Shown here: positions 1 to 64,000 of the stretch, piece by piece | How the letters are laid out: the number at the start of each line of letters is the position of its first letter | Position numbering within the stretch: the first letter of the stretch is position 1 | Source of the DNA: Verrucomicrobiaceae bacterium | GTDB taxonomy: Bacteria; Verrucomicrobiota; Verrucomicrobiia; Verrucomicrobiales; Verrucomicrobiaceae | Assembly: GCA_016795485.1 (NCBI GenBank) | Contig: JAEUHM010000010.1 | Location: 62,001-126,000 of the forward strand | Length of the DNA: 64,000 bases | Direction of reading: 5' to 3' | Made by a program: the position numbers and the translations under genes | The notes under the pieces: model-generated | What the model was told of the DNA's origin: nothing | The model's database searches: none | The model's input: only the letters and a program-made list of their open reading frames with translations

Positions 1-52
1 GCGGTTGCTGGACGAAGCATCGTGGCGGCAAACCGAGCACTCCACGCTGACG

Positions 53-78
53 TAATCAGGGCTCTGAATCCCTGATTA
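53..78 (-). terminator. Hairpin at the end of the Ig-domain gene
   Basis: A perfect 9-bp inverted repeat (TAATCAGGG / CCCTGATTA, 8-nt loop) overlaps the stop codon of the 76-2655 gene. No T-run follows on the minus strand, so intrinsic termination is unproven. It may instead protect the transcript 3' end. Confidence 0.35.
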
Positions 79-2655
79 TTGCGAGATTACGACCTGTCCG
101 GAAAGCATGGGCGAGGTTTTTATGGTCTGGCCAACTCCTGGCACCTGGGGCACGAGGAAATAGCCGAAAGCCTTCTCAGTGCCGCTAGCCGGGCGCACGA
201 TGACGCCGTAGAACTTAATAGCAGACCGCACGAGTGCCGGACTTGCTTCCGTGAGGGTAAACTCGCCAGTCACCAAACCACTCGCTGGATTGATGCTGAG
301 CTTTGCCTTGCCTGGATTTGCCGGGGAGCCCGCAAGTGGCATCACAACTGTGTTAGTCGCCGTAAAGGTAAAGGCCGCCACGTCAGGGTTGGTTGCAGAA
401 GCATCCACTCCCCCCGTCAGACCACCATCAGCAAACAAAAGGCTGGCTGTAGAAGCGGAAGATGGAAGACCAAGTACGATGCTGCCCTTGGAAGCGCGCG
501 CCAAATACTTGCCATAGACATCAAGCGTCAGGGGGCCGAACAGACCGGTGTAAACCCTACCCGTTGTGGTAACACTCTTGTTCCAAATGACATTGCCAGA
601 GACCGCGTTCTCAGTGAAGGCCCCACCTGGATCAGCACTGAGCGTCAAAATGCCAATCATTGAGCTCTGCTTATTGTAGAGCGGTTGGTAGAAGAGGATC
701 TCGCCATTGGGTCCGATAAACCCTGGGCAAGAAATGCCATTCCCATCGGAAGTTTTGCCTGCAAGCGTTAGAGATCCATCGAGTCCCACGGCGAAAGTCG
801 CATAGCCAGTACCCTGCGGAACGGTTTGCACCCCAAAATTGGAGGCTAGCTCGATTCCCATGCTGTAATAACCGGCACGATTGCTCGCCGGGTTAATCGT
901 CTTGTCCCAGACCTTCCTCCAACCAGAGACAGCAGCTGAGTTAGCGCCCTGAGCGACTGTTCCAGACAAGAGGTTCGTGATGCGATCCAGCACTAAGTCA
1001 ACGTCAAAGCCCCCCAATGTGATATCAACGGCAGGATTGCCTCCGACCACTGTAACCAAAGACCCGGTGCTCTTCAAAGTTACCGTGCCCATCGTCAGTG
1101 TGATCGAGTAGCCACCCGTGATGGAGGTTTTCAGGTCGATGCGACCACCTATGGAACTGTTGACTTGTTCATTCGGAGCAACCCGGGCGAGATAGGTGCC
1201 AACGGTGTTGTTGCTGAGCGGGACCACGATCAATTGAGCGCTGACTGGCGGGCTAGTTCCGGCGCTGTTGGTCGCTTTTGCCTGCACCGCATACACACCA
1301 GGTGCCGTTGGCTTACCACTGATCACTCCGGTGGTCTTGTTGAGGACCAGCCCTGGTGGAAGCCCCGATACCGAGAAGGATTTAGGGTAGTTGAGGGCCT
1401 GTAGCGTGGCAGTGAATGGACTGCCGACGACTACGGAAGTGAAGACGGGAGTCTGCATCACTGGCGTGATCAGCCTAGCGAGTACCGTGAGACTAAAAGC
1501 CTTGGTGGACGTTGTGCCTTGACCGTCTTGCACTTGTGCAGTGAAGTTAAAGGCACCCGTAACTGTTGGCGTGCCCGTGAGAACTCCCGCACCACTCAAC
1601 GTGATGCCCGAAGGAAGGGCTCCACCACTCACCGTCCAGGAATAAGTCCCGTCGCCACCTGAAGCTGCCAGCGTCTGCGAATAAACCAAGGTAGAGAAAG
1701 CATTCGGCAGCGGACTGGATGTCGTGATGCTGAGGGCTGGGAACGCAATGTTGAGTACGAAGGCTTTGGTGCTGGATGCACTGCTTGAGTCAGTTACTTC
1801 AACCGTAAAGTTGAAGGTGCCGCCCTCCGTTGGCGTTCCAGAGAGCGTTCCGCTGCTGCTGAGGGTAATGCCATCTGGAAGCGCTCCTGCAGAAACATCC
1901 CATGTGTATGGCGTGGAGCCACCAGTTGCAGCGAATGTCGCGTTGTATGCCGTGTTCACCGCTCCGGACGGCAGCGGCGAGCTCGTCGTAATGGTTGGCG
2001 TGCTGTTGATCGCTGCCAAACCAAAGTTGTCCGCTGAGGTGGTGGTGGAAGTGCCAACGGGATACGCTCCAACTAGCAATCTTGCGCCTGCGTCAAAACT
2101 ACCGGCGCCAACGGTGAGATCGTTGATATCGATCGTCGTGGTATCAGGAATCGGCTCCTGCACGGGAAAGCGCCACCGCAAGCCCGGCACCACGGCTGAT
2201 GTGTCTGGATTACTGGTCGTGTCCGAAATCGACCAGTATAGGATCGCGTGCTGAGTCGCGGTGCCAACGGATGCAGCGTTCAAGACCCAAATGTACATTT
2301 GCTTTCCGACGAGATTGAGCCCCGTGCTGCCGGTATCCGCCGTAGAGGAGGCAGAGAAATGCCCAGCGGGAGCTGAAACGAAACCGCTGCCGATGGTTGA
2401 GCTTCCAAACTCGACAAAATGATTGTTCAAGACGCTGGGCGTGTTCGCGAGCGTTTGAATCTCGGCGTCCGTCAGTTGATCCCCAGTGCTTGAGTTTCTG
2501 AAGTGACCAATCCTCACAAGAGAGCCAACCGGCAGTTCAGTGCCGTTCTCCAAGCTGAAGCCGTGATTGATACCCGCAGCCCAGTTGACCGTAGCAGCGT
2601 TAGACTGGAGGGACATGGCAGCTCCGGCTGCCAGTAGAAGAAGCAACTTTCTCAT
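76..2655 (-). CDS. Exported putative-Ig (He_PIG) surface protein
   Basis: The 859-residue protein begins with a signal peptide (Arg-Lys, then a Leu/Ala core, cut near SNA-A around residue 20). Residues about 22-205 form an N-terminal domain of unknown function. Three putative-Ig repeats follow (about 215-480), recognisable by LPSGITLS and GTPT motifs typical of He_PIG modules. The last 377 residues or so (from about 483) form a module that recurs at the C-terminus of the 1256-residue protein at 19815-23585, with matching GWR-x-x-W, FYQPLYNK and VSG blocks. It is six bases downstream of the TIGR02597-like gene, so the two are probably co-transcribed. I see no sorting motif such as PEP-CTERM and no enzyme motif. 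A cell-surface or adhesive role is inferred. Confidence 0.85.
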   Translation of the reverse strand: MRKLLLLLAAGAAMSLQSNAATVNWAAGINHGFSLENGTELPVGSLVRIGHFRNSSTGDQLTDAEIQTLANTPSVLNNHFVEFGSSTIGSGFVSAPAGHFSASSTADTGSTGLNLVGKQMYIWVLNAASVGTATQHAILYWSISDTTSNPDTSAVVPGLRWRFPVQEPIPDTTTIDINDLTVGAGSFDAGARLLVGAYPVGTSTTTSADNFGLAAINSTPTITTSSPLPSGAVNTAYNATFAATGGSTPYTWDVSAGALPDGITLSSSGTLSGTPTEGGTFNFTVEVTDSSSASSTKAFVLNIAFPALSITTSSPLPNAFSTLVYSQTLAASGGDGTYSWTVSGGALPSGITLSGAGVLTGTPTVTGAFNFTAQVQDGQGTTSTKAFSLTVLARLITPVMQTPVFTSVVVGSPFTATLQALNYPKSFSVSGLPPGLVLNKTTGVISGKPTAPGVYAVQAKATNSAGTSPPVSAQLIVVPLSNNTVGTYLARVAPNEQVNSSIGGRIDLKTSITGGYSITLTMGTVTLKSTGSLVTVVGGNPAVDITLGGFDVDLVLDRITNLLSGTVAQGANSAAVSGWRKVWDKTINPASNRAGYYSMGIELASNFGVQTVPQGTGYATFAVGLDGSLTLAGKTSDGNGISCPGFIGPNGEILFYQPLYNKQSSMIGILTLSADPGGAFTENAVSGNVIWNKSVTTTGRVYTGLFGPLTLDVYGKYLARASKGSIVLGLPSSASTASLLFADGGLTGGVDASATNPDVAAFTFTATNTVVMPLAGSPANPGKAKLSINPASGLVTGEFTLTEASPALVRSAIKFYGVIVRPASGTEKAFGYFLVPQVPGVGQTIKTSPMLSGQVVISQ

Positions 2656-2661
2656 GGGAAA

Positions 2662-3702
2662 TTAAAAGGAGGCGGGGTGTTGAGGAATGACCCAGGTGAA
2701 TGACCCCGGATTGAGACGGCGGACAATAAAACCACTGCCAGCGGCGATGACAGTAGCGGCTGCATTTGTCGATTGATCTCCAGTTTTGCGCCAACCCGTG
2801 CCGCCGATTCCCTCCGTCTGGTAGTAGTAGGTGTCGTAGCCGCTTCCATTCCAAATGAGCACCTGATCGGCCGATGTAGAGCTTCCCCCAGCGATTCCCG
2901 TCGAGTTATTGCCCGTGTAAAGGCCACAACTGGATAAGGTCATCTCAATCGCTGACGGATTGGGCACAAAGTTGTGACCTGGAACAATAGTCCGGGTCGT
3001 CAAACCCGGTTTGACCACGCCTGTGACCGTTAAACTAATGGAATCTGACTGAGCGCGCTTGACCACCATGCAGCGCGCGGGGTCGATGACTGTTTGACTG
3101 GCATCGACACTCGGGCTGCCCGCCTTTCGCCACCCTGTTCCTCCGATGCCAGCCGTCTGGTAGTAATACACATCGTAACCCGTATTGTTCCAAACGTGAA
3201 TCTGATCGGCTGAGGTCGCCGTCCCTCCCTGTAGCCCCACACTATTGGTCGCGCCGAACACCCTGGCTAAAGTCCAATGCTTCCGAATGATGAAGCGAAA
3301 CGGAGCGGTAACACCCGCCGCCAGACTACTGGCTAACGTGACTGTTCCAGGAGCGGCGGTGTCCGTGATATTGTAAATCGTACCTACACCTGCGGCGGTA
3401 GTTGAGCCATTGATGGCCGCCACTTCCAAGTAATGGGACCCAGCCGCACCATTGAACTGATCATCTGTCCAAATAGCCGCAGAACTGGTCACAGTCGTTC
3501 CGCTAGCACTCGTGGCTAAGCCAGAGGCTTCAGTGGCTGGGACCAGCGGCAGACCGCTGAACGTGAGTTGACTGTTACCTGACCCACCATTCCCGCCCAC
3601 CGTAAGACGCTCAAAGCCAACGATTTCACTGTAGGTTACCACCTGGGCTTTGGCCGCCATGGCACACGCAAAGCAGAGCAGAGCTGGCAGGGTCTTTTTC
3701 AT
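2662..3702 (-). CDS. TIGR02597-family exported protein
   Basis: The 346-residue protein starts at MKK (3702), followed by a clear signal peptide ending at AKA-Q. An upstream in-frame start would bury this signal, so it was not used. The body is Ser/Thr/Gly-rich. It carries two similar copies of a block of about 53 residues, each with SADQ, YYYQT and GIGGTGWRK motifs and ending in VVKR or IVRR. This arrangement matches the Verrucomicrobia family TIGR02597, whose function is unknown to me. The gene is first in a two-gene unit with the Ig-domain gene at 76-2655, and the pair may act together on the cell surface. The family call rests on remembered motif patterns. Confidence 0.8.
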   Translation of the reverse strand: MKKTLPALLCFACAMAAKAQVVTYSEIVGFERLTVGGNGGSGNSQLTFSGLPLVPATEASGLATSASGTTVTSSAAIWTDDQFNGAAGSHYLEVAAINGSTTAAGVGTIYNITDTAAPGTVTLASSLAAGVTAPFRFIIRKHWTLARVFGATNSVGLQGGTATSADQIHVWNNTGYDVYYYQTAGIGGTGWRKAGSPSVDASQTVIDPARCMVVKRAQSDSISLTVTGVVKPGLTTRTIVPGHNFVPNPSAIEMTLSSCGLYTGNNSTGIAGGSSTSADQVLIWNGSGYDTYYYQTEGIGGTGWRKTGDQSTNAAATVIAAGSGFIVRRLNPGSFTWVIPQHPASF

Positions 3703-3900
3703 GAGAGTCAAAAGTTGGGACTTCGCTAACAAAGGATTTGAAGAGAAACGCCAGTATAACCGATCTAGGGTAGTTTTGGCAAAGAAAAGCATCGGGTTTG
3801 GACAACTGACCATCCACTCGGTTCAATTGTGAATAACTGCATCCCGTCCAGCCCATAAGTTCATGGACACTCGGCGACCTCACGTTAAGGTTTTCATCAT

Positions 3901-5037
3901 ATGGACCCGCTTCCTTCTTTGCCCGCACCGAGTCCCGAACCGGCCGCTCGACACGCAGTTCCACCGCCGCCTCTTCCTCCTCAGGTGATCGTCACCGAAC
4001 GCCGAAGTGGCAATGGTTGCTTGTGGGCGGCAGTCGTCATGCTTTCGCTGGTCATATTGGCCTTTCTGGCCCTATTTTTCATGGCTGGTGCCAGCTTGAG
4101 CGAGATGAACGTGCCCTCCATCGACCAAATGCACCCGGCACGAAAGATACCCCGGTTGCGCGAAACCATCGTCCAGGAAGGCACCGCCCACTCTCCTGAC
4201 AAGATCGTCCAGATCGACCTCGACGGGATCATCAGTTCCGGAGAAATGCCCGTTGGGCTTCTTGGCCATGAACAGTCGATGGTGGATTCCATCAAGCGCC
4301 AACTGAACCAGGCCAAATCAGACGCAAAGGTCAAAGGCATCGTTCTACGCATCAACTCGCCCGGCGGTGAAGTCACAGCTTCAGATACCATCTACGCCGC
4401 GGTCAAGGAAGTGGCCAAATCCAAGCCTGTGATCGTCTACATGGACACCGTAGCAGCATCAGGCGGCTACTACGTGGCCTGTGGGGCCTCCAAGATCGTG
4501 GCGAGCGAGACGACATTGACGGGAAGCATCGGGGTCATCATGGAGGGAATGAGTTATCACGGTCTATTTGAGAAAATTGGCATGGGCACCAACACTTTCA
4601 CCAGCGGCAAGTTCAAGGACACGCTGAGTGGAGCGAGACCTATGCGAGACGACGAAAAGGCCTACATCCAAGGATTGGTAGACAAAATGTATCAGCGCTT
4701 TGTCGGCATCGTCTCAGAATCACGGAAGGTCCCAGTTGCTGAACTTACGTCGGGTGTAGCAGACGGCCGTGTCATGACAGGCGGGGACGCGCTTGGAGCC
4801 AAGCTTGTCGACAAAGTCGGCTACATCGAGGACGCCCAAGCCCTAGCACGGTCCGAATGCAAAGCGCCAGACGCCGCAATCGTCCGTTACAGCAAAGAGC
4901 CTGTGTCGGTTCTGGATATCCTTAGCCTTGAGGCCTCATCCAACAAAAAGGTGGAGGTCAACCTCCCTGGCGCAAATGCTCTTCCTCAGCTACTTCCAGG
5001 ACGCCTCTACTACCTGCCTCCTGCCTGGTTGCGGTGA
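3901..5037 (+). CDS. sppA: Signal peptide peptidase SppA-type serine protease (S49)
   Basis: The 378-residue protein has a Pro-rich cytoplasmic N-terminus, one membrane segment (about 42-64) and a single S49/ClpP-like domain, as in the short (36K-type) SppA group. The catalytic Ser lies in AASGGYY (Ser188) and the catalytic Lys in SGKFKD (Lys237), giving the Ser-Lys dyad of the family. INSPGG (about 151-156) is the usual substrate-groove motif. SppA enzymes digest signal peptides left in the membrane and some membrane proteins. The gene opens a same-strand run with a CPBP protease gene 30 bases downstream. The ATG at 3901 is the first in-frame start before the membrane segment. Confidence 0.93.
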   Translation: MDPLPSLPAPSPEPAARHAVPPPPLPPQVIVTERRSGNGCLWAAVVMLSLVILAFLALFFMAGASLSEMNVPSIDQMHPARKIPRLRETIVQEGTAHSPDKIVQIDLDGIISSGEMPVGLLGHEQSMVDSIKRQLNQAKSDAKVKGIVLRINSPGGEVTASDTIYAAVKEVAKSKPVIVYMDTVAASGGYYVACGASKIVASETTLTGSIGVIMEGMSYHGLFEKIGMGTNTFTSGKFKDTLSGARPMRDDEKAYIQGLVDKMYQRFVGIVSESRKVPVAELTSGVADGRVMTGGDALGAKLVDKVGYIEDAQALARSECKAPDAAIVRYSKEPVSVLDILSLEASSNKKVEVNLPGANALPQLLPGRLYYLPPAWLR

Positions 5038-5067
5038 TCACATTCCTCCTCACCGCAACGACGACCA

Positions 5068-5934
5068 ATGCCTGACGCCGCCACCCTGGCCGTTCTCCAG
5101 GACCTCCTGACTTACACGATCCTCGCGATCCTTCTCGGCGTGGTGGTTTACTGGCTCTTTGCGCCCGTGCTGGAGGATGGCTTGCTCGCTTCTGAAGGGA
5201 ACGTCCTCGTGCGCCCTTATGGATGGCAGGACGGACTGGCTGTGATGCTCCTGCTTGCCATGCTAACCAGCAACGTCTGGTCCAATCAAGGTGGTGCAAG
5301 TGCTGAGCCGTTGCAACCGGGGGCCGAATCCACCGGCTCGCCCATGGATCAGGCATTCTCCATCGCTCTCGGGAGTGGCTTCATGCTGCTGATGGGTATG
5401 GCTTTGATTTCGTACCTTCGGGTCTTTCGCCAACTCGATCCTGGGGAGATGTTTGGCCTGCGGGTCATGCCATTTCAACGCGTGGTGTTGCTCGCCTGCC
5501 TTGCAGGTCTCCCGATTTTTCTGTTCGTTACGGCTCTCTCCTACATTTCAAACGAACTCCTAACAGACGTCTGGCATGATCTGACACCACAGGCCCCAGT
5601 GAAGATCTTCCAAGAGAGCGGTCATTTGGTCGTGCAGGGATTGCTTGCCATTTCGGCTGTCGTCGTAGCACCTCTCGCAGAAGAACTTCTCTTCAGAGGC
5701 TATGTTTATGGGGTGATCAAGCGCTACACGGACAGCTACTTTGCCGCAGCCGCCAGCGCTCTACTTTTCGCGCTTGTTCACTTACACATTGGCACGTTGC
5801 TTCCGTTGTTTGCTTTGGGATTGATCTTGGCGGCAGCGTACGAGCTTTCGGGCAGTTTGCTGATGCCTATCTGCATCCACGCCTTTTTTAATGCCGCCAG
5901 CACTGCATTGATCCTAGCGGGTTATGGGACCTGA
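5068..5934 (+). CDS. CPBP-family intramembrane metalloprotease
   Basis: The 288-residue polytopic membrane protein has its CPBP (Abi/CAAX-prenyl-protease-like) core in the last third. The first motif is EELLFRG (Glu205-Glu206), then a His in the FALVHLH segment (about 238-240), then HAFFN (His271 with Asn274). These residues bind the metal and activate water in Rce1-type glutamate proteases. Bacterial substrates are rarely known and none can be inferred here. The gene sits between sppA and thiL, and its end overlaps thiL by 11 bases, which suggests co-transcription and translational coupling. Confidence 0.9.
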   Translation: MPDAATLAVLQDLLTYTILAILLGVVVYWLFAPVLEDGLLASEGNVLVRPYGWQDGLAVMLLLAMLTSNVWSNQGGASAEPLQPGAESTGSPMDQAFSIALGSGFMLLMGMALISYLRVFRQLDPGEMFGLRVMPFQRVVLLACLAGLPIFLFVTALSYISNELLTDVWHDLTPQAPVKIFQESGHLVVQGLLAISAVVVAPLAEELLFRGYVYGVIKRYTDSYFAAAASALLFALVHLHIGTLLPLFALGLILAAAYELSGSLLMPICIHAFFNAASTALILAGYGT

Positions 5935-6820
5935 GCCTCGGCTTTTAGACTTGGGAGAGGACGCTGTGGTGAAGCGGTTGCTTGCAGCTCTGCCGATTCC
6001 CGCTCCAGACGTGCTCGTTGGTCCAGGTGACGATTGCGCAGTGATCGCTGGTTCCAACGGAGAAACTCTGCTGCTTAAAACAGATGCCATCGTCGAAGGA
6101 GTCCACTTTTTGCGAGAAGCGCCCGCACAGAAAATCGGGCGCAAGGCTTTGGCTCGCGCCATCAGTGACATTGGAGCCATGGGCGGAACTCCAAAGCACG
6201 CTCTCGTAACCCTTGTGCTGCCTCCGGACCTCACCATCGCGTATGTCGAGGGTTTGTACCGAGGAATGGCCGAGGTGGCTACGCTTTTTGGGGTCAGCAT
6301 CGTGGGAGGCGAGACAGCACGGGGCTCTCAAATCATGATCTCAGTGGCGTTAACCGGGTCGGCTACTGCTGGAGCCGTGCTGCGATCCACAGGGAGAGAT
6401 GGCGACCTGATTTGGGTCACAGGACGACTCGGTGGATCTATCAAAGGGCACCATTTTGATTTCACTCCAAGAGTCAAAGAAGCTGGCTGGCTAACACAAA
6501 ACTTTCGCCCAACCGCCATGATGGACCTAAGTGATGGCCTCGCTACTGATTTGCCGCGACTTGCCCTAACAAGCGAGGTCGGATGGGAAATAGACGAAGC
6601 GCTCCTACCCATCAGTGAAGGATGCAGTGCTCAACAGGCTTGGAGTGACGGTGAGGACTACGAGTTGCTCTTCACCACTGATCCCTCGATCGAGAAACAC
6701 CTCATGATGGCGTGGGTACAGGTCTTCCCAGACGTTCCACTCACGCGGATCGGAAAGATGGTTCCACTTGCAGAATCTTCATCTCTTCTTCAGCATGGCT
6801 GGGACCATTTCTCCAAATGA
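5924..6820 (+). CDS. thiL: Thiamine-monophosphate kinase
   Basis: ThiL phosphorylates thiamine monophosphate to the cofactor thiamine diphosphate, using ATP. The 298-residue length fits the family. The N-terminal GPGDDCAVI block carries the Asp pair that binds Mg-ATP, the next conserved block is KTDAIVEGVHF, and DLSDGLATDL is the signature of the C-terminal half of the PurM-like fold. The start codon lies inside the end of the CPBP gene, and the stop overlaps the tsaE start (ATGA). No thiamine riboswitch is seen upstream, which suits a kinase read from within an operon. Confidence 0.95.
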   Translation: MGPEPRLLDLGEDAVVKRLLAALPIPAPDVLVGPGDDCAVIAGSNGETLLLKTDAIVEGVHFLREAPAQKIGRKALARAISDIGAMGGTPKHALVTLVLPPDLTIAYVEGLYRGMAEVATLFGVSIVGGETARGSQIMISVALTGSATAGAVLRSTGRDGDLIWVTGRLGGSIKGHHFDFTPRVKEAGWLTQNFRPTAMMDLSDGLATDLPRLALTSEVGWEIDEALLPISEGCSAQQAWSDGEDYELLFTTDPSIEKHLMMAWVQVFPDVPLTRIGKMVPLAESSSLLQHGWDHFSK

Positions 6821-7242
6821 CCGAGCATCTTGAGAGCGCCGAAGCGACGATTCACTGGGGCAAGCGTCTCGCAGCCACTTTGCGTGGTGGTGATGTCATC
6901 GCACTGATTGGCGGACTCGGCGCGGGAAAGACGCACGCTTCAAAAGGCATCGTGGAGGGGCTCGGTTGCGCCGCAGAAGTCACCAGCCCCACCTTCACTC
7001 TCGTGCATGAGTATCGAGGGGGCAAACTACCGATTTTTCACTTCGATCTTTATCGTGTCGAGACCGCTCAAGAACTTCTGGAGATCGGGTGGGATGAAAT
7101 GATGGACGAATCGGGCATCATGCTGGTCGAGTGGGCAGATCGCTTCCCAGAACTGCTGCCAGCGAGTGCCCGCTGGTTTGAGTTGAAGGTCTTGCCCGAG
7201 GGTGGGCGGAGTGTTACGGCTCTTCAAAATCCGTCTGCATGA
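6817..7242 (+). CDS. tsaE: tRNA t6A biosynthesis ATPase TsaE
   Basis: TsaE is the P-loop ATPase that resets the TsaB-TsaD complex, which makes N6-threonylcarbamoyladenosine at position 37 of ANN-decoding tRNAs. The start chosen is the ATG at 6817, four bases overlapping the thiL stop. It gives a 141-residue protein of normal length with Walker A GGLGAGKT at residues 32-39. The block TSPTFTLVHEY is typical of the family, as is the downstream DLYR with LVEWADRFPE. The stop overlaps the tsaB start by ATGA, so the two are translationally coupled. A longer in-frame reading upstream would lie inside thiL and was rejected. Confidence 0.95.
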   Translation: MTEHLESAEATIHWGKRLAATLRGGDVIALIGGLGAGKTHASKGIVEGLGCAAEVTSPTFTLVHEYRGGKLPIFHFDLYRVETAQELLEIGWDEMMDESGIMLVEWADRFPELLPASARWFELKVLPEGGRSVTALQNPSA

Positions 7243-7871
7243 CTTCTCGCGCCGTCCTCGCCATCGAACTTTCCACGCCACGAGGGCATGTGGCTCTAGT
7301 ACGCGGTGCCGATGTGCTTCTTGAAGAAGCTTTTGTCTCCGAACGCTCACACAACTCCATGCTCTATGAACCGCTCGGCCGGGCGCTTGAAGTTGCAGGT
7401 GATGCCCTCAGCCTCGTCGTGGTTGGACTCGGGCCTGGGTCCTATACAGGCGTCCGCATTAGCATTGCCGCCGCCCAAGGGCTCGGCTTATCGCGTTCCG
7501 TACCCGTGATTGGACTTCCGTCGATCGGCTTTCTCTCAGACGAAGCCGATTACATCGCCGTGGGAGATGCACGTCGCGGGCAGTTCTACACAACGCGAAT
7601 CAATGAGCATCGACAGCTCGATGCGATCAAACTTCTACCATCCGAGGAGACGTCTTCGTGGCTGAGTCAACAGAACCTGCCTGCGTTCACCTCAGACAGC
7701 GTTCCGCCATTGCCCGGCGTGTTGTGTGCAAAACCTAGCGCCATCTCACTTGCGAAACTTGCTGCTGAACTCGGAGAAGAAACCGTCTGGACGCTTACGG
7801 AGAGGCCTCTGGAGCCGTGCTACGTGCAAGAAGCTTTCATCACCAAGTCCAAGAAACCGCTCGGCACCTAA
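7239..7871 (+). CDS. tsaB: tRNA t6A biosynthesis protein TsaB
   Basis: TsaB is the scaffold partner of TsaD in threonylcarbamoyl transfer to tRNA. The 210-residue protein starts with the ASKHA-fold AIELST block and carries the family signature GLGPGSYTGVRI at about residues 64-75. It overlaps tsaE by four bases. TsaD is not in the window. The far C-terminus is short, as is usual for bacterial TsaB. The gene closes the sppA to tsaB run and converges on the symporter operon at 7892. Confidence 0.94.
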   Translation: MTSRAVLAIELSTPRGHVALVRGADVLLEEAFVSERSHNSMLYEPLGRALEVAGDALSLVVVGLGPGSYTGVRISIAAAQGLGLSRSVPVIGLPSIGFLSDEADYIAVGDARRGQFYTTRINEHRQLDAIKLLPSEETSSWLSQQNLPAFTSDSVPPLPGVLCAKPSAISLAKLAAELGEETVWTLTERPLEPCYVQEAFITKSKKPLGT

Positions 7872-7874
7872 ATC

Positions 7875-7893
7875 AGCTGCATCACATGCAGCT
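7875..7893. terminator. Hairpin between convergent tsaB and symporter operons
   Basis: An 8-bp perfect inverted repeat (AGCTGCAT / ATGCAGCT) with a 3-nt loop fills the gap between two convergent genes and overlaps the stop codon of the minus-strand microprotein. There is no strong T-run on either side, so it is a weak or factor-assisted terminator candidate for both directions. Confidence 0.4.
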
Positions 7894-8023
7894 ACTTCTC
7901 CTGATCGGGCACCTCACTGAACATCCGGCGCACATCTTTTGCTCCTTTCACGGCTACAAAGAGTGTGATGAGCGTGTACCAAGCCAGCGCGGCGAGTAGA
8001 ATGATGAGCCAGAAAGTGATCAT
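7892..8023 (-). CDS. 43-residue single-pass membrane protein coupled to the symporter
   Basis: This small gene starts at the ATG whose last bases overlap the TGA stop of the symporter gene (ATGA, 8020-8023). It encodes one hydrophobic segment (about 4-24) followed by a charged tail containing KGAKDVRR and ending in QEK. The exact stop-start overlap, same strand and one-helix design point to an accessory subunit of the transporter. Comparable small partners are known for some SSS-family carriers. I do not recognise the sequence, and a longer reading (start at 8110) would run inside the symporter gene. Confidence 0.7.
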   Translation of the reverse strand: MITFWLIILLAALAWYTLITLFVAVKGAKDVRRMFSEVPDQEK

Positions 8024-9636
8024 TGTGCTGCAGACTTTGAAGATGGTTGGAGAAGCGACCCAGCAATCATGCCGAGAGCCGCACCTCCAAAGGCCGCTAG
8101 ACCGGCCCAATCCTTACCAATAGATGCAGCCCAAGCGCTGGTGGAGGGCAGTTTTTCAAGAGTTAGGTGTGCCACAGGCACCAGGGCCCCACAGAAAATG
8201 GCCCCATAAGCACCCCAAGTGCTCGCTTTGCTCCAGTAACAACATGCGACGAGCAATACAGACATGCTCGAAAGATAAATGGAGCCTGTGAGCAGCAAAT
8301 AAGACCACACATTGCCCTCGATCTTGTAAAACAGACCAAACACGAGCAGGTAAACACCAATCAAGCCAATGATGCAGCGGTTCCACAAGAGTCCTCTTCG
8401 TGCATCCAACTTCGTCTTCCGGAGTGGGCCAATGATGTCGTTGTAAATCACGCTCCCCCAACTCAGCATGTAACTGGAGTCGGTAGACATATCGGCAGCA
8501 AGCATTGCGGCGAGCAGCAGTCCCATAAGACCGATAGGAAGGAAGGTGTTAAGAAACTTCGGCATTGCGTGCAGCCCCTCCTCTTCCATGAGTGCGACAC
8601 TTTGGGGCGGCAATTGGGTCTTCTCGGCAGCTGTGAGTTGCGCAAGTGGTTGTCCAACAGGCGAGGACTCGATCTTTGCTGCGATCACATCCGGGATCTT
8701 TGTTCGCTCGGCATCGGGAAGCGCACTGAGCGGCTTCCAACCAATCACTGCAAGTGCTGCAATCCCCCAAATAGCCGGAAAGAGCCATCGGCAGACGAAA
8801 AAGAAGCTCGTGTGAGTGTAGACTTTCATCCCAGTGGCTGCATCGCGGGCTGCCAAGAGCCTTGCCACCACAGCTTGCCAAGTAAGGGCCGCAGCAGCAT
8901 TTCCCACAAACTGCATCAGCACCGAAGGCCACCCCATGGACGGATTCACCAGGGGATTGAAGCCTCCATCGCCGTGATTTGCTCGCACAGTTTCTACCAA
9001 CTTGTCCCAACCGATCTGCGACAAGATCATCACGGTCACCACCAACATCCCGCCACTCATAACAATGAACTGCAAGTAATCCGTCACTAGCACTGACATC
9101 ATTCCACCTAAAACGGTGTAAACCACGACGAGCAGAAGAAGCAGACTCATAATGAGCGTGAGCCACTTCAAATCCATCCCGGTAACCAAACAGATAAAGT
9201 CGCCCCCAATCTTCAGAAACACACCCATGTTGAGTAGCCCGCCCATCACAATCACCACACCTGCGAGCCAGCGCACCCCTTTACCAAATCGCTTCTCAAA
9301 CAGCTCCGGCAACGTGACAGCGCCCGAATCACGGAGTGGTTTAATGCAGAATCCAGTAATGCCGATGATCCACATCGACAACGCTTGGCACAAACCTGGG
9401 AAAGCACCGGCAAAGCCATTGGTGTATCCACCTTGTGCGGTGTACATGCAGGTGATGATGCCAAACTCCGTGGCTGCCAGAGAAGCGATGCCGAGGTAGA
9501 GATTCATCTCCCGACCAGCGACCAAAAAATCTTCCACTCCCCTCACTTTTCTGCGCACCCAGATACCAGCCACCATCGTGACGAGGAGATAGACTCCCAC
9601 GATGCTGCCATCTACGGCCCAGGAAAAGTGATTCAT
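8020..9636 (-). CDS. Sodium:solute symporter (SSS family)
   Basis: The 538-residue protein has about 13 to 14 hydrophobic helices. It opens with the VGVYLLVTMVAGIW and VEDFLVAGR motifs typical of SSS carriers, where the GR follows the first helix. The start chosen (ATG 9636, MNHFSW) sits just before the first helix; the upstream extension is hydrophilic and overlaps the divergent helicase promoter region. Substrate cannot be assigned from sequence; the relatives include sugar, proline and sialate carriers. A soluble loop at about residues 300-375 is longer than in small family members. The gene is followed by the overlapping microprotein gene at 7892-8023. Confidence 0.9.
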   Translation of the reverse strand: MNHFSWAVDGSIVGVYLLVTMVAGIWVRRKVRGVEDFLVAGREMNLYLGIASLAATEFGIITCMYTAQGGYTNGFAGAFPGLCQALSMWIIGITGFCIKPLRDSGAVTLPELFEKRFGKGVRWLAGVVIVMGGLLNMGVFLKIGGDFICLVTGMDLKWLTLIMSLLLLLVVVYTVLGGMMSVLVTDYLQFIVMSGGMLVVTVMILSQIGWDKLVETVRANHGDGGFNPLVNPSMGWPSVLMQFVGNAAAALTWQAVVARLLAARDAATGMKVYTHTSFFFVCRWLFPAIWGIAALAVIGWKPLSALPDAERTKIPDVIAAKIESSPVGQPLAQLTAAEKTQLPPQSVALMEEEGLHAMPKFLNTFLPIGLMGLLLAAMLAADMSTDSSYMLSWGSVIYNDIIGPLRKTKLDARRGLLWNRCIIGLIGVYLLVFGLFYKIEGNVWSYLLLTGSIYLSSMSVLLVACCYWSKASTWGAYGAIFCGALVPVAHLTLEKLPSTSAWAASIGKDWAGLAAFGGAALGMIAGSLLQPSSKSAAQ

Positions 9637-9705
9637 CGGCCCCCGATTGTGACTGCAATCCGGCGTTGGCAAAGTGGAACTTTCCTCGCTACAGAGAAAG
9701 CTTTC

Positions 9706-11727
9706 ATGCCGCGCGAATACCGCATTCAGCAACACAGAGGACCCGCATCGGGCATCGACTACCAGGCCGAGCTCAATGAGTCCCAGTACTCTGCCGTCAC
9801 CAGCCCGCCTGGGGCCGCTCTAGTGATCGCGGGTGCAGGTTCAGGGAAGACGCGGACACTCACCTACCGTGTGGCTTACCTTTTGGACAACGGAATCCCA
9901 CCAGAGAACATTCTCCTGCTAACCTTCACCAACAAAGCCGCACGTGAGATGTTGGAGCGCGTCTCTGCTCTTGTTTCCACTGACACTAATCGCCTCTGGG
10001 GTGGAACTTTTCACTCGATTGGCAATCGCATCCTGCGTCTGAACGCTCAGCGTCTTGGTTACCAACGCGGCTTCTCCATCATGGATCGCGAGGATCAAAA
10101 AGACCTCATGGAGAGCGTGCTGGCTGGTGCAGAGTTGGATGTAGGTAACTATCGCTTCCCCAAGGCTGATGTCTTGATTGAGATGTTCTCTTTGGCGCTC
10201 AACGTTTGCGTCAGCCTGCATGAGCTCATTGAAGAGCGCTACCCTTACTTTGGTCCGGTAGAAGAGTCGATTCAAAAGGTGCGGGAACTCTATGAGCGCA
10301 AAAAACAGGAGACCAACACGATGGACTTCGACGATCTGCTGGTGCGTGTCGTTGATCTCCTGCGAGATAACGTAGATGTGCGAGAATACTACCAGCGGCA
10401 GTTTCAGTTCGTGTTGGTAGATGAGTATCAGGACACGAACAAGCTCCAGTGCGACATGGTAGACCTCCTTTGTGGGGAGAACGGCAATCTCATGGTCGTC
10501 GGTGATGACGCCCAGAGCATCTACTCCTGGCGAGGTGCTGACGTGGGAAACATCCTCAACTTCCAAAGGCGCTACCCAAAGGCAAAAACGTTCAAGATTG
10601 AGACAAACTACCGCAGTGTGCCGGAGGTGCTGGCTCTTGCCAACGCATCCATTGCCAACAATAGCGCCCAAATCCCAAAGACTCTTCTGCCGGCACGTTC
10701 AGGAGGCAAAATGACCCCTGCCCTCGTCTCAGTGGACACACCTTCTGCCCAGGCTGCCTTTGTGGCACAACGCATCCTGGAACTCCACGAAGAAGGCGTC
10801 GAGCTTGACGAGATCGCGGTGCTTTATCGCGCTCACTTTCACTCATTGGAGATTCAGATGGAGCTCACCAGCCGAGGTATTCCATTTCAGATCACCAGCG
10901 GTCTTCGTTTTTTCGAGCAGGCTCATGTTAAAGATGTGGCTGCTTTCATGAAGTTCGCCGTCAATCGCAGAGACGAAGTCAGCTTCATGCGTCTCGTAAG
11001 GCTGCTCCCTGGCGTTGGGAATGCCAGTGCCAGCCGCATGTGGTCAGCGTGGCTGGCATCGGATGGCGTCAAAGATGGGCCTCTGGCGCAAAAGTTTTCC
11101 GCTCTCCTGATGGCATTGCCAGCGCCAAAAAAGGCCCAAGAAACTTGGCAACAGTACGCTTGGACGCTGGACGAGCTCGTAGACGAAGTTGGCACGCCTG
11201 TTGCGCCCGCATCGATGATTCACAGTGTCACTGAAGGTGTCTACGGCGACTACATGCGGACCAAGTTCAAGAACGCCGAGCAGCGCGAGCAGGATCTCGA
11301 TCAGCTGTCTGCGTTCGCCTCCAGATTCAGTGACGCCACGGAGTTTCTCAGTCAACTTGCTCTGCTAACAGGCGTCGACACCGAAGGCAATCAACCGGGC
11401 GCTCAGCCTCAGGAGAAAGAAGCCGTAACGCTAACTACCACCCACCAAGCCAAAGGATTGGAGTGGAAGATCGTGTTCGCCGTGTGGTTGGCAGACGGAA
11501 TGTTCCCTCATCGCCGCGCGATTGATGACGGAGGCCCTGAGGCTCTCGAAGAAGAACGTCGTCTGTTTTACGTGACCGTCACCCGAGCCAAAGATGAACT
11601 GTATCTGGTGTTCCCCGTGATCAATCACCAAGCTCGAGATGGCAATGTGCTCCAGAGAGCCTCAAGGTTCATCGAAGAGCTGCCTGATGAACTCGTAGAC
11701 CCCTGGAAAATCACTGCCGGTTGGTAA
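9706..11727 (+). CDS. ATP-dependent 3'-5' DNA helicase, UvrD/PcrA family
   Basis: The 673-residue superfamily 1A helicase is close to the usual 650-750 residues. Motif I is GAGSGKT (43-49), motif II VDEYQDTN, motif III the GDDAQSIYSWRGA block, motif V TTHQAKGLEWK and motif VI FYVTVTRAKDEL. The start at 9706 gives an N-terminus just before the LNESQ Q-motif; earlier in-frame codons lie inside the divergent symporter gene. Such helicases act in nucleotide-excision and mismatch repair and in clearing replication forks. Whether this is the organism's UvrD, PcrA or Rep cannot be decided here, so no symbol is given. Confidence 0.93.
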   Translation: MPREYRIQQHRGPASGIDYQAELNESQYSAVTSPPGAALVIAGAGSGKTRTLTYRVAYLLDNGIPPENILLLTFTNKAAREMLERVSALVSTDTNRLWGGTFHSIGNRILRLNAQRLGYQRGFSIMDREDQKDLMESVLAGAELDVGNYRFPKADVLIEMFSLALNVCVSLHELIEERYPYFGPVEESIQKVRELYERKKQETNTMDFDDLLVRVVDLLRDNVDVREYYQRQFQFVLVDEYQDTNKLQCDMVDLLCGENGNLMVVGDDAQSIYSWRGADVGNILNFQRRYPKAKTFKIETNYRSVPEVLALANASIANNSAQIPKTLLPARSGGKMTPALVSVDTPSAQAAFVAQRILELHEEGVELDEIAVLYRAHFHSLEIQMELTSRGIPFQITSGLRFFEQAHVKDVAAFMKFAVNRRDEVSFMRLVRLLPGVGNASASRMWSAWLASDGVKDGPLAQKFSALLMALPAPKKAQETWQQYAWTLDELVDEVGTPVAPASMIHSVTEGVYGDYMRTKFKNAEQREQDLDQLSAFASRFSDATEFLSQLALLTGVDTEGNQPGAQPQEKEAVTLTTTHQAKGLEWKIVFAVWLADGMFPHRRAIDDGGPEALEEERRLFYVTVTRAKDELYLVFPVINHQARDGNVLQRASRFIEELPDELVDPWKITAGW

Positions 11728-11743
11728 CTCCGTAGACGATCGG

Positions 11744-12868
11744 CTAGATCGACTGCTTCTCTGCGGGCGGGCGATCACCTTGTTGACCATGGCCTGCACC
11801 AGGCGGCACCTGATGGCTCATTCGCTCCATTTCCTCGAGCTTTTGAAGCAGTGGTTGCGGCAGCTTGCTACGATCTTCGTTGCTGTTGATCTCAAAGCGC
11901 TGTTCTTGTTGTTCACCCTTGAGCTTGGCCGTGAACACCTTGCGCCCATCCTCCTCCTTGAGTCGATACTCACCTGTGTCGTCTCTGCGAGTGATGGCTT
12001 TCTCATGATGCTCGTCACGATGCATATCCCGCTTCTCACCTTCACGCGCACGGCCCTCCTCAAAGCGCGGTGGTTCTGGCTGCGGGCGATCTTTTGGCCC
12101 TCGGAACCAGTCTTGCAAGCGCTCCTGGTAGTCTTTCATGCGGTCTTGGAACTCACGGCCACGTTCCTGCATTTCCCGGCCAAAGCGCTCCATGCGCTCA
12201 CGCTGCTCAGGACCAAACAAGTGCCTTGAGTCCTCATCAAAGGGGAAGAATCGCCCGCTTGGTCCACGCGGTCCATACTCCACTGGCATCATCCGTTCGC
12301 CTACTTTCACGGTGACCTTGTGATCGGCGCCACCACGACGAACCGTGAGCACCACTTCAGCGTCCTTGCCTTCTGCTTGCACGAGTGCACTCAGTTGTTC
12401 GGTATTGACGATCTTTTGGTCGCCAAACAGCACCAGAACGTCATGCTGTTGTATCCCAGCTTTCTCAGATGGGCCATCCTTCATGACCTCGGCGATGATG
12501 AGGCCAAATCCAGGCTTCAGGCCAGCCTGAGCGGCGACTTCTGGGCCAACCTCGCGCGTCAGCAAGCCAATGTAAGGCCGTGGCTTCATTTGCGGCTCAT
12601 GCCGAGGCCCGCGATTGCGACTGTCTGGTCCACCAGGTCCACGTTCACTATCAGGTCCGCGCTCTGGATGCCTTGCGCGATCAGGGAAATCGGGACGCTC
12701 TCCACGCTCAGGGCGCGGGCGACCTCCTTCGGGGGGTGGGGGCGGAACACCCGCGTCCGGCTTGCGAACTTCCTCGCCAGGGGCCGGTTTGGTGGGCTCC
12801 TGGGCGGATATGTTTAGAGTTGTTAGCGCCGCACAACTTAGCAGCGTGAAAATCAGTGGTTTTTTCAT
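11744..12868 (-). CDS. Exported PDZ-domain protein with charged coiled-coil region
   Basis: The 374-residue protein begins with a signal peptide (MKK, hydrophobic core, cut near ISA-Q). A Pro/Arg/Glu/Gly-rich linker (about 25-110) precedes a PDZ domain (about 115-205) with YIGLLT, PSEKAGIQ and VLVLFGD motifs. The rest is rich in Arg, Glu, Asp and Gln (for example repeats of ERMERFGREMQERGREF) and probably helical. No protease catalytic domain is present, so this is not DegP. It is the third gene of a sigma factor, anti-sigma-like and PDZ unit, suggesting a role in sensing or binding envelope proteins. Start 12868 was chosen because it exposes the signal peptide. Confidence 0.82.
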   Translation of the reverse strand: MKKPLIFTLLSCAALTTLNISAQEPTKPAPGEEVRKPDAGVPPPPPEGGRPRPERGERPDFPDRARHPERGPDSERGPGGPDSRNRGPRHEPQMKPRPYIGLLTREVGPEVAAQAGLKPGFGLIIAEVMKDGPSEKAGIQQHDVLVLFGDQKIVNTEQLSALVQAEGKDAEVVLTVRRGGADHKVTVKVGERMMPVEYGPRGPSGRFFPFDEDSRHLFGPEQRERMERFGREMQERGREFQDRMKDYQERLQDWFRGPKDRPQPEPPRFEEGRAREGEKRDMHRDEHHEKAITRRDDTGEYRLKEEDGRKVFTAKLKGEQQEQRFEINSNEDRSKLPQPLLQKLEEMERMSHQVPPGAGHGQQGDRPPAEKQSI

Positions 12869-12887
12869 TGGAAGTGGGGTGGTTGGG

Positions 12888-13337
12888 TTATTGGAAATGG
12901 ACTGGCACCAAAAGGTCATCCTCCTGCGGGACTTCGACGATGTATTCAGCGCCATCCCGCGGATCTACCCACCGGTGACGCTCGATGCTGGCGACACTCA
13001 CCACCTGCCCCGGAGTGCCATCCGAGCCGATGACGATATCACCTTCATTGATATTCAGAAGCTCACGGCTGCTGTTGATGACTGGTGTGGTGGCGATGCT
13101 CGCAAGAGTGGATGGAGCGCGCTGGGGCAGAACCATCGTGAGCACGATGGCAGCAGCAGCGCCGATAGCAGCCCATCCGAGACGGGCGGACCACACCGAG
13201 GTGCGCTTCCTTTGTACTGTCTCGTAGGCGAGCAGTTGATTAAGCTCCATGTCACGCTGCATACGTGCCATCAGCCCAGCAGACGGTCCTACAGGCTGCA
13301 TGGAGCGGAGATGTTTTTCGACAGTGATTTCGTTCAT
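12888..13337 (-). CDS. Probable anti-sigma factor, single-pass membrane protein
   Basis: The 149-residue protein has a cytoplasmic N-terminus of about 50 residues, one membrane segment (about 52-70, Ala/Ile-rich) and a periplasmic part of about 75 residues. It lies 21 bases downstream of the ECF sigma gene and 19 bases upstream of the PDZ gene. Position and topology are those of an anti-sigma factor. The N-terminal part lacks the H-x3-C-x2-C zinc motif of the common ZAS domain, so sigma binding is inferred from context alone. It could instead be an unrelated co-regulated membrane protein. Confidence 0.65.
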   Translation of the reverse strand: MNEITVEKHLRSMQPVGPSAGLMARMQRDMELNQLLAYETVQRKRTSVWSARLGWAAIGAAAAIVLTMVLPQRAPSTLASIATTPVINSSRELLNINEGDIVIGSDGTPGQVVSVASIERHRWVDPRDGAEYIVEVPQEDDLLVPVHFQ

Positions 13338-13358
13338 GACGTAACTTGTTGTTGGGGT

Positions 13359-13880
13359 TCAGGCGGGCAGGGGTTCGGCCTCCAAGAGATCAGCTCGCAT
13401 GGGCTCAAGCACCTTTTGAAGCGCCTTGAGGGCATAGCGGTATCGACCTGCCACGGTGTTGATGGAGGCTTGAGTTGCAGTGGCGATCTCAGCAAAGCTC
13501 AGATCGCCCCAAATACGAAGCGTTACGACTTCCCGCTGCTCGGGAGGCAGTTCCTGCAGAGCACGAGCGAGCAGCTCGGCCGTTTCACGGTGCTGCACGA
13601 ACGGCTCAAAGTAAGCCTCGTCACTCTCGACAGTCGCTTCACGACGGAGACGCCGCTCCTCGGACCTGCGGGCATCCATGGAGATCGTCCTGACGGCTGC
13701 ATAAAGAAGGGGCACGTGAGCGCGATCTGCACCCGGGTTGTGTTGCCACCAACGGACAAACGCCAGTTGCACGACATCCTCAGCGTCTGCCTGGGAGGCG
13801 GTCAACTGCCGTGCATACAGGATCAGCCTCGGAGCTAGCTCCTGAAAGCATTTCTGCCAGTCGTGTGCGGGTCGGTCCAT
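13359..13880 (-). CDS. ECF-type RNA polymerase sigma factor
   Basis: The 173-residue sigma-70 family protein contains region 2 (about 10-80) with DAEDVVQLAFVRWW, the core- and -10-binding helix, and region 4 (about 115-165) with LPPEQREVVTLRIWGDLSFAEI as a helix-turn-helix. Regions 1 and 3 are absent, which defines the ECF group. The start at 13880 places region 2 near the N-terminus; the upstream extension has no sigma-like sequence. It is the first gene of a three-gene unit with the anti-sigma-like and PDZ genes, so the unit probably reports on envelope conditions and may regulate itself. Confidence 0.92.
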   Translation of the reverse strand: MDRPAHDWQKCFQELAPRLILYARQLTASQADAEDVVQLAFVRWWQHNPGADRAHVPLLYAAVRTISMDARRSEERRLRREATVESDEAYFEPFVQHRETAELLARALQELPPEQREVVTLRIWGDLSFAEIATATQASINTVAGRYRYALKALQKVLEPMRADLLEAEPLPA

Positions 13881-13941
13881 GGGGGATTCAACCTGCGTAA
13901 CGCCCCACGGATGCGTTTTTGTGTGTCGTGGGCAGAAAAAA

Positions 13942-14409
13942 TCAGTTCTTGGCCACCTTGTACTGGCAGTGCCCACTGCGGGCTAGCTCCTCGCAGCTGG
14001 CCTTGATGTGGATGCTTTTGCTGGATGGCTTGAATCCCAAGCGCCGTGTAATGCAGTCCTCTAGCAGCGCGATGTGCTCGTCCTCAAACTCCACGACGCG
14101 ATCACAATCCGTGCAGGTCAGGTGATTGTGCTGGGGTTTATCCAGGAAGTTCGGGTCGTAATAGGTCTGGTCGCGCCCAAGATCGATCTGGTGCAGCAAG
14201 TGGCACTCCACCAACAAACTCAGCGTCCGATAAACCGTGGCGCGCGAGATCGTCGAGTCCACGCGCCGCACGCGGTCCAGCAGTTCTTCTGCCGTAAAAT
14301 GATCCGTCGTGGAAAACGCCGTCTCCACGATCGTGTCGCGCTGTTTCGTGCGGCGGAGGCCTTTACTTGCGATAAAGGCGTTTAGGCGATCGATGACAGA
14401 AGCTTCCAT
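13942..14409 (-). CDS. Fur-family metal-dependent transcriptional regulator
   Basis: The 155-residue protein has the Fur winged helix (about 10-85), with LRRTKQRDTIVETAF and the recognition part ISRATVYRTLSLLVE, then a dimerisation domain with HNHLTCTDCDRVVEF. CTDC (around residue 97) is the first Cys pair of the structural zinc site, and a Cys near the C-terminus (SGHCQYK) may complete it. Fur itself, Zur and PerR share this layout and cannot be separated by eye. The upstream sequence near 14421-14440 is AT-rich (cctatcataataacaag) and resembles half of a Fur/PerR box; autoregulation is possible but unproven. Confidence 0.92.
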   Translation of the reverse strand: MEASVIDRLNAFIASKGLRRTKQRDTIVETAFSTTDHFTAEELLDRVRRVDSTISRATVYRTLSLLVECHLLHQIDLGRDQTYYDPNFLDKPQHNHLTCTDCDRVVEFEDEHIALLEDCITRRLGFKPSSKSIHIKASCEELARSGHCQYKVAKN

Positions 14410-14503
14410 GAATGAGTGAGGCCTATCATAATAACAAGTTGGCCATGCCCAAACAGGAAAGTTTCCGCTGGCGGCAGAACCTGTGGCGGCTAAACCACTG
14501 GTC

Positions 14504-15187
14504 ATGCGTTGGCTGATAGCACTTCTGACCACGAGTGCCCTCATCCTCGGCACTCTGGCCGGTATTTCGGCTTTCAGGAGATATCAAACTGAGGAACGGG
14601 CTGTGCCCCGCCCTTTTGACCCGCAATGGATGCGGCTCTCGCCCCTAGAAGTCGCCGAACTGCCGGTTGCAGACCGCTGGGACATGCCGATGGGCTCGGA
14701 GTTTGGCGCGTTGACCTACAATGCTCAGCCCTTCCGCATCACTCGGCACCTGGGAGACGACCTGAACGGCATCGGAGGTTACAACTCGGACCTCGGAGAC
14801 CCTGTCTATGCCGCCGCCATGGGCAAGGTGGTGTATCACGGCGTACCTGGGCCCGGCTGGGGAAAGGTGCTGCTCGTGGCCCATCGGGTGCGCAATACTC
14901 GTGGCGGATTCGATGTGGTTCAGTCCATGTATGCCCACCTGCTGAGCACGGACGTGAAGTTTGGTGATCTGGTGCAGCGCGGGCAGATCATCGGCAAAGT
15001 AGGCACCGCCGAGGGCAAGTATTTGGCCCATCTGCACTTCGAGATCCGGCGTGGGCCGTACCCAAATCCGAGCGTGGGTTACGCAGACGCGCCGCTGAAT
15101 CGCGAAAGCCCGGAGTCCTTTGTCCTCAAGCACCGTGGAGCACCGCCTGAACTACTGAACGAAGCCCCACCGATCACGGGCCAATAA
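14504..15187 (+). CDS. Membrane-anchored M23-family peptidase (LytM domain)
   Basis: The 227-residue protein has an N-terminal membrane anchor or signal (about 2-22) and a C-terminal M23 beta-lytic domain. Motifs match LytM: HLGDDLNG with GDPVYAAAMGKV in place of the usual HxGxD entry block, then YAHL and HLHFEI, whose His residues complete the zinc and catalytic site. The first-motif His is in TRHLGDD. The protein could therefore cut peptidoglycan cross-links or, if the site is impaired, act as an activator. ATG 14504 was chosen; a GTG at 14483 is a possible alternative. Its end overlaps the convergent neighbour by 14 bases. Confidence 0.85.
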   Translation: MRWLIALLTTSALILGTLAGISAFRRYQTEERAVPRPFDPQWMRLSPLEVAELPVADRWDMPMGSEFGALTYNAQPFRITRHLGDDLNGIGGYNSDLGDPVYAAAMGKVVYHGVPGPGWGKVLLVAHRVRNTRGGFDVVQSMYAHLLSTDVKFGDLVQRGQIIGKVGTAEGKYLAHLHFEIRRGPYPNPSVGYADAPLNRESPESFVLKHRGAPPELLNEAPPITGQ

Positions 15188-16028
15188 CCCGCAGCCTCAG
15201 AAAGCGTCCCGGCTTGCCCAAAGGCACTTCCGTGGAAGCGCGCACAATCTGCAAGTCACCCACCTTCATGATGACCTGCTCCGTGACCTGGTTCGAGTGC
15301 CAAGTGAACATGTCCTCCGTCCATTGGACTTGATAGCCAATGTCCACCGCTGACAGCGGCCGCTTGTACATCATGGACAGTTGGCCATTCCTCACCGCTG
15401 GATCAGGAAGGCCCGTCACATCCGGCTTCTTTGGATCAAGCATCAGCGCGTATTCCATGAGGTTGGAGATTCCATCCGTGTCCGCATCGGAGTGGTCCGC
15501 TGCAGACGGGATCGCTCTGTAGCCAACGCCGAAGTGCCGCTGTCTCCAGGAGTCAAACGGCGCCTCAGCCACCGTCACCGAGACGTCCCGCTGAAGGCTC
15601 TCGTCGCCATGACTCGCGGTGAGCCGGAGCAAATAGGACCCGGGTTCCGCAAACGTCATGAAGGTAATCAACTGATCCGGGGGCCGAAAAGCCACATTCC
15701 CCGGCCCGGCGAGCTTTGACCACCGAAACGTCCTCAGCGAGCCGACTTGATTCAATAAAGCCCGCCCAAACTCCGCCGGGCGACCCGCCCAAGCCCGATC
15801 ATGGCCCATGATTTCCTGCGTCACCGGACTCAACGGGTCCTGCTCAGGCCGGGCGAGTTGGGTAGGCGGCTTCATCGGCAAAACAATGTTCTCCGAGCGC
15901 TCCCCACTCCCACGCCCAAGCCAAAACAACCCCGCCGTTAGCAGCGCAAGTACGGCGAGGATGCTCAAAGACTTCAGCTTACTGGCAGGCGGGGGCATCC
16001 GGTCCCCAAGATGCCAGAAAGAACCCAT
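15174..16028 (-). CDS. Membrane-anchored PKD-like protein with Verrucomicrobia C-terminal module
   Basis: The 284-residue protein starts at 16028. It has one N-terminal membrane segment (about 22-40), a Pro-rich stretch and a beta-sandwich region resembling a PKD domain (about 70-150; SKLAGPGNVAFR then FAEPGSYLLRLTA). Next comes a calcium-type acidic motif, HSDADTDGISNLMEYAL (about 177-193), which is common in exported Verrucomicrobia proteins, and a short beta domain of about 85 residues. An extended upstream reading to 16325 has no plausible signal and overlaps the gene at 16086. No enzyme motif is visible. Surface location is inferred. Confidence 0.8.
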   Translation of the reverse strand: MGSFWHLGDRMPPPASKLKSLSILAVLALLTAGLFWLGRGSGERSENIVLPMKPPTQLARPEQDPLSPVTQEIMGHDRAWAGRPAEFGRALLNQVGSLRTFRWSKLAGPGNVAFRPPDQLITFMTFAEPGSYLLRLTASHGDESLQRDVSVTVAEAPFDSWRQRHFGVGYRAIPSAADHSDADTDGISNLMEYALMLDPKKPDVTGLPDPAVRNGQLSMMYKRPLSAVDIGYQVQWTEDMFTWHSNQVTEQVIMKVGDLQIVRASTEVPLGKPGRFLRLRVIGP

Positions 16029-16085
16029 CACGTCCAGCTTGCGCACATATTCACACTTGTTAACATCACGCACTGTTAATAAGTC

Positions 16086-16385
16086 ATGCACCGGCTCCGT
16101 TGTGGCGTCATCTACACCAACGCATTTGCTGAGTACCTCGCTCAGTTGGAGCGGAGCCGTCCCCAAGCACGAACCATCATCGCCCTCGATTACGTCCGCT
16201 GCACCGCCGGCCAAAACCAAGCCAAAGAATGGTGGAAGGTCGAGTGGATGCCCGAACACCGAGCCCCCGACGACTGCCGTTTCACCATCGGCAACACCCC
16301 CGTCTGCCTCTCCCGCCAAAGCCAACGCGGCCTAAAACACCGCTGCATCGACTGGCGAGACGGTCAGGTCGTGGTGAAGTCGTGA
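16086..16385 (+). CDS. Small conserved-looking protein of unknown function
   Basis: The 99-residue protein has an ordinary composition, with alternating hydrophobic patterns (VIYTNAF, TIIALDYVRC), three Cys residues and a C-terminal block containing the motifs KHRCIDW and GQVVVKS, which looks like folded protein rather than a shadow reading. No membrane segment or known motif was recognised. It begins 57 bases from the divergent start of the PKD-like gene and its end overlaps the convergent SDR gene by 22 bases. Coding status is likely but not certain. Confidence 0.55.
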   Translation: MHRLRCGVIYTNAFAEYLAQLERSRPQARTIIALDYVRCTAGQNQAKEWWKVEWMPEHRAPDDCRFTIGNTPVCLSRQSQRGLKHRCIDWRDGQVVVKS

Positions 16386-17050
16386 TCTTTGATCGCCCGC
16401 AAAACAATCTCTCTTGTCACTAGGGTGTCGTCTTGCTCAAGCGAGGCTACGATGGCGGATGCGATTTGTTCGGGTTGGAGAAATAGATCGAACGGGGGTG
16501 CTTGTTCTCTTGCTGTGTCCCAAAAACCTGTGCGTACGCCGCCGGGATAGACGGCGGTGACTTTGACTCCGACGGCGGCGGCTTCTTCCTGGAGCGCTAA
16601 CGTGAAACCACGCACTCCCCACTTGGTGGCGGAATACACGGACTCGCCGGGGATGCCTTTAAGTGCAGCGGTGGAGATGATGTTGACGATGTGACCCGCT
16701 CTCCGTTGTCTCATGCTCTGGAGGGCAGCTTGGGAGCCGAGGATCGTGCCTTTGAGGTTCACGTTGAGCATTTGATCGATCTCGCTCTCGGAGTAATCGC
16801 AAATCCACCGGTGCCTAGCCATGCCGGCGTTGTTGATCCACACAACAGGCTTGAGTTCTTCTGCTACGCGGATGAGTTGAGCTGCATCCGTGACGTCGGC
16901 CTCCACGCAGTGAAAGCCTGCGGGTGGGTGATCGAAACTCCGGTCTAGCAGGGTCACTGCCGCGCCTTTGGCGGCTAGAGCATGGCCAGTGGCGAGCCCG
17001 ATGCCTCTGGCACCTCCGGTGATCACACAAACTGCGTTCCGGAGGTCCAT
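16364..17050 (-). CDS. Short-chain dehydrogenase/reductase
   Basis: The 228-residue classical SDR carries the Rossmann motif TGGARGIG (11-18), the NNAG motif (WINNAGMA) and the catalytic YSATK, with the preceding Ser in the IISTAA segment. It would oxidise an alcohol or reduce a ketone with NAD(P)H; the substrate is unknown. It is the last of three same-strand genes: the TIM-barrel isomerase at 17480 and the lipoprotein at 17058 lie upstream with gaps of 14 and 7 bases. Co-transcription with the isomerase suggests sugar or polyol metabolism, which is inference. Confidence 0.92.
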   Translation of the reverse strand: MDLRNAVCVITGGARGIGLATGHALAAKGAAVTLLDRSFDHPPAGFHCVEADVTDAAQLIRVAEELKPVVWINNAGMARHRWICDYSESEIDQMLNVNLKGTILGSQAALQSMRQRRAGHIVNIISTAALKGIPGESVYSATKWGVRGFTLALQEEAAAVGVKVTAVYPGGVRTGFWDTAREQAPPFDLFLQPEQIASAIVASLEQDDTLVTREIVLRAIKDHDFTTT

Positions 17051-17057
17051 CTGCGGC

Positions 17058-17465
17058 CTATTTTTTAGCAGGGTACTCTTTCACACTCACGGACGTGCCG
17101 TGCTCGTAGACCTGCTCTTTGGTGAGCTGGCCTTCGGGGGTCCAATAGCGGTTCAACCCGTGCCGCTTGCCTTCGTGATAGTGGGTTTCCACGATCATTT
17201 GGCCATTGGGAGCCCATTCTTTGACGACCCCGTGAGGGACACCGTCTTTGAGCTCCCAGCGGACACGGACTTTGCCTGTCTTCTTGTCGATATCTGGACT
17301 GATGCCGGTGAATGGCGCGCCATTGAACGTCAGCTTCTCATTCTCATACCCAAGGTCTGAGTACGGCACCTCTTTGGGCTTATTCTCGCATCCTGGAACG
17401 AACGCGAGAAATGACACCGCCATGGCTGCATCAATGGACTTGGACATGAGCTTACGCCGGTTCAT
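17058..17465 (-). CDS. MORN-repeat lipoprotein
   Basis: The 135-residue protein has a lipoprotein-type signal with lipobox FVPGC (Cys about 26) and then three MORN_2-like repeats of the form G-x-x-H-G-x-x-x-x-W/Y, visible as GVPHGVVKEW and GKRHGLNRYW. Such repeats are found in YwqK-type antitoxin-like proteins and many lipoproteins of unknown role. Outer-membrane anchoring is inferred from the lipobox. It sits between the isomerase and SDR genes in the same unit. No partner toxin is adjacent, so an antitoxin role is not supported. Confidence 0.82.
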   Translation of the reverse strand: MNRRKLMSKSIDAAMAVSFLAFVPGCENKPKEVPYSDLGYENEKLTFNGAPFTGISPDIDKKTGKVRVRWELKDGVPHGVVKEWAPNGQMIVETHYHEGKRHGLNRYWTPEGQLTKEQVYEHGTSVSVKEYPAKK

Positions 17466-17479
17466 GACGCGGCGGCAGG

Positions 17480-18478
17480 TTACTTGCTGGCCTCAGCGAA
17501 CTGGGCGTCAAAGATGATCTTGCTGGGTGGGAAGTCCTTAGACTTCACATAACGGCAAGACTCAGCAGCACCGTGCTCACGGTCCATGCCGCCGTCTTCC
17601 CACTCTACAGAGAGAGGACCCGCGTAGTTCACGTCATTGAGTGCGCGGATGATCTTCTCGAAGTTGACGTTGCCACGGCCAACGGACTTGAAATCCCAAT
17701 AGCGCTCAGGCTTGTGGAAGTCGACATGACCGCCAAACACGCCTGCATCATGGCCAAGGTCCCAAGCAACGTCCTTCATGTGAACGTGAAAAATGCGATC
17801 AGCGAACTTGTAAATGAACTTCACGTAGTCCACGCCCTGGTAACCAAAGTGGCTAGGGTCGTAGTTGAAGCCGAAAGCGGGGTGGTAATCCACCGCCTGA
17901 AGGGCACGCTCGGCTGAAGAGATGTCAAAAGCGATCTCGGTAGGATGCACTTCAAGGGCAAACTTGACGCCCTGCTTTTGAAACTCGTCAAAAATAGGAG
18001 TGAAGCGCTTGGCAAAATCCTTGTAACCCGCCTCGATTTGGCCGGGAAGGTTGGGCGGGAAAGAATAAACGAGGTGCCAGATGCTGGAACCCGTGAAGCC
18101 ATTCACCACACTGACGCCAAAACGCTTAGCAGCTTGAGCGGTCTTCATGAGCTCCTCTGCAGCGCGCTGGCGGACGCCCTCTGGCTCGCCATCGCCATAG
18201 ATGTAGTCGGGAAGAATCTGCTTGTGCCGAGGATCAATGTTGTCGCAAACGGCCTGGCCAACAAGGTGGGCGGAGATCGCGTAACAAGCCATACCTGCTT
18301 CCTTCAGCTTGGCACGCTTAGCATCGCAGTAAGCTTGATCTGCCTTAGCCACTTCAAAGTGGTCTCCCCAGCAACCGAGCTCCACACCATCGTAACCGAA
18401 GGACTTAGCCTTGCTGACGATCGTTTCAAAAGGCATGTCGGCCCATTGGCCTGTAAATAGAGTGACTGGACGTGGCAT
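17480..18478 (-). CDS. Sugar phosphate isomerase/epimerase-like TIM-barrel protein
   Basis: The 332-residue protein belongs to the AP_endonuc_2 / xylose-isomerase-like group. It opens with a barrel strand and [14 protein letters not shown]. Candidate metal ligands are the Glu in [13 protein letters not shown], Asp and His in NYDPSHFG, His in FHVHMKDV, and Glu in SVEWEDGG. Relatives include inosose dehydratase, hydroxypyruvate isomerase and 3-keto-sugar epimerases, and the substrate is not decided by sequence. It leads the three-gene unit with a MORN lipoprotein and an SDR, an association consistent with oxidation and isomerisation of a polyol or sugar. Confidence 0.88.
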
Positions 18479-18576
18479 GAAATACGGCTGTTTTAGGGTT
18501 AAAAAGGCTATTGAAAAGCGGGCTGTAGTTTAGCGGGCGGGGACTGACTTCAAGCGCAATGTCAACAGATGCAACC

Positions 18577-19617
18577 CTAGGGTGCTGGGGCAGAGGGGGC
18601 CGTGCCTTGGTCTTTCTCCACTCTTGCCCTCAACTCTGCCACCCATTTGGGCGAGTTGGGGTGATTGGGGTTGGCCTTGATAATGTTCAACATCTCCGCA
18701 AGGCCGGTGATGGAGTTGGTGCCGTGCTCGGCAAGGTCCGCTGCTCGGTCCCAGCGTAGATCTGGAACGGCGGTCTGAAACCAGAGCGCATACTCGCCCT
18801 CAAACATGCGGGCTTTGCGGAAAGCGGACTCAGCGGCAATGGCAGCGTCCCAATGCTCCGCGAGCTTGTCTGGTGAGCTGGCACGGTCCTTGGTGAAAAT
18901 GATCTTCTCGTAGTGCTCCAAGATATCGCCAGGGACCAGAGGCCAGCCTTCACGCTTGAGGTAGTTCTCCAACTGGAACGCCTGGATCACGAGGCCGATG
19001 CTTTCAGAAGGTTGTTGACCTCCCTGCCTTCTGCCGCCGCCGCCACCACCGCCTCCATTGCCAACAGGACGCAGTACAACATCACCCGAGCGGCCTCTCA
19101 GTTTTGCTCCGCTAGAAACCAAACTTTGGTGGAACGATGTTAACTTACCCGCCATGTCCGACAGCTCCTTCACCTCTTGAGCCTCCAAGCTAAGCGCCAG
19201 ATACTCCAAGCACAGGCGGAGGGCCAAAAGTGGGTCACCGTTCCTTTCCACGTCGTCCTGGTCCGTGTTCTGCTGGGCGTTCTTCTGCTGATCTTTGCGG
19301 CGCTCGGCTGCCTCCTTGTCATCGCGATCACCTTCTTTGCGCTCGACGTTCACCAGCGAGTCACATTCAGCTACAAGCGCCAAGGCCGCGGCGTCACTTG
19401 AGGCTGCGGACCTTATTTTTTGAATGATCCCACCCAGATTGCTCCCGCGCTGAGCGAGAATGGTCTTTTCGAGTTCCTGAAGTTGCTTCAACACACTTGC
19501 GGCCTGTTCTGGCTTCAACTTGCTGCCCGTAGCGGTTGGAGCAGCCGGTTCTGGAGACTGAGCAAGGGAGAGATTCGCCATCGCGGCAGAAACAACGAGC
19601 AACGTGAGATTTTTCAT
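18577..19617 (-). CDS. Exported protein of unknown function, Gly/Gln-rich linker
   Basis: The 346-residue protein starts at 19617 with a signal peptide (MKN, hydrophobic core, cut near SLA-Q). It then has a helical region with LKQLQELEKTI, a low-complexity charged and Gln/Asn-rich stretch (about 105-130), and a run of eight Gly followed by RRQGGQQ (about 205-220). The C-terminal part is helical with Trp-containing blocks (WDAAIAAES, EYALWFQTAV). No family was recognised. It stands alone, divergent from the delta-60 protein at 19815 across a 197-base gap in which I see no clear regulatory site. Confidence 0.78.
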   Translation of the reverse strand: MKNLTLLVVSAAMANLSLAQSPEPAAPTATGSKLKPEQAASVLKQLQELEKTILAQRGSNLGGIIQKIRSAASSDAAALALVAECDSLVNVERKEGDRDDKEAAERRKDQQKNAQQNTDQDDVERNGDPLLALRLCLEYLALSLEAQEVKELSDMAGKLTSFHQSLVSSGAKLRGRSGDVVLRPVGNGGGGGGGGRRQGGQQPSESIGLVIQAFQLENYLKREGWPLVPGDILEHYEKIIFTKDRASSPDKLAEHWDAAIAAESAFRKARMFEGEYALWFQTAVPDLRWDRAADLAEHGTNSITGLAEMLNIIKANPNHPNSPKWVAELRARVEKDQGTAPSAPAP

Positions 19618-19814
19618 GGCTGGGGACAAACGATGAGCCTGAAACGCGGGAAAATCCATCTCCTTTGGGCTAAGTATAGCAAAGTTAACGAGGAATAGGA
19701 AACGGGAGCCGGTTCTCCGAACGTTTTGCCGGGCTTGCTGTCTTAAACCATTGCATAGGAGAACAACCTGATCACGTTCCCCGAGTCCCACTTTCTTCCT
19801 CCGAAAATCCCCCC

Positions 19815-22800
19815 ATGAACCGCCGCTTTAAACTTCTTCGCCCCCTGATGATGGTGGTGGTGGCACTGGCGGGCCGGTCCTTGGCGGCACCGGGCGACCT
19901 CATGTCATTCACTACCACGGAGGTGGACCGCTCCGTGAATGCGATTGCGGTGCAACCCGACGGCAAGGTGTTGATTGCCGGGAACTTCAGCAGCGTCAAC
20001 GGAGGTGCCCAAGTCCGCGTGGCCAGGCTTTCGGCCGATGGAACACGTGAAACGGCTCCGACCTTCGTCGACCGCAACATCAACGACAACGTGAATGCCA
20101 TGGGTCTTCAGGCGGACGGGAAGATCATTATCGTTGGCCGGTTCACCACCATCACCCCCACCGCAGGTGTGGCGACCACGGCCAACCGAATCGCCAGACT
20201 GAACAGTGATGGCAGTCACGACACGACTTTCACCGGAGGTCTGGACGGCACTGGTTATGCCGTAGCGGTTCTCCCCTCCGGAAAGATTTGGGTGGGTGGT
20301 GACTTTGGACTGGTGTCGTTCAGTGCCACAGGAGTGCGCACCACTTCAGCAGATTCTGTCCGCAGTGAGACTGGGACTGGGAAAGTCTTCGCGCTGGCAG
20401 TTCAACCGGACGGCAAGATCGTGATCGCGGGCAAGTTCTCCCACATCGGTACCACCGCCCGGAGGAACATAGCCCGTCTCAATGCAGACGGAACACTGGA
20501 CACCACGTTCAAAGCTGACACGGACAATAACCAGGATACCGATGGCACAGGGCCCAGGGTAGCCACAAGCGTCTTCTCTCTTTGTGTGCGGCCCGACGGA
20601 CGCATCCTGGTCGGTGGTTACTTCGTCAGCATCAATGGCGTGTCAAAAAAGTACTTTGCCCGCCTCACACCCACCGGTGCCGTCGACAAAACGTTCATAG
20701 CGCAGGTTAACAGCGGCGTCATGGCGATCGCTGTAGACAGTGCGGGTGAGATCATCATTGGCGGCGAGTTCTCGAACGTAAATGGTTTCAACCGATTCAA
20801 GCTGGCCAAACTGGATGGTCTTGGCCGGGTGTATACAAACTTCAGCCAGTTCGCCACTAGCGCTGCAACGATGCAGAATGGAACTGGCACAGCAGCAACT
20901 GCAGTTTACTCGCTAGCACAAACCGCGACCGGCTCCATCCTGGTGGGCGGCATCTTCGAGACACTCAACGGAGGGCGCAAGCGCTTGGCCAAAGTCGAAA
21001 ATGGTCCGGCGGGTTCCCCCTCGTTCGGTGCGCTGGTGGATGAGGGTTCGGATGAAGTTGCTTACTTTTTCTTTCCCGGAAACGGAACCTATCCAGTGGT
21101 GGATGCGGTCGACTTCCTGGACAACACCGGAGCGGTGATCGGGACCTCGGAAGGAACGGGGCGGAGAGTGTTCCAGGGCGTTGGTGAGACAGAGGGCAGC
21201 CCCCCAGTGTGGAAACTGCGTCTGAGCGGACAGACCTCAGCCGTAGTCGGCGGCACGGTCACCTTCCGCCTGCGAATGCATCAGTTGCAGAATAGCAGCG
21301 TCTACACCGTGGCAGACCAGACCGTCACCCTCTCACAAATGCCAGCGGCTGGATTTACGACAACAACGTCCAGCATCGCCGAGGACGCCGATTCAAGTTC
21401 AAACAAGCTCATCTTAACCGTGGCGCTCTCGAGCACATTCAGTTCTGACAAGAAACTGAAGATCGAGCTTGGCGGCAACGCTACCAACGGTCTGGATTAC
21501 ACTCCGCTGGAGACAGAAGTCGTCATCCCCGCGGGCTTCCAACAACAATCTGTGGCGGTGCTGCAAGTGAAGGACGACTTTTTGATTGATGGAGATAGCA
21601 ACACTGTGCAGGTGCAGTTGGTCGATCCCGCAGCTGATCCTTCTGGCCTCACGGTGCTCAGTCCGCTGCACACTCTCACGATTACCGAGAACGATGCCGC
21701 TCCCCAGATCACTGGCGATCCCCAGAGCGGACTTTACCTCACGGGCACACCAGTGACGTTGTCTGCAGCATTCACGTCAGGCTCGCCACCCAAGCTCCAG
21801 TGGCTCAAAAATGGCAAGCCGATCCCTGGAGCGACCCAGGCATCCCTCAGCTTTGCCAGCCTGAAGCTCGAACATGCAGGTGCCTATCAACTTGTCGTAA
21901 CCAACTCGGTGAAAGGTGTGAGCGATGTCAGTCTCGCCGCTAACATCACCGTCGTCGAGCCGTCAGGCGGCAGTTACGTGAAGAAAGCAGGGGCGTCTGA
22001 ATCCATCACCTTTACCACCAAAGTGAGGAGCCCATCTCCAATCAATATCGTGTGGAAAAAGGGCTCTACGACCATCCCTGGAGCGGAGTTCACTTCCTAC
22101 ACATTGAGCAACCTTGGCACGACCAACTCTGGCGACTACGAGTGTTTCGTGTCATCTGGAGCGCTTGGCCCCCTGTCAGCGGGTATTCATCGACTGAATG
22201 TCGTGGACGGCGCGCCTGTGCTTCTGGACAATTTTGCTCTGCCAGACGGCAGGGTCGCTACGGCATACGATCAACCGCTTCCGCTGGGGACCGATGCGGC
22301 CAAAGCGGCAACTAGCGCCACCGTTTCTGGGCTGCCACCAGGACTGAGATTTGACCCAGTATCCCTGCGAGTGACAGGACGGCCCACCAAGCCCGGAAGC
22401 CAGCTCCCAGTCGTCATCACTGCATCTAACCCTGCTGGAAGCATCCGCAGGTCGGGTACGATTTCGATCCTTCATCTGCCAACAACTGCTCTCGGCCAGT
22501 TTGTAGCAGCCCTCGAGCCTGTTGATGCTCAAGATCTAGGTGGCCGGGCTGATTTTGTGACTTCCACTACCGGCTCCATTAGTGGCAGCTTCGTTGTGCA
22601 GGGAGTGAGGCGGACTTTCTCAGGGAGAGTCAACGGAGGTGCCACCAACTCAGATCCAGTCGCCGTGACCTTGCTGCCACTCACTAGCTTTGGTGGCGAC
22701 CCTTCACCCTCGATTACCATCGCGTTCGGCAACGACAACCGAGTGCAGTTTTTCCTGAATCACACATTGCTCGGCCGCAGTGGCGTGGGCTGGAGAAATA

Positions 22801-23585
22801 TCTGGACGGGCGGAAGCACCAGCCGTGCGGGACGACACAACTTCGGCGGTGTTTCCACCAATGTGAGTGCCCCTCCAGGCGGTGTAGCCGGCTCATTTGA
22901 AGTCAGTGATACCGGAGTCGTCACAATTGAAGGCACCCTGGGCGATGGTACCTCATTAACAGGCTCAAGCGTACTAGGTCCGCTTGGAGAAGTCTTCGTA
23001 TACCAACCTCTCTACAGCAAAAAGGGCTTCATCCGCAGCCCGGCAGTCAGTGCGCCGTTCATCGCCGAAGGCAATACTGCAACGGTCTCCGGTCAGATCG
23101 ACTGGTTCAAAGCTCAGACGAATACCGTGAACTATCCGGCTGGATTTGCAACGGCACTAGCTCCAGCCCCTCTAGCGTTGGAAGGAAACCGCTATACCGC
23201 GCCTACCGGTACCAACTTGATCATGGATCTGTCTGCAGGGCCCGGAAATCTGAAGATCGCCATCAGCGAGGCAGAGCTCGCCGCCGCAGACCTCACCGGG
23301 ACAGTAGCCATCGTTTCCGGGCATCAGAAGATCAACAGCATCACTGAAACAGCAACCATCAAAGGAGCCAAGGTTAGTGTCGTTCCAGCCACCGGGAAGT
23401 TCACCGGCAGCTTCAATGTTCCTGACAACGGCATCGACCCTCTCCGCACCGCGAACTTCAGCGGCTGGTTCTGGAGCAGTTCCGGCATTGGTGAAGGCTA
23501 CGGCAACTTCATGCTCACCAAGTCGCTAGCTAGTGGCAATGCCAGCCCACGTGTCTCAGGTTTGGTAAAGCTCTCGCCGCCTTGA
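19815..23585 (+). CDS. Large exported delta-60 / Calx-beta-like / Ig surface protein
   Basis: The 1256-residue protein starts with a signal peptide (to about residue 24). Residues about 25-400 contain roughly seven delta-60 repeats (TIGR02608-type), each with a core like VQPDGKVLIAGNF and GTLDTTF, which would form a beta-propeller. A Calx-beta-like domain follows (about 510-625, with GLDYTPLE and ITENDAAPQI), then two Ig-like domains (about 630-800, LQWLKNGKPI) and one putative-Ig domain (about 805-885). The last 367 residues or so form the module shared with the C-terminus of the 76-2655 protein. No enzyme site is visible. Cell-surface adhesion or display is inferred. Confidence 0.88.
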   Translation: MNRRFKLLRPLMMVVVALAGRSLAAPGDLMSFTTTEVDRSVNAIAVQPDGKVLIAGNFSSVNGGAQVRVARLSADGTRETAPTFVDRNINDNVNAMGLQADGKIIIVGRFTTITPTAGVATTANRIARLNSDGSHDTTFTGGLDGTGYAVAVLPSGKIWVGGDFGLVSFSATGVRTTSADSVRSETGTGKVFALAVQPDGKIVIAGKFSHIGTTARRNIARLNADGTLDTTFKADTDNNQDTDGTGPRVATSVFSLCVRPDGRILVGGYFVSINGVSKKYFARLTPTGAVDKTFIAQVNSGVMAIAVDSAGEIIIGGEFSNVNGFNRFKLAKLDGLGRVYTNFSQFATSAATMQNGTGTAATAVYSLAQTATGSILVGGIFETLNGGRKRLAKVENGPAGSPSFGALVDEGSDEVAYFFFPGNGTYPVVDAVDFLDNTGAVIGTSEGTGRRVFQGVGETEGSPPVWKLRLSGQTSAVVGGTVTFRLRMHQLQNSSVYTVADQTVTLSQMPAAGFTTTTSSIAEDADSSSNKLILTVALSSTFSSDKKLKIELGGNATNGLDYTPLETEVVIPAGFQQQSVAVLQVKDDFLIDGDSNTVQVQLVDPAADPSGLTVLSPLHTLTITENDAAPQITGDPQSGLYLTGTPVTLSAAFTSGSPPKLQWLKNGKPIPGATQASLSFASLKLEHAGAYQLVVTNSVKGVSDVSLAANITVVEPSGGSYVKKAGASESITFTTKVRSPSPINIVWKKGSTTIPGAEFTSYTLSNLGTTNSGDYECFVSSGALGPLSAGIHRLNVVDGAPVLLDNFALPDGRVATAYDQPLPLGTDAAKAATSATVSGLPPGLRFDPVSLRVTGRPTKPGSQLPVVITASNPAGSIRRSGTISILHLPTTALGQFVAALEPVDAQDLGGRADFVTSTTGSISGSFVVQGVRRTFSGRVNGGATNSDPVAVTLLPLTSFGGDPSPSITIAFGNDNRVQFFLNHTLLGRSGVGWRNIWTGGSTSRAGRHNFGGVSTNVSAPPGGVAGSFEVSDTGVVTIEGTLGDGTSLTGSSVLGPLGEVFVYQPLYSKKGFIRSPAVSAPFIAEGNTATVSGQIDWFKAQTNTVNYPAGFATALAPAPLALEGNRYTAPTGTNLIMDLSAGPGNLKIAISEAELAAADLTGTVAIVSGHQKINSITETATIKGAKVSVVPATGKFTGSFNVPDNGIDPLRTANFSGWFWSSSGIGEGYGNFMLTKSLASGNASPRVSGLVKLSPP

Positions 23586-23593
23586 TCGGCAAG

Positions 23594-25045
23594 TCAGGCC
23601 AGCAGTTCTCTGATTTGAGATGTGGCTGACTCAATCAGTTGCTCCAAGCTACCAGCAGCCACAATAGCGATGCTCTCCTGATAGATACCCTTGTCGTAGA
23701 TGTCTCTCGTCGGCAAATAGGAGGCGCCCCAGTCAGCCGCGATAGATGCCACCACGATGATTTGGTTTGGAAATCGCCGTCTCAGTTCGGTTTGAAGCAA
23801 GCTGTAGCTCTCCCCTTGAACTCCTAGCCAGATCGCACTGCCAATCCGCATCGCGACGACCTGCAGCGGAAAGGTTTCGCCATTCGGAAGCTGCTCGATG
23901 CGATGCAGAAGCCGATTTTTCCGCTCAACGAGCGCACGCAACTCTGCAGCGCGTTTCGTGTCTCCCGATTTTCTAGCGGCTTCTTCATCCGTCTCAAGCT
24001 TCGTGGTCTCCGCGCGCACCGTCTCAACCGTAGGTCGTCCGGGACGATACTTCAGAGGCTCATTCCAGCGTCTAACTGCCCAGGCTTCATTTGCCGAACG
24101 TTCATGCGCATCTAAATCAGCGTGTCGCCATGTTCCAAGAGTCGCGCCACTGATGACCGGGCCCTGATAAACATACTTCGTGCTCGGCGGAGACAGCGTG
24201 GTCAGTGCCGACAACGCAGCGAATGCTAGTTCCCGCCCATTCCGATCCGCCACCGCTGTCTCACCCACAAAGCCTTCCTTTGGACCCAGTTCACCACTTG
24301 CACCCTGAAGGAAAAGGCACGGAGCACCCGTCTCCCGCTCCACCACTTCCCGCATAGCCCCGACATAATCTGGACTGATCTTCGTGTTCTCCCAAGCCAG
24401 TGTGGTTGGATGACAAGCATAATTGATCACCGTAGCGGCGATGGAACCATTGTCGGCCTTAATGCGAGCGACAACGACCGTGTCATCCGCCTTCACACCA
24501 GGATTGAAGCCACAAACAAACTGAGAGCGGTCTGCATCCCAGTAGTCTCGATGGGTAGCCAACCCACAAGACCCTGAGCCATAAACGATGGTCGCGGGCG
24601 ACATGGACCGCACTGTCTGACGGATCAACTCGCCAGCAACCTGTGCCATCTTTTCCAGATACGGCGGAATGAGTTCGCCTCCGGGCTCGCTCACCCGATC
24701 CATGCCCATCAGTCCAGCCCCATGAGTGTGGGAAAAGACAACCAGCACGTTTTTTGAATCAACTCCGCCGTCCTGAGCGGCTTTCTCAAGTAAGCCACGG
24801 AGTTCCTGAGCTCCCATCACACAGTGATCCAACGCGAGGACAATCTGCAGATCATCACCCTGCAAAGGAGCAAATGCAGCAACTGTAGCTCTCAGCGGAC
24901 GATGCACTCCAGTGGCCCGATCATGAGTCGCCGCGCCCCACATCCGGTGATATATCCCCACGGGCGGCGTGATATCTCTCCAAGCGAGAGAAAATCGGCA
25001 CCTGCTCTGCGGAGTGTACTGTACCTTCTGTGACTTGCCTTCCAT
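23594..25045 (-). CDS. Neutral/alkaline ceramidase-like hydrolase
   Basis: The 483-residue protein matches the N-terminal domain of neutral/alkaline non-lysosomal ceramidases (PF04734): DITPPVGI near the N-terminus, VVFSHTHGAG with zinc-ligand-type His residues, a NYACHPTTL block with another candidate ligand, and LFLQGASGELGP, which holds the GASG region. It lacks the C-terminal ceramidase domain and is shorter than true ceramidases (about 650-750), as are many planctomycete and verrucomicrobial relatives whose substrates are unknown. No signal peptide is seen at this start. It ends nine bases from the convergent 1256-residue gene and is divergent from the beta-propeller gene at 25162. Confidence 0.85.
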   Translation of the reverse strand: MEGKSQKVQYTPQSRCRFSLAWRDITPPVGIYHRMWGAATHDRATGVHRPLRATVAAFAPLQGDDLQIVLALDHCVMGAQELRGLLEKAAQDGGVDSKNVLVVFSHTHGAGLMGMDRVSEPGGELIPPYLEKMAQVAGELIRQTVRSMSPATIVYGSGSCGLATHRDYWDADRSQFVCGFNPGVKADDTVVVARIKADNGSIAATVINYACHPTTLAWENTKISPDYVGAMREVVERETGAPCLFLQGASGELGPKEGFVGETAVADRNGRELAFAALSALTTLSPPSTKYVYQGPVISGATLGTWRHADLDAHERSANEAWAVRRWNEPLKYRPGRPTVETVRAETTKLETDEEAARKSGDTKRAAELRALVERKNRLLHRIEQLPNGETFPLQVVAMRIGSAIWLGVQGESYSLLQTELRRRFPNQIIVVASIAADWGASYLPTRDIYDKGIYQESIAIVAAGSLEQLIESATSQIRELLA

Positions 25046-25161
25046 GGTCTAAACAATGCTCCGAACCAATAGCAACTTTCAGCGTACCCAAACCCGTTGT
25101 CCGTTCGGCGACAGACGGGATTTCTCTGAGCGAGTTAGCAGTGGACCAACGTAGCTTGAAC

Positions 25162-26709
25162 ATGAAGTTTCGATGCTTGTTCATCTTGTTGCTTGCCACT
25201 TACCAACTCCATGGAGCAGAAGTGCTCGACCTTGGCTCACGGAGAGAACTGTTTGTCGATGAATACCTGATTGGAGAGCTGCGGGGAGACGCAAGGCGAG
25301 TGATGCATCACCCGGAACCAAAAGAGATTGCCATCCTTCACGATGCGCCCTGGGAGGGCAGTGGCACTGGCTACCATAGCATCTTCAAGGATGGAGATCG
25401 CTACCGGATGTATTACAAAGCCTGGCAGCTAGACGTGAAAGACGGCAAGGTAAACACGGGCACGCATCCGCTGTTCACCTGTTACGCTGAGAGCAAAGAC
25501 GGAGTGACGTGGACCAAACCCTCGCTTGGATTGCACGACTTTCGCGGTTCCAAAGACAACAACATCGTTCTCGCACCTGGGAAGATGGGGGCCATCCATC
25601 CAGATCCCGGTCACATCGCTGTCTTCAAGGATGACAACCCCGCAGCCTCGCCTGATGCTCGCTACAAGGCGATTGTGCGTTCAGAATCACCTCGTGGACT
25701 GCTCGCGCTCAAGTCCGCTGACGGATTGCGGTGGTCACCGATGGCGGACGCCCCCGTGATTACTGACGGTGCTTTTGATTCGCAGAACCTAGCCTTCTGG
25801 GATGCCAATGCCGGACTCTACCGCGCTTACTGGCGCTATTTCACCAAGGGAGTAACTGAGGAAAAGAACTGGAAGCCTGCAGGAGATCGAGCCATCCGCA
25901 CAGCCACGTCAAAAGACTTTGTTCACTGGGAAAACCAACGCGACTTGACCTATGTCGACTCACCCGAGGAACAACTCTACACTAACCAAGTAAAGCCTTA
26001 TCACCGCGCACCACACTTATTGCTTGGTTTTCCCACGCGGTACTTAGAACGTGGTTGGTCAGATTCTATGCGCTCATTGCCAGAGCTGCCGCACCGGGAA
26101 TCGCGTGCCAAAAGCAGTCTCAGGTATGGAGTAGCCATCACGGAAGCGCTGTTGATGGCAAGTCGAGACGGGCACAAGTTCAAGCGCTGGAACGAAGCCT
26201 TTATGCGGCCCGGAATCGAACGCCCCGGTACGTGGAACTATGGTCATCAGTATCTAGCGTGGCACCTCGTGGAGACGAAATCGGCATTGGATGGAGCTCC
26301 GGACGAACTGAGTCTTTATGCGACCGAAAGTTACTGGACGGACAATAGCAGTGCTCTGAGACGTTACACGCTACGAGTCGATGGGTTTGTTTCGATCTCC
26401 GCGCCTTTCTCTGGTGGTGAGTTGATCACGAAGCCGTTCCGATTTGCTGGCGATCAATTGACGTTAAACTTCTCTTCCTCCGTGGCGGGCGGTGTCAGAG
26501 TCGAGTTGCAAGACGAACAGGGCACTGCATTGCCTGGGTTCACGCTTAACGATTGCGAGGAGTTGTTCGGCGACTCGATTTCTCGACGGGTGAGGTGGCA
26601 AAGTCCAAAAACTTTAAACGCGCTTGCTGGGAAGACCGTCCGTCTGCGCATAGCGCTTCGAGATGCAGATGTTTACTCACTCAAGTTTGATTCAGTCCCA
26701 GCAAACTAA
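25162..26709 (+). CDS. Secreted five-bladed beta-propeller protein, GH32/GH43-like
   Basis: The 515-residue protein starts at 25162 with a signal peptide (MKF, cut near LHG-A). It contains propeller-type blocks: RELFVDEYLI, YRMYYKAW, CYAESKDGVTWTKPSLGL and SADGLRWSP. Such blocks recur in GH32, GH43 and GH130-like proteins in which aspartates occupy the central cavity. A beta-rich C-terminal part of about 110 residues follows. It is a paralogue of the 515-residue protein at 59706, with which it shares YAES-DG-W-TKP-LGL. The upstream in-frame extension to 25030 has no signal and was not used. Glycan hydrolysis is a guess from fold. Its end overlaps the convergent amidohydrolase by 29 bases. Confidence 0.82.
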   Translation: MKFRCLFILLLATYQLHGAEVLDLGSRRELFVDEYLIGELRGDARRVMHHPEPKEIAILHDAPWEGSGTGYHSIFKDGDRYRMYYKAWQLDVKDGKVNTGTHPLFTCYAESKDGVTWTKPSLGLHDFRGSKDNNIVLAPGKMGAIHPDPGHIAVFKDDNPAASPDARYKAIVRSESPRGLLALKSADGLRWSPMADAPVITDGAFDSQNLAFWDANAGLYRAYWRYFTKGVTEEKNWKPAGDRAIRTATSKDFVHWENQRDLTYVDSPEEQLYTNQVKPYHRAPHLLLGFPTRYLERGWSDSMRSLPELPHRESRAKSSLRYGVAITEALLMASRDGHKFKRWNEAFMRPGIERPGTWNYGHQYLAWHLVETKSALDGAPDELSLYATESYWTDNSSALRRYTLRVDGFVSISAPFSGGELITKPFRFAGDQLTLNFSSSVAGGVRVELQDEQGTALPGFTLNDCEELFGDSISRRVRWQSPKTLNALAGKTVRLRIALRDADVYSLKFDSVPAN

Positions 26710-27532
26710 GGCTGTCGCGGTGAATCATTGCCTCGATCTGCAAGGGATCGAGCCTCGGCAGTGCGGTTCCTTCAAGCATGCCATTGAGTTTCCTGATCCC
26801 ATCCACCGAGGCGTTCACTGTAGTGAAAGGGAAGTCTGTTCCAAATAACAACTTGTTCCAAACTCCGTACTCTTGCGCCAGCATGAGGCTATTGTAGAGC
26901 TGCCAGGGCCGATAGTGCAGTGCGCTAACATCCGCAAAGACATTCTGATGCTTCCGGATGGTGACAATACACTCTCCCTCATAGGGGTGACCCATATGGG
27001 CCAGAATAATCTTCACGCTGGGATGTCGGAGAGCCACTGGCTCAATCAAACGAGGCAACGTGAATGCGAGGGGTGCCTGGGAGATAAAGGTGGTCCCTGT
27101 GTGTAGTAGAACCGGTAGTCCATGAGTCTCTGCATAGCACCAAAGTGGTGCCAACCTCTCATCTTCCGGACTAAATCCGGCATACATCGGCATGAGCTTG
27201 ATTCCCCGTAGCCCCAGCACTTCCCGACCGTCTCGCATCTCGCGCTCCCACCCATCTTGCGTTGGGTCAACCGACAGAAAGCCGATCAATCGCTCGGGAT
27301 CTGCTTGGACGAGTTTCGCTACCGTCTTGTCATCTACCCAAAGTCCAGAGAGACGCGCCTTTCCACCAAAGACGATGGTCCGTGTATCATGCGGAGACGA
27401 GTTCCGATAAGCGTCATAGCTCGTAGACAAATCAACCTTCAGGTCAGGTCGCGCACGACCTGCCTGACGAATGAAATCCGAGCTAAAATCCTGTGGAAAG
27501 TTCCAGGTGTGAGAATGGACATCTACAATCAC
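26681..27532 (-). CDS. Amidohydrolase-2-family metal-dependent hydrolase
   Basis: The 283-residue TIM-barrel protein has the HxH metal motif at the N-terminus (VDVHSHTW, His6 and His8), LHTG around residue 140, LAHMGHPY with a third His, and the catalytic Asp in LLFGTDFPF near the C-terminus. This is the amidohydrolase_2 (ACMSD / uronate-type decarboxylase) pattern. The substrate is unknown. The start is a GTG at 27532. It lies 26 bases downstream of the pilT-like gene and may be read through from it, though a functional link is not obvious. Confidence 0.88.
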   Translation of the reverse strand: MIVDVHSHTWNFPQDFSSDFIRQAGRARPDLKVDLSTSYDAYRNSSPHDTRTIVFGGKARLSGLWVDDKTVAKLVQADPERLIGFLSVDPTQDGWEREMRDGREVLGLRGIKLMPMYAGFSPEDERLAPLWCYAETHGLPVLLHTGTTFISQAPLAFTLPRLIEPVALRHPSVKIILAHMGHPYEGECIVTIRKHQNVFADVSALHYRPWQLYNSLMLAQEYGVWNKLLFGTDFPFTTVNASVDGIRKLNGMLEGTALPRLDPLQIEAMIHRDSLSLLGLNQT

Positions 27533-27558
27533 ACAGCGGATGCAACCACAGTTCTCTG

Positions 27559-28668
27559 TTAGCGCTTCTTCTCCTCAGAACCACCACCCGCGTTGCCCAG
27601 AACAGCATCTTCAGGAGGCAGGAAGCCCTTGAAGCGGCCTTTGTCGATGGCTTTCATGTATGCTTCGGTCGGACTAACCAAACCATCACGCAATTTGTTC
27701 CAGATGGCATCATCCATGAACTGCATGCCATCAGCTTTGCCACCGATGATCACGTCATAAAGCTTCTGGGTGGCACCCTCACGAATGATGGAAGCGACAG
27801 CGGCTGTGGACACCATGATCTCGTTCACTGCCACACGACCGCGACCATCAGCTTTTTTCATGAGCAACTGAGCGACCACTCCCTTGAGTGATGCCGCGAG
27901 CATGGTGCGCACCTGAGATTGTTGATCCGATGGAAACACGTCCACAATACGGTCAACCGTCTTGCGCGCGTTGTTCGTATGCAGCGTGCCAAACACAAGC
28001 AGTCCGGTCTCAGCAGCGGTAAGTGCCAGAGAGATGGTCTCGAGGTCGCGCATCTCACCCACCAATACAATATCCGCATCTTCACGGAGAGCCGCACGCA
28101 AACCATCGGCGAACGATGGTGTTTGAATAGGCACCTCACGCTGAGTGATGATGGACTTTTTGTTGCGGTGGACGAACTCAATCGGCTCTTCTACCGTGAT
28201 GATGTGCCGGCGGAAGTTGATATTGATGTAGTCGAGCAACGCCGCCAGCGTTGTTGATTTGCCGGAACCGGTGGGGCCGGTAACGAGGACCAAGCCAGAG
28301 CGCATGTGACCAAACTCTTTGACAACGCTTGGGATGCCCAATTGCTCCAATGACGCGATCCGGGTGGGGATGATACGGAACACGGCACCGTAGCCGAACT
28401 GCTGCTTCAAGTAGTTGCAGCGGAAGCGGTTATTGGCGTCCATCTCGTATGCAAAGTCGAGGTCGCCGCCCTTTTGATACTTCTCCCAAGCAGACGGAGC
28501 ACAGATCTCACGCATGAGCGCCTCCATCGCATTATGGTCGAGCACGTCCTCGGTGATCGGTTTGATCGATCCATGGATGCGCACTTTTGCTGGTTGCCCC
28601 TGGCTAAGGTGGAGGTCAGAGCCGCCGAGTTCGATGAGTTTCTGGAAGTATGCGTCGATGACAGGCAT
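27559..28668 (-). CDS. pilT: PilT-type twitching motility retraction ATPase
   Basis: The 369-residue secretion ATPase has an N-terminal GSDLHL domain (about 1-100) and a RecA-like domain with Walker A GPTGSGKS (131-138), the Asp box EEPIEF, Walker B LVGEMRD and the His box GTLHTNNA. The C-terminal SIIREG region resembles the PilT AIRNLIRE motif. It would power type IV pilus retraction. It is 49 bases downstream of a second PilT-like ATPase (28718). No other pilus gene is in the window, so the fibre must be encoded elsewhere. Confidence 0.93.
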   Translation of the reverse strand: MPVIDAYFQKLIELGGSDLHLSQGQPAKVRIHGSIKPITEDVLDHNAMEALMREICAPSAWEKYQKGGDLDFAYEMDANNRFRCNYLKQQFGYGAVFRIIPTRIASLEQLGIPSVVKEFGHMRSGLVLVTGPTGSGKSTTLAALLDYININFRRHIITVEEPIEFVHRNKKSIITQREVPIQTPSFADGLRAALREDADIVLVGEMRDLETISLALTAAETGLLVFGTLHTNNARKTVDRIVDVFPSDQQSQVRTMLAASLKGVVAQLLMKKADGRGRVAVNEIMVSTAAVASIIREGATQKLYDVIIGGKADGMQFMDDAIWNKLRDGLVSPTEAYMKAIDKGRFKGFLPPEDAVLGNAGGGSEEKKR

Positions 28669-28717
28669 GGCGAGTCAGGAAGTTGAAGGTGTTACGAAAT
28701 GGAGTTGGTGAAAGAGG

Positions 28718-29860
28718 TCAGGACTCAAAGAACTTACGCATCAGAACTTTATCCTCAGCGCGTGACTCTGCCTCTTCTCGGGTGATGTAGCCTTGGGAGT
28801 AAAGTGAGCGGAGAGAATCATCCATGATGATCATTCCCACGTTTTTGCCCGTCTGCATCACACCCGGAAGCATGAAGGTCTTTCCATCACGAATGTTGGC
28901 CGCCACAGCGGGAGTGTTCACGAGGAGTTCCAAAGCCATCACACGACCTTGTCCATCAGCGCGAGGCACAAGTTGCTGAGAAATAATCCCCCGCAGTGAT
29001 TCCGACACCATGACGCGGATTTGCTCGCGCTGGTCGGAGGGGAAGACATCTAGCACGCGGTCCAGGGTGCGAGGAGCATTGCCCGTGTGCAATGTGCCTA
29101 GCACCAAGTGGCCCGTCTCGGCGGCGGTGATGGCGAGGGAGATGGTTTCAAGGTCGCGCATTTCACCCACCATGATGACGTCCGGGTCTTCACGTAGCGC
29201 TCCACGCAATGCTGCGGCAAAGGAGGCTGTGTGAGTGTGGACTTCACGTTGGTTGACGTGACAGCCCTTGGGCTCAAACACATACTCAATAGGATCTTCT
29301 AGCGTAATGATGTGGTCTTGGCGTTCTTCGTTAATGGCGTCGACCAAAGCGGCCAAGGTCGTCGACTTTCCGCAGCCTACAGGGCCAGTGACGAGGATGA
29401 TACCGTTGTGATAGCGACAAAGCGTGCGCGCTGTGTCTGGCAGGCCCAACTCCGCCACTGAGCGAATGTGGGTATTGATGATACGAAACGCCATGTCGAT
29501 GCCAAGTCTCTGCTTGACGATTGACGCACGGAAACGACCAAACTCAGTCGAATAAGCGAAGTCGACATCACCACGCGCCTCAAGTTGTTGACGCTGGACG
29601 TCGTTGAGGAACCCGTGAGCGAGGCGGAGTGTGTCTTCAGCGCTGAGAGGCTTGGCTGTGTGCGTATCCGTGTCCCAGATGGGTTGGAGATTGCCATAAC
29701 GTCGCCAAATGGGCGGTGACGCGGTCGCCAAATGCAAGTCAGACGCATCATACTGCATGCAGAACTTCAAATACTCATCCACCGAGCCCAAAACAGGCAC
29801 GATTTCAGGGTCATCTACTACGGCTACTGCCTGGGCTACTGGTTCGGCTTCTAGGGACAT
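28718..29860 (-). CDS. Second PilT/PilU-like ATPase
   Basis: The 380-residue secretion ATPase is paralogous to its neighbour: DASDLHLA (38-45), Walker A GPVGCGKS (159-166), Asp box EDPIEY, Walker B MVGEMRD and His box GTLHTGNA. It carries an acidic N-terminal extension of about 25 residues that PilT lacks. The tandem arrangement recalls pilT-pilU pairs, where the second protein assists retraction against load. Which paralogue is the main motor cannot be told here. The membrane-trio genes end 18 bases upstream on the same strand. Confidence 0.92.
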   Translation of the reverse strand: MSLEAEPVAQAVAVVDDPEIVPVLGSVDEYLKFCMQYDASDLHLATASPPIWRRYGNLQPIWDTDTHTAKPLSAEDTLRLAHGFLNDVQRQQLEARGDVDFAYSTEFGRFRASIVKQRLGIDMAFRIINTHIRSVAELGLPDTARTLCRYHNGIILVTGPVGCGKSTTLAALVDAINEERQDHIITLEDPIEYVFEPKGCHVNQREVHTHTASFAAALRGALREDPDVIMVGEMRDLETISLAITAAETGHLVLGTLHTGNAPRTLDRVLDVFPSDQREQIRVMVSESLRGIISQQLVPRADGQGRVMALELLVNTPAVAANIRDGKTFMLPGVMQTGKNVGMIIMDDSLRSLYSQGYITREEAESRAEDKVLMRKFFES

Positions 29861-29878
29861 GGAAGAATGAGGAAAAGG

Positions 29879-30286
29879 CTACTTCGCGGGTGGCTCCCGC
29901 TGCAATATTGAAATCAGGCTGTCTTTTACCGATGTGGGTATTTTCTCTTGGACTCGATCTTGGATGTAGTTGACGACCGCCCGTTGAGCGAGGGCAAAAG
30001 CCACTCCGCGCACAAGACCTGTCAGACCGCGGGTTTTAGCGGATTTGGCGGAAATGTCACTCCTATTATTCCGGGAAGGTAACAGAAGCTTGATAACGAC
30101 CAGTCCTGCCACCACTCCGCCAGCAATCCATAGCGCTTTGTGGCTGGAAAAACTCCGGGAGGCAATCGCCATGGGGCGATATTCGTCCCGGACCTGGGTT
30201 GCCTGCTCCTCTATGGTGCTCCGGGAAGCCTCCAACTGCTGGAGGATGCGCTGTTTCAGGGCTTCTGGCGATTCTTGATGATCCAT
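29879..30286 (-). CDS. Small membrane protein at the YqjK position
   Basis: The 135-residue protein starts at 30286, overlapping the end of the upstream YqjE-like gene by 31 bases. It has a helical N-terminus with EALKQRILQQLEASR, one membrane segment (about 58-75) and a basic C-terminal part. In Escherichia coli the order is yqjD, yqjE, yqjK; this gene holds the third place, but I cannot show sequence homology to YqjK. The role is unknown, and membrane association is the only supported property. Confidence 0.7.
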   Translation of the reverse strand: MDHQESPEALKQRILQQLEASRSTIEEQATQVRDEYRPMAIASRSFSSHKALWIAGGVVAGLVVIKLLLPSRNNRSDISAKSAKTRGLTGLVRGVAFALAQRAVVNYIQDRVQEKIPTSVKDSLISILQREPPAK

Positions 30287-30675
30287 GCGCGGTCCTCTCG
30301 AAACTGATTGATGCTTTCTTGAAATGGCCGAAGTGCTGCACTGCGCCTTCGGGATGCCAAAAGATAAATAAGCCCTACGATGAAGTGAAATCCAGCCACT
30401 CCCATGGCTAGGTACTCCCACCGGATGCCCAGGCGAGAACTGAGCAGTGAAATACCCGCTGGCACGATCAGCAGCCAGCCAAGAATAACCGCAGCAGCCC
30501 CAATAATGCCAGCACGGGCGGCTCCAGCCACTTGCTGGACTGCTTCTTGGGCCTCAATCTGCAAGAGTTGCCCTCTGGCCTCAGCATAGGTCACGGCCGC
30601 GCCCATAAGCGATCGCGCGCGGCTGAGCGTTGGCTCAGACGAGGGATCAGGCGATGAAGGAGCGCTTTCGGACAT
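30256..30675 (-). CDS. YqjE-like (phage-holin-3_6 family) membrane protein
   Basis: The 139-residue protein starts at 30675 (MSESAP). It has a Ser/Pro-rich head, an amphipathic helix with AEARGQLLQIEAQEA, and two adjacent membrane segments (about 55-80 and 88-108) separated by a short loop. This is the layout of PF07332 (putative Actinobacteriophage holin III / YqjE) proteins. It lies between a DUF883 (YqjD-like) gene and a third small membrane gene, as in the E. coli yqjDEK order. A true phage holin is unlikely because no phage gene is near. Confidence 0.75.
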   Translation of the reverse strand: MSESAPSSPDPSSEPTLSRARSLMGAAVTYAEARGQLLQIEAQEAVQQVAGAARAGIIGAAAVILGWLLIVPAGISLLSSRLGIRWEYLAMGVAGFHFIVGLIYLLASRRRSAALRPFQESINQFREDRAWIIKNRQKP

Positions 30676-30751
30676 GCTGGAGTTGGGGCATGGACCGGCG
30701 CGAGCACGTGTGGGAGATCGGCAGTCCGTTGGGATGCAGCGGATGCGAGTC

Positions 30752-31123
30752 TTAGCGACGAAGGATGAGGCCAACAAAAAGTCCCACTCCAAACGCAGTG
30801 AGCACAGCTTGCATAGGTTTTTCGCGCGTGAACCGCTCTGCCTCAGAAAGGACGTCTTGATAGCGCTCACGAGCCTCGCTCCATGCTTCGTTGGCGACAT
30901 CCTTGATCTCGCCAGCCTTTTGCGTGGCGCTTTCCTTCACGTTGCCTGCCACATCACGCAACTGCTGGGCTTTTGCCTCTGCAGCAGCTTTGATTTCGCT
31001 GGCTTTCTGCGTTGCTGCCTGACGCAACTCTTCCGCAGCTTTCATGGCACTGGCTTTGGCAGCCTGAAATGGATCTTGTGAGGGCAATCCGCCGAAAGTG
31101 GTCTCAGGTGAGGGCTCGTTCAT
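30752..31123 (-). CDS. DUF883 / YqjD-ElaB-like protein
   Basis: The 123-residue protein is almost wholly helical and Ala/Glu/Lys-rich, with repeated heptad-like blocks (QKASEIKAAAEAKAQ and QKAGEIKDVANEA). It ends in a single membrane segment and a basic tip, FGVGLFVGLILRR. This tail-anchored design is the hallmark of the YqjD/ElaB/YgaM group, which in E. coli binds stationary-phase ribosomes at the inner membrane. That function is not proven here. It is first in a three-gene membrane-protein unit. Confidence 0.82.
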   Translation of the reverse strand: MNEPSPETTFGGLPSQDPFQAAKASAMKAAEELRQAATQKASEIKAAAEAKAQQLRDVAGNVKESATQKAGEIKDVANEAWSEARERYQDVLSEAERFTREKPMQAVLTAFGVGLFVGLILRR

Positions 31124-31192
31124 GGTGGCTGAATAAAACCCAGCACGTTCCCGGAGGCGAGGAAAAAAGTGGAGCCGTTTTTGAACTGCACC

Positions 31193-32188
31193 TCACTTAA
31201 CCATGGCTTCAATGAGTATTGGAACATCTGCCGCTGTTACCTCAGCCGATGTGGTGCACTCTTCGGGGCTGAAACTTGACGCCTGAGCCACCCGACCGGC
31301 TTTCCAGACCAGCGAGCGTGGATTATAAGGCCCGACTTTCCGAGGATCACTCCACGTGTGGATTCCCAAGGTCCGGTCGTTGATTGCTGCAGCGATGTGC
31401 ATGGGGCCGCTGTCGACACTGATGTTCCAGCGGGCTCGCCGCATCAGCCAGATCAATTGTGTGAGGCTAGTTCTATTGGTCAAATCCGTCACGTGTGCGC
31501 CGAGAGGCCCTACAGCACTCTCTGTGCGACCGACTAGGACAACTGGATTTGGGCTGAGCTGTTCCAGCAAGTGGTGCAGCACTTCATTGCTTAACGATTT
31601 GCCCTTCCCCCGAGACCAAGGGTGCACCAAGATGAAATCGGCGGTCAAATTGACATCCGGTGCGTGCCCGGCAGGTAGTGGCCAGTGGAGAGCCTCTCGG
31701 CTTGGTGGATTGATTCCCAGGGCAGCTGCCATCTGAAGGTATCGATCCACGGCGTGAGCCGTCTTATCGACAGGCACAACCTCATCGTACATAAACCTGG
31801 CACCTTCCCGAGCGTCAGACAGACCCAAGACTTTTGCCCCACGTCGCGCTCGCGATATGAACGCGCTACGGGCCAGACCTTGAAAATCCAGGACCAGTTC
31901 TGGTTCTGCATGGGGTGGCAGTCGCACGTTAGGTGCCCACTTCAAGTATTTGAGCGGCGCAAGCAGGCCGCCAAGTTTCTTGCGAGGGAACTCCAGCAAC
32001 TCATCCACACAATCCACCCCTTTGAGTAAAGGGAGCCACTCTGGATTTGCGATCCATCGAACCTTCAGAGATAGATTTGCCTGCTTGATCAGATGGACCA
32101 CAGGCAGCGTGTGCACGATGTCGCCCAGGGAGCTGGGTTTGACGACAAATACCGAGCGGTACTGAGTCAGATCAGTGGACACGGCCAT
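31193..32188 (-). CDS. Glycosyltransferase family 9 (heptosyltransferase-like)
   Basis: The 331-residue GT-B protein has the GT9 N-terminal motif PSSLGDIVHTLP (17-28), an acceptor-domain DFQGLARSAF block, and C-terminal nucleotide-sugar motifs HPWSRGKGKSL and SVDSGPMHIAAA. These match LPS heptosyltransferase I (WaaC)-type enzymes, which add heptose to inner-core LPS. Donor and acceptor are not fixed by sequence. A second GT9 enzyme lies at 35877. The phosphoesterase gene 15 bases upstream is on the same strand. Confidence 0.9.
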   Translation of the reverse strand: MAVSTDLTQYRSVFVVKPSSLGDIVHTLPVVHLIKQANLSLKVRWIANPEWLPLLKGVDCVDELLEFPRKKLGGLLAPLKYLKWAPNVRLPPHAEPELVLDFQGLARSAFISRARRGAKVLGLSDAREGARFMYDEVVPVDKTAHAVDRYLQMAAALGINPPSREALHWPLPAGHAPDVNLTADFILVHPWSRGKGKSLSNEVLHHLLEQLSPNPVVLVGRTESAVGPLGAHVTDLTNRTSLTQLIWLMRRARWNISVDSGPMHIAAAINDRTLGIHTWSDPRKVGPYNPRSLVWKAGRVAQASSFSPEECTTSAEVTAADVPILIEAMVK

Positions 32189-32203
32189 CGGGGATAGGTC
32201 CGG

Positions 32204-32926
32204 TCAACGTCCCAAGGCCAAGCGTTCCGCTAGCAGCGGCGGCAAACCTGCATCCAGGATCTTTTTTTGCGCTGTGTCGAGATCGTAGTCCACTCGGCGG
32301 ATTTTGACCGTCTGAGCGGCGACGTCGTAAACGCCATAAGCGGCACGCCAGTCACCATCTCGCGGCTGGCCCACGGAACCGACATTGATGAAGTATTTCA
32401 CTCCACGCTGAATATCGACTTCAAGCCCACGCGCACCACGCACCGTGTCATCACGCTCAAAAATCCGGGGAGTGTGAGTGTGTCCGTAAAAGCAGAGTTG
32501 GGTGAACTGGTAGCTAAATGACGCCATGGCATCGAACCGGTTCGTCACGTAGGTCCAGCCACCGGGAGAATCTAAAGTCGCGTGGACAATGGTGAAGTCG
32601 CGCACCTGTCGCACCAGTTTCAGCTCAGACAACCAGGCGCGTTGCTCTGCGGTCAACTGGTCTCTGGTCCAAAGCAATGCTTTTTGGGCCAACGGATTCA
32701 GGTCTTCAAGGCGCGACTCGTTGGCAGCGCCTTCATCGTGATTTCCCTTTACCGTGGGGCAGCTAAGCTCCTGGACCATCGTCAGGCAAGCTACGGGATC
32801 TGCGCCATAGCCCACGATATCTCCCAGACAAATGTGGTGCGTGCATCCTTGTTCGTGGGCATCAGCTAGCACCGCTTGAAGGGCTTCAAGGTTGCCGTGG
32901 ATATCGCCGAAGACTGCGAACTTCAT
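32204..32926 (-). CDS. YfcE/MJ0936-type metallophosphoesterase
   Basis: The 240-residue calcineurin-like phosphoesterase shows the full motif series: FGDIHGN (near residue 7), GDIVGYG, GNHDE, and FYGHTHTP near the C-terminal third. These residues build a two-metal centre for phosphomono- or diester hydrolysis. The start at 32926 places the first motif at the N-terminus, as usual; the longer reading to 32977 is not needed. The natural substrate is unknown. It precedes the GT9 gene in a two-gene unit. Confidence 0.9.
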   Translation of the reverse strand: MKFAVFGDIHGNLEALQAVLADAHEQGCTHHICLGDIVGYGADPVACLTMVQELSCPTVKGNHDEGAANESRLEDLNPLAQKALLWTRDQLTAEQRAWLSELKLVRQVRDFTIVHATLDSPGGWTYVTNRFDAMASFSYQFTQLCFYGHTHTPRIFERDDTVRGARGLEVDIQRGVKYFINVGSVGQPRDGDWRAAYGVYDVAAQTVKIRRVDYDLDTAQKKILDAGLPPLLAERLALGR

Positions 32927-33052
32927 TAAAACAAATGCTGGCGGGAAAAGTGGAGCCCGTACATTTCCAGCAACCACAAGTCAAATCAAGCGATTACACG
33001 GTCTGTCGGACAGTCATGCACCTCATTAACGAAGCAACGACTGTTTCCTTAC

Positions 33053-33128
33053 TGGAGCCGGCAATCGGACTCGAACCGATGACCTGCTGATTACAAATCA
33101 GCTGCTCTACCAACTGAGCTATGCCGGC
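33053..33128 (-). tRNA. tRNA-Thr (TGT)
   Basis: The minus strand folds as a full cloverleaf: 7-bp acceptor (GCCGGCA / TGCCGGC), 4-bp D stem GCTC/GAGC, 5-bp anticodon stem GCTGA/TCAGC with loop TTTGTAA (anticodon TGT, reading ACA), and a T arm with TTCGAGT. The discriminator is T and CCA is encoded. It lies alone between the phosphoesterase and AraC genes. Confidence 0.96.
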
Positions 33129-33215
33129 CTTTGCTTTCGCGAGCGTGGACAATAGGTTCTTTGTCGTGATGGGCAACCTTGAAGTTGTGCCGACTTGTGA
33201 CCCTGGGTAACGGTA

Positions 33216-34094
33216 ATGTCTATGCTGGAGGAAAAACACGTCACGGGCGAGGATACAGTGTCCGCAGTCGTCCGTGCCCATGCCCGTGATCGGAGACCTT
33301 GGCTCCAAAACGCCCCGGTTTGCCCAGCGTTGGCCAGCCATCAAATCGCTCACTGCGGCACGATGGTAGCCCGGGCGCCCTATGAGATGACCCGCCTCCG
33401 GCAGAGTGGTGTCTATTTCCTTGCGTGCGTGGAGGGTGAGGGCCGCGTTCTCGTGGATGGTCGCTGGCAGCGCTGTAGTGCAGGGATGGCGGTAGCGCTC
33501 CCGGCTTTCATGGCCAACGCCTTCCGAGCTGTCAAAGGCAGGGACTGGCGCTGTGTTTGGGTGCGCTACGAGCAGCCAAAGGGTCAAGTGCCCCTCCTTT
33601 CATCCAGTTCCCCCGTGATGGCGGCCTACGACGGCTGGCCCTTATTCCATGCTGTGACAGGGCTCCTCTCTGAATTACAGGGCCAAGCTACCCCTTCCGC
33701 CCTATTTCACTGGGTGGAGTTGGTTCACGGTGCTGTGCTACGTTTTGTCACTCCCTGGAGGCAGGATGATCGCCTTTGGAGACTGTGGGAGGAAGTGGCA
33801 GCCCAGGTGGGGGCGGATTGGACGCTTCCCAAACTCGCCGATACCGTGCACGTCAGCCCAGAGCATTTGCGGCGATTGTGTCGGGCCGCTTTGGGCCGTA
33901 GTCCCATGCAGCATGTGATCTGGCTGAGAATGAGAAAAGCCGCGGAGCTCCTAGCCACCACGGACGCCAAAATGGAAGCCATTTCGCGGGAAGTGGGCTA
34001 CCAGAACTCATTCGTTTTCTCCAACACCTTCAAAAAGTGGATCGGATGGCGGCCATCTGAGCACAGGGCACATGCCGCCCGCAAGCGGAGCTGA
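33216..34094 (+). CDS. AraC-family transcriptional regulator
   Basis: The 292-residue protein has an N-terminal cupin-like sensing domain (about 45-150) and a C-terminal double helix-turn-helix (about 190-285). The HTH region shows LPKLADTVHVSPEHLRRLCR and ISREVGYQNSFVFSNTFKKW-like blocks, the second being the conserved AraC signature. The ligand is unknown. No sugar-use genes adjoin; the downstream genes concern the envelope, so the target cannot be inferred. The start at 33216 has a second in-frame ATG two codons later. Confidence 0.9.
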   Translation: MSMLEEKHVTGEDTVSAVVRAHARDRRPWLQNAPVCPALASHQIAHCGTMVARAPYEMTRLRQSGVYFLACVEGEGRVLVDGRWQRCSAGMAVALPAFMANAFRAVKGRDWRCVWVRYEQPKGQVPLLSSSSPVMAAYDGWPLFHAVTGLLSELQGQATPSALFHWVELVHGAVLRFVTPWRQDDRLWRLWEEVAAQVGADWTLPKLADTVHVSPEHLRRLCRAALGRSPMQHVIWLRMRKAAELLATTDAKMEAISREVGYQNSFVFSNTFKKWIGWRPSEHRAHAARKRS

Positions 34095-34164
34095 TACGGC
34101 CTGAAATGAGTTGATTGACCTCGCGGCAGGCCGAAACTACTCACCCCCTTCGTTTCCCACATTC

Positions 34165-34503
34165 ATGAACCCAGTTGTCACCGCCAGTGCCGGGCTTATC
34201 TCTCTTTTACTAGGAGCTTGGCTGGCGCTCGTCGCACTGAAGCCAAGGCGTTGGAGAATGCGGTGGATGGATCTTTTTGGCACGCTGGACGCAGACACCG
34301 CTAGGCCTGAGAAGCGCCGCCAAGAGAATCAGCTGAGGAGAATGGCGGGGAGTTTACTTCTGGTGATGCTGCTCATGTCAGCTAGTTGCGGTTTTTGGAC
34401 ATGGAGCAGTCTGCACGACGCAAAACGTCAAAAATCAAAGCAGGAACTAGAGACTGAACTGCTGGAGAGAGAAATCCGCGCCCGCACGGGTAGCGCCAAG
34501 TAA
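34165..34503 (+). CDS. Small two-helix membrane protein
   Basis: The 112-residue protein has two hydrophobic segments (about 4-22 and 64-82), a basic stretch between them (KPRRWRMRW) and a charged helical tail rich in Lys and Glu. It starts at ATG 34165; an upstream TTG start at 34111 would add a non-hydrophobic leader and is less likely. No family recognised. It is 16 bases upstream of the GT4 gene and may be co-transcribed with it. Confidence 0.65.
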   Translation: MNPVVTASAGLISLLLGAWLALVALKPRRWRMRWMDLFGTLDADTARPEKRRQENQLRRMAGSLLLVMLLMSASCGFWTWSSLHDAKRQKSKQELETELLEREIRARTGSAK

Positions 34504-34519
34504 TCACAGCGAAGACACG

Positions 34520-35728
34520 ATGGGATTACCTATAAGTTTCACGCCCGAGGCTGTGCTTGGCCAGCCAAAGCCCGCCCGACTTCCTCAAAGCCTCTTATAT
34601 GCCACGAGCGCCGCAATTGGCGGCACTGGTTTAGATAGCACCTCGCTCGAGGGAGTCCTGGCCGGCCACTACAGCGGTTCGCTACAGCGAGTGCTGTCGT
34701 TTGGCTGCAATCGTGATGCTCTGCCTTCCAAATCCATGCAGTGGCACATGGTCCGAGCGCTCGCTCATCTGCCGAGCGAAGAATACTACGCTGCCAAAAA
34801 GCGCTACACAAGTTGGCTGGCCGCCCATGAGTTGCGCCGTGGTGGTTACGATGCTTTTCACGGCTGGTCAGGAGACTGCTTTCACGCCTTGATCGAGGCT
34901 AGATTACGAGACATTCCCAGCGTGATCGATATTCCGACCTGGCACCGCAATAAGGGAACACTTAAGCCAGGAGAAACACAGTCCGAGCGCGAAGAACGGC
35001 TTCAAGGTCGATCTTGGAAAGATTGGCGGAAATCATTACCCATCGACCGGACGCGAATGCTCGCTGAATATGATCTCGCGGACATGCTGCTCATGCCCTC
35101 CCGCAAATCTGCGGAGACATTCCTGGCTGCAGGTGTGCCAGAGGCCAAACTTCACTACGTAGCTCGCGGGGTGGATGCCAAAAAGTACTCCCCAGGGACA
35201 CAGCCAGAGACTTTTCGCCTCATTTTCGTCGGCGCACTCATCAAACGCAAAGGAGTCCACCACCTTCTGGAAGCTTGGAAGCGTCTTGCCCTGAAAAACG
35301 CTGAACTCGTGCTCCTTGGGACTCTGCACGATGAAATGAAGCCAGTACTGGCCGAGTTTGGAACCGAAGGTGTGAAGGTGCCCGGATTTTGTGCAAGTGT
35401 TCAAGATGAGTTGAAGCGCAGCAGCGCCTTCGTCTTTCCCAGCGAGTGTGAAGGTTTTGCAAAAGCCACCTTGGAAGCCGCCGCCTGTGCCCTCCCTCTG
35501 ATCGCTACCGCAGAATCAGGTGATGCGCTTGTGGACGGGGAGAATGGCGTGTTGATTCCTCCCAACGAGCCAGACGCTTTGGCAGATGCCATCAAACAGC
35601 TCCATTCCCAGCAGTCAGAACTTGCTACAATGGGCATGAAAGGCCGCGAGCGTGTCCTGAAGTGCCTCACGTGGGACCACTACCGCGATAGAATCCTCCA
35701 GGCGTATGGCAGAGTGTTGAAGGCCTAA
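34520..35728 (+). CDS. Glycosyltransferase family 4
   Basis: The 402-residue GT-B enzyme has a C-terminal GT4 domain with RLIFVGALIKRKGVHHLLEA (substrate-loop region), then PSECEGFAKATLEAAAC holding the E-x7-E donor-binding motif, and IPPNEPDALADAI. The acceptor-side N-terminal half (about 1-220) is unusual in sequence but contains HGWSGDCFH. It likely transfers a sugar to a lipid-linked or LPS acceptor at the cytoplasmic face. The following GT9 and MsbA-like genes support envelope glycan work. Confidence 0.88.
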   Translation: MGLPISFTPEAVLGQPKPARLPQSLLYATSAAIGGTGLDSTSLEGVLAGHYSGSLQRVLSFGCNRDALPSKSMQWHMVRALAHLPSEEYYAAKKRYTSWLAAHELRRGGYDAFHGWSGDCFHALIEARLRDIPSVIDIPTWHRNKGTLKPGETQSEREERLQGRSWKDWRKSLPIDRTRMLAEYDLADMLLMPSRKSAETFLAAGVPEAKLHYVARGVDAKKYSPGTQPETFRLIFVGALIKRKGVHHLLEAWKRLALKNAELVLLGTLHDEMKPVLAEFGTEGVKVPGFCASVQDELKRSSAFVFPSECEGFAKATLEAAACALPLIATAESGDALVDGENGVLIPPNEPDALADAIKQLHSQQSELATMGMKGRERVLKCLTWDHYRDRILQAYGRVLKA

Positions 35729-35876
35729 CTCATGATTTCTTGCAGGCTCTTAAGCGGCTCCCCACCATGATGGCGGTTCACAAATCTGCCAATTGTGGCG
35801 AAGTTTGGCGGAAATCTGGATGCAAGCCCGTCCGAAAGGCCTTTGATGATATGAAAGACGACGACCTGTAGTGTCC

Positions 35877-36827
35877 ATGCGCATTCTCTCCATCCAGCTC
35901 AAACGCATCGGTGATCTCATCCTCACCGCTCCGACGTTTGCGGCCCTACGGGAAGCTCATCCCGATGCTGAGTTGGTCGCTGTGGTGCAAGGAAGTGTTG
36001 CTTCACTAGCAAGAGAGTGCATTCCGGCTTTGGATCAGGTGTATGCGTGGCCAAGCCTTGGCGTGCTCCCATCAGTGGTGTTTGGGGAATGGGATCTAAC
36101 GCTCGACTTCACTGGCACTGATCGCAGTGCTGGCATGTCTTGGCTTTCACGGGCCGATGTGGTGCGTGGCTACGAGAAGTTCGCTTCCAAAAAATGGCGT
36201 AAGCTCGCTTACTCGGAGTTGTGCGGGGCGTCCGTGCGAGAACTTCATACGGTGGACTTTCATCTGGCGCTGGCCGGATTACCAAGGCCCACCACACCGA
36301 GTTTTAGAGTGCCGGCGGTTAAAACTCCCGAGCTACCAACGAACTACGCCGTGGTCCATATTGGCACCGCAAGGGAGGAAAAGTTTTGGACCATGCCCGG
36401 CTGGGTTGAGGTCATTGAACACCTTGTGCGAGATCGCAATACGCCCGTCGTGCTAACCGGGACAAACGCGGGCATTGAACGCGCTCATTTGGACCTTTTG
36501 CGCTCATGGTTGAATGTGAAAGTGACTGACCTGACGGGAAAGCTTACATTGGTGCAGACGGCAAAAGTGGTAGCACATGCAAAGCTCGCTCTAGGAGTCG
36601 ACAGCATGGCAATGCACTTGGCAGCGATGTATGAGCGGCCACAGGTGGTGCTTTTCGGTCCCACAAATCCGCATCATTGGAGACCACTTCACTCCAAAGC
36701 GATCACGCTCGCTGCTGGAAACCCGGATCCTGTCACCAACACTCGTCCGAAAGCTGCGGGCGCACCCATGGAACTCATCTCGACGGCGCAAGTGATGCGT
36801 GCTATCGAATCCCTCCAACCCAATTAA
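35877..36827 (+). CDS. Second glycosyltransferase family 9 protein
   Basis: The 316-residue GT9 protein begins with the RILSIQLKRIGDLILTAP motif and has the C-terminal GVDSMAMHLAAM block that binds the nucleotide sugar. It is only distantly like the GT9 at 31193. The ATG at 35877 is preferred; a GTG two codons earlier (35871) is equally possible. Its stop overlaps the start of the ABC exporter gene (TAATG), so the two are translationally coupled, which suggests it acts on the exporter's lipid-linked substrate. Confidence 0.88.
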   Translation: MRILSIQLKRIGDLILTAPTFAALREAHPDAELVAVVQGSVASLARECIPALDQVYAWPSLGVLPSVVFGEWDLTLDFTGTDRSAGMSWLSRADVVRGYEKFASKKWRKLAYSELCGASVRELHTVDFHLALAGLPRPTTPSFRVPAVKTPELPTNYAVVHIGTAREEKFWTMPGWVEVIEHLVRDRNTPVVLTGTNAGIERAHLDLLRSWLNVKVTDLTGKLTLVQTAKVVAHAKLALGVDSMAMHLAAMYERPQVVLFGPTNPHHWRPLHSKAITLAAGNPDPVTNTRPKAAGAPMELISTAQVMRAIESLQPN

Positions 36828-38728
36828 TGTCCGCAAAGAAAACCAAAGTCAGCCGCCAGGATTTGGCCGCAATGTCTTCCAAGGAGACCTGGGCGCTGGC
36901 CAAGGAAACCTACACCAAGCTGTTCGCTTTCGTACGGCCATACAAGGGCCGATTTTTCCTCGGCCTGCTGCTCGGCGTGATGGCTGGACTCTCCAATGCC
37001 TTTCTGGTGCAAGGCATGTACCTGGTGTTCGCGGTTGTCCTAGCCAAACCGGAAGAGATCGCTGACCCCGAGAAGGCAAAGGATCTCTTTGAGTTTGGTT
37101 TTGGCGCCTACAAGCTGAATGCGCTCGACTACGTGCCTACCTCTTGGATCGGCTCAGACTCCATGTTGGTCCTCGCATGCCTCACGGTGCCACTGGTCTT
37201 CCTTCTCCGAGCCGGTCTCACCTATTTGGCCAACTACTGCATGATGTGGGTGGGCAACCGGGTGTTGTACGATCTACGAAATGCGACTTATGGTGCGATC
37301 TTGAAGCAGTCTCTTGGCTACTTTGCGCAAGCGAAGAGCGGCAATTTGGTGCAGACCGTTTTCAACCAAGCACGCGTTGCCCAGCAGAACCTCATCACTC
37401 TGGCGCAAGACCTTGTGCAGCGGCCAGTGTCTATCATCGCTATTCTGGCAACGCTCTTCTACATGGCGCCGATGTTCACCTTTCTAGCGCTGATTGTGTT
37501 CCCGTTGTGCATTCTTCCTGTCGTCTACATCGGCAAAAAAGTCCGCAGTGCTGGCACCCAAGAAGAGCAGGAAGCAGGACAAATGATGGTGCAGATGACG
37601 GAGACGTTTCACGGCATTCGTGTGGTGAAGGCTCTGGCCCGTGAGCACCACGAGATGGATCGCTTTAAGCAGTCGAATGCGACGATGAACAAGCTCATCA
37701 TGCGTTACGGCAAAGCCATGGAACTGGTGGGCATGATCGTGGAGGTGGTCGCCTCACTCGGAGTCGCCATTGGTCTCTACTATGCGAAGAAGCACACGAA
37801 CATCGACGGAAAGATGTTCTTTGCGCTGATCGGTGGCCTCACTCAAATCTATCCTCACACGAAAGCGCTCTCTCGGGTGCAATTGATGATGCAAAAGGCT
37901 ATCGTGGCCACCTCATCCATCTTTGCCACCTTGGATCAACAGCCAGATATCAAGGACAAGCCCGATGCCAAGGTGATCAAACGGAGCCAGGGGCGAGTTC
38001 GTTTTGAGAGCGTGACGTTTGGTTATAAGTCGGGCAAACCAGCGGTAAAAAATATCTCGTTCAGCCTAGAGCCAGGTAAGTTTTACGCGCTTGTCGGCCC
38101 CACAGGAGCGGGAAAGAGCACTATCTTCACCTTGCTGCAGCGATTCTACGACGTGAACTCAGGTGCGGTGTATTTGGACGATGTCGACATCAGGGACGTC
38201 ACTCAAGAGTCACTGCGAAATCAAATCGGTGTGGTGAATCAAGACGCCTTCCTCTTTCACGACACGATCCGCGAGAACATCCGCTACGGGCGCTTGGATG
38301 CGAGCGAGGCTGACATCATGGACGCAGCTCGCCGCGCTCACGTCCATGACTTCGTCAAAGATAAGAAAGAAGGCTATGACACCGTGGTGGGTGACTCCGG
38401 CGGCAATCTTTCTGGAGGCCAAAAGCAAAGGGTAACCATTGCGCGTGCTATTCTGAGGAACGCACCCATCCTTTTGTTAGACGAAGCCACGTCAGCGCTA
38501 GACACAGAGACGGAGCGAATCATCCAAGAGGCGATTCATGAGCTCTCGAAAGGCAAAACGGTCATCGCGATAGCCCACCGACTCTCCACCGTGCTCGAAG
38601 CCGACCGTATCATCGTCATGAAAGATGGCGGGATTGACGCTGCTGGGACTCATCAAGAGTTGCTGCAAACCAGCGAGTTGTATCAGCGTCTCTATCAGCT
38701 TCAGTTCCAGGAAAACAACGCTACATGA
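36827..38728 (+). CDS. MsbA-type ABC exporter (membrane plus ATPase domains)
   Basis: The 633-residue half-transporter has a six-helix membrane domain (about 30-375) and an ATPase domain with Walker A GPTGAGKS, Q-loop NQDAFLF, signature LSGGQKQR and Walker B ILLLDEATSALD followed by the H-loop AIAHRLST. The domain order and length fit MsbA and related lipid or glycolipid flippases. A first-helix loop rich in Glu, Lys and Asp (about 75-100) is longer than in E. coli MsbA. Its start overlaps the GT9 stop and its stop overlaps the next gene (ATGA). A lipid A or lipid-linked glycan substrate is inferred from neighbours. Confidence 0.9.
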   Translation: MSAKKTKVSRQDLAAMSSKETWALAKETYTKLFAFVRPYKGRFFLGLLLGVMAGLSNAFLVQGMYLVFAVVLAKPEEIADPEKAKDLFEFGFGAYKLNALDYVPTSWIGSDSMLVLACLTVPLVFLLRAGLTYLANYCMMWVGNRVLYDLRNATYGAILKQSLGYFAQAKSGNLVQTVFNQARVAQQNLITLAQDLVQRPVSIIAILATLFYMAPMFTFLALIVFPLCILPVVYIGKKVRSAGTQEEQEAGQMMVQMTETFHGIRVVKALAREHHEMDRFKQSNATMNKLIMRYGKAMELVGMIVEVVASLGVAIGLYYAKKHTNIDGKMFFALIGGLTQIYPHTKALSRVQLMMQKAIVATSSIFATLDQQPDIKDKPDAKVIKRSQGRVRFESVTFGYKSGKPAVKNISFSLEPGKFYALVGPTGAGKSTIFTLLQRFYDVNSGAVYLDDVDIRDVTQESLRNQIGVVNQDAFLFHDTIRENIRYGRLDASEADIMDAARRAHVHDFVKDKKEGYDTVVGDSGGNLSGGQKQRVTIARAILRNAPILLLDEATSALDTETERIIQEAIHELSKGKTVIAIAHRLSTVLEADRIIVMKDGGIDAAGTHQELLQTSELYQRLYQLQFQENNAT

Positions 38729-39765
38729 GCCAGAAGATTGTTCAGAAGCCGCTTAGGATCGGCATCATCGGTGCCGGAGGTATCGTTAAGCAACGTCACC
38801 TGCCAGCCCTGCTGAAGATGCAGGATGAGGTGCGGATTGTGGCTGTCGCAAATCAAACAACGGGCAGCGCTCAACGCTTTGTGCAGCAGCATGTGCCGGG
38901 TGCGCGTGCCTTGGACAAGTGGGAACAAGTGGCCAGCGACGACGAAGTAGACGCCGTGTGGGTCGGCGCAACGCCTTGGCTCCACAAGGACGCCACCATC
39001 ATGGCACTCAACCACGGTAAACATGTGTTTTGTCAGGCTCGCATGGCAAGAGACCTCTCCGAAGCTGGCCAGATGTGGGAAGCAAGCCTCCGCTACCCTG
39101 AACTCGTGACCGCTCTTTGCCCTGCTCCTCACGGCATGACCGGTGGGGAGTATGTGAAGCAACTTTTGGCAGATAAGGCGATCGGCGATCCGATTCACTG
39201 TGTGCTCAACAGCTTCAACGATGCATGGCTTGACCCCAACAAACCACCTCATTGGCGTCAGCGTGTGGATGTGAGCGGCCTACAAGTGCTCACACTCGGC
39301 ATCTACGTTGAAGTGCTTCACCGTTGGCTCGGCGACATCGTTCAAGTGCAAGCAGACGGCGGTGTAGCTATTCCCGACCGGGGAGGTTACGAGGTAGAAG
39401 TGCCAGACTACCTAAACGTATTGTGCCAGTTCCGCAGTGGCGTGCGCGGTGCTCTCATGTTCAGTGGCGTTGCAAGTCACGGCAGGTCCGACGAACTCTC
39501 GATCTTTGGAACGGAAGGCACTTTGGTATACGACTTTGCCAACGAGCGCGTTCTACTGGGCAAACCAGGCAAGCCTCTTGAAGAGTTGCCAATCCCTTCT
39601 GAACATCGGCGGGAATGGACCGTGGAAAAGGACTTCGTGAACGCAGTTCTAGATCCAGAGGCACCTCGACCAAAGCCAGACTTCGTCGAGGGCATGCGCT
39701 ACATGCGGGTTGTGCAGTCGGTCGCCCTCGCTCAGGACTCAGGAGAGGCCCAACGGGTCTGCTAA
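38725..39765 (+). CDS. Gfo/Idh/MocA-family oxidoreductase with altered EKP motif
   Basis: The 346-residue protein has an N-terminal Rossmann domain (GIIGAGGIVKQRHLPAL) and the typical alpha/beta C-terminal domain. The family's catalytic block usually reads G-K-H-V-x-x-EKP, with Lys assisting catalysis. Here it reads GKHVFCQARMA, so both Glu and Lys are replaced, which occurs in a minority of homologues. NAD(P) binding is expected, but catalysis by the classical route is doubtful. It overlaps the exporter gene by four bases, so a role in modifying or sensing a sugar intermediate of the same pathway is likely. Confidence 0.87.
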   Translation: MSQKIVQKPLRIGIIGAGGIVKQRHLPALLKMQDEVRIVAVANQTTGSAQRFVQQHVPGARALDKWEQVASDDEVDAVWVGATPWLHKDATIMALNHGKHVFCQARMARDLSEAGQMWEASLRYPELVTALCPAPHGMTGGEYVKQLLADKAIGDPIHCVLNSFNDAWLDPNKPPHWRQRVDVSGLQVLTLGIYVEVLHRWLGDIVQVQADGGVAIPDRGGYEVEVPDYLNVLCQFRSGVRGALMFSGVASHGRSDELSIFGTEGTLVYDFANERVLLGKPGKPLEELPIPSEHRREWTVEKDFVNAVLDPEAPRPKPDFVEGMRYMRVVQSVALAQDSGEAQRVC

Positions 39766-39771
39766 ACAAAA

Positions 39772-39794
39772 AAGAGCCGCACTCGGCGGCTCTT
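39772..39794. terminator. Bidirectional intrinsic terminator between the Gfo/Idh gene and secG
   Basis: A 9-bp perfect GC-rich stem (AAGAGCCGC / GCGGCTCTT) with a 5-nt loop is followed by TTTT on the plus strand and by a T-run on the minus strand (seen as the A-run just before it). It lies between two convergent genes and fits termination in both directions. Confidence 0.85.
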
Positions 39795-39820
39795 TTCAAA
39801 ATCAATTTCTCCGTTCCAGC

Positions 39821-40399
39821 TTACTCGCCCTTCGGGTTGGGCTTGGTTTCGCTTGGGCCTGCGGGAGTAGCAGGAGTTGTGGGTGCGGCTGCGGGTGCTT
39901 CCGGGGTAGCTGGAGCTTTTGGAGTGCTGTCAGCCGCTGGTTTGACAGGGGCGGGTGCCGTCGTGGCTGCTGGAGTTGTTTTTGGTGCTTCTGCAGGCTT
40001 GGTCACAGGAGTGGCGGCCGGTGCGGGTGCTTTGGGCGCCTCTACTGGCTGGCTGGTGGCGGCTGGAGTTGGCGTCGGAACGGATGCTGGGGCTGCGGCG
40101 GGAGTAGGAGCAGGTGCTGCTGCTTTAGCTGGATCGACGAGGCCTTTGGTGTCGTTGGCCAGCTTATGGTCGCGAGCGACAAGGGATGCGAGTGTCACCG
40201 TCAGGACGAAAAGCATGATCGCAAGCCAGACAGTGCCTTTTTGGAGCACGTTAGTGGTTTGAGCACCCCACATCTGGCTGGTAACGCCTTCACCAAACGC
40301 CGCGCCAAGGCCTTCCTGCCGAGGGCGCTGCATCATGACGATGAGGATCAACAGAAGGCAGATAATGACTTCCAGGATGGTGAGGATGGTAATGAGCAT
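39821..40399 (-). CDS. secG: Protein translocase subunit SecG with Ala/Pro-rich tail
   Basis: SecG assists SecYEG translocation in the inner membrane. The first 75 residues or so match the family: two helices (about 4-22 and 57-75) joined by a loop with VMMQRPRQEGLGAAFG, the conserved SecG motif region. Residues about 85-192 form a low-complexity tail rich in Ala, Pro, Thr and Lys that is absent from classical SecG of about 75-110 residues; it is probably disordered. The antisense strand of this tail yields long Gly-rich shadow readings that are not genes. It converges with the Gfo/Idh gene at a bidirectional terminator. Confidence 0.93.
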   Translation of the reverse strand: MLITILTILEVIICLLLILIVMMQRPRQEGLGAAFGEGVTSQMWGAQTTNVLQKGTVWLAIMLFVLTVTLASLVARDHKLANDTKGLVDPAKAAAPAPTPAAAPASVPTPTPAATSQPVEAPKAPAPAATPVTKPAEAPKTTPAATTAPAPVKPAADSTPKAPATPEAPAAAPTTPATPAGPSETKPNPKGE

Positions 40400-40474
40400 A
40401 AAAGAAAAGAGGGGCGGGAATATGCGGGGTTTTGCAGTCTTGGCAAGATTTACCTCGCCTTTGGGTGCCCCGGA

Positions 40475-41161
40475 CTACGGAGCCTCTGGTTTCTCGTTTA
40501 GCACGTATTCCAGGTCCTTCCTGAGCTTGGTCTGCGCTATTTTGCGGAACTCTGGGTCTGGGTTCAAGACTTCATACATGCCTCTGAGGTGACCATCCGC
40601 ATCAACAAGGGCCACCCTCATGTCGTGATTGTATTTGTCGACTGGGCTAGTGCGCTGTGCTTCGGGTTTCTCCTCGAGCTTATAGAACTTCATCTTTAAG
40701 TTTAGGTAGGTACGGATGCGTGCTTGGTCGCCATTCACGAACCACCAGTTCTCTCCGGTGACTCCGTAGCCTTCGGCAGCCTCCTTCATCCGCTCTGGGG
40801 TATCGCCTGGATCAATTGCAAACGAGATGAACTGAAGCTGTGGATATTTTGCGGCAAACTGATCATACAGGCCCTTCATTTCGTCGATGATCATGCTGCA
40901 GCCACTCGGGCAGGTGCTGTAGAAGTGCGCAGCGAGGATCACCTTCCCCCGCAAATCGCTCAGCTTAACCGCCTTGCCAGAGCGTTCGGTGAGTTCGAGG
41001 TCATCCTTCAGTTGTGTGATGAACGGAGGACGGTCTTTGTCCTTCCGCATCGATTGGATCATGAGGTAGTTGTAAAGAATCACCACGCCACAAACCATGA
41101 TGATGATAGGAATCCAAATGGACCAGGGGTTGATTTGTCTTTCGCTGGAAGGCGTGTTCAT
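40475..41161 (-). CDS. SCO1/SenC/PrrC-family copper chaperone
   Basis: The 228-residue protein has an N-terminal membrane anchor (about 13-34) and a thioredoxin-like domain. The copper-binding motif is CPSGC (Cys84 and Cys88), with the third ligand His179 in the YNHDM segment. SCO proteins deliver copper to, or reduce, the CuA site of oxidase subunit II. It ends the respiratory operon, 27 bases downstream of ctaB, and so would mature the CuA subunit encoded at 43145. The C-terminal 45 residues are charged and show no further motif. Confidence 0.92.
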   Translation of the reverse strand: MNTPSSERQINPWSIWIPIIIMVCGVVILYNYLMIQSMRKDKDRPPFITQLKDDLELTERSGKAVKLSDLRGKVILAAHFYSTCPSGCSMIIDEMKGLYDQFAAKYPQLQFISFAIDPGDTPERMKEAAEGYGVTGENWWFVNGDQARIRTYLNLKMKFYKLEEKPEAQRTSPVDKYNHDMRVALVDADGHLRGMYEVLNPDPEFRKIAQTKLRKDLEYVLNEKPEAP

Positions 41162-41188
41162 AAGGTAAGGACGTGGCCGGAAAATCGC

Positions 41189-42121
41189 TTACTTCCAAGC
41201 CAACACGGTAAAAATGAGAACGAGTGGTAGATAGGCCAGGGTGCAGAAGAAGAGCTTCCTGGCGCTTGGCCGATCCCTCAACTGGCGGAACTTCCAGGCG
41301 AGCCAACAAAGCCACCCGCCAAGCGCGACTCCTGGCAGGAGGAACCACACTGACGCCACCTTCATCATCACCGGATAGAACATGAGCATCAAGGTAGCGA
41401 TGGCATATCCAAGAGCATGCAGAGACGTTTTGGCACCTTTGTCATCATCATTGGCCAACATGACGAACCCGCCTCGCTGATACTCATCGCGATACATCCA
41501 GTTGATGGCTAAAAAGTGTGGCAACTGCCAGAAGAACAGGAGCGCAAATAAATAAATGGCACCCGGCTCGATAAGCAGTTCCCACCGGAAGTAACTTCCG
41601 GTGGCAGCACTTGGGCCAGCAGCTCCCGCCCAGCCGATGAGCGGTGGCAAAGCTCCCGAAACAGCACCAACGAGCGTGTTAGCCGCAGACGCTTGTTTTA
41701 GCGGCGTGTAGATGAAAAGATAGGTCGCCAAAGTCGCGGCGGTGAGGCCCGCAGCTTCTACGTTGACCTTGGCGGAGAGGTGAATGAGGGCAAATGAACT
41801 CAGAACCCAGCCCAGCCCGAAAGCTGCCGGTGTACTAATGCGACCGGATGGTAAAGGACGGTCAGCCGTGCGCACCATGCGTGAATCCGGCTCCACTTCC
41901 ATGAGTTGATTGAACACAGCCGCTCCGAACGCTGCCAGGGTGCTGCCCAAAAGGGTATGAAATAGTAACCACCCGTCCAAAGGCTGCTGACGCCGGAGCC
42001 AAAAGCCCACAAACGTGGTCACGATGACTAGCGCACTCAGCCGAAACTTGGTTAGCACTAACAAGTCCTTCAGCATGGAAGGAGGTGCTTTTTCAGATTC
42101 TGATGCTTGGGATTCAGCCAT
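41189..42121 (-). CDS. ctaB: Protohaem IX farnesyltransferase (haem O synthase)
   Basis: CtaB adds a farnesyl group to haem B to make haem O. The 310-residue UbiA-type membrane protein has the Asp-rich prenyl motif NQLMEVEPDSRMVRTADRPL (around residues 70-90) and a second conserved block YLFIYTPLKQ, then NTLVGAVSGALPP and the DEYQRGGFVML loop. The start ATG at 42121 overlaps the end of ctaA by eight bases and gives a normal length; the extended reading to 42229 lies inside ctaA. Product haem O is then converted by the CtaA encoded upstream, for the aa3-type oxidase in this operon. Confidence 0.95.
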   Translation of the reverse strand: MAESQASESEKAPPSMLKDLLVLTKFRLSALVIVTTFVGFWLRRQQPLDGWLLFHTLLGSTLAAFGAAVFNQLMEVEPDSRMVRTADRPLPSGRISTPAAFGLGWVLSSFALIHLSAKVNVEAAGLTAATLATYLFIYTPLKQASAANTLVGAVSGALPPLIGWAGAAGPSAATGSYFRWELLIEPGAIYLFALLFFWQLPHFLAINWMYRDEYQRGGFVMLANDDDKGAKTSLHALGYAIATLMLMFYPVMMKVASVWFLLPGVALGGWLCWLAWKFRQLRDRPSARKLFFCTLAYLPLVLIFTVLAWK

Positions 42122-43091
42122 GTGACGATTTTTGATGCGCCGTCTGAAGCAACCACAAGAATAGCCCGCTGACGAGCAGGGATGACAAACCAATGTGAAG
42201 GATTTGTGCGGTGGGCACGATACCGACATGGGCGAGGATCACCCCCAAGACCATTTGTGCCAAGATGAGACCGAGGATGGCTTTCTCCAAGAAGGTCCGG
42301 TGGCCGTTCTTGATGAAAAACACGACTCCTGCACCGACGATGAGCCAGGATGCACTGCGATGAACGAGGTAGACCCAAGTCTGCTCAAGTTCTGTTACCC
42401 AGGCGCTTCTCGGTTGCCCGAGATGGGTCTTGGCGAGCATATCCGTCATCTCCCGCACCTGCGAGCCCAAGACACCTTCCGCCACGACTGCTGCAAACAG
42501 CCACAGAGCGATCTGCCGTGGGAACATTCGCGATTCGATGCCGGATTGGCTCAACTCAAACCCACTTCGATGCATCGCAAACACCAAGACGCACAACAGC
42601 ACAATCGCGAGCGCCATATGAAGGGTGATGATGCCCGGTTTTAGTCCGCTATAGACGACTCTGGCTCCCAGCCATGCGTTGAATAATACCAGAAGCAAAG
42701 CAAGCCATGCCGCGACATGCACCGATGGGAATCTCTTTCGCTGGAGAAACGAAGCAATCAGAAGCGCAAGCGCAGACAAGCCTACCGGCATACTCGTCAG
42801 ACGATTGATGTATTCGATCCATGTGTGGGTGGCGTTGAACTCTGCTCGAATAGTAGCAGGTGTGATGGATGCAGGATCTCTGCCGTGCTGTGCTGCTTTT
42901 CGCCGAAACCGCTCGATGTCCAAGTGTTCGAAGTCGATCTGCTCAGCAGAGGTGGGCGGGATAGCTCGGCCATAACAAAAAGGCCAATCGGGGCAACCAA
43001 GGCCTGAGCCAGTGGCCCGAACAATGGCACCAACGAAAACCAACAACAGCACCGCCAAGTAGGCGATGGTAGCTAGTCGCTTGAGCAACAT
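42114..43091 (-). CDS. ctaA: Haem A synthase
   Basis: CtaA oxidises the methyl group of haem O to the formyl group of haem A. The 325-residue protein has eight hydrophobic helices and the family landmarks: GAIVRATGSGLGCPDWPFC near the N-terminus, then HTWIEYINRL, and paired His residues (ITLHMALAI, LVHRSASWL and a late LHIGLSS). The Cys pair in the first loop (GLGCPDWPFC) fits the B. subtilis-type disulfide. ATG 43091 was chosen; a TTG at 43148 overlapping the subunit II stop is an alternative. It lies between coxB and ctaB. Confidence 0.95.
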   Translation of the reverse strand: MLLKRLATIAYLAVLLLVFVGAIVRATGSGLGCPDWPFCYGRAIPPTSAEQIDFEHLDIERFRRKAAQHGRDPASITPATIRAEFNATHTWIEYINRLTSMPVGLSALALLIASFLQRKRFPSVHVAAWLALLLVLFNAWLGARVVYSGLKPGIITLHMALAIVLLCVLVFAMHRSGFELSQSGIESRMFPRQIALWLFAAVVAEGVLGSQVREMTDMLAKTHLGQPRSAWVTELEQTWVYLVHRSASWLIVGAGVVFFIKNGHRTFLEKAILGLILAQMVLGVILAHVGIVPTAQILHIGLSSLLVSGLFLWLLQTAHQKSSHG

Positions 43092-43144
43092 GGTCGGTCC
43101 GGCAGGCAGGTGCAAAACAGCCACCGCCTCGCCCACCTCGGTTA

Positions 43145-43927
43145 TCAATGTGCCGCCACTGTGGTGTTGGCCTTCAGTGCGTTGTCAGACTGTGCCTTGA
43201 ACCACTTGTCGAAGTCTGCCTCGCTCACCACCTCAAGGGTTGCCTTCATCTGGGAGTGACCAGAACCGCAAAGCTGACCGCAGATGATGTCCCAAGTGCC
43301 TTCTTTGACCGGCTTGAACCACATATGGCTCTTGATTCCTGGAGTTGCGTCCTGAGCGGCGCGCATTGGAACAAGGGCAAGGTTGTGGATGACATCCTTG
43401 GAGCCCACGTCGACAATCACTGGGCGATTGTTTGGTAACTTCATGGTGGCTGCCACAAGGAAATCGTCTTTGCCGTTTGGATCCGCCATGTCACGTCCGA
43501 TGGGATTGTTTGGACCAATCAGCCGTGGGTCAACGCGGCCAAGCACGCCATCGTTACCTGCATAGTGGAAGTTCCAAAGGAACTGCTCGCCCACGGCGCG
43601 CATCTTCACGACATCAGGACCCGTTGGATAGCCATCCGCTTGCCTCGCCCAAAGGGGAAACGCGAACCCAACCAACAGAACGGCTTCGACAATACAAACG
43701 CCGATCTCGATGTGTGTAGTGGCGTGTCCACGTACACCGTGATAGTCCGCTTTTGGGTTTCGTTTGGCGTTAAAGCGCCAGAAAGTGTAAACGAGGAACA
43801 CGGACCAGCCAACGAAGAGGATAGCCATGAACCAATGAACAAAGCCGTTCATGTGATCGACTTGAGCACCGTGCTCAGAGGCGAGTTCAGGAAGCCAGAA
43901 GGGTTTGAGAATGGAGGTTACGTCCAT
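43145..43927 (-). CDS. coxB: Cytochrome c oxidase subunit II (CuA protein)
   Basis: The 260-residue protein has two N-terminal helices (about 26-50 and 72-95) and a periplasmic cupredoxin domain holding a full CuA site: His181 (VIHNLAL), Cys216 and Cys220 (CGQLCG), His224 and Met227 (GHSQM). It accepts electrons from cytochrome c and passes them to subunit I. No cytochrome c domain is fused at the C-terminus, so the enzyme is aa3- rather than caa3-type and needs a separate cytochrome c, such as the 47994 protein. In most oxidase operons this gene precedes subunit I; here it follows subunits III and IV. Confidence 0.94.
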   Translation of the reverse strand: MDVTSILKPFWLPELASEHGAQVDHMNGFVHWFMAILFVGWSVFLVYTFWRFNAKRNPKADYHGVRGHATTHIEIGVCIVEAVLLVGFAFPLWARQADGYPTGPDVVKMRAVGEQFLWNFHYAGNDGVLGRVDPRLIGPNNPIGRDMADPNGKDDFLVAATMKLPNNRPVIVDVGSKDVIHNLALVPMRAAQDATPGIKSHMWFKPVKEGTWDIICGQLCGSGHSQMKATLEVVSEADFDKWFKAQSDNALKANTTVAAH

Positions 43928-43937
43928 TGTTTAGAGT

Positions 43938-44141
43938 CTATTGGTGTTGAAGTAATGCTTCAGCTTCCGCGAACTTCCGCTGACGGCGGGAGAAGCTGAA
44001 CATGGTGTAAAATACGACGGCAAAAATGAGTGCGAGCGCTACCAGCATCACGATAACGGCAGCATCTTGTGCCTCTGCGGCAATGGTTCCAGCCGCAGGT
44101 CGGCAAGTAGCGCATCCAAGGAGTGTGAGTGCAGATGTCAT
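43938..44141 (-). CDS. Small single-pass membrane protein in the oxidase operon
   Basis: The 67-residue protein starts at ATG 44141, two bases beyond the stop of the 44144 gene, and ends 10 bases before coxB. It has one membrane segment (about 28-49) and a basic and helical tail with RRQRKFAEAEAL. The N-terminus has two Cys (CATC) and could be a lipoprotein-like or periplasmic leader. A much longer reading to 44357 covers the neighbouring gene in another frame and is a shadow. The function is unknown; a structural subunit of the oxidase is plausible. Confidence 0.6.
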   Translation of the reverse strand: MTSALTLLGCATCRPAAGTIAAEAQDAAVIVMLVALALIFAVVFYTMFSFSRRQRKFAEAEALLQHQ

Positions 44142-44143
44142 AA

Positions 44144-44350
44144 TCACACGATGATGGTTTTGGCCTTTTTGATGATGAACCAGAGGCCGTAAACGATAAT
44201 AATGACAGCAAGCCATCCGCTGCCGACTCGCAACCACTCGAGATTGAGGTGCTCTACGTCCTCCACATTCGTGCGCGTCCACTGCCACACGAACAAGTCG
44301 GTGAGAGCAGCTAAGACGATAAAAACGATGTGAAATCCGCGAAGTGACAT
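44144..44350 (-). CDS. Small two-helix membrane protein in the oxidase operon
   Basis: The 68-residue protein has two hydrophobic helices (about 5-24 and 46-63) and an Asp/Glu-containing loop between them, ending in KKAKTIIV. It starts three bases downstream of the subunit IV stop and ends two bases before the next small gene. No family was recognised. Its place among coxD, coxB and assembly genes suggests a small subunit or assembly factor of the aa3-type oxidase. Confidence 0.65.
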   Translation of the reverse strand: MSLRGFHIVFIVLAALTDLFVWQWTRTNVEDVEHLNLEWLRVGSGWLAVIIIVYGLWFIIKKAKTIIV

Positions 44351-44353
44351 GTC

Positions 44354-44710
44354 TCAATGATGGGCGGTAGCGGTCTTCACCGGAACTGCCGGTGCCTCGA
44401 AGCCTTCATCTTTCAATGGATCGCCGTGGGCTGAGATGAACAAGGTGAACAGAACGATGGCGAGCACGACCGTGAACACGAGAACCTTGTAGATCAGAGG
44501 CCGCTCATGATTCAAGTGCATGAAAATCAGGCAAACAAGGCTCGCCTTGAAGGTGGCCACTGCCATGCCGACGATCATGTTATTATTTCCACCGAAGTCG
44601 ATGAAGGAAATAGCCACGGTGATGACCGTGAAGACGATCAACGTAACGCCGATCTTGAGGTAGGTCTTTACGTGTGACGAAACGTCGTCGTGTGAGTTAT
44701 CGTGTCCCAT
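44354..44710 (-). CDS. coxD: Cytochrome c oxidase subunit IV (prokaryotic)
   Basis: The 118-residue protein has three helices (about 18-36, 44-63, 70-90), with the conserved FKASLVCLIFMHLNHE block of the COX4_pro family in the second helix and loop. It has a His-rich tail (TAHH). Subunit IV stabilises the oxidase core. It lies nine bases downstream of the subunit III gene. The symbol follows common usage for bacterial subunit IV; qoxD- and cyoD-type proteins are related. Confidence 0.9.
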   Translation of the reverse strand: MGHDNSHDDVSSHVKTYLKIGVTLIVFTVITVAISFIDFGGNNNMIVGMAVATFKASLVCLIFMHLNHERPLIYKVLVFTVVLAIVLFTLFISAHGDPLKDEGFEAPAVPVKTATAHH

Positions 44711-44719
44711 AGCGATGGA

Positions 44720-46045
44720 TTAAAGGAGATAGAGGAGAGGGAAGAGGAAGATCCAGACAAGGTCAACGAAGTGCCAGAACAGACCACCCGTCTCCACGCG
44801 ATTGGCCAAGTGCTCAGGGTCATTCTTGAAACGCTTGGTATCTACGACGAGGAACCAAGTAAGGACAATGGCACCAGCCAAGACGTGCAGGCCGTGCAAA
44901 CCGGTGAGGGTGAAGTAGATTGCGAAGTAGGTGTTCCACTTCGGCAACCAGTTAGACCAAAAGGCGATGTCTTTCTTTGGGTCCAGAGTGATGACTGGTC
45001 CGTTGTGCTCAGCATGGCTAAAGAGAGTGTCCTTGAAAGACTGCAAGAGCTCACCCACTCCCTCTGGAGCATGATGACTCGGGTCAGGCTTGGCCGTGTG
45101 CACTTCCATCGTCAGCGCATGGCGCACGAAGTCTGGATTCTTGTAGGGATCGGCCTCTGGGTTGTGCTCCTTGGCGTGCTCAAGTTTCTGGTGCTCATGA
45201 TGCTCAAAAGCTTCCTTCCAGCCCGCACCCATTAGTGTCCAAGCCTGAGACTTGGAACGGTCCGCCACGTCGCGAACGTCCACTCGGGTGACCTGTAGGG
45301 TCATTTTGTAATCCGTGAGCTTCCCGTTGATGACGGTGCCGTCTTTGAAACTCAGCATCGAGTCGTTGTAGCTTCGAATCGTGTTAAATGGCGGAAACGG
45401 GCTATTGTTGACTTTAAAGGTCAGCGGAGTCGCTGCTTTTAGGTCAATACTCGGTTCCTTACCGGCTTCCTCGCGGATCGAGGCTAAGCCCGCATCGTCC
45501 AAACTCACTGTCTTGCCGGCTGGAGTGGTAAACTTGGGACTTGGGGTAGTGCAACTCTCCAAGAAGTATTCTGGATCTGACTCGCGTGTGCTTAGCTTAA
45601 TGCTGGTGACGTTGTCGAAGTTGATCCAATGTTTGCCGTGATCAGGGAAGTGGCCTTCGATGATAGTACCGTCTTTGGTTTTAACTGCGATGTGGTGAAC
45701 TTTGTCAGTGTACTCGTTCTTCTTGATCCAAAGGAAAGCCAATGCACAGGCAATGGTGATGGCCATGTAGACCTTATAGGCTCCCCACTTGCGCATCTTC
45801 AAGCTAGCCCATGCCATGACGACGGTGACGGATGAACCGATGAGGACAAGGGTGTTGATGAAGCCCCAAGGGACGTTCAGCACATGGACTGGCCAATGGT
45901 AATCAGCGCCCAGACGCAGAAAAATGTATGAGGAGAACAATCCGCCGAAAAGCATGACCTCGGATGCAAGGAACAGCCAGACGCCGATCTTCGCATTCCA
46001 AAGCCCTGTGTCCGGGCGGGCAGTTACTGTATAAGGAATCTCCAT
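44720..46045 (-). CDS. coxC: Cytochrome c oxidase subunit III with large inserted domain
   Basis: The 441-residue protein is about twice the usual length of five-helix subunit III. Helices 1-3 (about 15-45, 57-82, 87-107) and helices 4-5 (about 370-400, 420-440) match the family, including KIGVWLFLASEVMLFGG, LTGLHGLHVLAG and GGLFWHFVDLVWIFLFPLLY. Between helices 3 and 4 lies a soluble insert of about 250 residues (about 110-365). It contains two similar strand-rich units, KDGTIIEG and KDGTVING, followed by a His/Glu-rich region. The insert is probably outside the membrane. It follows subunit I in the operon. Its function is unknown; it may dock a partner or bind metal. Confidence 0.92.
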   Translation of the reverse strand: MEIPYTVTARPDTGLWNAKIGVWLFLASEVMLFGGLFSSYIFLRLGADYHWPVHVLNVPWGFINTLVLIGSSVTVVMAWASLKMRKWGAYKVYMAITIACALAFLWIKKNEYTDKVHHIAVKTKDGTIIEGHFPDHGKHWINFDNVTSIKLSTRESDPEYFLESCTTPSPKFTTPAGKTVSLDDAGLASIREEAGKEPSIDLKAATPLTFKVNNSPFPPFNTIRSYNDSMLSFKDGTVINGKLTDYKMTLQVTRVDVRDVADRSKSQAWTLMGAGWKEAFEHHEHQKLEHAKEHNPEADPYKNPDFVRHALTMEVHTAKPDPSHHAPEGVGELLQSFKDTLFSHAEHNGPVITLDPKKDIAFWSNWLPKWNTYFAIYFTLTGLHGLHVLAGAIVLTWFLVVDTKRFKNDPEHLANRVETGGLFWHFVDLVWIFLFPLLYLL

Positions 46046-46087
46046 TGATTTCGGATTTGAGATTGTGAACTTCGGATGACGAGCGGC

Positions 46088-47968
46088 CTAGTGGTGGGAC
46101 TTCGCCTCTGTCGGGGCTGGTGCAGGTGTGCCAGCAGGCTCTTCCCATGAAGGGATGAACTCGCGGCCCGTGCCTGGAGGATTGTATTCGTATGGTCCGC
46201 GGTAGACTACGGGCTCGAACGTGAAGTTGCCGTGAGGAGGTGGAGTTGGTGTTGCCCACTCAAGCGTAGTTGCATCCCAAGGGTTATCGCTGGTAATCTT
46301 TTTGCCACCTTTGATGCTGATCCAAACATTAACGATGAAGAAAATCTGAGCCAAGGCGAGACCCCAAGCTCCAAACGAAATGAGCTCGTTAGACCAAAGG
46401 TAGTCCTGAGTGGTGTTCTTGAATGCCATTGCGCCGCCATCATACCAACGGCGATGGAAGCCAGCGATGCCTTGGAAAAGCATCGGCCCAAAGATCACGT
46501 TCATGAAAATGAGCGATGGCCAGAAGTGCAACTTGCCCAGAGTGTCGTTCATGTAACGACCTGTGATCTTCGGGAACCAGTGATATACACCGGCGAAAAG
46601 CGCGAAGATAGTACCTGGAGCCACCACGTAGTGGAAGTGGCCAATCACGTAGTACGTATCGTGCAAGTGAAGGTCAATAAAGGCAAAGGCGAGTGGCAAA
46701 CCTGTCAGGCCACCGATACCGAACATCGGGAGGAAGGCAGAAGCGAAGAGCATTTGGCTGTTGAACCGAATGGAGCCTCCCCACAACGAGATCATCAAGC
46801 AAGTTAGCAAGATCACAGATGGGACCGAGATCATGACCGTTGTGATCTGGAAGTAGGTCGACATCATGGTGCCCATGCCGGTTAGGTACATGTGGTGAGC
46901 CCACACAATGAAGCTCAGGAAGCCCAAGGTCAGGGCAGCATAAATCATCAATTTGTGCCCCCAAAGCGGACGCCGTGCGTTGACAGGGATGATGTCTGAG
47001 ATGATAGCGAATGCCGGAAGAATGAGCACATAAACCTCTGGGTGAGCCAGGAACCAGAACAGGTGCTGATACAGAAGCGGGTTGCCGCCACCTGAGATGT
47101 CAAAGTGATTGGTGCCAGCAACAAGGCCCGTAGGAAGGAAGACCGATGAACCGAAGACACGGTCAACAACCTGAAGAATGGCAGCAACTTCGAGAGGAGG
47201 GAAAGCCAGCAAGAGCAGGAAGCTCGTCACAAGCATCGCCCAGCAGAAGAATGGCAGACGCATGAAGGTCAGGCCCTTAGCACGGAGGTTGATGAGCGTT
47301 GTGATGAAATTGACTGAACCAAGAAGCGATGACGAAATAACGAACACCATCGCCAACAGCCACCAAGTTTGACCCGTCATGAAAGTGTTTTTCACGATGT
47401 AGTGAGTCGTTGTCGCCAGAGGCGAGTAGTTGGTCCATCCAGTCTGAGCGGCTCCAGTGGGGAGGAAGAAACTCAACATCATCATGGCGCCACCGATGAA
47501 GAAGAGCCAGAAGGACCAAGCATTCAGCTTCGGGAAGGCCATATCGATGGCTCCGATTTGAAGTGGCATGACGAAGTTGCCAAAAGCGGCAAATCCAAGC
47601 GGAACGATGCCCATGAACACCATGATGGTGCCGTGCATGGCACCGAACATGTTATAAAGGTCGGGGGAAACAACTCCGCCCGGAGCCCACTTCTCAAGTT
47701 GGTAAGTACCCCACTCGCCGAACAAAGAAGCCACTAACTCGAGGCCAGGCATTGGTTGACCTGGGTAGGCGATGGTCCAGCGCATGACCATCATCAAGAA
47801 GAACCCGAACAACAAAAACAGCAGTCCCGCGATGCCATACTGAACTCCGATGACTTTGTGGTCGGTAGAGAATATATACTTGTAAAGGAAGCTTGGCTCG
47901 TGGTGATCGTGCGCATGATCACCGCCGTGGGCGTGGTGATCGTCATGAGTGGTAGCAGCAGCGCTCAT
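46088..47968 (-). CDS. coxA: Cytochrome c oxidase subunit I (haem-copper oxidase, A-type)
   Basis: The 626-residue protein has 12 helices and the catalytic ligands: MHGTIM (low-spin haem His), HPEVY (CuB His with the cross-linked Tyr and the D-channel Glu), WAHHM (two CuB His) and HFHYV (haem a3 and haem a His). D-channel residues are kept (AIDMAFPKLN). An ungapped alignment from WAHH to WGGSI puts Leu387 where A-type oxidases have the K-channel Lys (Lys362 in Rhodobacter sphaeroides). A His-rich N-terminus precedes helix 1. The gene lies between a cytochrome c and subunit III. Confidence 0.95.
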   Translation of the reverse strand: MSAAATTHDDHHAHGGDHAHDHHEPSFLYKYIFSTDHKVIGVQYGIAGLLFLLFGFFLMMVMRWTIAYPGQPMPGLELVASLFGEWGTYQLEKWAPGGVVSPDLYNMFGAMHGTIMVFMGIVPLGFAAFGNFVMPLQIGAIDMAFPKLNAWSFWLFFIGGAMMMLSFFLPTGAAQTGWTNYSPLATTTHYIVKNTFMTGQTWWLLAMVFVISSSLLGSVNFITTLINLRAKGLTFMRLPFFCWAMLVTSFLLLLAFPPLEVAAILQVVDRVFGSSVFLPTGLVAGTNHFDISGGGNPLLYQHLFWFLAHPEVYVLILPAFAIISDIIPVNARRPLWGHKLMIYAALTLGFLSFIVWAHHMYLTGMGTMMSTYFQITTVMISVPSVILLTCLMISLWGGSIRFNSQMLFASAFLPMFGIGGLTGLPLAFAFIDLHLHDTYYVIGHFHYVVAPGTIFALFAGVYHWFPKITGRYMNDTLGKLHFWPSLIFMNVIFGPMLFQGIAGFHRRWYDGGAMAFKNTTQDYLWSNELISFGAWGLALAQIFFIVNVWISIKGGKKITSDNPWDATTLEWATPTPPPHGNFTFEPVVYRGPYEYNPPGTGREFIPSWEEPAGTPAPAPTEAKSHH

Positions 47969-47993
47969 ATTATTTCTATTGATAGCTTATTGG

Positions 47994-48674
47994 TTACTGG
48001 GCGGGCGGTGCATCACCAGCCACGTCCTTCTTGGAGTAGGGTTCGAGTTCGGCCTGAGTCCAGGCGGCGGAGCGAGCTTTCTCCGTTCCGCGGACTTTAG
48101 CGACCATGTCGGGAGTAACCATGGATGCCTTGTTGCCCCAGGAGTTGCGCACGTAAGTCAAAGCATTGGCTATGTCGTCGTCGGTCATGGTAGCACCCCA
48201 ACCCGGCATTGGCGCGGGCGCGGTGAATGGCTTGCCGCTGACAGTGATTTGTCCACTAAGGCCATGCAAAACGACTCGAATCAGACGCTCCGTTCCACCA
48301 GTAGCCCAGTCGGACCCTGCCAATGGAGGGAACGCACCGGGAGTGCCCAAACCAGTAGCTTGGTGGCACCCGTTACAAGTGCCATACGCGGTTTCGCCTT
48401 TCTTCATGGCGAGTTCGAATGGGCTTAGCTGAACCTGAGGGCCGCCGCCCGAGCGTGGGTCCTGGATTGCGCCATAGGTCGGAACACTCTCGAGACCATA
48501 TCCCGAAAAACTGCCCATCTGGCCGCCGGCGAGCACCGCCGCTATGAAACCGAGGAACATCACCCACATAGGTGCCGGTTCACTTCCTGGCGGCAGATCC
48601 GCTTTCTCACGCTTGACCGCACCATGCAGGCGGTCGAGGTCAGTGTTGTCAGGATTGAAGTGTTGATCGCTCAT
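47994..48674 (-). CDS. Membrane-anchored monohaem cytochrome c
   Basis: The 226-residue protein has one N-terminal membrane anchor (about 36-52) and a class I cytochrome c domain. CNGCH at 100-104 binds haem, and the distal ligand is probably Met156 in the APMPGW segment. The domain resembles the diheme CcoP half and short c-type oxidase-coupled cytochromes. It is encoded between the CcoO-like gene and subunit I, so it is well placed to carry electrons from Alternative Complex III to CuA. Its C-terminal 50 residues are charged. Confidence 0.9.
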   Translation of the reverse strand: MSDQHFNPDNTDLDRLHGAVKREKADLPPGSEPAPMWVMFLGFIAAVLAGGQMGSFSGYGLESVPTYGAIQDPRSGGGPQVQLSPFELAMKKGETAYGTCNGCHQATGLGTPGAFPPLAGSDWATGGTERLIRVVLHGLSGQITVSGKPFTAPAPMPGWGATMTDDDIANALTYVRNSWGNKASMVTPDMVAKVRGTEKARSAAWTQAELEPYSKKDVAGDAPPAQ

Positions 48675-48704
48675 GGCGGAAACGGTTTGGAAAAACTGGC
48701 TGGA

Positions 48705-49391
48705 TTACTTCTTTGCGGCAGCGACTGCGCTCTTGGAGCCAGGCAACGGCGCGTCTTTCTTCAGGGAGAGGATGTAGTCGACGAGGAGTTCGGCATCGGG
48801 TGTCGGAATCACCTCACGGCCGTGCCCTGGATCATACTGGGTGCCCTTGAGAGGGAGTGCTTTGCCAGCAGACTGACCCTGGATGGTGCGCTCTTTGTAG
48901 AGGTGAGCGTAACTCGGAGCAGAAGACCAAGGATTTTTCACTCTCGGAGCATAGAGATGCATGTGAACGTCCATTCTATTGGTGAAACGATAACCAGCGT
49001 TCGTGAGGTCCGGGCCATTTCGCTGCACACCAAGAAAAGCGTGCTTTTCTCCGAAGAAGTCCCGCAGGACGGTTGCGCGAACAGGTTCCGGGCCATTCTC
49101 TAACTGATTCTGACCAGCACCCCTACGCCATGCATCGAGAGCGATTTGTGCAGGGCGAATCACTTGCGTGTGGCACTGAACACAGCCTTCCTTCTTGTAA
49201 ATAGTCTGGCCGCTGAGGTTGGCCACAGTCAGCGGGAAACTGTAAGCGCTGTCGAGATCATCGCCTTTGTCCTTGTTGTAAGGTATCGGCCCGAGCGTCT
49301 GGTAGCCGATCGCAGGCAGAACAATGAGGAAAAGCCAAGGGGCAGCAAATGCTGCGGCGATTCCGAAAACCAGTTTGCGAAATTGGGTCAT
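48705..49391 (-). CDS. CcoO/FixO-like monohaem cytochrome c protein
   Basis: The 228-residue protein resembles CcoO: an N-terminal anchor (about 8-28), GQTIYKKEGCVQCHTQVIRP with haem motif CVQCH (70-74), and the later block with H-L-x-x-P-R. In CcoO the distal Met normally sits in an S-x-M-P-x-Y/F motif; here the corresponding stretch reads SSAPSY (Ala158), so the usual sixth ligand is missing. It is encoded next to the CcoN-like gene and the two start and stop within 23 bases. No CcoQ or diheme CcoP gene is present. Electron transfer is possible but may use another ligand. Confidence 0.85.
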   Translation of the reverse strand: MTQFRKLVFGIAAAFAAPWLFLIVLPAIGYQTLGPIPYNKDKGDDLDSAYSFPLTVANLSGQTIYKKEGCVQCHTQVIRPAQIALDAWRRGAGQNQLENGPEPVRATVLRDFFGEKHAFLGVQRNGPDLTNAGYRFTNRMDVHMHLYAPRVKNPWSSAPSYAHLYKERTIQGQSAGKALPLKGTQYDPGHGREVIPTPDAELLVDYILSLKKDAPLPGSKSAVAAAKK

Positions 49392-49414
49392 GGTTTGCGT
49401 CGAATAGTCAAAGA

Positions 49415-50872
49415 TTAGGCGTTAGCAGCCTCCGGAAGGTGCTCTTCGTGACCATGCGTCAACAAGGTCGGTGCCGAACTGCGGCGGCCAAGGCCAGCCA
49501 CCATCAACAAAAGGTGAATGAGGAACCAAGCGTTGGACCACAAGATCAGCGCCCATGCAATGCAACGCGCTGCCATGTATGGCTGGCCGGAAAGCACCGC
49601 ATTCACGAATCCCTGATCCCACTGGAGCGGATCATTGATACTGGAACCCTGCTGCACGCCACCGACCAAGCTCGTCACGACGATGGTGCCGATGCCGTAA
49701 ACCGAAAACCAGAAGTGATTGCGGATCAGCCGGACGCTCAACCACTCGCAACCTGCCAAGCGAGGAACGATGTAATAGATCGCACCAAAAGCCGCCATGC
49801 TAAAGAAGCCATAGACGGCCACAATCTGGTAGCCATACCATGCGTGAGTGAACTGGAGATTCACTCCGGTGGTGAAAGCCGAGATCAGAGCGAGGATGAT
49901 GCCAGAGACAGGATAGAATAGCGCTCCGATGAAGGTGAAGCGCAGTGTAGGACTGGCGGCGACCATCTTGTGTTGTCCTAGCGTCGTTAGGTGGTGATTG
50001 ATGCCAACGACTCCAACGGGAATCATGAGCAGCACACCAGCCATTGCGCCAACGGCAGGCATCCACGCAGGGAGGGGACCACCGAGATAGCGTTGCATAC
50101 CCGTCCATCCGCCAATCACTGCAAGAATCCAGAAGCCCATCTGCGCAAGCTGAGCACTGTGAATAGGCTGGCCCGTGATCTTCGGAATGAAGTAGTAAGC
50201 CGCACCCACTCCGACAGGAACAAAGAAGAGGAGGATTAAGCCATGAACATACCAAGCACTAATGCCGGCTCCGATCGCACCAAGCTCAAGGTTGCCACCA
50301 AGCAGGGCAATGGCGGTCCACAGAATCCAAACGATCCACAGAGATGCACCCACCAGATACCAAGTGGTGATGGTGAAGCCCTCAGAGCGCTGAGTGCGAG
50401 CAGCCATGCTCAAGATTCGCCAGCAGAACACCAACAAGATGATGCCAAGAACAATCCAGACGGCTTTTGGCATCTCGAGCCACTCGATTGATGTCTGATT
50501 TCCCGCGAGGATGCTCACGATGCCATAGGTGACAGCAACATTCCAAAGGACTCCAAGTGCTACGAGCGTACCTTGCCCGCCTTTGAGTTCGTTAGCGGTG
50601 CGGCGGGCCATCAGCCACAGCGCAACGCCGAGCGCCGCTTGAATACCCCAACCGTAAACTAGGGCAGCGATGTGGGCGGGCTGCATGCGTCCGTATGTGA
50701 GGAAGGCGCAGTCAGCAATGAAGTCAGGCTTCAGAAGCTTGGCCGCCGCGAGGAATCCCATCAGGGTGGAAGCCATGAGCCAAAATGCGGCATTCGTGAA
50801 AAGGAACAGCACTGGGCCCTTTACAGAACGGTCAATGGCGGCGCGACGAAGGCTGTCGGTGTCTGGATCCAT
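49415..50872 (-). CDS. CcoN-like cbb3-oxidase subunit I homologue lacking active-site ligands
   Basis: The 485-residue, 12-helix protein aligns to CcoN through helix II (RMQPAH, His67), helix VI (YVHGL, His210) and the YYFIPK block. The CuB His-His pair of helix VII is replaced by Gln260-Arg261 (WTGMQRY), with identical spacing to the flanking W and P-x-W. The helix X H-x-H, which ligates haem b and b3, is replaced by Tyr348-x-Ile350 (in FTHAWYGYQIV). It therefore cannot form a normal haem-copper site. It likely retains a structural role in the respiratory complex. Neighbours are the CcoO-like gene and an ACIII operon. Confidence 0.9.
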   Translation of the reverse strand: MDPDTDSLRRAAIDRSVKGPVLFLFTNAAFWLMASTLMGFLAAAKLLKPDFIADCAFLTYGRMQPAHIAALVYGWGIQAALGVALWLMARRTANELKGGQGTLVALGVLWNVAVTYGIVSILAGNQTSIEWLEMPKAVWIVLGIILLVFCWRILSMAARTQRSEGFTITTWYLVGASLWIVWILWTAIALLGGNLELGAIGAGISAWYVHGLILLFFVPVGVGAAYYFIPKITGQPIHSAQLAQMGFWILAVIGGWTGMQRYLGGPLPAWMPAVGAMAGVLLMIPVGVVGINHHLTTLGQHKMVAASPTLRFTFIGALFYPVSGIILALISAFTTGVNLQFTHAWYGYQIVAVYGFFSMAAFGAIYYIVPRLAGCEWLSVRLIRNHFWFSVYGIGTIVVTSLVGGVQQGSSINDPLQWDQGFVNAVLSGQPYMAARCIAWALILWSNAWFLIHLLLMVAGLGRRSSAPTLLTHGHEEHLPEAANA

Positions 50873-50905
50873 TGTAGATTGTAGATTTTGGATTGTGAAA
50901 ATGGC

Positions 50906-51286
50906 CTACTTCGGCGCGGCTGGGGTTGAAGGAGCGACTGGTGCAGCCGGTGTGACGGCGGGCGCGGTGGCGGCTTGCTTAAGCTGAGTCGGGGAGCCCG
51001 GGACCAGCGCTTGGCTCGGTGCAGGCGTGGGCAGGGCTTTGAGTGATTCGACTGCTTTGGTCAGGCGCTCAGCGCTCTTGCCTTTTTCCAGGCCCATTTT
51101 AGCCAAGTTCGCTGCTTGCTCAGCCTTGATGGCATCAGCAAGAGCCTTGCGCTCGTCATCGCGTGGATTTGGGCGGGAACCCGCGCCAGAAGTGAACAGC
51201 GCGGCCAGCACGGCGAATCCGAGAAACGCGGCCAGGAACCAAAAAAAGCCTGGAGCCGGTTTGTTGACGGTGGTGGTGTCAGACAT
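50906..51286 (-). CDS. Small anchored protein between ACIII and CcoN-like genes
   Basis: The 126-residue protein has one membrane segment (about 13-32), a helical region with DDERKALADAIKAEQAANL, and an Ala/Pro/Thr-rich tail. It starts 12 bases downstream of actF and ends 33 bases before the CcoN-like gene. No family recognised. Its position suggests an accessory subunit linking ACIII to the oxidase, which is inference. Confidence 0.7.
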   Translation of the reverse strand: MSDTTTVNKPAPGFFWFLAAFLGFAVLAALFTSGAGSRPNPRDDERKALADAIKAEQAANLAKMGLEKGKSAERLTKAVESLKALPTPAPSQALVPGSPTQLKQAATAPAVTPAAPVAPSTPAAPK

Positions 51287-51298
51287 GATGGGGAAGGA

Positions 51299-52609
51299 TT
51301 AGTTGCGGACGTTGGCGGACTCAAGCAACCGAGGGTCGCGCCAGGCATACAAGCTGTGTTTGCCAAGACTGCGGAGGTAGAGGTAGCCGATGGTGCCGAC
51401 TACTGCACAAAGTGCGAGAACATCACCCACCCACGCACCGGGCAGGAATGGCGTATCCGAACCAGGGGCGGGCTCCAGACCCATCGAGTGCGCACGCTCT
51501 GGGATCACATTCCAGTAGATGTCCACGAAGTGCATGAAGATTACCCAAGCTGCCCAGAATCCGATAAACTTGGGACTCTTCTTCAATTGCTGCTGAAGGA
51601 GGAAAACAAAGGGCACAACAAAGTGACCGATCACGATGAAGATGCTGACGTTTCTCCACACCCCTGTGTTCCGAATGAAGTAGAAGCGGGTTTCTTCAGG
51701 AATGTTAGCGTACCAGATCAAGAAATACTGGCTGAAGGCGATGTATGCCCAAAACACCGTGAACGCGAACAGGAGCTTACCCATCAAGTGAAAGTGCTCA
51801 CCTGTGACCACCTTCTGGAGATAGCCGAGGGACTGCAGGTAGATCACTAACAACAGCATGGCAGCCATGGACGACCAAGCACAGCCAGCAAAATGATAGA
51901 CACCCCACATGGTGCTGAACCAAGTGTAATCTAGGGCCATGATCCAGTCCACCGCAGCGAACGTCACAGTCAAAGCAAACGGCAGCAGCACCATACAAGC
52001 AAACTCGCGTGCGTAGACTGTGTGTTTGATATCACCGTCAGCCTCTTGCTTGAGGAAATAACTACGGAGTTTGGTGGAGATGAACCAGAGGATGCCGAAA
52101 TACAGCACGAAGCGAATCGTCCAGAACGTGATGTTCAGGTAGCCATATTTGTCCACCAGTGGATGTAGGTGCGGGTCAGACTCCGCCGCGTGGTGCAAGC
52201 CTTCGAGCCCTGGGTGAGCACGATGATGACCAAACCATTCCCAGAGGGTGTTCTGCACTCCAGGGATCAGCAACGGAAGAGCAAGGATGCCCAGTGGAAG
52301 AGCCATTGTGCCGAGGTTCTCGAACAAACGACGAACAGCAACGCCCCAGCCGGAGTTGGAGGCATTGTGAAGCAAAATCCAGAAGGTGCCGCCGGCCACA
52401 AACGTGAATCCAACGAAGATCGCGTAAAGCCAAGAGTAAGCGAATCCCTTCTGCGTATCGCCATGGGTGCCGAAGGCATAGTAAGCGGAGCCCAACAGGC
52501 CAATGGCGGCCAAAGCGCCGAAGGTACCGATGACCTTGGAGGCTTTTGCTGGATCGAACTTCTCGCCGCCTTCAGGCAGGTCTTTGAAACTGACGTGGTG
52601 ATGACTCAT
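51299..52609 (-). CDS. actF: Alternative Complex III subunit ActF (NrfD-like)
   Basis: The 436-residue protein has about ten helices of the NrfD/PsrC fold and the ActF pattern in which it pairs with ActC. It lies 24 bases downstream of actE and before the 126-residue gene. ActF is an integral membrane subunit of the quinol:cytochrome c oxidoreductase. The N-terminal hydrophilic region of about 25 residues starts MSHHHVSF and contains a Glu/Lys-rich run. Large loops, such as the HHRAHPGLEGLHHA loop, lie between helices 3 and 4. No haem or cluster motif is present, as expected. Confidence 0.93.
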   Translation of the reverse strand: MSHHHVSFKDLPEGGEKFDPAKASKVIGTFGALAAIGLLGSAYYAFGTHGDTQKGFAYSWLYAIFVGFTFVAGGTFWILLHNASNSGWGVAVRRLFENLGTMALPLGILALPLLIPGVQNTLWEWFGHHRAHPGLEGLHHAAESDPHLHPLVDKYGYLNITFWTIRFVLYFGILWFISTKLRSYFLKQEADGDIKHTVYAREFACMVLLPFALTVTFAAVDWIMALDYTWFSTMWGVYHFAGCAWSSMAAMLLLVIYLQSLGYLQKVVTGEHFHLMGKLLFAFTVFWAYIAFSQYFLIWYANIPEETRFYFIRNTGVWRNVSIFIVIGHFVVPFVFLLQQQLKKSPKFIGFWAAWVIFMHFVDIYWNVIPERAHSMGLEPAPGSDTPFLPGAWVGDVLALCAVVGTIGYLYLRSLGKHSLYAWRDPRLLESANVRN

Positions 52610-52633
52610 GCCGTGTAAACTTTAGTGCCGCAG

Positions 52634-53290
52634 TTACTGCACGCCCGCCTCCTTGCCGGCCAATTGAAGGGTGCGAATGTAGGCAACGATTGCCCAACGG
52701 TCTCTGACCGGGATGTTGCCACCGTAGGGTCCCATGAGGCCCTTACCGTTGGTAATGACGTCAAAAATGGCACCTGTTGTGCGATAAGCAGCGGTGTTAG
52801 CTGGATCATTGGCTCCGGGCTGCTGGAAGTTATAGGCGGTGAGGATGCCAAACTTGCTAGTGGTGCCTTTTCCGTTGCCAGAGAGGCCGTGGCAAACGCT
52901 GCAATAGATGTTGTAGCGCTGCTGGCCACGCTCAAGCAGCTTCAAGTCCACTGGACCAAGCTCCTTGGGGAGTCCGTCACCGTAATAGTCGCCAAAACGG
53001 CCTGTGTTGTAAAAGTCGGTGCCATTGCTGAAAGCAAAAGCCGAGGCTGTTGCTTCCGCAGCTGGTTTGGTTGGGAACTCATAGCCGATAGGGGCTGTGT
53101 TTGCCACGGGCTTGCGGGCACCAGAGCCGTCAGCAAAGAAATCGCTGGCGACCTGATACTTGACCTTGGCCTGATGATCCATGTCAGGAAAGACCTCGAT
53201 GGGAGAGTTCTGGGTCTTGCTGCCACGGAAGCCTGCGGCGCTCACAATGAGCACGGCAATGATGAAGTAGCTGAGGAAAAAGTATTTCAT
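52634..53290 (-). CDS. actE: Alternative Complex III subunit ActE (monohaem cytochrome c)
   Basis: The 218-residue protein has an N-terminal signal or anchor (about 1-20) and a cytochrome c domain with haem motif CSVCH (130-134) and a distal Met at about residue 186 (GKGLMGPYG). ActE is the electron exit of the complex, passing electrons to oxidase or soluble cytochrome c. No lipobox Cys is seen at the N-terminus, unlike in some characterised ActE proteins. The gene lies between actD and actF with gaps of 13 and 24 bases. Confidence 0.93.
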   Translation of the reverse strand: MKYFFLSYFIIAVLIVSAAGFRGSKTQNSPIEVFPDMDHQAKVKYQVASDFFADGSGARKPVANTAPIGYEFPTKPAAEATASAFAFSNGTDFYNTGRFGDYYGDGLPKELGPVDLKLLERGQQRYNIYCSVCHGLSGNGKGTTSKFGILTAYNFQQPGANDPANTAAYRTTGAIFDVITNGKGLMGPYGGNIPVRDRWAIVAYIRTLQLAGKEAGVQ

Positions 53291-53303
53291 GAGGCTGGGC
53301 GAA

Positions 53304-53903
53304 TCAGATGTCGTCCTCCACGAGTTCTATGTTTTTAGCACCCACCTTCTCCAAGAGGTCACGGGTGCCTTGCTGGGCAAACTTTGGATCGCGTGCTTCG
53401 ATGCAGATCAGGAAGCCATCGTCAGAAAACTTTGCGAACTTCTTGCTCGTGAAGAGCGGGTGATTCAGGCGAGGAAGCCCAATAAGAGCAAGCAAGCCAA
53501 ACAGCACGGTGAAAGCGCTGAAAAGAATGGTGAGCTCAAACATCACTGGGAAGAACGCTGGCAAGGTCCAGATTCCCGTTGGCTTTGACTGAACGACTGT
53601 GGGATACGTCTCGACGAGCTTCTGGAGGAAGCCCATGCCCATATTATCCCGCCAAAAGTTGGTCTGGGTGATGGTCTGGAGCACGAAGGCCGTGATGGTG
53701 CCCGTCATACCGCCAAAGAAAACCAGCCAAGGCAGTTTGGAACGGCTGACGCCCATGGCGCCGTCCAATCCGTGGACTGGGAATGGTGTGTGGCAGTCCC
53801 AACGCTGATAGCCAGCATCGCGAATGTGCTCGGCGGCATGGTAAAGATCCTGCGCGTTATCAAACTCCGCCAGGTAGCCGTGAACTCGTTTGAGATTAGA
53901 CAT
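53304..53903 (-). CDS. actD: Alternative Complex III subunit ActD (DUF3341)
   Basis: The 199-residue protein has the DUF3341 layout: an N-terminal ferredoxin-like domain with HAAEHIRDAGYQRWDCHTPFPVHG-type sequence in short form (AGYQRWDCHTPFP), two membrane helices (about 58-80 and 105-125) and a C-terminal region ending in FISKFA-like and LIGLPRLNHPLF blocks. ActD is a peripheral and two-helix subunit without cofactors. It lies between actC and actE in the standard order. Confidence 0.92.
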   Translation of the reverse strand: MSNLKRVHGYLAEFDNAQDLYHAAEHIRDAGYQRWDCHTPFPVHGLDGAMGVSRSKLPWLVFFGGMTGTITAFVLQTITQTNFWRDNMGMGFLQKLVETYPTVVQSKPTGIWTLPAFFPVMFELTILFSAFTVLFGLLALIGLPRLNHPLFTSKKFAKFSDDGFLICIEARDPKFAQQGTRDLLEKVGAKNIELVEDDI

Positions 53904-53914
53904 GGGGAAACAGG

Positions 53915-55402
53915 TTAGTGCGCCGGAGCTGCTTTTTGAGAGGCGAGGATCTCGGAATCCGTCTCGCCCATGACCTCGGCCTCTTGCAGGCCCCTGTCAT
54001 GAGATTCACCGTAGTGAGGATCTGCCTCAGGTTTGACGCCCTTCACCTCACCGATGGCGATGACCGGCAAGAAGCGAAGGAACAGCAGGAACAGCATCAT
54101 GAAGAAGCCGAAGGTGCCAATGAAAGTCCAGTTATCTACCCAAGTAGCATCAAACGTTCTCCAAGAGCCCGGAGTGAGGTGACGCTCAAGCGTAGTGACG
54201 ATGATCACGTAGCGCTCATACCACATACCAGCGTTCACGAAGTTGGAGACAATGAACACCGCGAGCAAGCTCTGGCGGAAGCGCTTGAACCAGAAGACCT
54301 GCGGCGCGAATACGTTGCAGAAGAACATGGCGTAGTAATACCAGACGCTAGGACCGTGAAGCGCCCGCAGCTTGAAGGTCTGAAGCTCAAATGGGTTGGC
54401 TCCGTAGTAAGCCATGAAGAACTCCATGCAGTAGGCATAACCGACGATCGTTCCCGTGAGCAGGATGATCTTCGCCATGTTGTCGATGTGCTTCATGGTG
54501 ATCAGGTCCTGCAGACCGTAGATCTTGCGGACGGGGATCATCAGCGTCAGCACCATCGCGAATCCACCGAAGATAGCTCCAGCCACGAAGTAGGGCGGGA
54601 AGATGGTAGCGTGCCAGCCAGGGACCACGGATGTGGCGAAGTCGAATGACACGACGGAGTGCACCGACAACACCAGCGGGGTGGAAAGAGCGGCCAACAG
54701 CATGTAAGCCGTCTCGTAGTGGCTCCAGTGGCGGTTAGAACCGCGCCAGCCGAGGCTGAAGATGCCGTACAGCGCTTTGCGAATGCCGGGTTTGCAGCGA
54801 TCACGCAGTGTGGCGAGGTCTGGCACCAAACCAAGGAACCAAAAGATAAGTGACACCGTGAAGTAGGTCGACACCGCGAACACATCCCAAAGCAACGGCG
54901 ACTTGAAGTTCTGCCAGATCGCATTGGCGTTGGGGATTGGTGCAAGGAACCACACCATCCATACTCGACCAACGTGGAACGCCGGGAACAAGCCAGCGCA
55001 CATCACCGCGAAGATCGTCATGGCCTCCGCTGCTCGGTTCACGGATGTCCGCCACTTCTGACGTGTGAGGAACAAGATGGCAGAAATCAACGTTCCAGCG
55101 TGTCCGATACCGATCCAAAACACGAAGTTGGTGATGTCCCACGCCCAATCAACCGGCTGCTTCTGGCCCCAAACACCAACACCGGTGACGATGAGGTAAG
55201 CAAAACAGAAAACCATGACGCCCGTGAGGAGAACGGACGGCAGGAACAAGAACCACCAGCCCAGGGGCTGCCGGTTTTCCACGATCCCGCAGATTCGGTT
55301 GGTGATCCAGCTGAACGAGCGGTTGTTTAGCACAAGCGGCTCGCGCTCTAGCACGAGTTGCTGAGCGTTAGCGTTGGAAGCTGTGTCGGTAGCGGCTGCC
55401 AT
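53915..55402 (-). CDS. actC: Alternative Complex III subunit ActC (NrfD-like, quinol-binding)
   Basis: The 495-residue protein has about ten helices of the NrfD/polysulfide reductase fold. ActC is thought to hold the quinol oxidation site near the ActB iron-sulfur domain. The N-terminal loop and the [21 protein letters not shown] block fit the family, as does the [14 protein letters not shown] helix. The C-terminus is acidic. The gene follows actB by three bases and precedes actD by 11, which indicates tight operon structure. Confidence 0.94.
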
Positions 55403-55405
55403 GGG

Positions 55406-58400
55406 TTAGAACTGTTTGCTGCTCCAGGCGGCGATGTTGGCCGCGCCCGGCATCTTGTCGTTGATGTTGCGGATGCGTGCCAAGTAGGTGGTGCGTGGAC
55501 GCGTGTTGAGATATTTGAGCACCGTATAGTTCCGCGGGCTCAGTTTCAGCTTGTTGACGGTGCTGTCCTTGTTGGCCAGATCGCCAAACTCGATAGCACC
55601 GGCTGGGCAAGACTGCTGACACGCCGTTTTGACGCTATCAGTGGCCACCCGGAAGTTCTTCGAGTCACGCTGAGTCTGCTTTTGATTGATTTTGGCTGCC
55701 TCAAGACGCTGCACGCAGTAGGTGCACTTCTCGATTACACCGCGCATACGAACTGTGACGTTCGGGTTCTTTTGGAGCTTCAGGCTCTCACGCATACCCG
55801 TCTTGTCTGGGGTGCTGAGAGGTCCCATGTAGAGTTCGTCAAGCGGACGCTTGTTGTAGTCGAACCAGTTGAAGCGACGAGCCGTATACGGACAGTTGTT
55901 GGCGCAATAACGAGTTCCGATACAGCGGTTGTAGGCCATCGCATTCAGGCCGTCATCCGTGTGAACGGTAGCGTTTACCGGACAGACGGTCTCGCAAGGT
56001 GCGGATTCACACTGCTGGCAGGCCACTGGCTGATTCACCATCTGCGCGTCTTCAAGTTGCTCAGCGGTTGGCTCAATGTGGACGTCATCCACGCTTGGAA
56101 GCTTGTTGGTGTGATGATCTTTTTCAGTGCCAACTTCAGCGGTAGCGAAGTAGCGATCCATCCGGATCCAGTGCATCACGCGACCTTTGCGAACCTGGTC
56201 TTTACCAACGATTGGGATGTTATTCTCCGACTGGCAGGCGATCAAGCAGGCGGTGCAACCGATGCACTTACTGAGGTCGATTGTCATGCCCCACTGATGC
56301 TTGGTCTCGTAGTCGAAACCAGCCTCATTGGTGGCCGATTTCACGCCAAACTGACCTTTGTAGAAAGTCATTTCAGGCGGGATGTGACTGTCGATCCCCG
56401 TGACCTGAGCAAAGTTTTCTTTGTCCTTATGAGTGCCCTCACGGTAGACCGCGCGGCCTTCCATGGAGTTGTGCTCTTGCGTGATCGCGAACTCGTGAGC
56501 CTTGCGGCCAAGTTTTTCCACTTTGACGCCAGAACTGATCACCCACTCATCGGTAGATGCACGCAGGCCGTAACCATTGAAGCCAACCTTGCTGCCAACG
56601 TTGCCGATCTTCCGTTGACCGTAGCCCAACTGGATCGTGATCGAGTTCGATACGTGACCGGGCGCTTCAATAGCTGGGATTTCGAGGCTACCCGCAGGCG
56701 TTGTGATTTTCACCCAAGTGCCCTCAGAAAGACCGAGTTCACGGAAGGTCTTGCTGCCAATAAGTGCTGCGTTGTCCCAAGTGAGCTTGGTGACCGGATC
56801 AGGAGCCTCTTGGAGCCAACCGTTGTTAGCAAAACGCCCATCCCAAAGGCTGGAGTCTGGCACCAAAACAACTTCCGGTGCAGTAGCACTAAGCGCGCCA
56901 GCAGGTTTCGCGTTGGTCAGCAGTGCCGCCACTCCACCTGCATTGAATGTTGCAGAGGCTGGTTTGGCTGTGGAATCCTTCAAGAAACCATCTCTGAGAG
57001 TGAAGTTCCATTTTTGCTCGTCAAGACCACCAGCGATCTTTGCGAACGTCTCACGGACAGCCTCATAAGCCGCATCAACAGGTGGCGGAGGCGGGGGCGC
57101 CTTGGGGTCAATGGGTTTTGGATCAGGTCGATCAAGCTCGCGCTTACCGAGAAGCGAAAGGCAGACGTCCAACTCAGAAACACCGTCATACAACGGCTGG
57201 ATCATCGGCTGAACAATGCCATAAGTGCCGTCCTTGGTGCGCACATCACCCCATGATTCAAGGAAATGTGAGCCTGGGATGTGCCAGGAAGCCGCGCGTG
57301 CTGATGCACACTTGCGAATGCCATGATGGAAGACTTTAACGCCTTTCTCGCTGGCCAGTTTGTCCAAGTTCCAGCTCGTAGGAGCATCAAAAATTGGATC
57401 GGACTGGGTGAAGGAGAACAACACCTTTACTTGACCCGCAGCCATCGCGGCGTGCAAATCTTTGAGGCTGCCATAGCTCAGCGTGTCGTCAGTGTTCTTG
57501 TAGGTCTCGATGACTGTGCCAAAAGCGCCAAGTGCATTGTTGCAAGCAGCCGCCAAAGCCTGAATAGCCTCGGAAGTTCTGCTTCCGGCAAGCACTACGG
57601 CCTTGCCTTTGTGCGCGAGAAGGTCTTCAGCGGCGGTTTCCACCCAAGCCTTAAGAGCAGGATCGACGCTGCCAGCAAGAGCTGCAGGAGCCTCACCAAC
57701 GCCCAACTTGGCAGCGAGTGCGGCGGCAGCAGCGGCGAGCGCACTAGCACTTACCGCCTTGCGGTGATCCGCCATAGCTCCCGTGAGCGTGTAGCGGTTC
57801 TCCAAGACATAAAGGCGGCTCATCTTTTCTGCCTCGGATGGCTTTTCGGCGTTCCGCGTGCTGGTGAACTCGGCTACGGAGTCATCCGACACAGGATCTA
57901 AACCCAGGAAGTCAGCATCCAGACAAAAAACACGGGCTGCCTTGTTCAGTCGGACGACCGGAGTGACACCAGCACCCAAAAGAGCCTCGTTCACCTTCGT
58001 TTGAGAACCAGAAGCTGCCTCGTAGCGATAAAACTTCGCCTTGGGGAAGCGCTTTGCCAAGTCAGCACGTATCCGAGCCAACGTTGGGGAAACCTCGCCG
58101 CCAACAAGTAGCGCAAGACCGTCTCCACCATTCTCAGCGTAATGATGGCGGACCTTAGTCAGCGCTTGCACCATTCCACCCCACGTTGCTGGGCGACCGG
58201 AATGAAGTGGCTCGCGGCTACGATCCGGATCATACATGTCCAGGATGCTCGCCTGAGCAAAAGCGTCAACTCCACCGCTAACAGAAGGGTGGACCGGGTT
58301 GCCTGTCAGGTGTGTCGGACGACCATCATGCGTAGTCACCACCAGAGGAGTAGCGCCTCCGGCACGTGGCATTGAGGTGGCATAGAAAAGAGGCTTTCCA

Positions 58401-58672
58401 GGCACCGCCCACTCCACGCTTGAAGTGAAGGGTACGAGACGTGCGATAGGCCTGCGGCAGCTCGCTAAGCCCATGAGCCCAGCTGAGGCACCCATGATCT
58501 TCAAAAAGTTACGGCGGGAGTTCTCGCGCTCCTCGTCATTCAGCATGTCTCCGTTGGGAAACTCCGTTCCGAGGGACTTCATGAAGTCCTCGCGGCTCTC
58601 CAGCTCATTGATGCTGCGCCAATAGCGGCGGCCGGTCTTGGGTTCCTCAGGATGATTCCAGATGCGTTTCAT
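55406..58672 (-). CDS. actB: Alternative Complex III subunit ActB (iron-sulfur protein)
   Basis: The 1088-residue protein fuses a molybdopterin-oxidoreductase-like domain without Mo ligands (about 75-730) and a ferredoxin-like domain (about 750-1050). A Tat signal with [10 protein letters not shown] (52-61) is followed by a lipobox-like LASC (about 69-72), so it may be a Tat-exported lipoprotein. Cys clusters are [37 protein letters not shown] and CTYC with CQQSCP, for four clusters as known in ACIII (three [4Fe-4S], one [3Fe-4S]). It passes electrons to the haems of ActA and ActE. Confidence 0.95.
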
Positions 58673-58703
58673 GAAACAGTCGGTTGGGCTCCTAGATCGG
58701 GGT

Positions 58704-59507
58704 TTAGCGGTGGCACGCCGTGCAGTTCTCCGGCGGCGCGATCTGCCAATGCTTTTTCAACTGCGGTCCGACTTCGGCTTGAGTCACTTCTTTTCCAAAC
58801 TTTTCCTCGGCCAGCTTCACAAGCTCAGGCAAGCCCGCAGCCTTAGCTCCAGGCTTGATCACCTCAGCGATCTCATCCGCCTTGGCTTTGCCCAAAAGAT
58901 CCTTGTAGAACGACTCGCGGCTCAAGCTTGCGGGCGTGTAAGCAAGATTTGTTGTCTCCGTCAGAGGGCGGAGGTTTTTCTCCGGTTCGCGGTGGCAATC
59001 CAAGCACCATCCCATGGACTGCGACTCATGCTGATAAACCACGTCCATTTGGTCCACACGGCCATGGCAGTTCACGCAGGAAAGACCGCGATTGAGGTGA
59101 GCGCTGTGGTTGAAGTAGGCGTAATCGGGCAGTTTGTGCACCTTGACCCACTGGATCGGCTTGCCGTCTGGCTTAGCGGCATCACGAACAGGCTGCAGCT
59201 TCGGTGAAGCGATCTTGATCTGTCCCTTGCCCTCGCCGTGGCAATTGGCGCAAGTTTGGTTGTTTGGCACGTTTGAGTGGCTGCTTCGCTCCCCGAAAGT
59301 GTGACAAAAACGGCAATCGAGACCGAGTTGGCCTGCGTGCACCTTGTGAGAGAATGGCACTGGTTGAGTCGGCATGTATCCCACGCGCGTATACTTCGGC
59401 GTGAAATAGTAGGTGACGCCCATCGCCACCCCCACAACGACAAACACCAGCGCAATGGCTATCTTGAGCGGCAGCCAATTGGTCCAACGCGGAAAAAAGT
59501 TACCCAT
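58704..59507 (-). CDS. actA: Alternative Complex III subunit ActA (pentahaem cytochrome c)
   Basis: The 267-residue protein has an N-terminal membrane helix (about 14-35) and five haem-binding CxxCH motifs: CRFCH, CANCH, CVNCH, CLDCH and CTACH, the last at the C-terminus. This count and order match ActA of characterised complexes. It is the first gene of the ACIII and oxidase run. No strong Shine-Dalgarno sequence is seen before ATG 59507, although GAAGCG lies just upstream. A perfect CRP-type palindrome lies 17-39 bases before the start, so its transcription is probably regulated. Confidence 0.95.
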   Translation of the reverse strand: MGNFFPRWTNWLPLKIAIALVFVVVGVAMGVTYYFTPKYTRVGYMPTQPVPFSHKVHAGQLGLDCRFCHTFGERSSHSNVPNNQTCANCHGEGKGQIKIASPKLQPVRDAAKPDGKPIQWVKVHKLPDYAYFNHSAHLNRGLSCVNCHGRVDQMDVVYQHESQSMGWCLDCHREPEKNLRPLTETTNLAYTPASLSRESFYKDLLGKAKADEIAEVIKPGAKAAGLPELVKLAEEKFGKEVTQAEVGPQLKKHWQIAPPENCTACHR

Positions 59508-59523
59508 GATCGCTTCAGTTGAT

Positions 59524-59545
59524 GCTTGTGAAATTTTTCACAAGC
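59524..59545 (-). promoter_or_regulatory. CRP/FNR-type palindrome upstream of actA
   Basis: The sequence is a perfect inverted repeat (GCTTGTGAA, 4-nt spacer, TTCACAAGC). Its core TGTGA-N6-TCACA (59527-59542) equals the CRP-class consensus. Its centre is about 27 bases from the actA start codon, too close for classical activation and better suited to repression or to a start-site-overlapping control. A hairpin in the leader mRNA is the other reading. Confidence 0.5.
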
Positions 59546-59705
59546 GGATGATGAGCATAAAAAGTCTGCCTGGGAATGCAAGGACGACTTCTAAACTTTT
59601 GTGATTCTTGGAACGATCCCCCTGTTGATACTTCGTCTCAAGACAACTCGCTTCAATCTTTTCAAAAAATCCCGGCTCCTGTCACCGTTTCCGGCGCTCT
59701 CACTC

Positions 59706-61253
59706 ATGCCCACGCGCCTTGTCTTCGCCCTCGCCTTTCTCTTCATCCGCCTTGGCTATGCGGATTACTTTGATGAAACGAACTCAAACACCCTTTTTGC
59801 CTTCGACGATGTGTCGATCCCGCACACGCAAAACTTGCGTCTCGAAATGGCCCAGCCCGTGCGGCATCCGGCCAACCCAGTGCTCCCACGCGGTCCTGCT
59901 GGCTCGGTAGATGCAAACGGCGTTCAGTTTTACGGCTCAATCCTGAAGGAAAATGGACGCTACAGACTCTGGTATGTCGCCTGGGACGACGATAGCCAAA
60001 GCAAGACGCCATCCGCCCGCTGGAGAGCAGCTTACGCCGAGAGCACTGACGGCATAGCTTGGACAAAGCCGAATCTCGGTCTCGTCGAGTATCGCGGGAA
60101 GAAAAACAACAACCTCATTCTGATGCAGCCAGGTGGCTGGGGCTTCGTGAATCTCAAGGTCATAGCAGACCCTTCGGATCCAGATCCATCTCGGCGCTAC
60201 AAAATGACCACACATATCTATTTCCGACACAACACTCGCCTCGGAACACTCCTGCCATTCACCAGTGCTGACGGGCTGACATGGGAGCCCGTGCATGATG
60301 TCAAACCCGTGAAGGGTGAACTCAAAAAAGCCGATCTATTGGTCCCAGGATTTCATTTTGAGCCTTGCGGCGGCCTTTATCAGTGGGACGGCTTCTACTA
60401 CGCCACCACTCAGAACGCACTGCCGGGTGTTCATCACTATCAGGGCCGGGTAGTGCGGTTGCTCCGCTCCCGTGACTTTGTGCATTGGGACGGCACCAAC
60501 ACCCTGGCATTCGTCCGCACGCCACAACACACCTACTTGGGTGCGGGCAAAAGCCGTGAAGGGGAACAGAACCACGAGGGCATTAGCGTCTGGAACAGAC
60601 GCAATGTCCTGCTAGGCATCACCGGGAGGTGGCATGGAGCTGCTGAGTGGAAAGACGTCACAGTCGACCTTGGATTCGTCATCAGCAACGATGGGCTCCA
60701 CTTCCGCGAGCCAAAACACGAGTGGACCTTTTTGGAGCGCGGCAAAGATGGTTCGTGGGATCAGGGCGGGCTCCTTCAAGGACAGGGCTTTGAAAACATC
60801 GGAGACCAGACTTTCGTCTACTACGGCGCTTGGGATCCCCGCCACTGGCAAGATCAGCAGAAGCGCGGAGGTGTTGGCATTGCAACGCTGCCCAGGGATC
60901 GCTTTGCTGCGCTCTCGGTCGACACGAGCACCGAGGGCCCGGGCGACTATCAACTTCCAACTACCACTTGTGAACTAGTCACCCAATCGCTTCCCATCCC
61001 CGCTAAGGCCAAGCCTAGGTTTTACCTGAATGCCGATGGCCTTGGGCCAGATGCGACTCTCGAAGTGCAGTTGCTCAGTCACGAGGAGCAATCCCTCGTG
61101 GGCTACCACTCCAACGTGACCTCAAGCGGCTTTCAAGTCCCCATCCCATGGGACAACGAGACTCCCCTGCCCTCTTCGGTGAAGATGCGCGTCACTTTTA
61201 CTGGCAAACAGCGCCACCAAATCAAATTGAGTGCAATTTACGTCCGCCATTGA
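59706..61253 (+). CDS. Secreted five-bladed beta-propeller protein, paralogue
   Basis: The 515-residue protein starts at 59706 with a signal peptide (MPT, hydrophobic core, cut near GYA-D). Propeller-type blocks are RYRLWYVAWD, AYAESTDGIAWTKPNLGL with EYRGKKNNNL, FTSADGLTWEP and DFVHWDGTN, the same patterns as the 515-residue protein at 25162. The C-terminal 100 residues or so are beta-rich (LEVQLLSHEEQSL), again as in the paralogue. The longer reading from 59601 lacks a clear signal. It is followed 18 bases later by an aspartoacylase-like gene. A glycan-acting role is a guess from the fold family. Confidence 0.82.
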   Translation: MPTRLVFALAFLFIRLGYADYFDETNSNTLFAFDDVSIPHTQNLRLEMAQPVRHPANPVLPRGPAGSVDANGVQFYGSILKENGRYRLWYVAWDDDSQSKTPSARWRAAYAESTDGIAWTKPNLGLVEYRGKKNNNLILMQPGGWGFVNLKVIADPSDPDPSRRYKMTTHIYFRHNTRLGTLLPFTSADGLTWEPVHDVKPVKGELKKADLLVPGFHFEPCGGLYQWDGFYYATTQNALPGVHHYQGRVVRLLRSRDFVHWDGTNTLAFVRTPQHTYLGAGKSREGEQNHEGISVWNRRNVLLGITGRWHGAAEWKDVTVDLGFVISNDGLHFREPKHEWTFLERGKDGSWDQGGLLQGQGFENIGDQTFVYYGAWDPRHWQDQQKRGGVGIATLPRDRFAALSVDTSTEGPGDYQLPTTTCELVTQSLPIPAKAKPRFYLNADGLGPDATLEVQLLSHEEQSLVGYHSNVTSSGFQVPIPWDNETPLPSSVKMRVTFTGKQRHQIKLSAIYVRH

Positions 61254-61271
61254 TCAACAACATAGTTGGAG

Positions 61272-62036
61272 ATGAGTCTCGATTCCAGTTGGCTCTCTTT
61301 TGAGGGGCAGTTTGCCGAGCGTGTTTGCCAAAAGCTTAACGCACAGAGCGCGCTTCCGGCACCAACTCCCATCTTCATGCAAAAAGCTGTGTCCCGGCCG
61401 CCAAAGGCAGGCCAGGGCTATAAATTTGGCATTTTTGCAGGCCTTCACGGCGACGAGGAAGCTGGAATCCTCGCCACGGAAGAACTGATGCGTTGGGCGA
61501 GCACACATCCACGTGAACTCGCCGATTTTGAACTGCATTTTTATCCCGTTTGCAACCCAACCGGCTGTAGCGACAAAACGCGGCACTCCCAAGCCGGTCT
61601 GGACTTGAATCGTCACTTCTGGTGCGGCTCTACCGAGCCCGAGATTGTCTATCTTGAGAGCGAACTCATGCGCGAGCAGTTTCACGGAATCGTTCAACTT
61701 CACAGCGATGACACCAGCCACGGTGTTTATGGCTTCGTGAGTGGCAGCATGCTTAGCGAGCTCTTGCTGCGTCCCGCGTTACAGAAGGCGGCCGAGTTCC
61801 TGCCATTCAACTACAACGAAGTGATCGACGGCTTCCAAGCGGATCAGGGCATCATTCGAGTATGTTATGAGGGCATCCTCAGCGCTCCTGCAACTCAAAG
61901 GCCAAAGCCTTTGGAGATTGTATTTGAGACCCCAGCGCTTGCGCCAATCCCTCAGCAAGTAACCGCCACAGTAGAGGCGGTTAAGACCATACTGGCCGAG
62001 TATCGTAAGCTGCAAGCGTATGCAGCCGATCTCTGA
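61272..62036 (+). CDS. AstE/AspA-like zinc carboxypeptidase-fold hydrolase
   Basis: The 254-residue protein has the M14-type zinc motif GLHGDEEAG (His and Glu ligands) near residue 60, an N-P-T-G-x-S-D-K block, LDLNRHFW, and a third His in the QLHSDDTSHG block. This is the succinylglutamate desuccinylase/aspartoacylase pattern, with a late Glu in VFETPA. It would cleave an N-acyl or carboxylate amide, and the substrate is unknown. Start at ATG 61272; a TTG two codons earlier is an alternative. It lies between the propeller gene and the ars operon, 55 bases before arsR. Confidence 0.85.
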   Translation: MSLDSSWLSFEGQFAERVCQKLNAQSALPAPTPIFMQKAVSRPPKAGQGYKFGIFAGLHGDEEAGILATEELMRWASTHPRELADFELHFYPVCNPTGCSDKTRHSQAGLDLNRHFWCGSTEPEIVYLESELMREQFHGIVQLHSDDTSHGVYGFVSGSMLSELLLRPALQKAAEFLPFNYNEVIDGFQADQGIIRVCYEGILSAPATQRPKPLEIVFETPALAPIPQQVTATVEAVKTILAEYRKLQAYAADL

Positions 62037-62056
62037 TCAATCCAAAAAACCAATTG

Positions 62057-62085
62057 TTGACGTATCGCTTTTTTTCGTCACGATG
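62057..62085 (+). promoter_or_regulatory. Candidate ars promoter and ArsR operator
   Basis: A TTGACG -35-like element (62057-62062) lies before an interrupted dyad TGACG-N13-CGTCA (62058-62080), and a weak -10-like sequence follows near 62082-62088. The dyad overlaps the promoter and precedes arsR, as an ArsR operator would. Both assignments are by eye. Confidence 0.35.
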
Positions 62086-62092
62086 AAAATCG

Positions 62093-62488
62093 ATGCAAGC
62101 AACTCTCGCATTCGCCAACGCCATTGCAGATGAAACCCGGTTCCGGGTGATCCACCTGCTGTTTGAGCGCACACTTTGTGTCTGTGAACTCGCCGACATT
62201 CTCGGCTTACCGCAGTCCACTTTGTCCAGCCATCTGCGGGTGATTCAGCGTGCGGAGATGCTCGACTGCGAGAAGCAAGGGAAATGGTTCTTCTATCGGG
62301 TGAAGGACGGCTATCGCCCGCTGCTGAAGGCGGTCTTCAAACACTTCGATACTACACCCGCGACAGACAAGGCACTCGCGCGCGACCAACAAAAGGCCGC
62401 CAAGCGGATTGGCTGCCGCGATGAAACCTGCTGCCCGCCCGCAAAGCAGACCAAAAGTACATCCAACCCACCAACCAAGAAATCATGA
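62093..62488 (+). CDS. arsR: ArsR-family metalloregulator with Cys-rich tail
   Basis: The 131-residue winged-helix repressor has the alpha3 metal box RTLCVCEL (Cys29 and Cys31), which matches the ELCVCDL arsenite-binding motif of E. coli ArsR, and a recognition helix with LPQSTLSSHLRVI. It would release its operator on binding As(III). The C-terminus has a tail with GCRDETCCPP (about 112-120), which adds three Cys to the usual site. Similar tails recur in the next two proteins. It is the first gene of a four-gene ars unit, and its stop overlaps the next start (ATGA). Confidence 0.93.
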   Translation: MQATLAFANAIADETRFRVIHLLFERTLCVCELADILGLPQSTLSSHLRVIQRAEMLDCEKQGKWFFYRVKDGYRPLLKAVFKHFDTTPATDKALARDQQKAAKRIGCRDETCCPPAKQTKSTSNPPTKKS

Positions 62489-62946
62489 CGACTCTCCGCG
62501 ACTTTCGCTTTCTATTGACCAAACACCCTGGAAAGACATTTCAGATCCGCCTTCCGGACGGCGCTTCCGTTCCAGAAGCATTTCACATCACCGAAGTCGG
62601 CCGTGTGCAGAAGAACTTCATCGACTGTGGCGGCACGGTTCGTTCACAAGAGACCTGCTTGTTGCAGGTGTGGCTGGGAGGCGATGATGATCATCGTCTG
62701 GCTACCGGCAAGCTCGCTGCCATCATGAACAAAGCTGGGTCACTGTTGCCTAACCTGGATGTGCCGCTCGAAGTCGAGTACGAGGACGGGCTTATTTCTC
62801 AGTACCAGGTCACCTCTACAGACGTTCAGAATGACGCCGTGGTACTCCAACTCGGATACAAGCACACCGACTGTTTGGCCAAAGAGGTATGCGGTATACC
62901 TGAAAAGCCAGGTGCAGGATGTGGGTGTGGGCCTAACTGCTGCTAA
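62485..62946 (+). CDS. DUF6428-like arsenic-operon protein with Cys-rich tail
   Basis: The 153-residue protein has no membrane segment. It resembles DUF6428 proteins, which often lie in arsenic operons, with FHITEVGRV and ACC-like sequence in the core. It ends with GAGCGCGPNCC, giving four Cys at the C-terminus. No enzymatic motif was recognised. It overlaps arsR by four bases and precedes the aquaporin by seven. The role is unknown; a metallochaperone for arsenite is an inference from the tail and context. Confidence 0.8.
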   Translation: MTTLRDFRFLLTKHPGKTFQIRLPDGASVPEAFHITEVGRVQKNFIDCGGTVRSQETCLLQVWLGGDDDHRLATGKLAAIMNKAGSLLPNLDVPLEVEYEDGLISQYQVTSTDVQNDAVVLQLGYKHTDCLAKEVCGIPEKPGAGCGCGPNCC

Positions 62947-62953
62947 CTGGCAC

Positions 62954-63613
62954 ATGAAAAAGCATCTCGCAGAGTTCCTGGGCACATTCACACTCCTGTT
63001 TGCTGGCACAGGAGCCATCATCATCAATGCCGCGAGTCAAGGAGCTATCTCACACGCTGGCATCGCGCTCACTTTCGGACTGGTCGTACTGGCCATGATC
63101 CATACGTTCGGAGATGTTAGCGGAGCGCACTTGAATCCAGCTGTTACCATTGCTTTTGCGACAGCCAATCGTTTCGCATGGCGGCAAGTGCCTGGCTACC
63201 TCTTGAGTCAGACCCTAGGGGCACTCGCGGCGAGTTTGCTGCTTCGATTTCTGTTCCCAGAGGATTCCACCCATCTTGGGGCGACACTGCCAGCAGGAAG
63301 TGAAACACAGAGCTTTGTGCTGGAGATGGTTCTCACCTCCATTCTTATGTTAACAATTTTGAGCGTTTCGACAGGCGCCAAGGAGAAAGGGATCACGGCA
63401 GGCATCGCGATTGGCAGCGTGATTGCACTCGAGGCCATGTTTGCCGGTCCAATCTGTGGTGCCTCCATGAACCCTGTGCGCTCCTTTGCCCCGGCCATCG
63501 TTTTGGGCCATTTTGAGCATCTCATCATCTACCTTACCGCTCCAGTCATCGGCGCGCTCCTGGCAATCCCGCTCTGCATCGGCTGTCGAGAGCCCAATTG
63601 CTGCCGAGCTTAA
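62954..63613 (+). CDS. Aquaporin-family channel (AqpS-like) with Cys-rich tail
   Basis: The 219-residue MIP-family channel has six helices and the two half-pore motifs, HLNPAVT (NPA, residues 61-63) and SMNPVRS (NPV in place of the second NPA). The altered second motif is a feature of some bacterial aquaglyceroporins that pass arsenite. In Sinorhizobium meliloti AqpS-type channels, arsenite made by ArsC exits down its gradient, and the gene is placed between arsR and arsC as here. It ends with IGCREPNCC near the C-terminus. The start at ATG 62954 gives a normal length. Confidence 0.9.
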
Positions 63614-63633
63614 ACCCAGCCTCAAGCTTCATC

Positions 63634-64000
63634 ATGCCCACTATTCTCATTCTCTGCACTGGCAACTCATGTCGTTCACACCTCGCTGAAGGTATTCTCC
63701 GTCAGGCTCTCGGAACTGGATTCAACGTGGCAAGTGCTGGGTCCAAACCCGCTGGTTATGTGCACCCTCTCGCCATCAAGGCCATGGCAGAGATAGGCAT
63801 CGACATCAGTGCGCATCGCTCCAAGCATCTCGACGAGTTCCTAAATCAAGATGTTGAAACCGTGATCACCGTCTGTGGGAATGCAGATCAAGCTTGCCCC
63901 ATGTTCCCAGGTCAGGTGAATCGTCATCATTGGGGTTTTGACGACCCAGCCCACGCCACCGGCACAGAAGAGGAACAGCTCGCCGTCTTCCGCCGAGTTC
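63634..64000 (+). CDS. arsC: Arsenate reductase, thioredoxin-coupled type (partial)
   Basis: The first 122 residues are in the window; the rest is beyond its right edge. It is a low-molecular-weight phosphatase-type ArsC: the P-loop CTGNSCRS starts at Cys8, and CGNADQACP supplies Cys81 and Cys88, matching the Cys10, Cys82 and Cys89 relay of Bacillus subtilis ArsC. It reduces arsenate to arsenite using thioredoxin. It follows the aquaporin gene by 20 bases. Whether an efflux pump (Acr3 or ArsB) lies further on cannot be seen. Confidence 0.93.

Follow-up and report, generated by a model that had tools for sequence, protein, structure and literature searches.

A conserved microprotein as a probable one-helix subunit of bacterial SSS symporters, with a fused counterpart in sister transporters

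Introduction

The closest described counterpart of the microprotein reported here is MAP17 (PDZK1IP1), the one-helix partner of the human SLC5 carriers SGLT2 and SGLT1, which belong to the sodium:solute symporter (SSS) superfamily. According to structural reports, SGLT2 requires MAP17, which contacts helix M13 at the periphery of the carrier and, when states are compared, superimposes together with the stationary bundle domain while the rest moves (PMC9616851, PMC10803289). The same reports describe an SGLT construct in which GFP, placed in the intracellular loop IL6, was joined to a nanobody behind the MAP17 helix (PMC9616851, PMC10803289). This construct fits a MAP17 helix with its N-terminus outside and its C-terminus inside, the orientation that is also predicted for the microprotein.

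Small membrane proteins are likewise encoded beside LeuT-fold sodium symporters in bacteria. MetS, a small partner of such a symporter, is said to be the small subunit of the methionine/alanine importer MetPS (Pfam MaAIMP_sms) and is reportedly needed for transport. Its partner belongs to the NSS family, whereas that of the microprotein is an SSS carrier. The small partners of SSS carriers include YjcH (DUF485) with ActP, DUF997 (YhdT) beside PanF and DUF4212 beside VC_2705-type carriers. They resemble the microprotein in being small membrane proteins whose genes adjoin those of SSS symporters, but they are larger, have two helices and are usually encoded before the symporter. There is also an NCBI product name, "Symporter small accessory protein", which by its wording denotes a tiny one-helix protein beside a symporter. 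The gene order acs-yjcH-actP, in which ActP is an acetate symporter of the SSS family, has been reported (PMC6498577). Here we describe a microprotein gene behind an SSS symporter gene in a window of 64,000 nucleotides, the whole stretch of DNA that was analysed.

Results and Discussion

The microprotein gene occupies positions 7892-8023 on the minus strand and encodes a product of 43 aa, MITFWLIILLAALAWYTLITLFVAVKGAKDVRRMFSEVPDQEK, with one predicted membrane helix (about residues 4-25) followed by a cytosolic tail. Its ATG lies on the TGA stop codon of the gene for an SSS (SLC5-type) sodium:solute symporter (8020-9636, minus strand; 538 aa from the ATG at 9634-9636), the two genes sharing the 4 nt of ATGA at 8020-8023 on the same strand. 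A preliminary description of this locus had correctly given the position and length of the gene, the ATGA that overlaps the symporter stop and the presence of one hydrophobic segment. It had left the strand unnamed; it is the minus strand. The frame is present as a single copy in its own genome. From its translation, by eye, we take the plus-strand gene that ends at 7871, separated by 20 bases from where the microprotein gene ends, for tsaB. The gene on the other flank of the symporter/microprotein pair, also on the plus strand, was named by eye as a UvrD/PcrA-like helicase. No promoter-like site was found in 7700-9900, and the one terminator-like site there, a lower number than shuffled sequences gave, does not lie behind the microprotein; no Rfam family was found in 7000-10500.

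A bare open frame at an ATGA is ordinary and proves little: counted over both strands, the whole window has 589 ATGA sites, and 204 of them open a frame of at least 43 codons. That such lengths are common, and that no NCBIfam or Pfam family covers the product, are the points in favour of there being no gene at all, only a chance frame behind the symporter. The case for a gene is made by conservation of a homologous frame behind related symporters and not by frame length. Related symporters were gathered from 57 related genomes and from a collection of 84,980 species (50 loci from the latter), giving 53 non-redundant loci after six duplicates and five loci with the symporter stop outside the stretch had been dropped. 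A homologous frame of 41-69 aa was found behind the symporter in 50 of these 53 loci. A check for the same overlap in relatives had been proposed at the outset, and exact ATGA is indeed found in 28 of the 50, the window's own locus included; the rest have offsets of -8 to +48 nt. By their record titles, the loci with a homologous frame come from Verrucomicrobiota, Planctomycetota, Acidobacteria, Aminicenantes, Lentisphaerae, Fimbriimonadales, Saprospiraceae/Lewinellaceae, Avibacterium, Streptobacillus and Cetobacterium. The preliminary description had made its case depend on conservation in close relatives, and the frame is conserved far beyond them.

Selection acts on the encoded protein. Pooled pN was 0.114 and pooled pS 0.470 for the microprotein frame (20 pairs, which overlap and are hence not independent), and dN/dS ranged from 0.02 to 0.45 in the 19 pairs without saturated dS, indicating that the frame is under purifying selection. 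All 17 genomes that were searched through their loci gave a microprotein match. In Cetobacterium, annotation shows the homologue as a gene that overlaps the symporter by 4 nt, its product being called only "hypothetical protein". Against the conservation in 50 of 53 loci, the protein-level selection, the matches in 17 of 17 genomes and this annotation, a chance frame is scarcely credible, and as regards a conserved frame the comparison refutes it. Judged by these comparisons, the microprotein is a real, conserved gene. At one locus, in Streptobacillus notomytis (L055, 3980-4111), the frame is intact in sequence and has no ATG, GTG or TTG start, which may be due to an unusual start codon, to a sequencing error or to decay.

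The gap-free core alignment runs from FW through a hydrophobic stretch with WY to V-x-x-[KR]G-x-x-D-[IV]-x-x-M. In an alignment of 39 members, W5 never varies, and Y16, V23, G27 and M34 are each found in at least 90%. The short charged cytosolic end carries the conserved motif, [KR]-G-x-x-D-[VIL]-x-x-M, which can also be written G-x-x-D-[IL]-x-x-M-[LF]. Lysine and arginine were more numerous after the helix than before it in all 50 microproteins (276 vs 4 in all). This excess behind the helix places the C-terminus inside, and the microprotein is predicted to cross the membrane once with its N-terminus outside and its C-terminus inside.

The microprotein had been said to fit no recognised family, and this holds for Pfam, NCBIfam and the PDB as searched, where no family covering the stand-alone form, or the fused form described below, was found. 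MaAIMP_sms was not among the listed matches of the 39 members at E up to 1 in NCBIfam and in Pfam (25 of 28 families), and none of DUF485, DUF997 and DUF4212 was among the listed Pfam matches (25 of 28 families) at the same threshold. Among the NCBIfam matches of the 39 members at E up to 1 there was no model named "Symporter small accessory protein", and the phrase was not found in the literature searched. No MAP17 chain was among the eight PDB matches of the 39-member profile (E up to 10), and the listed Pfam matches (25 of 28 families) likewise included no MAP17 family. Very distant homology with MAP17 is conceivable for a single helix, sequence comparison having otherwise returned no sign of it. 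The Pfam scan of the 39 members gave scattered weak matches to "Vpu" (4/39, best E 7e-4), PSS (5/39, 0.0037) and DUF4381 (4/39, 0.0028), and the NCBIfam scan gave ten families with one member each (best 0.011). We read these as fortuitous, of the sort that a generic one-helix protein gives by chance. No description of the microprotein was found in a literature search by title and start of abstract, over a collection that includes few subscription journals.

The symporter matched PF00474 (Pfam SSF) with an E value of 1.3e-33 and 116.9 bits, against a gathering score of 22.8, which places it in the SSS/SLC5 family; TIGR00813 matched with an E value of 8.2e-44, but under its cut-off. An AlphaFold model of the window's symporter had a pLDDT of 87.5 and a pTM of 0.90. 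When compared with solved structures, the model matched chains of SMCT1, NIS, SGLT1/2, SiaT and vSGLT with Z scores of about 26-34 over 432-485 residues, and other LeuT-fold families ranked lower among the structure matches listed. The model thus indicates that the symporter has the LeuT-type fold of the solved SSS structures. By reading of the model there are 13 helices (M0-M12), 12 of which exceed the hydropathy threshold, and the charge rule puts the N-terminus outside and the C-terminus inside (K+R 8 vs 19). The symporter aligns to the SGLT1 and SGLT2 chains just to residue about 554. SGLT1 residue 581 sits in loop IL6, ahead of M13 (PMC9616851). Judged by where the alignment ends, M13 of SGLT is absent from the window's symporter. 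This is a difference from the MAP17 system, in which the partner has M13. Some symporters with a separate microprotein have an insertion before the last helix, yet their chain ends at that helix. Two distant-branch symporters with a separate microprotein behind them, L075 (683-1454, plus strand) and L151 (1063-1495, on the microprotein's strand), carry a long insertion at this place, which in L075 measures roughly 200 residues.

Among the 57 relatives, the symporter (E ≤ 1e-40) and the stand-alone microprotein (E ≤ 1e-5) were found in an identical set of 11 genomes. The other 46 had no stand-alone microprotein, and the sole further match lay within a 678-residue frame (G040). This co-occurrence largely restates adjacency, and just the genomes in which the two genes are unlinked are independent. 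Three symporters have no adjacent microprotein (L005 in G034, L007 in G010 and L054 in G441), and all three genomes carry a copy elsewhere, with no SSS match (E ≤ 1e-5) within the 1.5 kb flanks of these orphans. For the G034 and G010 orphans, the nearest microproteins come from the same clade as the nearest relatives of the symporter; the G441 orphan grouped apart from the microproteins that go with the nearest relatives of its symporter. That the microprotein is kept when unlinked from the carrier argues for action in trans. The orphan loci, L119 (G010), L126 (G034) and L129 (G441), lie beside unrelated genes, which by eye are an accA-like gene and a TPR gene at L126 and dipeptidase-like and gluconolactonase-like genes at L129.

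When 30 stand-alone frames were checked, 26 lay directly behind an SSS gene, three were the orphans and one (L155) began 63 nt from a contig end. In G386, the microprotein lies behind a symporter that the contig end cuts off. Matches of the microprotein profile, with stand-alone and fused forms taken together, occurred in 40 of 387 genomes of the window's phylum (E ≤ 1e-3), in 20 of 294 genomes of the phylum of the Planctomycetota contig L043 (E ≤ 1e-5) and in 4 of 296 genomes of the phylum of the Lewinellaceae contig L053 (E ≤ 1e-5).

Translational coupling of the two genes, as originally claimed, is plausible for the 28 loci with ATGA. Coupling is not obligatory, however, because the other loci have other offsets (-8 to +48 nt), because the gene lies elsewhere in three genomes and because microprotein starts have Shine-Dalgarno-like 4-mers of their own. 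Such a 4-mer was present at 26 of 50 microprotein starts vs 8 of 39 symporter starts, with a background of 9.4% at random places within symporter genes; the window's own microprotein start has none. A gene directly behind the symporter, often with a stop/start overlap, would deliver its product as the carrier is completed, and this would suit a helper of insertion or assembly that serves symporter biogenesis and leaves the complex afterwards. Such a transient role is highly improbable, given that the gene is maintained unlinked in three genomes and that a fused form exists in a sister clade.

The fused form came to light in a search of the window's phylum sample with the microprotein profile, which returned 48 rows, 13 of them stand-alone and 35 within frames of 300-928 aa, mostly 600-750. 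Twenty of the 35 long-frame matches were fetched, and in 19 of them the frame was that of an SSS protein, matched close to its C-terminus. The remaining one, in G296 (L112), did not fall in an SSS gene and was set aside as false. A 70-column segment was slid along the alignment of the 19 long SSS proteins and compared with the microprotein profile. Three C-terminal segments matched with a probability of 97-98% (best E 2.2e-13); the best segment clear of the C-terminal module reached 12% (E 0.0023), and one running into the module reached 15% (E 0.0018). Since these 19 had been found by the microprotein profile, the test was repeated on a second set of 39 long SSS proteins that had been collected with the symporter profile (E ≤ 1e-50). 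The C-termini of these 39 matched the microprotein profile in hhalign with a probability of 96.6% and an E value of 4.7e-10 over 53 gap-free columns. The 28 that were absent from the earlier microprotein search (11 of the 39 were in it) gave 95.6% and 1.2e-8. The module motif was found in 39/39 long SSS proteins vs 0/20 other long frames of the same stretches, by a pattern that was written after seeing examples. Collectively, the profile comparisons indicate that the stand-alone microprotein is homologous to the C-terminal module of the long SSS transporters. This homology is distant, as a plain microprotein HMM search reached E<0.01 in just 13 of 40 long frames. The last 105 residues of the 39 long proteins also matched Phage_holin_3_6 (10/39, best E 1e-4) and six other families with one or two members each, which we read as chance; against the PDB they gave no match below an E value of 1.3.

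The remaining 13 symporters of the symporter-profile sample (E ≤ 1e-50) have a separate microprotein gene; 12 of these genes came from the microprotein search, and the thirteenth, in G142, is a divergent frame seen on inspection (E 1e-6). In a FastTree phylogeny of 88 symporters (495 columns), a single split with a support of 1.0 divides the 49 whose microprotein is separate from the 39 in which it is fused. With the C-terminus of the symporter inside and the N-terminus of the microprotein outside, direct fusion would invert the helix, and an extra helix running from inside to outside would be needed. By hydropathy, the core of four long proteins is followed by one added hydrophobic segment, after which the microprotein-like helix comes. 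The extra helix fits one required orientation of the microprotein helix against the carrier. An M13-like helix is present in the long forms and absent from the short ones, and the position of the microprotein helix may differ between the two. The bacterial gene differs from that of MAP17 in lying behind its carrier and in existing fused in a sister clade, and we know of neither arrangement for MAP17. The suggested partnership of microprotein and symporter gains support both from co-occurrence, even when unlinked, and from this fused form in the sister transporters.

The fusion also bears on whether the microprotein is a regulator of the turnover or activity of the carrier, either as a one-helix adaptor that shields it from or delivers it to a protease such as FtsH or as an inhibitor, like MgtU/MgtR or MgtS. 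Small proteins of similar size do so for other bacterial transporters, according to one review (PMC10710835), and through its conserved charged tail the microprotein could bring in a partner from the cytosol. Regulation is consistent with the genomic facts, though it does not predict a fusion. A homologous helix that is permanently fused in the sister clade sits oddly with a role as a degradation tag or as an inhibitor that can be switched, and in the sample no genome that retains the symporter has lost the microprotein. We therefore regard a regulatory role as rather unlikely.

The microprotein probably serves as the small subunit in an SSS symporter that is encoded by two genes. We infer physical binding, the binding site and an effect that is activating or stabilising rather than inhibiting. 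In the proposed arrangement, the microprotein would pack on the outside of the 13-helix symporter as an extra, stationary peripheral helix, and the carrier would depend on it for stability or activity, as SGLT2 does on MAP17. In the sister clade, the same helix would be the last helix of the carrier, reached via one added in-to-out helix that restores the orientation. On a broader scale, we lean towards the reading that a clade of SSS symporters spread over many phyla combines a 13-helix carrier with a dedicated, detachable one-helix subunit that is fused in the sister clade, as an independent bacterial counterpart of SGLT2-MAP17. One-helix partners of LeuT-fold symporters are already known as a kind, in MAP17 and MetS; what appears to be new is this particular family, its spread over the phyla and the existence of a fused form.

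A tethered AlphaFold model was made for a relative (L046) in which the symporter and the microprotein are in register, the symporter stop being read as Q. The symporter folded well (most blocks >80), and the microprotein formed one long helix (511-556) with a block pLDDT of about 52-68. Because of these low values for the microprotein, we claim no interface. In a trial alignment with MAFFT, the separate microproteins were for the most part aligned elsewhere along the symporter, and they were left out of the modelling alignment.

Small membrane subunits are easily missed in annotation. If the carrier needs its microprotein, many SSS symporters that were cloned alone could seem inactive, in much the way that SGLT2 does when MAP17 is missing. 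Ready material on the role of an auxiliary helix in a LeuT-fold symporter is offered by the split and fused forms, together with the three genomes in which the genes are unlinked, and, should the proposal be true, the natural fused/split pair would make that role in SSS transport genetically testable. A family model for Pfam or NCBIfam could be built from the microprotein alignment.

Neighbouring frames in some relatives resemble, by eye, sulfatases and other glycan-related genes. Sulfatase-like neighbours were seen, again by eye, at L026, L028, L047, L048, L055, L056 and L063. On two plasmids of Cetobacterium somerae (L206 and L207, 1862-6102 in both), the annotated genes are, in this order, a ROK regulator, the symporter, a 48-aa "hypothetical protein" (the microprotein) and a sulfatase. 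From the sulfatase and ROK neighbours, our best guess for the substrate in that branch is a sugar or sugar derivative, and the context suggests a sugar freed from sulfated glycans. No sulfatase or glycan-type neighbour was seen by eye in the window itself. Elsewhere in the window, the minus strand at 76-2655 encodes a predicted exported protein of 859 aa with repeated putative Ig-like segments, recognised by eye from an ITTSSPLP...G...GTP motif.

Follow-up and report, generated by a model that had tools for sequence, protein, structure and literature searches.

Why should an intact gene for a CcoN-like protein, from which most haem and copper ligands are missing, lie between the genes of alternative complex III (ACIII) and those of an aa3-type oxidase? 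The question arises in a stretch of 64,000 nucleotides of Verrucomicrobiaceae DNA, referred to here as the window. The gene, hereafter N, is an ORF of 485 aa with an ATG start, 33 bp downstream of the preceding gene and 23 bp ahead of the following one. The order on the minus strand is ActA, ActB, ActC, ActD, ActE, ActF, a 126-aa protein, N, the CcoO-like O, the CcoP-like P, CoxA, CoxC and CoxD, and further downstream a small ORF, CoxB, CtaA, CtaB and Sco; the intergenic gaps from ActF to CoxC are 12–42 bp. The principal features are as follows.

58704..59507, minus strand: ActA, with five CxxCH motifs and without the sixth haem domain
55406..58672, minus strand: ActB, with molybdoenzyme-like and iron-sulfur domains, named from its place in the act array
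53915..55402, minus strand: ActC, NrfD-like, named from its place in the act array
53304..53903, minus strand: ActD, named from its place in the act array
52634..53290, minus strand: ActE, a mono-haem cytochrome c, from its motif CSVCH
51299..52609, minus strand: ActF, alternative complex III subunit named from its place in the array and without a family match
50906..51286, minus strand: small protein of 126 aa with a hydrophobic N-terminus, between ActF and N
49415..50872, minus strand: N, ligand-lost CcoN-like protein of 485 aa, with Q260-R261 and Y348-Q-I350, H67 and H210 being present
48705..49391, minus strand: O, CcoO-like mono-haem c subunit (CVQCH; PF02433, E=5.7e-15; matches 3mk7_B)
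47994..48674, minus strand: P, CcoP-like mono-haem c subunit (CNGCH, distal Met156; PF00034/PF13442, TIGR00782)
46088..47968, minus strand: CoxA, canonical aa3-type subunit I (PF00115, 419 bits; TIGR02891, 543 bits)
44720..46045, minus strand: CoxC, with a large internal insertion (PF00510 in two stretches)
44354..44710, minus strand: CoxD-like subunit IV, assigned by position
43145..43927, minus strand: CoxB, with the CuA motif CGQLCGSGHSQM and without CxxCH (PF00116; no cytochrome c domain)

A sequence-only reading of this DNA had placed N, with a CcoO-like partner, between ACIII and aa3; that array, operon-like in its layout, is indeed seen, but the CcoP-like partner at 47994–48674 had been overlooked. 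The 126-aa protein gave zero matches in Pfam or NCBIfam, and a similar small ORF occupies the ActF–N junction in most loci examined. CoxC (441 aa) contains two separate COX3 matches, pointing to a soluble insertion of about 240 aa, and is likewise long in related loci.

N matches PF00115 (130.6 bits, E=9.4e-38) and scores 120.8 bits against the ccoN equivalog TIGR00780, far under its curated cut-off of 583; a true ccoN-type fusion of 832 aa, scoring 639 bits against that model, is encoded elsewhere in the same genome. Alignment of N by phmmer to solved CcoN (9g6b_A, E=1.2e-28; 3mk7_A, E=2.7e-27) runs without gaps across both the helix VII and helix X stretches, so that Q260-R261 falls on the CuB His-His and Y348 and I350 fall on the helix X His-x-His; the earlier reading had both registers right. 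Two of the six haem-copper ligand His residues remain. Alignments of the relatives within the order and of the ligand-lost representatives were also searched for His residues at shifted positions, and no conserved replacement for the lost ligands was found: H343, the nearest candidate, is shared by only 16 of 47 relatives within the order, and H386, the only His conserved in more than 60% of all ligand-lost representatives, is also present in every relative that retains all six ligands. The structure is predicted with confidence (pLDDT 88.5, pTM 0.90), and CcoN chains come out as its best matches in the PDB (TM 0.84–0.86), in agreement with the earlier view that the CcoN fold is kept.

N is not the isolated oddity that it had appeared to be, but one member of a family that extends through the class and can be traced back to ACIII-linked cbb3-type genes that retain the ligands. 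Within the order, where the named relatives are Verrucomicrobiaceae including Prosthecobacter, Brevifollis and Verrucomicrobium, an N match was found in 51 of 57 relatives, strong (E of 1e-94 or better) in 50 of the 51, and the gene order is the same throughout the loci compared. Searches with profiles through the class and phylum, together with fetched stretches, revealed the ActABCDEF-N-O-P array in much of the class Verrucomicrobiia, and the best 80 matches listed in a contig scan for N were all from Verrucomicrobiota. The ACIII-adjacent N proteins exist in two states, six-His, with His at every ligand position, and ligand-lost, in which zero to three of the six remain; with distinctness set at less than 95% identity, and only proteins encoded near ACIII genes counted, 126 ligand-lost and 25 six-His members were found in the class. 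Position 348, the proximal haem b3 His, is never His in ligand-lost N, no ligand-lost member has all three CuB ligands together, and the signatures are otherwise very varied. CoxA is absent from the array in seven of the eight long six-His loci read, and to judge from their genes these loci look like real ACIII-cbb3 enzymes.

Some individual loci deserve mention. The sampled genomes of the small-genome genus g12 of family f2 had no N match, in contrast to three records titled Akkermansia muciniphila (L063, L099, L112), which contain a Verrucomicrobiales-type N, 46–68% identical, and whose names look wrong. Three arrays (L133, L136, L228) have two CcoP-like genes each, in L228 one on either side of N, and in L169 and L170 (genomes G277 and G241) the N match contains one in-frame TGA.

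The presence or absence of ligands is closely matched by that of a small FixS/CcoS-like gene located between ActF and N in the six-His loci. Three of these genes were tested against PF03597, one scoring above and two just below the cut-off. A profile built from 11 ccoS-like genes of six-His loci found the gene in 32 of 32 six-His loci (scores 66–103) and in none of 176 ligand-lost loci, where nothing scored above 12.2 (both totals contain some duplicate loci). The Pfam FixS model was also tried for genome-wide absence of ccoS and set aside as uninformative, as it misses the genome of the window despite its true ccoN-type gene. CcoS is reported to be needed for haem b, haem b3 and CuB in CcoN, and CcoNOQP is still assembled without it (PMC8267372). 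The loss of ccoS along with the ligands thus argues that N is free of cofactors, and assembly of CcoNOQP without CcoS implies that such a protein could still hold O and P. The claim that N cannot reduce oxygen is borne out, the b3 His and most CuB ligands being missing and ccoS absent; N lacks defining features of the cbb3 oxygen reductases and by function lies outside them.

One may ask whether N might still bind a single low-spin haem b, through His67 and another ligand, or a quinone, and so have a redox role of its own. The sequence-only reading had stressed that His67 and His210 remain, which is correct for the window; conservation among the relatives indicates that both are dispensable. 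Position 67 is His in 41 of 47 relatives within the order, which favours a haem b, yet it is Phe in the other six and His in only 15 of 54 class-wide representatives; position 210 is His in 24 of 47 and 4 of 54, respectively. In four distant ligand-lost members (L137, L138, L140, L045) the b3 and CuB sets are gone but the two low-spin haem b ligands, at 67 and 350, are retained, and to judge from these residues a single haem b could remain in them; the window has Ile at 350, other replacement His residues are not conserved, and ccoS is absent. The quinone binding that the sequence-only reading had suggested gained no support, as evidence for it was not found. A redox role for N itself seems improbable to us.

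The idea that N is a maintained gene has held up well. Its dN/dS in close pairs is 0.04–0.13, similar to the range of CoxA, and its ORF is intact in nearly all genomes. Ligand-lost N proteins do have longer branches than their six-His relatives, as a decaying relic might, but intact ORFs, the low dN/dS and a gene order conserved over the order leave such a relic with almost no credence; chance or decay was discarded as an explanation on gene order and dN/dS.

What has been conserved beside N is equally informative. With ligand-lost N, the CxxCH motif is present in O in 124 of 124 distinct loci and in P in 114 of 115, the exception (L114) appearing to be frameshifted. The distal Met of P is kept in 123 of 124 rows with ligand-lost N; that of O is found in 109 of 127 such rows, against 35 of 35 with six-His N. 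Five positions of O (Y72, Q77, T122, T125 and W141) are conserved with six-His N and relaxed with ligand-lost N, as expected if O stopped passing electrons into N. In the window itself, O has Ala158 at the usual distal haem Met, where its nearest relatives (L005–L007) have Met, and its haem may therefore be unusual. These counts bear on the suggestion that the role of N is confined to docking or assembly of ACIII and aa3, the O and P cytochromes being incidental to electron flow. The residues conserved in N are the fold-defining W, G and P, and N lies next to ActF, both in keeping with docking; incidental cytochromes would not need the c-haem motifs and the distal Met of P that are kept almost always, and we regard this suggestion as very unlikely.

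The history of the ligand loss was examined in a tree of N computed after masking of the ligand columns. ACIII-linked N forms one clade, apart from other CcoN, in which six-His rows are placed around ligand-lost ones, and the ligand-lost L175 groups with a six-His row from its own family (100/96) and apart from the other ligand-lost rows; the deep branching order within the class has weak support. A single change was found in none of the bootstrap trees, the 5–95% range being two to three changes. Since regain of six ligands together with ccoS seems implausible, the trees support at least two independent losses. Many independent losses, first suggested by the variety of signatures, are not called for, as the trees require only two. 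The four members noted above, which keep the low-spin haem positions but not the other two sets, suggest that loss was stepwise. In one genome (L236, G138) a six-His N, ccoS and a downstream CoxA occur in a single ACIII array, which from its gene content is a plausible evolutionary intermediate; its CoxA-like ORF, of 925 aa, is probably fused to CoxC. Taken jointly with the role proposed below, derivation of N from a working cbb3 oxidase located beside ACIII is the history that we moderately favour.

How, then, could electrons leave ACIII at these loci? Two direct links between ACIII and an A-type oxidase have been described: Rhodothermus marinus has a c-haem domain on CoxB, Flavobacterium johnsoniae a sixth haem on ActA (PMC5928083, PMC8552683). 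Of 58 complete ActA copies, 57 have five haems; the CuA motif is found in 62 of 62 CoxB proteins and CxxCH in 0 of 62, so neither published ACIII–aa3 link is present, and the c-haems of O and P on an inert N are the natural replacement. Our working hypothesis, which we consider rather probable, is that N is a haem- and copper-free scaffold derived from an ACIII-adjacent cbb3 oxidase, and that O and P carry electrons from ACIII to aa3. N would be a membrane scaffold with the CcoN fold that keeps the two c-type cytochromes beside ACIII; electrons from menaquinol would enter ACIII at ActB, pass to ActA and ActE, and from there through the c-haems of O and P to CuA of the co-encoded aa3 oxidase. 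The structural bridge suggested earlier is thus the best reading, although the physical complex and the electron path are what we infer from the sequences.

Alternatively, N-O-P may be an exit branch of ACIII, in which N is inert and O and P feed soluble cytochromes or other acceptors in place of the co-encoded aa3. CoxA is missing from the fetched stretch in 23 of 80 well-covered ligand-lost loci, where electrons would have to go to a soluble carrier or to an oxidase with genes of its own elsewhere; another haem-copper subunit I is present elsewhere in 19 of 20 ligand-lost genomes examined, and for ACIII of F. johnsoniae it has been proposed that the electron path divides at ActA/ActE (PMC8552683). 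The act and cox genes could also be co-transcribed without their products joining in one complex. On the other side, the window and 57 of the 80 well-covered loci have aa3 genes within the same stretch, those of the window being joined with gaps of 25–42 bp, and we hold such a branch to be doubtful as the general role. The bridge to aa3 is the reading that we retain, and on balance we also lean towards its extension to the class: an ACIII-linked cbb3 oxidase would have been turned at least twice, independently, into a cofactor-free scaffold whose remaining c-type cytochromes form a third kind of ACIII–aa3 link, and the C-type enzyme assigned to this locus in methanotrophs would likewise be no oxidase.

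A review credits verrucomicrobial methanotrophs and Opitutaceae with a C-type oxidase adjoining ACIII (PMC8498564, citing Refojo et al. 2010); in a genome paper the methanotroph oxidase is taken for a high-affinity cbb3 enzyme and used to explain growth at low oxygen (PMC6688271). PmoB is present in all ten genomes of family f12, which identifies them as methanotrophs of the class Verrucomicrobiia. In these genomes N-O-P and cox genes come after the act genes, N is of the ligand-lost kind, its six ligand positions reading SESHFV or ADAHQ[TVI], and no true ccoN was found in the ten, the best match scoring 45 bits against the cut-off of 583. The reported 'cbb3 oxidase next to ACIII' is very probably this same ligand-lost locus, its identity with that of the published strains being our inference. 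In the openly accessible papers searched, we found no prior report of a ligand-lost CcoN beside ACIII. To the sequence-only reading the analysis adds the CcoP-like subunit, the retention of both c-haem sites, the loss of ccoS with the ligands, the recurrence of ligand loss and a methanotroph annotation that is probably mistaken.

If the proposal is true, a haem-copper oxidase core can lose its chemistry and persist as an electron-carrier scaffold, in parallel lineages; ACIII has a third way of feeding an oxidase without a soluble carrier; and the respiratory inventory of verrucomicrobial methanotrophs needs correction. The six-His relatives offer a ready before-and-after comparison for ligand-lost N.

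Several known systems invite comparison. ActB of ACIII is molybdoenzyme-like and is not known to carry the molybdenum cofactor. N would resemble it as a formerly catalytic subunit that a respiratory complex has retained for its structure, although the two differ in fold and origin. With CcoN of the cbb3 (C-type) oxidases, such as that of Pseudomonas stutzeri (3mk7), N shares the fold, about 415 alignable residues and the CcoO- and CcoP-like partners; it differs in being without the haem b3 and CuB ligand sets and without ccoS in the array, in having a P-like subunit with one haem, and in adjoining ACIII. The methanotroph locus has been called a C-type oxidase (PMC8498564, PMC6688271), whereas N of the ten pmo-bearing genomes is without ligands. 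ACIII-caa3 of R. marinus and ACIII-aa3 of F. johnsoniae are alike in having ActABCDEF followed by genes of an A-type oxidase, but where those systems have an additional haem as the electron link, carried by CoxB in the first and by ActA in the second, the loci described here have a ligand-lost CcoNOP between the two gene groups.
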